From positions 1 through 28,964 of the forward strand of contig MU626495.1 in the NCBI GenBank assembly GCA_025603075.1: a stretch of DNA of 28,964 nt, given 5' to 3'. The notes under the pieces are model-generated. The model did not search any database. It was not told the origin of the DNA and saw only the letters and a list, made by a program, of their open reading frames with translations. Made by a program: the position numbers and the translations under genes. Source of the stretch: Neoconidiobolus thromboides FSU 785. Taxonomy: Eukaryota; Entomophthoromycota; Entomophthoromycetes; Entomophthorales; Neoconidiobolaceae. The stretch's first letter is position 1, and the number at the start of each line of letters is the position of its first letter. Positions 1-28,964 of the stretch are shown here, one piece after another.

Positions 1-776
1 CCAATGTATTTATTGACCATAAACATCCAGCTTATGACACTAAGTTTCCATTGCCTGGTGTTTTAATTTTCAAACCTCAAGAGTCTTTAATCTTTCCCAA
101 TATTGATTACTTTAAAACTTGTATTTTAGATTTAGTCCTAGAAGCTACTAAAAGTGGTGCTCCACCTACAAAATCCGAAAATAAATTATGGTGTGAAGAT
201 TTGGAACAAAGAGGGCATAAGCTTCGTAAATTACGTGAAGAAAAGACTGGAATTGCTGCTCCAAGTGTTGATTCTTTGCCTTTACTTAAAGCAATCATTT
301 TGGACTTTGGCTCTGTTAATCTCATCGATTCTTCTGGACTAGAAGGTTTATTCGATATCAGAGATACCTTATCCAAATACGCCGGGGTAGAAGCACTCAA
401 CAAATCATCTCTAGAAAACAATAAAGAGCCCAAAAAACTGGACTCTATAGAAGAAATCAATGAAGAGTTTATAGAAAGCCCAAACAATCAATTAAATGAT
501 GCTTTTTTTGAAATTCACTTTGTATCCACTCATCCTCAAGTACTTAAAGTGTTAGAATTATCTGGAATTACTACTCCAGTTGCCCCAATCATCCTTCCTT
601 CTGTAGTAAAGCATTTAACCGCAAATACTATGTCGGTTCAAGACAGTGTAATGACTACATCTAGTCTTGCAGCAGGTATTGAACCGATTGTAAGTAATGC
701 TTCTTTATTTGTACATCTTACAGTAGGTGATGCTGTTAAAAGAATATGTAAAAGGATGGCCAAAAGTAGATCTTAA
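1..776 (+). CDS. SulP-family sulfate permease, C-terminal STAS part (5' end outside window)
   Basis: The reading frame is open from the left edge (first full codon at position 3) to the TAA at 774-776, giving 257 visible residues; the membrane part lies off the window. The start resembles the linker after the last helix of fungal SulP transporters (IDHKHPAYDTKFPLPGVLIF, then ESLIFPNIDYF). The STAS domain follows: the core strand/loop AIILDFGSVNLIDSSGLEGL carries the D-SSG signature of STAS domains, and the second half has HFVSTHPQVLKVLELSGI. A charged insert (about residues 130-155, rich in E, N and K) splits the STAS halves, as is common in fungal sulfate permeases. Known role of the family: plasma-membrane uptake of sulfate or related oxyanions, with STAS as a cytoplasmic regulatory domain. 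The substrate cannot be told from this part. No intron is seen in the visible portion. Confidence 0.88.
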   Translation, partial: NVFIDHKHPAYDTKFPLPGVLIFKPQESLIFPNIDYFKTCILDLVLEATKSGAPPTKSENKLWCEDLEQRGHKLRKLREEKTGIAAPSVDSLPLLKAIILDFGSVNLIDSSGLEGLFDIRDTLSKYAGVEALNKSSLENNKEPKKLDSIEEINEEFIESPNNQLNDAFFEIHFVSTHPQVLKVLELSGITTPVAPIILPSVVKHLTANTMSVQDSVMTTSSLAAGIEPIVSNASLFVHLTVGDAVKRICKRMAKSRS

Positions 777-1394
777 CTATATAGTCAATCAGTTTTTTTG
801 ATAAATGTCTCAATAGTCTACACTATTTGCTTTTTAATATAATATCTTCCACATTTTAACATATATGTCATAATTAAAAGCTAGTTGTATGGCTAAAATT
901 GAAATATAAACTAGTAGTAATTTTTTTAATCAAGTTGGGTGCTATCTCAAAAATTTGTTAAACACCTTATTAAAGAAAAGGTTAAAATTTTGAACTTATT
1001 ACTTTAATATTAATAATTTTGTTATTTCATAATATTTTAAATAAAAAATATGAAGGTGCTACACCATTAAGGAAAAACCATTTATAATATTTTATTTATG
1101 TCTAAATGTTTTTTTAATTATAATTTTAAAATTACCTCTAATGTCTAAAAACAACCTGTATAATAAAAAATGCACTCTCATTATTAGGTAATAAATTCAT
1201 TAAAATGGTTTGATTTTAAAAATTAAGTTATATAATTAAATTGTATTTAATCAAAGTAAAATAAGTAAAATAAGTAAAATAATATTGAGGATAGATAAAA
1301 TGTTGTCTAAAAAAAAGTACAGCTTATAAAAAAATGATATGGCTCCCCCCATATATAGTAGATGCGTTTTTGTTCTATTTTAATTGTTAACCAT
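777..1394. other. Convergent intergenic region, no gene seen
   Basis: This AT-rich stretch lies between the ends of the sulfate permease (+) and the uL5m gene (-), so it should hold both 3' ends. I see no coding frame or RNA gene. A short direct repeat of AAATAAGTA occurs near 1258-1280, and a small palindrome at 1337-1354 matches the two ends of the fold-back repeat family. Confidence 0.6.
1337..1354. repeat. Possible collapsed remnant of the ATATGGGG fold-back element
   Basis: ATATGG followed two bases later by CCCCCCATAT reproduces the two termini of the roughly 105-bp fold-back family found elsewhere in the window, without its interior. It could be an internal deletion or an excision footprint. 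It is short enough that chance is possible. Confidence 0.3.
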
Positions 1395-2192
1395 TTATTT
1401 TCTTTTATTAACTATAGGAAGTTGGAGGGCGGACATGAGAAGTCTGGCATTAGGATCACGGTAAGAAGTGGTATTAAAAACGATATTAAAACCAGAAATA
1501 TTAGGTATCATATCATAAATAATTTCTAAATCTGGGAATAAACCTACAGCAGAAGGTGGGAACCCTAAAGCTAAGTTACCTGTACCATCTCCAGATTGAG
1601 AAGAGAAGCCCTCCCATTCTTTAATTCTTGGTAATACTACTTCTACTAATTTATCTAAAAATGAATACATAGCCCCACCAGTTAAAGTAACTTGGCAACC
1701 AACTGGTTGACCTTTTCGTAGTTTCCATACAGCCACATTGGATTTTGATACTACTGTAGTTGCTTTTTCGCCAGTAATAGATTGTAACATAAGGTAAGCG
1801 GAAAGCAAAGCATATTTGTTAGTGATAGCTTCTTTCATCATAAGTTGTATTTCAATCTTTTCTAATTCTGGAATATTATTTGGACCTATCAATAAATCGG
1901 AAGGTCTCTTTGGTCGAATACTACCTTTTTTATGAATAATTTTTCCATCTTCATCAAATCTAGGACCTTGAAAACTTTCTCTTTTGTATGGTTGGTTTTG
2001 AGTAGCATCTACTTCTTTTCCAGGATATTGAAACTTCATGGCCATTAAATCTTCTTGTATAACATCATAATAAAAATCTTGCAATCTATTGTATCCTATG
2101 CTACCCCCGCTTTTCACTTTATTCGCTGCATTACTAATGCTTCTATACCCTAATCTATGTGTCAATGGTTTTAGCAGTTTTGTAAAATTCAT
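1395..2192 (-). CDS. MRPL7: Mitochondrial large-subunit ribosomal protein uL5m (Mrpl7 type)
   Basis: A single exon encodes 265 residues. The N-terminus is rich in K, R, S and T with few acidic residues for about 25 positions, as expected of a mitochondrial presequence. The ribosomal L5 fold runs from about residue 107 to the end: NIPELEKIEIQLMMKEA, then SAYLMLQSITGEKATTVVSK, the basic KLRKGQPVGCQVTLTG segment, FLDKLVEVVLPRIKEWEGFS, and a C-terminal half with YDMIPNISGFNIVFNTTS. These match the uL5m family in order and spacing. In the mitochondrial ribosome uL5m sits in the central protuberance near the 5S-equivalent region and contacts P-site tRNA. The first ATG gives a protein of usual length for fungal homologues. 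It shares a 320-bp divergent promoter region with the proteasome gene RPT6. Confidence 0.93.
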   Translation of the reverse strand: MNFTKLLKPLTHRLGYRSISNAANKVKSGGSIGYNRLQDFYYDVIQEDLMAMKFQYPGKEVDATQNQPYKRESFQGPRFDEDGKIIHKKGSIRPKRPSDLLIGPNNIPELEKIEIQLMMKEAITNKYALLSAYLMLQSITGEKATTVVSKSNVAVWKLRKGQPVGCQVTLTGGAMYSFLDKLVEVVLPRIKEWEGFSSQSGDGTGNLALGFPPSAVGLFPDLEIIYDMIPNISGFNIVFNTTSYRDPNARLLMSALQLPIVNKRK

Positions 2193-2512
2193 TTTTTTAT
2201 AGTTTTATTTTTTTAATTCAATTTAATTTTTTAAATTAGCTAGAATCATTTAGTATCATTATTATGGGTAAAATGGATTATTTTATTCTCCTTTAACCAA
2301 TGACTATTAATTAATGTTTGACCAATTAAATTTTAACAGAATTACTAAGCTTCCTTTCGTCATCATCTAATTGAAAAGCTATAGCTTAGAGATTTTATTT
2401 TTATTTTTATTTAATTCAACTGATTTTTTTACGAAGCGGAGAGCAAATAAAGAAATTCAACAAAATATTACAGAAAGACAAACTCATTTTTAAAAGCAAT
2501 TAAGTAAAAAAA
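2193..2512. promoter_or_regulatory. Divergent promoter between uL5m and RPT6
   Basis: These 320 bp separate two start codons facing away from each other. They contain two CCAAT motifs on the + strand (2297-2301 and 2322-2326), which could be bound by a HAP/NF-Y type complex, and a long T-rich tract around 2390-2420 that may exclude nucleosomes. No proteasome-type GGTGGCAAA box is seen. The assignment rests on gene layout; the individual boxes are inference. Confidence 0.45.
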
Positions 2513-4032
<1,520 letters not shown>

Positions 4033-4423
4033 ATTTCAAGATTTTTTTATTAATGTTCCACTTATTTTTTTATTTAATTTAGAGTTTATTTTATAATGAT
4101 ATTACTAATTTATACTGTTTATTATATTTAATGTGCCTATAACAAAATTTCGTTTTTGTATATTTTATATGCGCCTTTATTTTTGATATTTGTTTTAAAT
4201 ACAATAATTTAAAACAAGATACTATTCTTAACTGAAACTTCTCAAAGTAAATAAACTTTTATAACATTAAAATTGAAACTTCACTTTAATTTTAAATATT
4301 ATTTAAAATTTTGTTTTTTATGTTTCTAAAAATGTTATAAAAGTAAATTTTTGTTTGATAAGAACATCATAACTTGAAAGAATAAAATTATTTCTAATTT
4401 CAATTTTTTTTATCAGATTCAAT

Positions 4424-4530
4424 ATATGGGGATGTATTTTTGTGTTTAAGAGCTTTACTAATAATTTTTCCACTCGAATAGCACTTAAAGGATGGAAAAA
4501 GTAATGAAATTAGAAAAAACATCCCTATAT
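4424..4530 (+). mobile_element. Fold-back MITE-like element, copy 1
   Basis: The ends read ATATGGGGATGTATTTTT and AAAAAACATCCCTATAT. The inner palindrome runs TTTTTCCACTCGAATAGC / TTAAAGGATGGAAAAA. The long arm comes first; I call this orientation +. One base of the right terminus has changed (CCCT for CCCC). Confidence 0.75.
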
Positions 4531-5347
4531 GGAGTATGTTTTTTAGTATTTGATCAACAAAAAAGTTTTAATTTTACAGTGAACGCAAAATGAGTAAAAA
4601 AACAAAATAAGAGTGTTTCCAAATGGTTTTTTTTGATAGTTTGTGTTATATTCAGAATTTTAAAGTTTATTTAATTTTGTAATAGAAACATCATTATAAA
4701 AAAAACTCAATTTAATAAATGAAATGCCTGTATATTGAGTAGCATTCATTTCTATTTAGTTTAATTTAGTATATTAATTTTAACTTTTAATAGCTAAATT
4801 TTAAGGTTATTAATTAAAATTTAGCTGTGTGTAAGTCAACATTGAAGATTAAAAATATATTTACTTTATTTTGATCATTATTTGATTTTTATTGAACCAT
4901 TTTAATATCTCTTTTACCGTCATTTCCTATTACATATATTATTTACTGTCAAACACATGTTTAAAAACTTCTATACTGATCCTTTTGAAATCCTTCTAAT
5001 AAAATCGATAATTTATTACAAACCTACTATTCAACACATTAAAATTATTATTTACAATCAATAATAAATAAAACCCAAGTATTAATATAATAATCTCATT
5101 AGTTTTGATAGACGTTATTTACTAAGTAAATTAATATAAAAACATCAAAATGTTTGTTTTCTTTATAAACTATTAAGTAATATTAAATGAAATTAAAAAA
5201 CACTTAGTATTGACATTAATAAATATTATTATTCTTTTGGTTTTGTATTAATAAAATCAACACACCCTCACTATCTTACTTTTAAGATCTTTGAAATGAA
5301 TAGCTATTGAGTCTATTTATTTGAAAATTATTAAGAATCTAAATAAA

Positions 5348-5451
5348 ATATGGAAATGTATTTTCGTGTTTAAGAACTTTACTAATAAATTTTCCAGTCA
5401 TATAGTGATTAAAGATGGAAAAAGTAATGAAACCAAAAAACATCCCCATAT
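5348..5451 (+). mobile_element. Fold-back MITE-like element, copy 2
   Basis: Same family and same orientation as copy 1. The left terminus has decayed to ATATGGAAATGTATTTTC, while the right terminus AAACATCCCCATAT is intact. The AGCGCT centre is degenerate. Confidence 0.72.
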
Positions 5452-5592
5452 AGGGAAATATAAGAAAAAAACAACCAAAATTTTATTATTTGATAAATAA
5501 TTTATAATAGAAGATAGTGAGAAAAAGAGTGAGTTCCGCTCCTAATTCGCTAATATATAGTGTAATCTTGTCATCAAAGTGTAACACTGTTT

Positions 5593-6738
5593 TTAAATTG
5601 TCAAAAAATGAGTATATTTCCTTGAATCTGGATGCACACTCATCTCCTTTGATTTAAAATCATTCAACTCCATTTTAATATTCATTGTATTTGCTAGATT
5701 TTGTTCCAAATAATTGACCATTCTACGGTCATATTCTTCCATTGAATAAGTTTCAAAGATAACTACAAATTCATTAAACCGAAATTCTTTCGCACATTTG
5801 CTTTTACCAAGTAAGTTTTTACAATGAGTAGAGATAGTGGAGAGCGGAGTACCATTAGATTTAGTATGCTTTTTAAATTTAAGTTCTTTTTTATCATTAT
5901 TCACTTTTAAACAACCTTTGATATTTTGTTTATCTACTTGAACTGGTACAATTTTCCCATTTTCATTTACAATATAACGATTACCCCCTTTATCTGTAGT
6001 TTCAGATTTTGGTTTTTTTTGATTTTTTAAACTTCCCCCATTCGATTTACCTATACTTTTATTAAATTTATTAGCTTCATTTCTCACATTTACAGAATGA
6101 GTTGATATATCTGAAACATCTGAAAGATCTAAACTATGTTCTGGTGAAGAGGGTGGAGAATTCAAATTATATCCACCTTTATCATTATTCAATATTGGTT
6201 TACTCCTTCTTAAACTTGGTTTATTATCATTAGTATCAACTACTCTTAATGAACTGTTACTAGTTTGTTCTCTTAATACTTGCTCAACTACTTCTTTAGG
6301 TATCTTGACACTTTCTTTACCATTAGATTTAATACCACCAGATGATTTCACTTCAAAAGTACCCATGGATGGAGACTCTTCGCTTAATATACTGTTGTTA
6401 TCCTGTTTACCCGATTTGGGTTCTTTAACTAAACTCTTTAAAAATTTCACTGCTTTACTAAAGGAACCACGACGAAAAGATTCAAATACTGTAGTTGCTT
6501 CTTTAGAATCTAATATACTTATATCATTTGTATCTACAGATGTTAAGTTTGTATCCATTGAGTTATATTTGGCTTCTAGTTCTTGATTGTAAGTAGTTTG
6601 TTTTTCAGATGCCTCAAAGATAGGTGTTATCCATGAAAAGCGTCTTCTTCGAGATTCTAAGTTTTTTGATGAACATGGACCGGTAGTCGTATACATCTCT
6701 CCAAAACTCTCTCCTCTGGTATCCAGTACTAGAGTCAT
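5593..6738 (-). CDS. Ser/Asn/Lys-rich protein with Bni4/Afr1-like C-terminal domain
   Basis: A single exon encodes 381 residues. Most of the chain (1-310) is low-complexity and rich in S, N, K and D, with likely phosphorylation clusters (RRRRFSW near 31-37, SPPSSPEHS near 195). The last 65 residues look folded and conserved: KEFRFNEFVVIFETYS from about residue 317, EEYDRR at 334-339, then an acidic/basic helix NIKMELNDFKSKEM and a closing HPDSRKYTHF. That order (RxF-type element, ETY..EEYDRR, helix ending in ELN.FK..EM.VH..S..YTHF) is how I recall the C-terminus shared by yeast Bni4 and Afr1, scaffolds that bind Glc7/PP1 through an RVxF motif at the bud neck. Here the motif would be the variant EFRF, with F replacing V. 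The family call rests on memory of the motif pattern, so the function is inferred. No membrane segment is seen. Confidence 0.5.
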   Translation of the reverse strand: MTLVLDTRGESFGEMYTTTGPCSSKNLESRRRRFSWITPIFEASEKQTTYNQELEAKYNSMDTNLTSVDTNDISILDSKEATTVFESFRRGSFSKAVKFLKSLVKEPKSGKQDNNSILSEESPSMGTFEVKSSGGIKSNGKESVKIPKEVVEQVLREQTSNSSLRVVDTNDNKPSLRRSKPILNNDKGGYNLNSPPSSPEHSLDLSDVSDISTHSVNVRNEANKFNKSIGKSNGGSLKNQKKPKSETTDKGGNRYIVNENGKIVPVQVDKQNIKGCLKVNNDKKELKFKKHTKSNGTPLSTISTHCKNLLGKSKCAKEFRFNEFVVIFETYSMEEYDRRMVNYLEQNLANTMNIKMELNDFKSKEMSVHPDSRKYTHFLTI

Positions 6739-8808
6739 TGTTATATATTATCACTACTTAGGTTGGTAAATAAATAAAGCTACTATATCTATTGTTTTGT
6801 TCACTGTGCCTCTATAATAAGAGTTTATTATAAGAGATAATAAATTAATATTAAATTAAAAGAGAGAAAGAAAGAATTCAATTAAAATTTTAAAGTATTA
6901 AAAATAAAAGAATTAGAAAGAGTGTAAAAATGAAGTATTTATTATAAATAATAATTTATTATTAGAATAATTAATTTTTAATAAACATTTTTAGCTTCAA
7001 GATGAGTTTTATGTAGGGTGGATATCCTTAGTTTAATAAAAAATTAGTTAAAGTTAAGCCTTGATATCAATTTTGACTTCTTTTAGTAAAACCTTTGGCT
7101 TTTAGTTAGTTTGAAACCTTATTTTTAGACGCTTTTTTAACTAACTTACTTTGAAAGCAATAAATTAGTTTTTTAAGTCAAACTCACAGAGGTTTTTATT
7201 CTTCAAATTCAACTATTTAGGCTTAATCAATAATTTTTTCTTTTTTAGTTAAATAATAATAATCTAATATAATAATTTTTTTAATCATTTATTAGATCAT
7301 TTTATTTTAAATTTTATAAATAATAATAATGAAAAAATGAAAAAAAAAACAATAGTTTATATATTTGAACTTATTTACTAGCTCAAGCTAAACGTTGTTT
7401 GATTTTAAAGTTTAAGCATCTTACAATGTTTATTCTTATAAGAAATTTCAAACTAAAACTATGATAAACCTTTTTTATAAGTCATTCAAATCAAGTACCC
7501 GCTATTTTTTTAAAATTATCTAAAAATGAGAGCAATTATTTTTGTAATTATATTAAAATTATCTAATAGTGGCTAAACTCTAGTTTTTTACTTTTTGTAG
7601 ATCTTTAGTATGAAGTTAATGTCAAAAAAAATCATTTTAAACTAAGATCTGTGATTTTTCTGTTTTACCTCATAATCGTATTTTATTTATTTATTGGTAG
7701 GTTAACTTTACGCCTACATTCATATTCGATTTAACTTGAAATCTGTTAGCTCAAACTTAGAGCTCTCATTTTGTTTTTTTGCTGAATAGAATTAAGAATT
7801 AGATTCGAGTTGTTGATATTAATGATTACTATGAAGACTTTTTAATTGCATAAATTTATCAACAACTTCAGTGATAATAACATTATAAGGATGCTGTAAT
7901 TTTTTTAAAAATTGATAAGTATATGACTACAGTAATAAAAATTTTACTGTAAATAAATTGATCTTTCTACATAAAACAAAGTGCTAATGAATAAAGTTTC
8001 AATATTAAATATCTAAAAAATAGAAACTAATGTTATAGTTAATAAAGTACTTTTTTTAATAGAATTTTAGTCATTAATATATTTACTAACTTAATAAGTC
8101 TCATTTGAATTCGATTTATTTTGACTATTATAATTATTTAAAAAAAGCTCAGTTGAAGAAACAAATCAAATTGAGTATCTCCCTACTGATCGTTTGATTA
8201 ATTTAATCTCTCTCTTACATCTCGCCTGTATCGTCGTACAATTGACTCTAACTCTTTTAACTTTTGCTTAATTCCTTCTTACTTTTAATGACAAAACACT
8301 TGGGATTTCTATCCTTTCAAGATTTAAAAAAAAAAGGAAAATAAATACAATATTTTTAACAATAAATAAATAAATCAAATAAACAAAGTATTATTGCAAT
8401 GAAGATTAAAAACTACTATGGCTAAGACTATAATGATATCTCTTATAAATTTCATATTGTTTGTTTTTGATTTATTAATTGTTAAAGATATCTTATTTCA
8501 GTTTATTCAGCTTTTTTTCTTACTATAGCCATGATAAGTTGAAAACAAGATGTCTAACACAGATAAGGTATGAATTTTATACTTTAATAGCTATTAGAAA
8601 AAACTATTGATATACGAATTTCCGATTACTATAAAAAGTAACAAATTAGGATGTTTTTTTTATTTCACTTTTTCTGTTTTTCTGAGCACTATTTAAGTGG
8701 AAAATTTATTAATAAAATTCAAACAAAAAAATACATTCCTAAATAATAATAAATAGTAAATAAAAACTAGAATAAAATATATTTTCAAATGAACTTTTTA
8801 TCAAACTT
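6739..8808. other. Intergenic region, no confident gene
   Basis: About 2 kb upstream of the Bni4-like gene and downstream of the arrestin-like gene. A less AT-rich, pyrimidine-rich stretch at about 8195-8330 precedes an 18-codon ATG frame at 8289-8345 (MTKHLGFLSFQDLKKKGK), too short to support as a gene. One degraded fold-back element lies at 8645-8744. Otherwise I see only AT-rich DNA. Confidence 0.5.
8645..8744 (-). mobile_element. Fold-back MITE-like element, copy 3 (degraded ends)
   Basis: The interior is clearly of the family: GGATGTTTTTTTTATTTCAC, then GAGCACTATTTAAGTGGAAAA and ATACATTCCT. The terminal ATATGGGG has decayed to AATTAGG. The short arm comes first, opposite to copies 1 and 2. 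Confidence 0.65.
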
Positions 8809-10899
8809 TTACTTCAATCTTTTACAAGGCTTTACTACAAATCTTTCATTAATTTCCCATCGTTGACTGTCTTTCAATACCTCCATACTTTCATCTAATA
8901 TTTCATCTTCCTCTTCTTCCACCAACGTCATATCTGAATTGAAAGTATCCTTTCTTCCTGGAACTACAAACTCTTCTTCTCCTTCTTCTTCCATCATTGG
9001 TGGTGGAGGTACAATCATATTATCAATAAATTGATTTAATAATAATTTAGGATGAGAATCAATACTTAAAGATTTATTATGTTGCTGATAGTTGTTATTT
9101 ATCTTAGGCAATTTCCCATAATCATTATTAAAGTAATAATCATTTTCAAATGCATCTAAAGTAATATCTCGTCTCTTTTTATCATTAGATTCATAGATAT
9201 CATAAGATTGACTGCGGAGATGACAGGAAGATTTAGAATGTATCGTAGGAAGAGTAGGAAGATTAGTTGATATTAGATCAGATTTCATATCTTCAATTGA
9301 AATTGTAGCCAATTTTTGTTGAATTAGTTGATATTTTGGTCTTATTGGTGGTGATGGTAGTTCACTAAGTAATTTATCACAATCTATAACATAATTATCT
9401 AAACTTTTTGTTTTACGATGATTTGATTTTATTGTACAATTAGAGGAATTGTTACGCCATGGCAAATGATTTATACTCTTTGTTTGTATGTGTTTTGAAG
9501 TAGAGGGATTAGGTGATGGATAAGTATTAAATCGTAACTTTTGATCTTTTATTTCAATTGATTTTGATTTGCGTAATATTTGTGATATTGGTAGTTCCTC
9601 AGATGGCATAATATTGATAACTGTTATAGAATCATCTTCTAATTGTTTATTTAAATTAATATCACTATTATTATTTTGACTATTATTATTATTATTTTGA
9701 CTATTATTATTATTATTATTAAATTGATTTAGTAAAAAATGATAAGATTGATAATAATAGTTAATAAATTCTAAATTAGTAGTCGGAGTATCAATATCTC
9801 TTTCGTAAATTGAATAACAATTATTATTATTTAATAAAGAATCTAATAATACTTTTTCTTGTTTTAATTGATCTTGAGTTATATTATTTAATAAATTATT
9901 ATAATGTAATAAATCAATTGTTAATTGTTGTTTTAACTTAATATTATTTTTTAATTTAATTAAAATATTTATTTTATATTCTATTTTATATTGATCAGTT
10001 AAAACACTACTTTCATTACTAGGTAAATTAAACAATAAGATATAATAACTAATATCTTGTTGATTATTTTTGTTAATAACTCTTATATTTTTGTATGTTT
10101 TTTCCGATATTATGGATTGATGTATTAATTTATTTTGTATACTTAATTGTTTAATTAATAGAATGTCAATACTATTTATATTTTGATTTCTTAAATTTCT
10201 TAATTCAAAATTAATAGTCATCATTTGTCCACTTAAATAATTAGTTTGTAGTTTAGTTGTTAAGTATATAACATTCTTATTCTTTTGATTATTGTCAAAT
10301 GTGGTATAATGTTCTTTAATTGTTGATAATATATTTGATTTCATATAAATAATAATTGGTAATTGACATTTAAATTTCACTAATTTATTATTATATTTAA
10401 CTTCTAATTTACTATAATAAAGTATGTTAGTTTAAATGATAATAATATGATGTAATATTATTGCTTACCATTTTAAATAATAGTTAATTTTTAAATACTT
10501 ATCAAAATTCAAATCATTAAATGAAGGTATTAAATTCTTAGATAAAAAAAAATTAAAATTTAGTTTGTATTTTTCGATTTTGCCAATATAATCGCCATCT
10601 TCATCGATTGTTAATAATTCATTAAATTCTTCAAATAAATCTAAATTGTTTTTAATTATTACTTTTCTCTTATTCAATCCTTTAGTTTCTACACAATAGA
10701 ATAGAATAATATTAGTACGAATATTCAATAATATAGTATTAATTATTAATTTACCTTCATAGCCAACAAATTGAATTTTTAAATCAATTAATTTCCAATC
10801 ATTATTTAATGAATTTAATATTAATTGGCCATTAATATGCTGTAATTGACAATAACTTTCTTCTTTTAAAAATATACTTGGTATTATGGATAATTTCAT
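8809..10899 (-). CDS. Arrestin-fold protein with Asn-rich tail, two exons
   Basis: Exon 1 is 10899-10469 and exon 2 is 10411-8809. The 57-bp intron (10468-10412) starts GTAAGC, ends TATAG and has a CTAAC branch site. The join reads INYYLKC-KLEVKYNNKL and gives 677 residues. Residues 1-160 look like an arrestin N-domain: INGQLILNS, LKIQFVGYEGKL, FFLSKNLIPSF, and the strand INYYLKCKLEV. Residues 165-320 fit the arrestin C-domain: LQTNYLSGQMMTINFELRNL, SYYILLFNLPS, YKIEYKINILIKLK. From about 370 the chain is low-complexity, with Asn runs, many Ser/Lys and a tail PPPPMMEEEGEEEF. Fungal alpha-arrestins recruit Rsp5/Nedd4 ligases to membrane transporters, usually through PPxY motifs. No PPxY is present here, the nearest being PPIRPKY, so the ligase link is unproven. 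The arrestin call rests on strand pattern and length. Confidence 0.72.
9664..9720. repeat. ATT microsatellite encoding Asn runs
   Basis: Blocks of ATT separated by TTTTGACT lie inside the arrestin-like gene. Read on the minus strand they give runs of AAT (Asn) broken by SQ. Such tracts change length easily by slippage and stay in frame. Confidence 0.85.
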
Positions 10900-11321
10900 T
10901 GAATATCGTATATAAACCTAAACTGTTACTATTGCTACTATTTAGTTGAAGTATAAGAATGAAATGAAAATGAAGAGAATGATAATGATATTGGTAGCAA
11001 AATATCGATGAAAAAGAATGAAAAAATATATATGCAAATGTGAAAATGAATCTTGTTTTTAAAACTAAAAATTATAAATGACAGATAGTTATATTGTTTT
11101 TATATATTTTAAATTTTTCTATTGAATTTTTAATCTATTTGAGTTAAAATTGCTTGAATTTTTATATTAACCAAATTTAGCTAATTTATTAGAAAAATTT
11201 CATAATTTCACTATTTTCTATAAATAAAATTTATAATAATTACAATATTATATCACTACTAATTGATACTTAATTCAAAAATAAAGAACAAAAACCGAGT
11301 GTAAGTGTAACTCAAATACTA
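10900..11321. other. Intergenic region between arrestin-like gene and tRNA-His
   Basis: This is the presumed promoter of the arrestin-like gene. AT-rich, with purine tracts (GAAAATGAAGAGAATG around 10965) just upstream of its start. A run of five T on the minus strand at 11294-11290, 28 bases after the tRNA, may be its Pol III terminator. No coding frame is seen. Confidence 0.5.
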
Positions 11322-11392
11322 TGTCATTGGGGGGAATCGAACCCCCGCTATCGCGGCCACAACGCGGTGTACTACCACTATACTACAATGAC
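11322..11392 (-). tRNA. tRNA-His (anticodon GTG)
   Basis: The 71-base gene folds as a full cloverleaf. The acceptor GTCATTG/CAATGAC has seven Watson-Crick pairs with discriminator A. The D arm is GTAT/GTAC. The anticodon arm has loop TTGTGGC with anticodon GTG, and the T arm is GGGGG-TTCGATT-CCCCC. The last anticodon-stem pair (27:43) is C-A, the only mismatch. No intron is present. Eukaryotic tRNA-His starts at G1 and receives G-1 after transcription by Thg1, which fits this gene (the genomic base at -1 is A). Confidence 0.93.
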
Positions 11393-11532
11393 TTTAAATT
11401 TAATTATATCATTCCATTCTAAAAAATATATATATTGTCAACCTTTCAATATTATAATATAAAATAAGAAATAAGAAATAAAAAATGCTTACGTTACATT
11501 GAGATTGTTTTGCTTTTATCTTATTCTTTAAA

Positions 11533-12561
11533 ATGATATCTTCAATTGAATTAGCAACTAACTATGTTTGGAAAAGATATTTAAAATTTAAGAGTAAAGT
11601 AAGTGGCTTTTGTATTATATTGTCGATTTTTATTGAATTCGTAACAGAATGCCTGCAAACTACCAATGTTAATAGGCATCTCCGGTTTACAAGGTTCAGG
11701 TAAATTGAAAACAAACTTCAGCTTCTATTCAATTTAATAATATTTTATTTTAATTTATTAAATACTTAATACATAGGTAAATCCACCATCACAAAAAACC
11801 TATACACCTGTTTAACTGCATCTCCCTATAATCTCAAAACCGCTATTTTATCCTTAGATGATTTCTATCTCACGTATAACGATCAACTTCAATTATCAAA
11901 ATCCCTTCCCATATCTAAATTGTTTGAATTTAGAGGTAATCCAGGCACTCATGATTTAGATCTATTATATGATACACTAGAAAAGTTATCAATGAAAGAA
12001 GAGAACACAGTAAAAGTACCTTTGTATAATAAATATTTGCATCAAGGCAAAGGGGATCGAGTAGCAAAAGAAGAGTGGATGGAATTTAAAACACCGGTGG
12101 ATTTAATATTAATTGAAGGGTGGATGTTAGGGTTTAAGGGGAGGGAAGTAGAGGAAGTTGAAAATATAATAAAAAATCAAAAAGGAGATGAAGTGTTATT
12201 AAATCAATTAAAAACAGGATATAACTCAGCTGAATATCGAAAGTATCAATTAGAAGAATTAATTCAATTAAATACTAATTTAAATGGATATCAAAAACTA
12301 TTTCATCAAATAGATGATTTTATTGTATTAAAAGGAAAAAAATTAGAATTTGTTTTTGATTGGAGAGAACAACAGGAGAGAAATGGAGAGAAAAAGAAAG
12401 AGGATGGCTTAAATAAGGACCAAGTTAGGCAATTTGTACAGAGATTTCTACCAGCATACGAATTATATTTAAATGACTTTTATGATAAAGTTAAACCCGC
12501 ATTAGTGCTGGAATTGGATGAGAATAGGAATGTAAGTTTGAATGAAGAAAGGGAGGAGTAA
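11533..12561 (+). CDS. TDA10: Tda10-like P-loop kinase (D-glycerate 3-kinase family), three exons
   Basis: Exons are 11533-11598, 11648-11699 and 11777-12561. The introns are 49 and 77 bp, both GT-AG, and the joined protein has 300 residues (yeast Tda10 is about 290). Walker A is GLQGSGKST (residues 35-43), split by intron 2 inside the second Gly codon of GSGK. Then come LDDFYLTYNDQL, RGNPGTHD, a YNKYLHQGKGDR segment and the Walker B-like LILIEGWMLGF, all in the order of the Tda10 / plant GLYK family. The C-terminal QFVQRFLPAYELYLNDFY also fits. Plant members phosphorylate D-glycerate to 3-phosphoglycerate in photorespiration. Fungal Tda10 is cytosolic and nuclear with a poorly settled physiological substrate, so the family is firm and the reaction inferred. 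The two small 5' exons (22 and 17 codons) are essential because they carry the P-loop. Confidence 0.92.
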
Positions 12562-13462
12562 TTTATGAATGAAATAAGTTATTAAATATTAAAAAAAGGT
12601 TCTTAATTATTACGGTTTGTTATTGTTTTTAATACTTTTTAATGGAGTTTAGTTGTACTTGATTATTTTATAGATTGAAAATTAGCTTTATAGGTTAAAA
12701 AGGTGGCTTTTAGATAAGATAAATAAAATTAATATCAATAAGTAGTCCTTGTTGTTGAACTGTTTGCTATTCAATTGATAGTGGCTATTTTACAAACAAA
12801 GATTGTGTTTTGTTAGACTCTTAATAAATTAATGGAATAAAAAATAGTATGATACTTGTAAAGTACCATTAAAAATCGATCCATACTATTAATTTGGTAG
12901 TTATGTTATTATATGAAACTTAATTTAATTGATAAAAACAATTTGTAATAATTAAATAGATTGTTTGTGTTATTATGTTAATCTATTTGTATTATTAAAA
13001 AGGTAGTATCGTAAACATATCCTCATAATTTAATTTTTTTATATCAAATCAAGTGTGTCCAAAAGTTAATAACATTCAAAGGATTAAAATACGATGATGG
13101 TCAGGTCAGGGATGTTAATAAAAGCCTCAATTGAAAAAATAAGCAACAAATTTAGATAGTTTGGAAAACTAGTTTAAATTCAAACATAAAAGGGATAATG
13201 ATTAGTTGAATTATTATGTAACATTTGAAAATAGACTAAATTTGACTTTATGGCTTATAAATAGGTATAGCAGACAAATTTTATTGAACTTTTTAATAAA
13301 AAACTGGAATATTTATAGTCATATTGTTACATTTAAAGTTGGTCCATGAGTTTCTTTTGCTGATAATGATAATAGTGCCTCTAGTGATATATAACAAAAC
13401 AATAAATATACTTAAACAAATACTATTTAATTAAAGAAATTAAATAACAAACTTTTTAATAA
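12562..13462. other. Intergenic region, nothing recognised
   Basis: AT-rich DNA after the kinase gene. I see no supported coding frame, tRNA or fold-back element. It may include the promoter of the decayed gene starting at 13463. Confidence 0.5.
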
Positions 13463-13829
13463 ATGTCAAAAGAGGATTTAAATTCTAACAGTAATAATAA
13501 TGAACTTCAAGTAATTGCACCAGATGAAATAAAAATGATCAACCTGAATACAAAATCAACCAACTGTTTTAGAAATGGATTCTAATAAAACAAACTCAGG
13601 ACCTGATAGTAAACATAATCATTTATATGATATTAATAATACTACTTGTATTTTTTTTTACAATCCCTATACTCTTATTGATAATAATGACTGCTGTACC
13701 AATTACTGTATTGATGATGGTTGATATAGAAATAGCAGATATAATACTTGAGGGGATCATTATGAGAATGGTTGTACATGAGGTAACAATAATGGAAGTG
13801 ATTGTGTCTGTTTTAGCTCAGATACTTAA
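13463..13829 (+). pseudogene. Decayed Cys/Asn-rich gene (unknown family)
   Basis: An ATG at 13463 opens a 40-codon frame of normal-looking composition (MSKEDLNSNSNNNELQVIAP...) that ends in TAA at 13583. A shift to the frame of ATG 13575 continues in similar style (NSGPDSKHNHLYDINN, then YNPYTLIDNNDCCTNYCIDD). That frame runs 84 codons with no TAA or TAG but with three TGA, at 13722, 13749 and 13779, before TAA at 13827. Between and after the TGA codons the translation stays coherent (YRNSRYNT, GDHYENGCT, GNNNGSDCVC). In AT-rich DNA random stops should be mostly TAA/TAG, so this pattern suggests a former gene broken by a frameshift and by changes to TGA. The family is not recognised. A string of tiny introns is the alternative, but I find no matching GT-AG borders. 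Confidence 0.4.
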
Positions 13830-14589
13830 TTTAATAAATATTATTTACATGAATATAGTGGAAAATTTGCTCTATTCTATGGATACTCTTTGATCCAAGT
13901 AAAAAAATGCTTTTCGTTATATACAATAAAATTAAATAATAATACTTATTTAAGAGAATCAGGAAATAAGGCTTAAGAAAATGTTTTCTATTAACTTCAT
14001 TTCAATTAACAAAAATTAACAAGTCTGATATCATTACATTAGGTATAAAATGTCCACATACTTAAAAATTCAATTCAAAACGATTTGAACAAAGTGCGCT
14101 AAATACGAGATTAACAACGACCTTTTGAATCATTATGTGTGAAAAATAAAAATCAGATTCAATATAACATAAAGTCATTTATATTGACAATAGTTCTAAT
14201 TTATAAATTATTAACTCTTAATCATTAGTTGAAATTGAATTAAATAGAAAGAATTTTTTAAATTTTGAACTCCAAAATAGTGTATCTATAAATTAGATCT
14301 AAATAGTTATTTTTTGCTTTTTAATATTCAAAACTAATTCTATATAAGTGATCAATTCTTGTCAGCTGTATAATCAACCCAAAATCCAACCACCCGTGAT
14401 ACCTTTATACAGCACTACTTCAAAACATTTAAGCATTAATTATAAGGTAAAATGATCGAAAGATTAAACCTAGTAAAGTACTTTCTAATTTTTTAATAAA
14501 GAAAACTAATTTGATATTGAAATTTGGTCTCATATCTTGGTTGTATAATTAACTTGAATTTTGGCTAATTTGAGTAAAATTAAATGTCT

Positions 14590-14695
14590 AAATGGGAGTG
14601 TTTTTTTAATTTCATTTTTTTTTTCATTTTTTAAGCGCTATTTAAGCGGAAAATTTGTTAGTGAAATTCTTAAACACAAAAATACATCCCCAAAT
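14590..14695 (-). mobile_element. Fold-back MITE-like element, copy 4
   Basis: The short arm comes first. It starts AAATGGGAGTGTTTTTTT, the centre TTAAGCGCTATTTAAGCGG is intact, and it ends AAAAATACATCCCCAAAT. Both outer ATAT tetranucleotides have changed to AAAT in a matching way. Confidence 0.75.
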
Positions 14696-15578
14696 CCTGG
14701 ATTAATTAAATGAAAGGTTGGAACAAAAATAAAGTTATCAAGCATTCATTATTGTGTAAAATCCCACTAACTAAATGGTTAAAATTTTCTATGATTCGCT
14801 ATTTGAAACTATAACTGTTGCAACTCTTTGGCGACTTTTTTAGTGATAATTTTTATAAGTAAATTATAAATATAGCCAATTTTTTAGAAACTGTTCCTTA
14901 TTTCTATCTAAAGTTTAACATAATTTTTTTCTTAAATCGCCAGTTAATTAGATTATAAAAGAGTTATAATAGCTATAATTTTCGAACCAATAAGAGACTG
15001 TTATGCTTGATATTTGTACACCTTTTATACCATTTGATTAAAGAATCTATTAGCTGAATTTTATAAAAAGGATAGCCATTTGAGATATTTGCATTTTATT
15101 AACATAGCCTTATCACCGTTATACTATTCAAGTGACAAAAAGGTATTTAATCTCCCATCAACGCTATTGAAATCTATAAATAGTTTTAGAACTTTAAACG
15201 GGTCTATCATTAATAATAGATACAAAACTAGCACTTCATTAATATAATGGTTATAGCTTCAATTACTGTTAATTAAACTTAATTATTAGGTAATATTGTT
15301 CTTGTTTATACAAAGCATTTAAGACTAGATATTAAAATTATATATTAAACTTTTTAAGATAGTACAGTCACTTATAATATATTAACCTTGAAGCTGATGT
15401 TTAATAATTAAATAATTATGATAAAATTGTAGTCAAAATTGATAGCCTCAGTGGTTTTAATTTATAACTAAAAGCTGATTAAAATCAACCTTATTGTCAG
15501 TGAGTTATTTGATATTATATAACTTAGTGAATTATTTTACTGATAATTTTAATAAAATAAAGGCCTTCAATATTTAAA

Positions 15579-15680
15579 ATATGGGGATGTGTTTTATAAG
15601 AATTTTAATGATGGCTTTTCCACTTAAATATCGCGTAAAAGATGTAAAAAGTGATGAAGCCAAAAAAAACATCCCCATAT
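15579..15680 (+). mobile_element. Fold-back MITE-like element, copy 5
   Basis: The long arm comes first. Both termini are perfect (ATATGGGGATGT and ACATCCCCATAT). The flanks AAA and AAT show no long target duplication beyond the TA/AT bases at the ends. Confidence 0.8.
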
Positions 15681-16802
15681 AATTAAATTTGTTTTAATAT
15701 AATGATTATATCATTACTATTGTAAACTTACTTTAAAATTTAAGTAGAATATACAGATTGATCACTCTATACAGTGTTATTGATTAGTATACATTAACTG
15801 ATTTAATATGATTCAAAATACATACAAAAAGCATTATGCTAATAGGCACACTATTTTCAACCTAACTTTACTAGTTTTTTAATTTCCCCGAAGATTAGCA
15901 AAAATAGAGTTTAAACATGTTTAAAGATACTATCACTCACGCTGTCTATACTTACAGCATACATATTGGATTAAGATCCCAGGTATTTCAAACAATACAT
16001 TGTTGAGCAAGTGATGGGCTTGATGGGTTCTAAAACATATTTAATGCCTCTAATTAAAGATCAGCTATAAAAAGGTTTTCATGGAATAAATAAAGGATTT
16101 CTATTTAAGAAAGATATTTAGATATGATGAACACCTTAATCTATCTATACTAATTTACCCTTATTATGTTATTTTGAACTGTGATTTTTTTTGATTAGTT
16201 TGATTTTTAAAATTAGCCTTTTAGGTGTCAAATTATTTTAAAAAAAGGGCTGATTAGACTTAAATTTTTTGGCCAATTAAGCCCAAATTACATGAGTACC
16301 ACCTGTCCATGATTCTTGAGGGTAAAATATCATTTAACAACATAAATATTAGAAAAACGTATTTTTAGAAAAATTAAACCAAGTTGTTTTAAATTCTAAT
16401 TTTAGATTTATTTTAGCAAGGTTAGGGTTTTAATTTGAAGTTATTTTTATTAAAGCTTATTTTTTAATTTGATATTTATTTTATTACAAGTTAATTTTTT
16501 GAAATGAACTTTTAATCCTTAAACTAGCATTCAGCTTTATTAATTTTAATATTAAAAATAAAACTGCATTTATCAAAAATCAAAATTATAAATCAACTTG
16601 AATTACTATAAATTTAAAATATATATCTCATTTAACAAAGTAAAAACCTACATAATCAAAATAACTTGCAAAAATCGTTTTTTATAATACAACTTACAAA
16701 GTTTGATATTTTAACTTTTGAAACAAAGAATAGCTAAAGGTGTGTATAAAACACATATACATACATAATAAATAAAATAAATAAATCTTGATTTCCAATT
16801 CT

Positions 16803-17588
16803 TCAACTTGGAGTAGACATATAGGAGGGGATAGCTTCCAGAGGATGTGGAGTACTTAAAAGATCATTCACACCTAAAGTGACGTTTGAATAGATACTTG
16901 CTGCATCTTTGGAATTTTTACGGAAAAAGTTTCTAATAGAACGTACCCTATCTCCATTGGTTTTATTACTAAATAAAACATCTGGTAAACTTCTTCTTCT
17001 CGTCCTAACTTTAGGACCTTCTTCTACCTTTGGTGTTGATGGCTCCACCTCTTCATTATCTCCAAGTATAAATGTTGACTGACAATTTTTCATTGGTATT
17101 GACATTACAACAGTATTATTAGTAGATGCAATACTGATATATTGATGTAACAGCATTGCTACTGCAAAGTTGCCTTTAGCTAAAGCAATAGATAAAGGCG
17201 TAGATCCATACTTATCCACTGAATTGGGATTTGCACCCTTACTGATCAAAAGCTCAACCAACTCTACACTACCATTAGCAGCCGCAAAGTGTAAAGGAGT
17301 TAGACCTACTTCCTCATGACTTTTTGGAGTTAATAAGCTTCCTGAATATCTTCTCGATCTCCTTCTTGCATTGACGTCACTTCCCCTTTCAATTAGATAT
17401 TCTACTACTTGCAAATTACCACCACTACAAGCGGCATGGATTGGAAATAATCCATTAACAATGGAATCAATTGGTTGACCATTATCCAAAGCATATTTGA
17501 CCCAACCTATGTTACCTGAGATAGCACCAAGGTGTAAACCTAAGTTGACTGTTGAGCGCGGTTTAAACGTTTTTAATATTAAAGTCAT
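16803..17588 (-). CDS. Ankyrin-repeat protein
   Basis: A single exon encodes 261 residues. Four ankyrin repeats fill about 17-150: LHLGAISGNIGWVKYALDNG, FPIHAACSGGNLQVVEYLIE with SDVNA, then a 15-residue insert (RRRSRRYSGSLLTPKSHEEV), TPLHFAAANGSVELVELLI with ANPNS, and TPLSIALAKGNFAVAMLL. TPLHxAAxxG and the closing G-D/N-PN turns are textbook ankyrin features. The C-terminal 110 residues are low-complexity with a basic TRRRSLPD and RSIRNFFRKNSKD. The basic, Ser-containing loop within the repeats recalls a conserved fungal ankyrin protein of unknown role, probably a protein-binding adaptor. No membrane or catalytic domain is present, so no specific function is claimed. Confidence 0.85.
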   Translation of the reverse strand: MTLILKTFKPRSTVNLGLHLGAISGNIGWVKYALDNGQPIDSIVNGLFPIHAACSGGNLQVVEYLIERGSDVNARRRSRRYSGSLLTPKSHEEVGLTPLHFAAANGSVELVELLISKGANPNSVDKYGSTPLSIALAKGNFAVAMLLHQYISIASTNNTVVMSIPMKNCQSTFILGDNEEVEPSTPKVEEGPKVRTRRRSLPDVLFSNKTNGDRVRSIRNFFRKNSKDAASIYSNVTLGVNDLLSTPHPLEAIPSYMSTPS

Positions 17589-19306
17589 TTTTAAAACAAG
17601 AAAAAAAAATGAAATGAAAATAAGCTTGAGATGGAAAATTCAAACAATTTTATAAGAAGGGTAGGGCTTATGAGATTTGCCTTAATTTAGTAACTCGATA
17701 AGCAATCTTTTTTAGTGACTAGCTTTTTTGTTGACTTGACACTAAGCTTAAGTTAGAGTAACAAATCAAATTGAAATTATGGGTTTGTTTAGATCATGAG
17801 TGGTTACGTCACAATTCACGATAACTAAGGGGTCGGTTTAAATATTAAGTGTCCGATTGTTTGGATTGGATGAGAAATTATTAAAACATCACTAGAAAAG
17901 TCGAAGTTAATATTTAATTTAGAAGCTTAACAATTTAGATAATGTAATATCAATGTTAAAACATAAGTGGGTTGATTTATATTAATTTGTATAAGCAATA
18001 AATTATAAAATGTTAGATAATAATAATGATAACAAAGAATAGCTATTAATATCCAGCAATGTTCATAATTAGAATACAAAGTAATAAACATTAATTAAAG
18101 CAATGTCAAAAACACAAAGATTATTGATTATATTCTTATTTCACGGGTTTATTTATACGGATAAATCTAAGAAAATTTGTAATAAAAATTTACAGCTTGA
18201 TCTAGGTTTAATTACAAAATTTATTTAAAAATAAATTTTTTGTTTTACTATTTTGTTCATTTGTTATGTAACGTAAAGTTTGAAAAAAGTCACCAATAAA
18301 ATGTTAAATCAAAAACTTAATTTTACCTAAAATTAAAATACAATTAGCCTTTACAATTAATGCTTGATTCATAGGAGGCTACTTAACTTTCCTGCGACCT
18401 AATTAACTGTTCGTTTAAGGATAAAATTTTGCTAAAAGCAAGTAAAACAAAAGATTAAGCATAAATTTTTTTGATAAGCGAATATTTAGCCCTAAAAATA
18501 TCGCAAATTAAGTTATAATAGAGCTGCGTCAGTTATGTATTTTGTAAAAGATCAAAACTTTAGATTTGGATTAATCCATATTAATATTACACGAAATCTA
18601 GAGTCAAGTGTTATGCATTTATAAAGGTCCGGGTAGAGTCATAAAAAGAAATAAAAATTTATAATTTTCATAATGAAACTAGTAAAATAAAGTACACCTT
18701 AATTTGAAATTAAGGGCTGGAATTGAGATAGTGCCTCCTACCTGCCTCATTTTCTTTGGATTTTGGTTTAGCTTTTATGGAGTGATTAGAAATTATGTTT
18801 AAAACGCTTCTGTAGATATTGTCTATCAGGAAGCAGGGTGTAGAACTGTATTCTTTATTAGAACTATTCGTTAGTTCATACAATGGGAAACAGTACTATT
18901 GAAGTTGGCTATAATTTGTTTTTTTGCATATAAAGATATAAAAAAAGTATTAACTATTATTTTATGGTTCTTTAATTGTTTTGGGGATTTAAAAAAGACT
19001 AAAATAAACTAATCAAGGTTTAGTGAGTTTATAAATAGTTTATAAATTTAGTTGTCATTTTTATACCTCAATCTATAGAGGGTATATAGTTTTACACGCT
19101 ATACAATTTTAATACCTCAATTCTAATATTTAAATCCTGTTTAATATACTTTTTGTTATCTGATTTAAAATCTAAGGCGTAATTTATAATCACAAAAATA
19201 ATACGGCAATGAAATAATTAGCATAAAATATTAGTGATAAAGGCAACTAAAAACTGTGTAATATAATCTCGAAAATAAAAACATCTCAAAATTTATTTAA
19301 CAAATA
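17589..19306. other. Intergenic region, nothing recognised
   Basis: The stretch includes the upstream side of the ankyrin gene and the downstream side of the glycosylase gene. A patch at about 18710-18900 is less AT-rich than its surroundings but has stops in all frames. No fold-back copy and no RNA gene found. Confidence 0.5.
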
Positions 19307-20081
19307 TTATAAAGGATTCAATCCTTTTCTTAACATAGCTAAAGTTTGCTTAACATTGACAAAATAATCAATTTTTTGCTGGCGTGAAAACCTAGCAGAT
19401 CTCCCAGAAGTAGAAGGAGTAACAAAAAGATACGTTTTTGTATAATCTGATAGAACTATTGATTTAGTAAACTTGTCTTCTAGGTTATCAAAATCATGAG
19501 TGATAGGTTCAAGTTGCAACCCAAGTTCAAACTTTTTCTTACCAGAAAAACATTCAAAAATTTGTTTCCCAAGGAAGCAAGCTATCTTTGGGCGATATTT
19601 TGAAATCTTTTGTTTCAAAACAGGTACCCCTAGCATAATTTCTTTTCTGCTCAGGTCACTAATACTTCTCGATGGCCTTTCGACTAGGTTAGTAAACCCA
19701 TAGTTATATTCTTTTAGTAGTTTTACATCATCTTCAAATGTTAACTTTTCATTAACGAGTCCTATTTGTTTTTATAGAATTAAAAGCAGTGCTTAAATCA
19801 CTTTTACCTGACTCACAAAGAGCGGGCCAAAAGGCATTCGTTGGACCTGCAAAATGATGGTTTTTCAAGGAGCTTTGCAGCCCCGGGTTAATACCAATAA
19901 ATAATATATCTAACCCAAACTTAAGACTATCTGTAAGTGGTTGATAAATTATATCTGAGTAATTTGTTGATTTAAACGTTTTGACTGGTTTTTCATTTAA
20001 TAACTCATCCTTAGATTTAAATTTATTTATATGTCGTTTAAAACTCTCCAACTCTTTTTCTGAGTTTTGATTTTCGCTCAT
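19307..20081 (-). CDS. thp1: G/T(U) mismatch-specific DNA glycosylase, TDG/Mug/Thp1 family, two exons
   Basis: Exon 1 is 20081-19808 and exon 2 is 19761-19307. The 46-bp intron (19807-19762, GTAAAA...AATAG) joins CESG to LVNEKLTFEDD, giving 242 residues. LDILFIGINPGL (57-68) carries the motif 1 Asn (N65) that activates water in TDG enzymes. HHFAGPTNAFWPAL follows, then FTNLVERPSRSISDLSRKE, and the C-terminal motif VTPSTSGR (205-212), the counterpart of MPSSSAR in TDG and VPSTSGR-like forms in fungi. The length matches the catalytic core with a short N-terminal extension (about 50 residues, Lys/Glu-rich). Family role: it flips out and excises T or U from G mismatches, starting base-excision repair in the nucleus. 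It is divergent from RPL16, 282 bp apart. Without the splice the frame would stop just after the FWPAL segment. Confidence 0.93.
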
Positions 20082-20363
20082 TAATTTAATAAAGTGAATA
20101 AGTAAAAGTTGTTCAAAAAACTGAATTGTTCGCTTAGAATTGATTTCATGGGATACTAAACATAAACTTTTTTCAAAAAATTTATTTGCAAACTTTCATT
20201 TAAGCCAATCAATTAAGCAATTTTAAAATATAACTATTTTAAATTCCCCTGTTAAAAATTTTTTAGATTTCAGCAAATAAGATCCTCGCCTCTTTATTTC
20301 GATATTGCATTTCAACTACCCATTTCCTTCTTTTGAATTCGGAAGTCGATTTTATACACTAAG
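20082..20363. promoter_or_regulatory. Divergent promoter between glycosylase and RPL16
   Basis: These 282 bp lie between two outward start codons. The RPL16-proximal 70 bases are rich in pyrimidines (CCTCGCCTCTTTATTTCG, CCCATTTCCTTCTTTTG), like the leaders of many highly expressed ribosomal protein genes. No specific factor site can be named from sequence. Confidence 0.4.
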
Positions 20364-21151
20364 ATGAGCACTTTTGAAAAGGTAGGTTGCCTCTAAAATT
20401 TAATACTTTAAGATAGCCAATCTAGTACACTATCTATACTTTGTTACAATGCCATCATTTATTTATTTACAATAGCAACAGTTATTCAAGTATCATATTA
20501 TTTTAGGTTGTAGTTATTGACGGTAAGGGTCATCTCCTTGGTCGTTTAGCCTCCATTGTTTCCAAACAAATTCTTTCTGGACAAAAAGTTGTTGTTGTCC
20601 GTTGTGAAGAAATTAACGTTAGTGGTTCCCACTTCCGTAACAAGAGTAACTTTAAATTACATTATTAAAAAGCTTTTTTATTCATACTCCAATCTATAGT
20701 TAAGTACAGCCACTACTTAAACAAACGTTGTCTCGTTAACCCAAAACGTGGTCCATTCCATTTCCGTGCTCCTTCCCGTATGCTTTACCGTGTCATCCGT
20801 GGTATGGTCCCACACAAGACCGCCCGTGGTGCTCAATCTTTAGATCGCCTTAAGTTATTTGATGGAGTACCAGCTCCTTATGACAAGATGAAGCGTGTAG
20901 TTGCCCCAGCTGCTTTACGTGTACTCCGTCTTAAGCCAGGACGTAAATTCACTGTCCTTAAGCGTATCGCTAGTGAAGTTGGATGGAAATACGAAGGTGT
21001 TATTGCTAAACTTGAAGAAAAGAGAAAGGTTAAATCTCAAGCCTTCTACGAACAAAAGAAAGCTCTTACTACTCTTCAAAACAAGGCTGTTGCCCAAAAG
21101 AACGAACAAGTTGAAGATCTTTCTGCTCAACTTAAAGCTTTCGGTTATTAA
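20364..21151 (+). CDS. RPL16: 60S ribosomal protein uL13 (Rpl16 / L13a), three exons
   Basis: Exons are 20364-20381, 20507-20645 and 20700-21151. The introns are 125 and 54 bp, GT-AG, and the protein has 202 residues (yeast and human about 199-203). The first exon is only six codons (MSTFEK), a layout often seen in fungal ribosomal protein genes. Conserved blocks are [63 protein letters not shown] and the C-terminal [20 protein letters not shown]. uL13 lies on the solvent side of the large subunit near the exit-tunnel region. Codon use is strongly biased (CGT, GTT, CTT, AAG), unlike neighbouring genes, which fits high expression. Intron 1 is more than twice the window's usual size but I see no snoRNA boxes on the coding strand. 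Confidence 0.97.
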
Positions 21152-21183
21152 GTTGGAAGCTGTTAATTATATTAACTGTGAAC

Positions 21184-21189
21184 AATAAA
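21184..21189 (+). terminator. Candidate AATAAA polyadenylation signal of RPL16
   Basis: AATAAA lies 33 bases after the stop codon of RPL16. In such AT-rich DNA the hexamer is common, so position is the main support. Confidence 0.4.
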
Positions 21190-21950
21190 AATTAAAATGG
21201 TAATTTAATTTTATATAATAAAAATTAACAATTAAGTTAGATGCTATTGTTGTATGAGTAATTGGATATTGTAGTTTTTATTTTAGTATCGGGTTTATTA
21301 TTTGTTTATTTGGAGTGTCAATTCATTTAGGAACAGAGATGATTTTAGCAAAGTGATTATTATCAATGTGAACAAGAGTACTTTAGGTTATTAGTAGTAT
21401 CGTTTAATTTTAACATAGCATAGCTTTAACTCTATTAGAGATTTAATACTGAGTTGACTGAATAATATAATAAGTTTTCACCTTTTTGATTAGAACTACT
21501 AATAATATAAACGAACTCGATATTTTTCTGATTGTTAATAAGCTATATGTATTCAATTAACATTGTCATGAGTAGTATTTGATTTTTTTTTAGAAGTATT
21601 AAATAAATAGTTAAAATAGTTTATTCATATTTTATCTCTGTTTTATTATTTACTATTGTAAAATAAAATTAGTAGAAAATCATAAAAATTATTATTACAT
21701 ATTTTTTAAAATTAAAATATAGATTTAAGCTTAGAAGTATAAAAGATAAATCGTGTGCTACTTGAAAATCTACACAAATACTAAGTGAAATCAAAAAGCT
21801 TGAAGGATGGAGAGGTTAAATATGCGTGGTAGTTTTTTATATGGCTCTGTTGTATGTGTTATGAGTAAAGCATGTAAGGTTTTATATAATCAAGTTACCT
21901 ATCTCAGAGATATAACCAAAGGGAATAATTAGTACTAATAAAAAAATTGT

Positions 21951-22026
21951 ATTTTTTTAGCTCCTCAAGAAATGATGCTCAAAACATCCTTTTAAAGTTT
22001 TGATTATATCTTGGAGCTAAATTTTT
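21951..22026. repeat. Imperfect 76-bp palindrome
   Basis: The left arm ATTTTTTTAGCTCC (21951-21964) is the reverse complement of GGAGCTAAATTTTT (22013-22026) with one mismatch. Pairing continues inward with gaps (AAGA..AT..AT..CAAAAC against its complement). The outer TTTAGCTCC differs from the ATATGGGG family, so it is a separate fold-back sequence. Confidence 0.6.
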
Positions 22027-22987
22027 CGATTAATATAAATCCTTGTGTATATTACAAGCATACCACATGCAACAGGATCTTAGAAAAAAACTCATACCCA
22101 TCCCCTCTAGCTCCTCCATTCTTCAAACTATTTGATATCCTCTCATAGTAATGATTTTCTAATGATAAATTAATTTTATACTTAGCAATCAATTATTTCT
22201 TAATTTAATTTTATATTCAAAAGAAAACAATTAACTGTAATACAATAAATTGCCCTTACGTTTAAAATTTTGCAAAAGCATTGTTTTGGTAATATATTAA
22301 TATCCTTAAAAAGCTCTGCAAAATGGCCTTTTTGGTATCATAGTTTATAATGGTTTTCCCAATGTTTTAATAATCTTTTTTATATTTATTACAAGAAAAA
22401 TTACATGGGCTAAAACAAGTTATAAATACATGTAGTAACTTACATACTTTATTATAAATATGCACATAAATCTGACATTTTCGCTAAAACTAAAATTTAA
22501 ATATATGGGTGTATCCCTTATTCGCCTAGCAAAGAATAGTTAGTATTATATTATATTTATTTCAGGATAGTTAAATATCATAGTTAATATAGTTATTAAG
22601 CTAGTACTCATTTTTGTTGGCTCTTAATATTGGATATTTAACTTAATAGATTATATTGATATGATAGGAATTATAAAGAATATGGTGTAATATAGAGTAA
22701 ATTACTATATGCCAACACTCTTGCATAAATTGACTTTTTAATTTAATAATCCCTTTGGGTTTGCTATTATTTTAAACAATTAAAGTTTTTCTTTATCCTG
22801 GCTGTTTTTGTAATTCAACTTATATCCTCATTGTACAAATCCATCACTCTCCATACCAAATATAAACCACCTTATGGACTTGAATGAAATTAATTGGGGT
22901 ATCACCAAATCTTATCGAAATGCTCAAATATAAATATAATACCCAAATTCAATGTACATAGTAATAGTTGAAATAAAAAATCTTAGC

Positions 22988-23093
22988 ATATGAGGATGTT
23001 TTTTTGGCTTCATTACTTTTTCCATCTTTTAAGCGCTATTTGAGTGGAAAAGCTATTAGTAAAATTCTTAAATACAAAAATACATCCCCATAT
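22988..23093 (-). mobile_element. Fold-back MITE-like element, copy 6
   Basis: The short arm comes first: ATATGAGGATGTTTTTTT, GGCTTCATTACTTTTTCC, centre AGCGCT at 23032-23037, end AAAAATACATCCCCATAT. It is close to the family consensus, with one change in the left terminus. Confidence 0.8.
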
Positions 23094-23421
23094 GGTAGCG
23101 ACTGTTTAGCAAATTAGTACTAAAGAGAAAAAGACTGCAGTGAGCAAAACAAATTGAAATAAGAACACATTATAATTTCATCTTGGAAACCAATTTTTGT
23201 TTTTCTTTTGTTTTTATAAACTCTATCATCAAAACCTTAAATGGCAAGCTTTCATGACATCAAATAGTAATAGCTTTAAATCCAAATGTCTTTCATCAAA
23301 TGATTGTATCCTAATAGCCTCTATGATTTAATATACAACCTCAAAAAGTTATAATAGTCATTGTAATATAATACTATATGATCATATAACTATAGGATAT
23401 TAAGTAAAAAATTTAAAAAAC

Positions 23422-23525
23422 CACTCGGGAGTATTTTTTTGACTTCATCAGTTTTTCCATCTTTTAAGCACTATTTGAGTAGAAAATTATTAGTAAAATT
23501 CTTAAAAAAATACATCTTCATTCAT
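23422..23525 (-). mobile_element. Fold-back MITE-like element, copy 7 (degraded ends)
   Basis: The interior GACTTCATCAGTTTTTCC, TTTTAAGCACTATTTGAGTA and TTAGTAAAATTCTTAAA matches the family well. The termini have decayed (CTCGGGAGTATTTTTTT at the left, ATACATCTTCATTCAT at the right). Confidence 0.65.
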
Positions 23526-24245
23526 TGCATTTTATACCTGAATTTGTATAAAAGCATTGAAGAATTATATTTAATTAAATATAGTACTAGAAATTATAAA
23601 ATACCTTCTATTAAATGCTTACGTTTTTTTTAAAGATCTTGAAGGAGCTTGAAAAACTCCCAAGTGTTTTATTAGATAGATTATTATTTATAATTTTTGC
23701 AATTTGCTTTTCTGATTAGTAGGGTTTTGTTTTTACAATTTGTTCGTCTAAATTTATTTATACTATTTACTCCAAAAACTGTAGCTACCCTAGAGATTAC
23801 TTATCTTCATAATTTGTTTATATTTCTTCTAATGATGGTAAGACAATTAAAAGACTTTGAAGCCTTCCAGACATTATTTCGCTATGTTACTGTCTAGCAT
23901 TCAATTTTTTATCTTGTTTTCTAAAGAATACAATTTAAAAATTTATGATTATATTTTAATTTTAGTATTGTTTATCTTTTACTATATAATATGCCTCTTC
24001 CCTTCCTTTGTTTTCAAGTTTGTATCTGAATTGTACTAAATGGCTTATTTGTTTATATATTTATGACTGTTTCTAACACTTTTTACACGCTAATGATGGT
24101 ATACATAGAAGAATCATTTGATTTAATTTCGTGTTCATTAACTCATTTTGTCTATTATATATTATTTGCTACTTAATATTAATTTATATTAAGCCAACTA
24201 AGTTTATACAACTTAGTGAATATGATCATATAAAAAGTCATGATT

Positions 24246-24252
24246 AAAAAAA
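24246..24252 (-). terminator. Pol III T7 terminator of the snoRNA gene
   Basis: Seven T on the minus strand begin directly after the closing CTC of the snoRNA stem. It is the only such run between the B box and this point, where a Pol III transcript should end. Confidence 0.75.
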
Positions 24253-24355
24253 GAGTTGCATCAGAAGGAAGGCATACTGGAAGTATCTGCATGATTGCCT
24301 CTCGTGAAAGAGGATTAAGACGCGTTTTACATCCAAAATTTTTCATCATAATCTC
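24253..24355 (-). ncRNA. snR52: C/D box snoRNA, snR52-like (18S A420-equivalent guide)
   Basis: The C box is ATGATGA (24349-24343) and the D box CTGA (24264-24261). A terminal stem GAG(A)TT/AACTC brings them together, giving about 103 nt. The ten bases before the D box, TGCCTTCCTT (24274-24265), are exactly complementary to the universal 18S segment AAGGAAGGCA. The D+5 rule points at the fifth base, A, which corresponds to yeast 18S A420, the known target of snR52 (counting from there places the next known site, A436, on an A as expected). The yeast SNR52 gene is the known Pol III-transcribed C/D snoRNA with A and B boxes in a leader, and the same layout is seen here. A second yeast snR52 guide, for 25S U2921, is not recognisable. 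D' and C' boxes are unclear; an internal hairpin CCTCT/AGAGG lies at 24313-24298. Confidence 0.82.
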
Positions 24356-24360
24356 TTTAA

Positions 24361-24421
24361 GCTGTACTGGGAATCGAACCCAGAGCGTCCAATTTAGTTT
24401 GAAGCGCTACCATTTGTACTA
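24361..24421 (-). promoter_or_regulatory. tRNA-like leader with Pol III A and B boxes
   Basis: The A box TAGTACAAATGG (24421-24410) and B box GGTTCGATTCC (24380-24370) match consensus at tRNA-like spacing. The T arm CTGGG-TTCGATT-CCCAG is perfect and the D arm nearly so (GTAC/GCGC). But the acceptor halves do not pair (TGTCAGC against TACAGCT) and the anticodon arm TTCAA/TTGGA closes a six-base loop, so this is not a functional tRNA. It looks like a former tRNA kept as an internal promoter for the snoRNA that starts six bases downstream. Confidence 0.75.
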
Positions 24422-24706
24422 GCTGACATAAAATATTATTGATATCGAAATTTAATATTTAATATATTTTAAGATTCAATAAGTGAACTTTTATTCCTTG
24501 TAATACTAAATTTTTGTTGATTACTATTAGTACTATTATAATAATGGTAGGCAAAATATTATCTTGATAAAAAAAAATAGACAGTATATTTGTAAAAATT
24601 TCAAGATTGAAATATTTAATGTTTTGAAAACAACCAAATTGTTCTATTATAAGCTTTTTAGAATAGCTCATTAATTTTTCTAATATTATAAATAGGACTA
24701 TAATGT

Positions 24707-24812
24707 ATATGGGGCTGTTTTTTTTAGTTTCATTATTTTTCCATTTTTTAAGCGTTATTTATGTGGAAAAATTGTCAGTAAAATTCTTAAATACAAAAAT
24801 ACATCCCCATAT
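24707..24812 (-). mobile_element. Fold-back MITE-like element, copy 8
   Basis: The short arm comes first: ATATGGGGCTGTTTTTTT, TTTTAAGCGTTATTTATG towards the centre, end AAAAATACATCCCCATAT. One base change in the left terminus (GCTG for GATG). Confidence 0.8.
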
Positions 24813-25559
24813 AGATCGTTATAATCATATAAATGTCTATTTAACAGTTTTTTGACTTAAACGAATAACAAGTTATCCAAGTTACATATAAAAATAAATA
24901 TTTTAAAAAAGACAACCATGGTTTTTACTTTTGAAATTTTCTTAGCGTTTTTTAAAATGCAAGTATTTAATTGTATAGAGTAAAACTAATTTAGACATTC
25001 TTATATGGATGATAAGTACCAAAAAAAATTCAAGTTACTAAGTTAGTGATTAAGTTTTATTCATATTCCATATAAAATAGTTCAGTTGTTTTGTCTTTTA
25101 AATATTTAAAGTTAAAAGTACCTCGTTTTTTTATTTATAACTTAACATGGCCTGAAAAATATAGCTAATTGATAAAACCAATGAATAGCAACCATTGGAG
25201 ATATAAAACTTATAAATTTTATAATGTTAGTGCTTTTAGTCAAATCAGAAAATCATTTTTGGCTTTATCTTTGGCAGCAATGATTTCTTTATGCTTGCTT
25301 TAATAAAATATTATCGATAATGTTTTTGTTACAAAATTTGAGCTTTTTGCAATAGATGCTATCATTGTAGGGATCATATTTTCTAAAGAAATAAGATATG
25401 TTAAATATCAATCAAAGGTAAAAAACATCAATGATAAAATTTAATTGTTAGTTTAATTTATCTTTTTATTTTATAGTAAACGAGCTTATAGTATTTGAGC
25501 TAAGCCTATATGATTTATCAGATAGATGTATAAGGGTAATCAGTGTGCTTTGTGTGAAT

Positions 25560-25655
25560 GTATGGGGATGTTTTTTTTTGCTTCATCACTTTTTCTATCT
25601 TTTAAGTGGAAAAATTGTTAATAAAATTTCTAAGCCTAAAAACACATCCCCATAT
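25560..25655 (-). mobile_element. Fold-back MITE-like element, copy 9 (internal deletion)
   Basis: The termini are GTATGGGGATGTTTTTTT and AACACATCCCCATAT. The centre is shortened: TATCTTTTAAGTGGAAAA lacks the usual GCGCTATTT, giving 96 bp against about 105. Confidence 0.75.
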
Positions 25656-26562
25656 TTTACCTTACGCCATGTAAATGTGGGAACTAATTAATGTTATGTT
25701 TATGACTATTTGAGCATTGGTATTATATTTGGTTTTATGACTTGTTGAATGTTAACTTAGCAATTATTTCTATTTAAAATAAGTTTATTGATTGGCGAAT
25801 TTGACCCATAACAGTACAATTAATAGCGAAATTTTAACAAACATAGTAAAAATCTTAAATTAGAATTACCTTATAAATTAGAAGAAACTGTAATATAGAA
25901 CACTCATTTCAAAGAATATCAAAATGTGGCTATATATTTAATGAGGAAATAACATTGAATTGAATGGTCCATAGCGCATCAGACTGGTTTACTGCTTTTG
26001 TATAGTATCAGAGTATGTCAATAAAAACTTAGTCACTTTATCACTCAAAATAATAACTAAAAACAAAACATTTTATCAAAATATTTTTTGAAAAGTAATC
26101 GAATTTCAAAAATATGAAGATAAACTTTAGGGATAGACTTCGATAACTATATACAGGCTGATGCTTCTTTTAGGCATCTATATTCACCAAAACATTAAGT
26201 AGCTTGGTACCGTAAGTTCATCATCAAATATTTTTTTGCTCAATCTGGTTAATATAACACCTGTAATTAATCAGAAAATGGATCAGTAATACTGTTGTGT
26301 TTAAGTAGTACTCGCTCTTCAAACTTTTTAGCCCCTATGTATATTCCACACTCTTCACAAAGCTTAGAATTTATTTTAATTTAAATAGGGTATTATATTC
26401 TTTTCTCAATAGTTTGACTTGATCATATTAAATAAATCGGCGTTTATAATTCGCGCAGCTACGGCTATAAATACTAATAGATCAATATTAATATATATTT
26501 ATTTGCTTGAACTAATAAAGTACAAAACCACTTAAGCAACATCTAGAATATAGAAAATACAC

Positions 26563-27782
26563 TTATAAAGATTCTATTGGGTTACTAAACGTCTCATCAT
26601 TGTCATGGTTATTATCAATATTGATAGGATTTACACTTTCGTCTAAAGTTGAATTAATTATATTCAATTCTATAGCAGGTTGATTAACTAAAAATATGTA
26701 AGCTTATATAAATATACAAATAAGCGTACTACCATCTTTTTTCTCATTGTTTTTTATAACCTTGATTTTATAAAGAACAGCTTTGACTGCATCGTGAACT
26801 GTGGGATCGCAACAAAAGGCAGTAAAATTTAATGCGCCAATAAGTGGATACGTGATAATAGTCATTCGATCCAAAATAATACTCCCTTTGTCACTAAAAT
26901 CAAAATAAATTTGAGACACGATACTTGCACTGTGAGTTATTAACATGGATATAGGATACAATAATCTATAAAATCAATTATTTGAAATATTAACAAATTA
27001 ATAAATAGATACATCCTGTAACCCAATAGCCTTATAGCTTTGATAGTTTTGAGTGTAGACTCTGAATTAGTGTTTAATTTACGAGAGCCAATTAGAACAG
27101 CTCCCCGGCTTAATCTTACACATATAATAATGACAATAACACTAAGATAAATGAGTGTTAATAATCTCCAAAGCTGGGTTGCGAAAAAATCGAAAATTTT
27201 CATATAGCTTTCATCCCCAGCCTCTGCAGCAACATAACAGCCAGCATAATCACTATAACCAAGTTTACCCAAAGCTAATTTCGTGATTAACAATCTTTCC
27301 AAAACCAATATTATACTTACCAAGTGGCGGAAGTGAGATTAAAAGTGAGATTATTATAGGAACTAACCAATATGCCATTTCAATTTTTTTGGTGATTTGA
27401 ACATTGTGAATGAAAACTAACTGTAAGTTTACAGCAATTGATACGTTTATAAATGAATCAAATGCTGTAATTGCTAATAAATTCCAGCCAAAGAAAGTAC
27501 AAAGTGAACTAGGGCCAGTTGCATAAGGCGTTCTCCATAATGATCCACTATGTAACCAAAGAGCATAAAATGCTAATCCAGTTTGTAATCTTAAAGACAC
27601 CCGATCTACTAGTTTATGGTCATAAATAGCTAAAAAAAATGAGTAAAAAGAAAGTAAAACAACATATAAATACATATTCCGATCATAAATAAAACTACAA
27701 GTAATGCCAAAAATGCAGAGACATAAGAAACATTTGGAACATATTTTTCAGATAATAAATCATTAAGTGGATCAGTCTCCAT
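26563..27782 (-). CDS. Seven-transmembrane G-protein-coupled receptor (fungal cAMP-receptor/Git3-like), five exons
   Basis: Exons are 27782-27674, 27629-27321, 27274-27013, 26965-26733 and 26687-26563. The four introns are 44-47 bp, GT-AG, all phases agree, and the protein has 345 residues. Seven hydrophobic helices lie at about 19-39, 47-65, 80-110, 121-141, 168-192, 222-247 and 258-279. C80 at the start of TM3 (SSLCTFFGW) and C152 in loop 2 (YAGCYVA) could form the usual disulfide. DRVSLRLQTG opens TM2, and RLLGYRILLYPISML opens TM6, both in the style of fungal cAMP-receptor-like/Git3 receptors. NVS at 17-19 is a possible extracellular N-glycosylation site. The cytoplasmic tail (280-345) is short, rich in N, D and S. 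Role by family: plasma-membrane nutrient or ligand sensing through a heterotrimeric G protein. The ligand is unknown. Without splicing it would appear as three short ORFs. Confidence 0.82.
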
Positions 27783-28732
27783 TTCAAGGGAAGATTTCTG
27801 TCAAATCTGTGTTAAGTATTTATACAATGTAGTAAGCTAACTATTTTTTAAAAAAAATAAAAACATGTAATTGTCCTCAGTATTTATACCTTCAGTGTTA
27901 CACTTAATCGATAAAGTCTTTAAAACATTTCCTACCTATAAGTATATTTTACTTGTGACAGATTTTATAAACCAGTTTATTTTTTGATACATTTGTAAAG
28001 GCAGGTTTAAATCGAGTTAAAACTGTCTTGCACAAGTTAATCCAGTAGATTTTTTAATTTGAAAAAAAATAAAAAATAAAAAAGGTTGTTCCTTTTATAA
28101 CATAAAAAGAGCAATCAATTATATGGGGGTGTTTCTTTGGCTTCGTTATTTTTTCCATCTTTTAAGCACTGTTTGAGCAGAAAAACTATTAGCAAAATTA
28201 TTAAACAAAAAAATACATCCCCATATAATGATATATCTTTTAAGAATTGACAAAATGCTAAAGTAATTTCTATAAAAAAATTTTGAACTAACAAGATAAT
28301 CTATTATTTTTTATAAATTACTTAGATTTTTTTAAATTTTAAAAAAATACAATTGAAGTAAATTGAGTTAAAAAAGCATTACGTTAAAAAAAACTGAATA
28401 TAGAATATAAAATATAAAAAGTAATATTTATTAGTTTGTTTTAATATAAAAGCTAATAAATATTGGTTTAGTCTTAACATTAACTTTAGCAGCCTTAACT
28501 TTAATTTTTAATTTATAATTTTTATTGTAATTTTTATAAATAAAATATTTAAAAAATATTATTATCATTTAATATTTTTTTATTAGATCATTTTAAAATA
28601 CTCATAAATGACTATAAATTCAGCTTCAAAGCTTTAAATTTTTAAAATTTTTATTTGATGGTTTAACTATTAGAAAATAGTATAAAATTTATTTGGCTTT
28701 TTGTTTTTAAATAAATGCTTGGCTGCTTTTAA
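27783..28732. other. Intergenic region upstream of the receptor gene
   Basis: The promoter side of the receptor gene, then AT-rich DNA with one fold-back element (28121-28226). No gene is supported up to the transposase-like fragment at 28733. Confidence 0.5.
28121..28226 (-). mobile_element. Fold-back MITE-like element, copy 10
   Basis: The short arm comes first: ATATGGGGGTGTTTCTTT, GGCTTCGTTATTTTTTCC, TTTTAAGCACTGTTTGAGC, end AAATACATCCCCATAT. One base of the left terminus is changed. Confidence 0.8.
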
Positions 28733-28882
28733 TTGAAAACTAAAACATTAAGTACATGGTGTGAAATCTGGTACTCAGTATTTGGAGCCAAGAACAGCTA
28801 TTGCTGGGTTGGCTACACTATAACTCGAAAGGTCTTAGTTTATGTGACTAAGATGGATTGGATTATGAAGAATAGCACGTAA
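28733..28882 (+). pseudogene. Fragment resembling an IS1-type transposase (DDE domain)
   Basis: A 49-codon open frame, less AT-rich than its surroundings, reads CEIWYSVFGAKNSYCWVGYT then ITRKVLVYVTKMDW. The spacing E-x-W-x(3-4)-G-A-K-x(4)-W-x(2)-Y-x(n)-R-K-x(2)-V resembles the DDE domain of IS1-family transposases around MDE.W..VGAK....W..YA..R....V..V. The fragment lacks a start and is closed by TAA-TAG. It also appears to lack two residues before TRK and the first catalytic Asp, so it is broken if the call is right. Similarity is judged by eye from memory. Confidence 0.4.
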
Positions 28883-28964
28883 TAGGTTACAAGCTATATA
28901 AGACAAATACAATAGACAGTACTAATGTAAAATCTACGTAAAATACTATTAAGAAAACTTAGTG

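Follow-up and report, generated by a model that had tools for sequence, protein, structure and literature searches.

For dicistronic tRNA-snoRNA genes of plants, PMC2780460, PMC8351944 and PMC7671301 cite a 2003 paper by Kruszka. In these genes a cut by RNase Z at the 3' end of the tRNA reportedly frees a C/D snoRNA; the tRNA in these genes is tRNA-Gly. SNR52 of Saccharomyces cerevisiae is a Pol III gene according to PMC5356446 and PMC7277114, the latter of which names snR52 as the sole yeast snoRNA made by Pol III. PMC2926782 has SNR52 of Candida albicans bound by Pol III, PMC5014426 lists the Yarrowia gene among Pol III genes, and PMC12455662 calls the yeast SNR52 promoter the main one for yeast guide RNAs. 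For C. elegans, a 2008 study of the UM2 loci proposed that the leader is a tRNA remnant acting as the snoRNA promoter, and pointed also to plants, Drosophila and yeast (PMC2527325).

The window analyzed here, a stretch of 28,964 nt, belongs to a fungal genome assembly of 23.1 Mb in 392 contigs. Among named sequences, those of Entomophthora muscae (67%) and Conidiobolus coronatus (57%) matched its mitochondrial uL5 gene (1395-2192) best, and protein relatives suggest a position in Entomophthoromycotina; the fungus is probably entomophthoralean. The reading that we prefer, with a probability of roughly 0.7, is that the single snR52 gene found in this genome is a Pol III type 2 unit whose transcribed leader is most likely derived from a tRNA.

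The original prediction had described A and B boxes, a T arm, a C/D snoRNA and a run of 7 T on the minus strand, and direct reading confirmed each of these at its coordinates. The order on that strand is A box, B box, T arm, C box, D guide, D box and T run. The covariance search bore out the naming of the snoRNA as well: minus-strand positions 24358-24253 matched RF00335 (snoZ13/snR52) in the Rfam search of the window with 48.4 bits, a narrow pass over the cut-off of 47 (E 1.5e-6), and the runner-up family, RF01185 (snR75), reached 24.4 bits against a cut-off of 40. The features that mark members of RF00335 were all found by Rfam alignment and position, namely the C box ATGATGA (24343-24349), the D box CTGA (24261-24264) and, between them, the conserved D guide TGCCTTCCTT (24265-24274). 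A probable C' box, ATGCAGA, can be read directly at 24286-24292. The ends of the snoRNA form a stem of 6 bp between AAAGAG (24358-24353) and CTCTTT (24255-24250), counting the first three T of the presumed Pol III terminator (24246-24252), which follows the snoRNA directly; pair probabilities for this stem were 0.5-0.86 in the folded transcript. Judged by family score and conserved boxes, the identity as snR52 is correct. Among the matches listed for the whole genome, with 54 of 2433 candidates scored, this was the sole match to RF00335, and a whole-genome DNA search with leader and snoRNA together recovered this locus alone and no second copy. Stray relatives were also considered and rejected; a viral-contig scan with the 16-mer of guide plus D box gave 11 stretches, and in the 140 nt upstream of these no C box was present in any of the 11.

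The 66 nt from 24359 to 24424 on the same strand make up the tRNA-like leader, which is presumably transcribed. It adjoins the snoRNA without a spacer, the two boundaries meeting at 24359/24358. The A box TAGTACAAATGG (24410-24421) differs at 2 positions from an 11-letter consensus, which is that of yeast, and the B box GGTTCGATTCC (24370-24380) is perfect. The boxes are 41 nt apart, start to start, which is tRNA spacing. With both boxes lying in a leader 5' of the snoRNA and a T run past it, the layout is the Pol III type 2 layout of the yeast kind.

A different origin of the transcript was weighed, in which the snoRNA would be intron-encoded or made by Pol II and the tRNA-like stretch would be an unrelated neighboring tRNA pseudogene. 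There is a precedent in Neurospora crassa, whose CD42 is, like the present gene, an snR52 orthologue but is listed as intron-encoded in PMC2780460. However, no stop-to-stop frame of at least 100 aa was found at about 21,200-26,900, although short exons are still possible there, and the surroundings are AT-rich. The leader, with 45.5% GC compared to 18.1% and 23.7% in its flanks, abuts the snoRNA, and the T run comes directly after it. Given these features, we regard an intronic or Pol II origin as very improbable.

How much of a tRNA is left in the leader was assessed by scoring and by folding. The prediction of a leader that is still visibly a tRNA did not hold up in tRNA-type scoring, where the leader reached 14.7 bits compared to a cut-off of 29 (E 4.1 when 501 b were searched with all families) and ARAGORN called no tRNA. 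With its D stem unformed as well, the leader falls outside what these measures accept as a tRNA gene. A DNA search of the genome with the leader alone returned neither a second copy nor a tRNA. The predicted succession of D, anticodon and T arms stood in part. The T arm (24367-24383) is complete, with a 5-bp stem, CTGGG/CCCAG, and a 7-nt loop. The anticodon-like arm (24388-24403) has its 5 bp, TTCAA/TTGGA, yet its loop has 6 nt and not 7; in the folded transcript it sits in a hairpin of 4 + 5 bp with one bulge. The D stem did not stand; by direct reading it has 3 of 4 pairs, with one G-T pair and one A-C mismatch, and its probability in the folded transcript was 0.0. Acceptor pairing had been described as lost, but pairing at the base of the leader is not simply gone. 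In place of acceptor pairing is a closing stem of 8 bp, in which AGCU (24424-24421) and GUAC (24419-24416), separated by a bulged A (5' strand 24416-24424), pair with GUACAGCU (24360-24367) with probabilities of 0.83-0.96. The T stem had probabilities of 0.99 for the three inner pairs, 0.63 for the next and 0.1 for the outermost, the last being low because one base is common to the T stem and the closing stem. The leader as a whole is predicted to fold as a domain separate from the snoRNA.

These elements were compared with shuffles that left the 12 nt of the A box and the 11 nt of the B box in place and permuted the remaining 43 of the 66 letters, the structure tests having been devised once the structure was known. 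Of 20,000 shuffles, 4.6% gave a T stem of 5 bp, 10.1% gave an anticodon-like stem of 5 bp, and 75 (0.375%) gave the two jointly. The closing stem and T stem together make a helix of 12 bp, the maximum of the measure, equalled in 70 of 20,000 shuffles (0.35%); tRNA-Gly likewise scores 12 bp. Plain fold z-scores were modest (-1.94 for 66 nt and -1.55 for 72 nt), and 3.8% of 3,000 box-preserving shuffles folded equally well. The leader is more tRNA-like than its A and B boxes demand.

Seventeen isoacceptor types, called by ARAGORN in 261 kb of sampled DNA and without representatives of Ala, Val, Leu, Phe, Tyr, Trp, Met and Gln, served as references for the question of which tRNA the leader resembles. 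The best alignment was to tRNA-Gly(UCC), with a score matched by 1.2% of 3,000 box-preserving shuffles when any of the 17 types was allowed and by 0.37% of 3,000 against Gly alone. Under an alternative scoring with fewer tRNAs the Gly lead was narrow (21.0 vs 19.5 for Asn). The 17-mer of the T arm occurs at 11 sites in the genome, the leader and 10 others, and all 10 of those are tRNA-Gly(UCC) genes. However, the B box sequence is found in other sampled tRNAs too (His and Glu), so that the Gly signal comes down to three pairs of the T stem that lie outside this box and may therefore be chance. The alignment and the T arm suggest that the leader perhaps descends from tRNA-Gly(UCC). The window also carries an ordinary tRNA-His(GUG) gene on the minus strand (11322-11392, 65.8 bits).

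The A and B boxes could have arisen, or been kept, for TFIIIC alone in a Pol III type 2 leader, with any further likeness to a tRNA due to convergence or chance. A score far below the tRNA level, a D stem missing from the predicted fold and a narrow link to Gly of three base pairs outside the B box count against our preferred reading and favor this alternative, as does a yeast leader (PMC6191481) that has the boxes without a full T stem for the latter. The shuffles argue the other way, in that the T and anticodon-like stems together, or a 12-bp helix, so seldom appear around fixed boxes. We consider an origin for TFIIIC alone unlikely, though worth serious thought, and descent of the leader from a tRNA gene probable on its combined stems and boxes.

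Heads of SINEs typically carry A and B boxes together with a decayed tRNA body. The leader resembles such a head, and it could be a piece of a tRNA-derived repeat inserted upstream of the snoRNA. Against this, neither DNA search, with leader plus snoRNA or with the leader alone, found a second copy in the genome, and the neighboring dispersed repeat at 24684-24812 excludes the leader. Of the histories considered, insertion of a SINE piece is the one to which we give the least credence.

That dispersed repeat is MITE-like, about 100-130 nt long with ends ATATGGGG/CCCCATAT, and besides the copy named above it is present in the window at 4424-4537, 5348-5453, 8645-8741, 14588-14694, 15579-15690, 22964-23094, 23423-23520, 25559-25655 and 28098-28226. 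There were 116 matches in 312 kb, a few of which are one place counted once per strand. Of 69 copies in 222 kb, 15 lay no more than 300 nt from a tRNA or the snR52 gene where 7.5 would be expected at random, in DNA chosen mostly for its tRNAs and with any intergenic preference uncontrolled.

If the tRNA-derived Pol III unit is the correct reading, TFIIIC would be recruited by the two boxes in the leader, and Pol III would start about 10-20 nt before the A box, transcribe the leader and then the snoRNA, and end in the T run. The leader would fold on itself into the 12-bp helix of closing stem and T arm, capped by the 7-nt T loop. A cut at 24359/24358 or directly beside it would then remove the leader, perhaps made by RNase Z as in the plant tRNA-snoRNA pairs, and in the predicted fold both the 12-bp helix and the boundary fit processing of that type. 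The leader helix extends to 24360 and the snoRNA model starts at 24358; a cut between them would part the two, freeing a snoRNA with the pairing ends AAAGAG/CUCUUU. By its conserved D guide, the mature snoRNA would guide 2'-O-methylation of 18S rRNA in this species. The D guide of N. crassa CD42 is listed for 18S Am417 in PMC2780460. No 18S or 28S rDNA for guide pairing was found in the sampled loci, nor in the genome with two 15-mers of the 18S target region; the first had 0 exact matches, and the second, with up to 1 mismatch allowed, had 2 one-mismatch matches whose flanks are unlike rDNA. The rDNA repeat may be absent from the assembly.

The U6 and SRP RNA genes of this fungus showed a different upstream architecture. 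They have in common CCCAYAAGG at -62/-63 and TAAAAACATA from -16/-17 relative to the Rfam match, with 52 of 74 upstream positions alike between U6 and SRP, and none of 5,000 shuffles did as well. The shared upstream element lies at 1426-1500 on the plus strand of sampled loci L077 and L080 and, in L078, upstream of U6 at 1609-1501, where U6 is on the minus strand. CCCAYAAGG occurred 4 times in 325 kb scanned, and 3 of the occurrences are these sites. The element resembles an external Pol III promoter of the PSE type, here in a fungus that diverged early. CCCAYAAGG is absent from the window; therefore, snR52 seems to be on a promoter type unlike that of U6 and SRP RNA. There was no tRNA-type B box on the plus strand of the SRP locus. 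The RNase P RNA gene (sampled locus L062) has a weaker upstream CCCACAATG. That RNase P RNA might have a leader of the tRNA type was considered and rejected; neither strand of its 3.3-kb locus gave a B-box match.

Compared to S. cerevisiae SNR52, a gene of a very distant lineage, the present gene has the same snoRNA family and, likewise, A and B boxes placed in a 5' leader that is not part of the mature RNA. In the yeast SNR52 promoter of PMC6191481, 3 of 5 T-stem positions pair, only the innermost of them contiguous from the loop, whereas all 5 pair in the present leader. That yeast leader has A-like motifs 44 and 104 nt before the B box. We had entertained the idea that it was without tRNA spacing and dropped it over the motif at 44 nt, and box spacing therefore does not separate the yeast leader from ours. 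The UM2 loci of C. elegans (PMC2527325) are alike in having a tRNA-like A/B motif that lies upstream of the snoRNA within a short-lived primary transcript, a T-run end and a proposed tRNA remnant; however, they are many, compared to one locus in the fungus, and come with expression data. The original prediction also placed this leader as an intermediate between tRNA-snoRNA dicistrons and the yeast leader, but the entomophthoralean lineage lies off the line to yeast.

The plant dicistronic genes share with this locus a tRNA sequence immediately before a C/D snoRNA, but their tRNA is intact and functional, which the present leader is not. A search for other tRNA-snoRNA pairs (a C box starting within 60 nt and then a D box) gave none among 62 distinct tRNA genes for which 200 nt or more of downstream sequence was available, a set in which Lys, Asn, Gly and Arg are heavily represented.

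As an snR52 gene, the locus is one of ordinary function and moderate evolutionary interest. A text search that covered few subscription papers gave, among the matches listed, no description of an snR52 transcribed by Pol III outside Saccharomycotina. Yeast snR52 genes under Pol III and nematode leaders proposed as tRNA remnants have already been published; the novelty appears to lie in the distant lineage and in the extent of tRNA form retained. A bolder history, which we hold to be doubtful, is that snR52 was transcribed by Pol III before the split of Entomophthoromycota and Dikarya and began as a tRNA-Gly-snR52 dicistron, that the 12-bp shape of acceptor plus T arm was kept but rebuilt from former D-stem letters, and that tRNA-maturation enzymes would make the 5' end of the snoRNA even though the tRNA is dead. 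A more tRNA-like snR52 leader in so distant a lineage makes the origin of this promoter testable through the leaders of early-diverging fungi, and the present leader is a possible case of a dead tRNA surviving as both a promoter and a processing signal.
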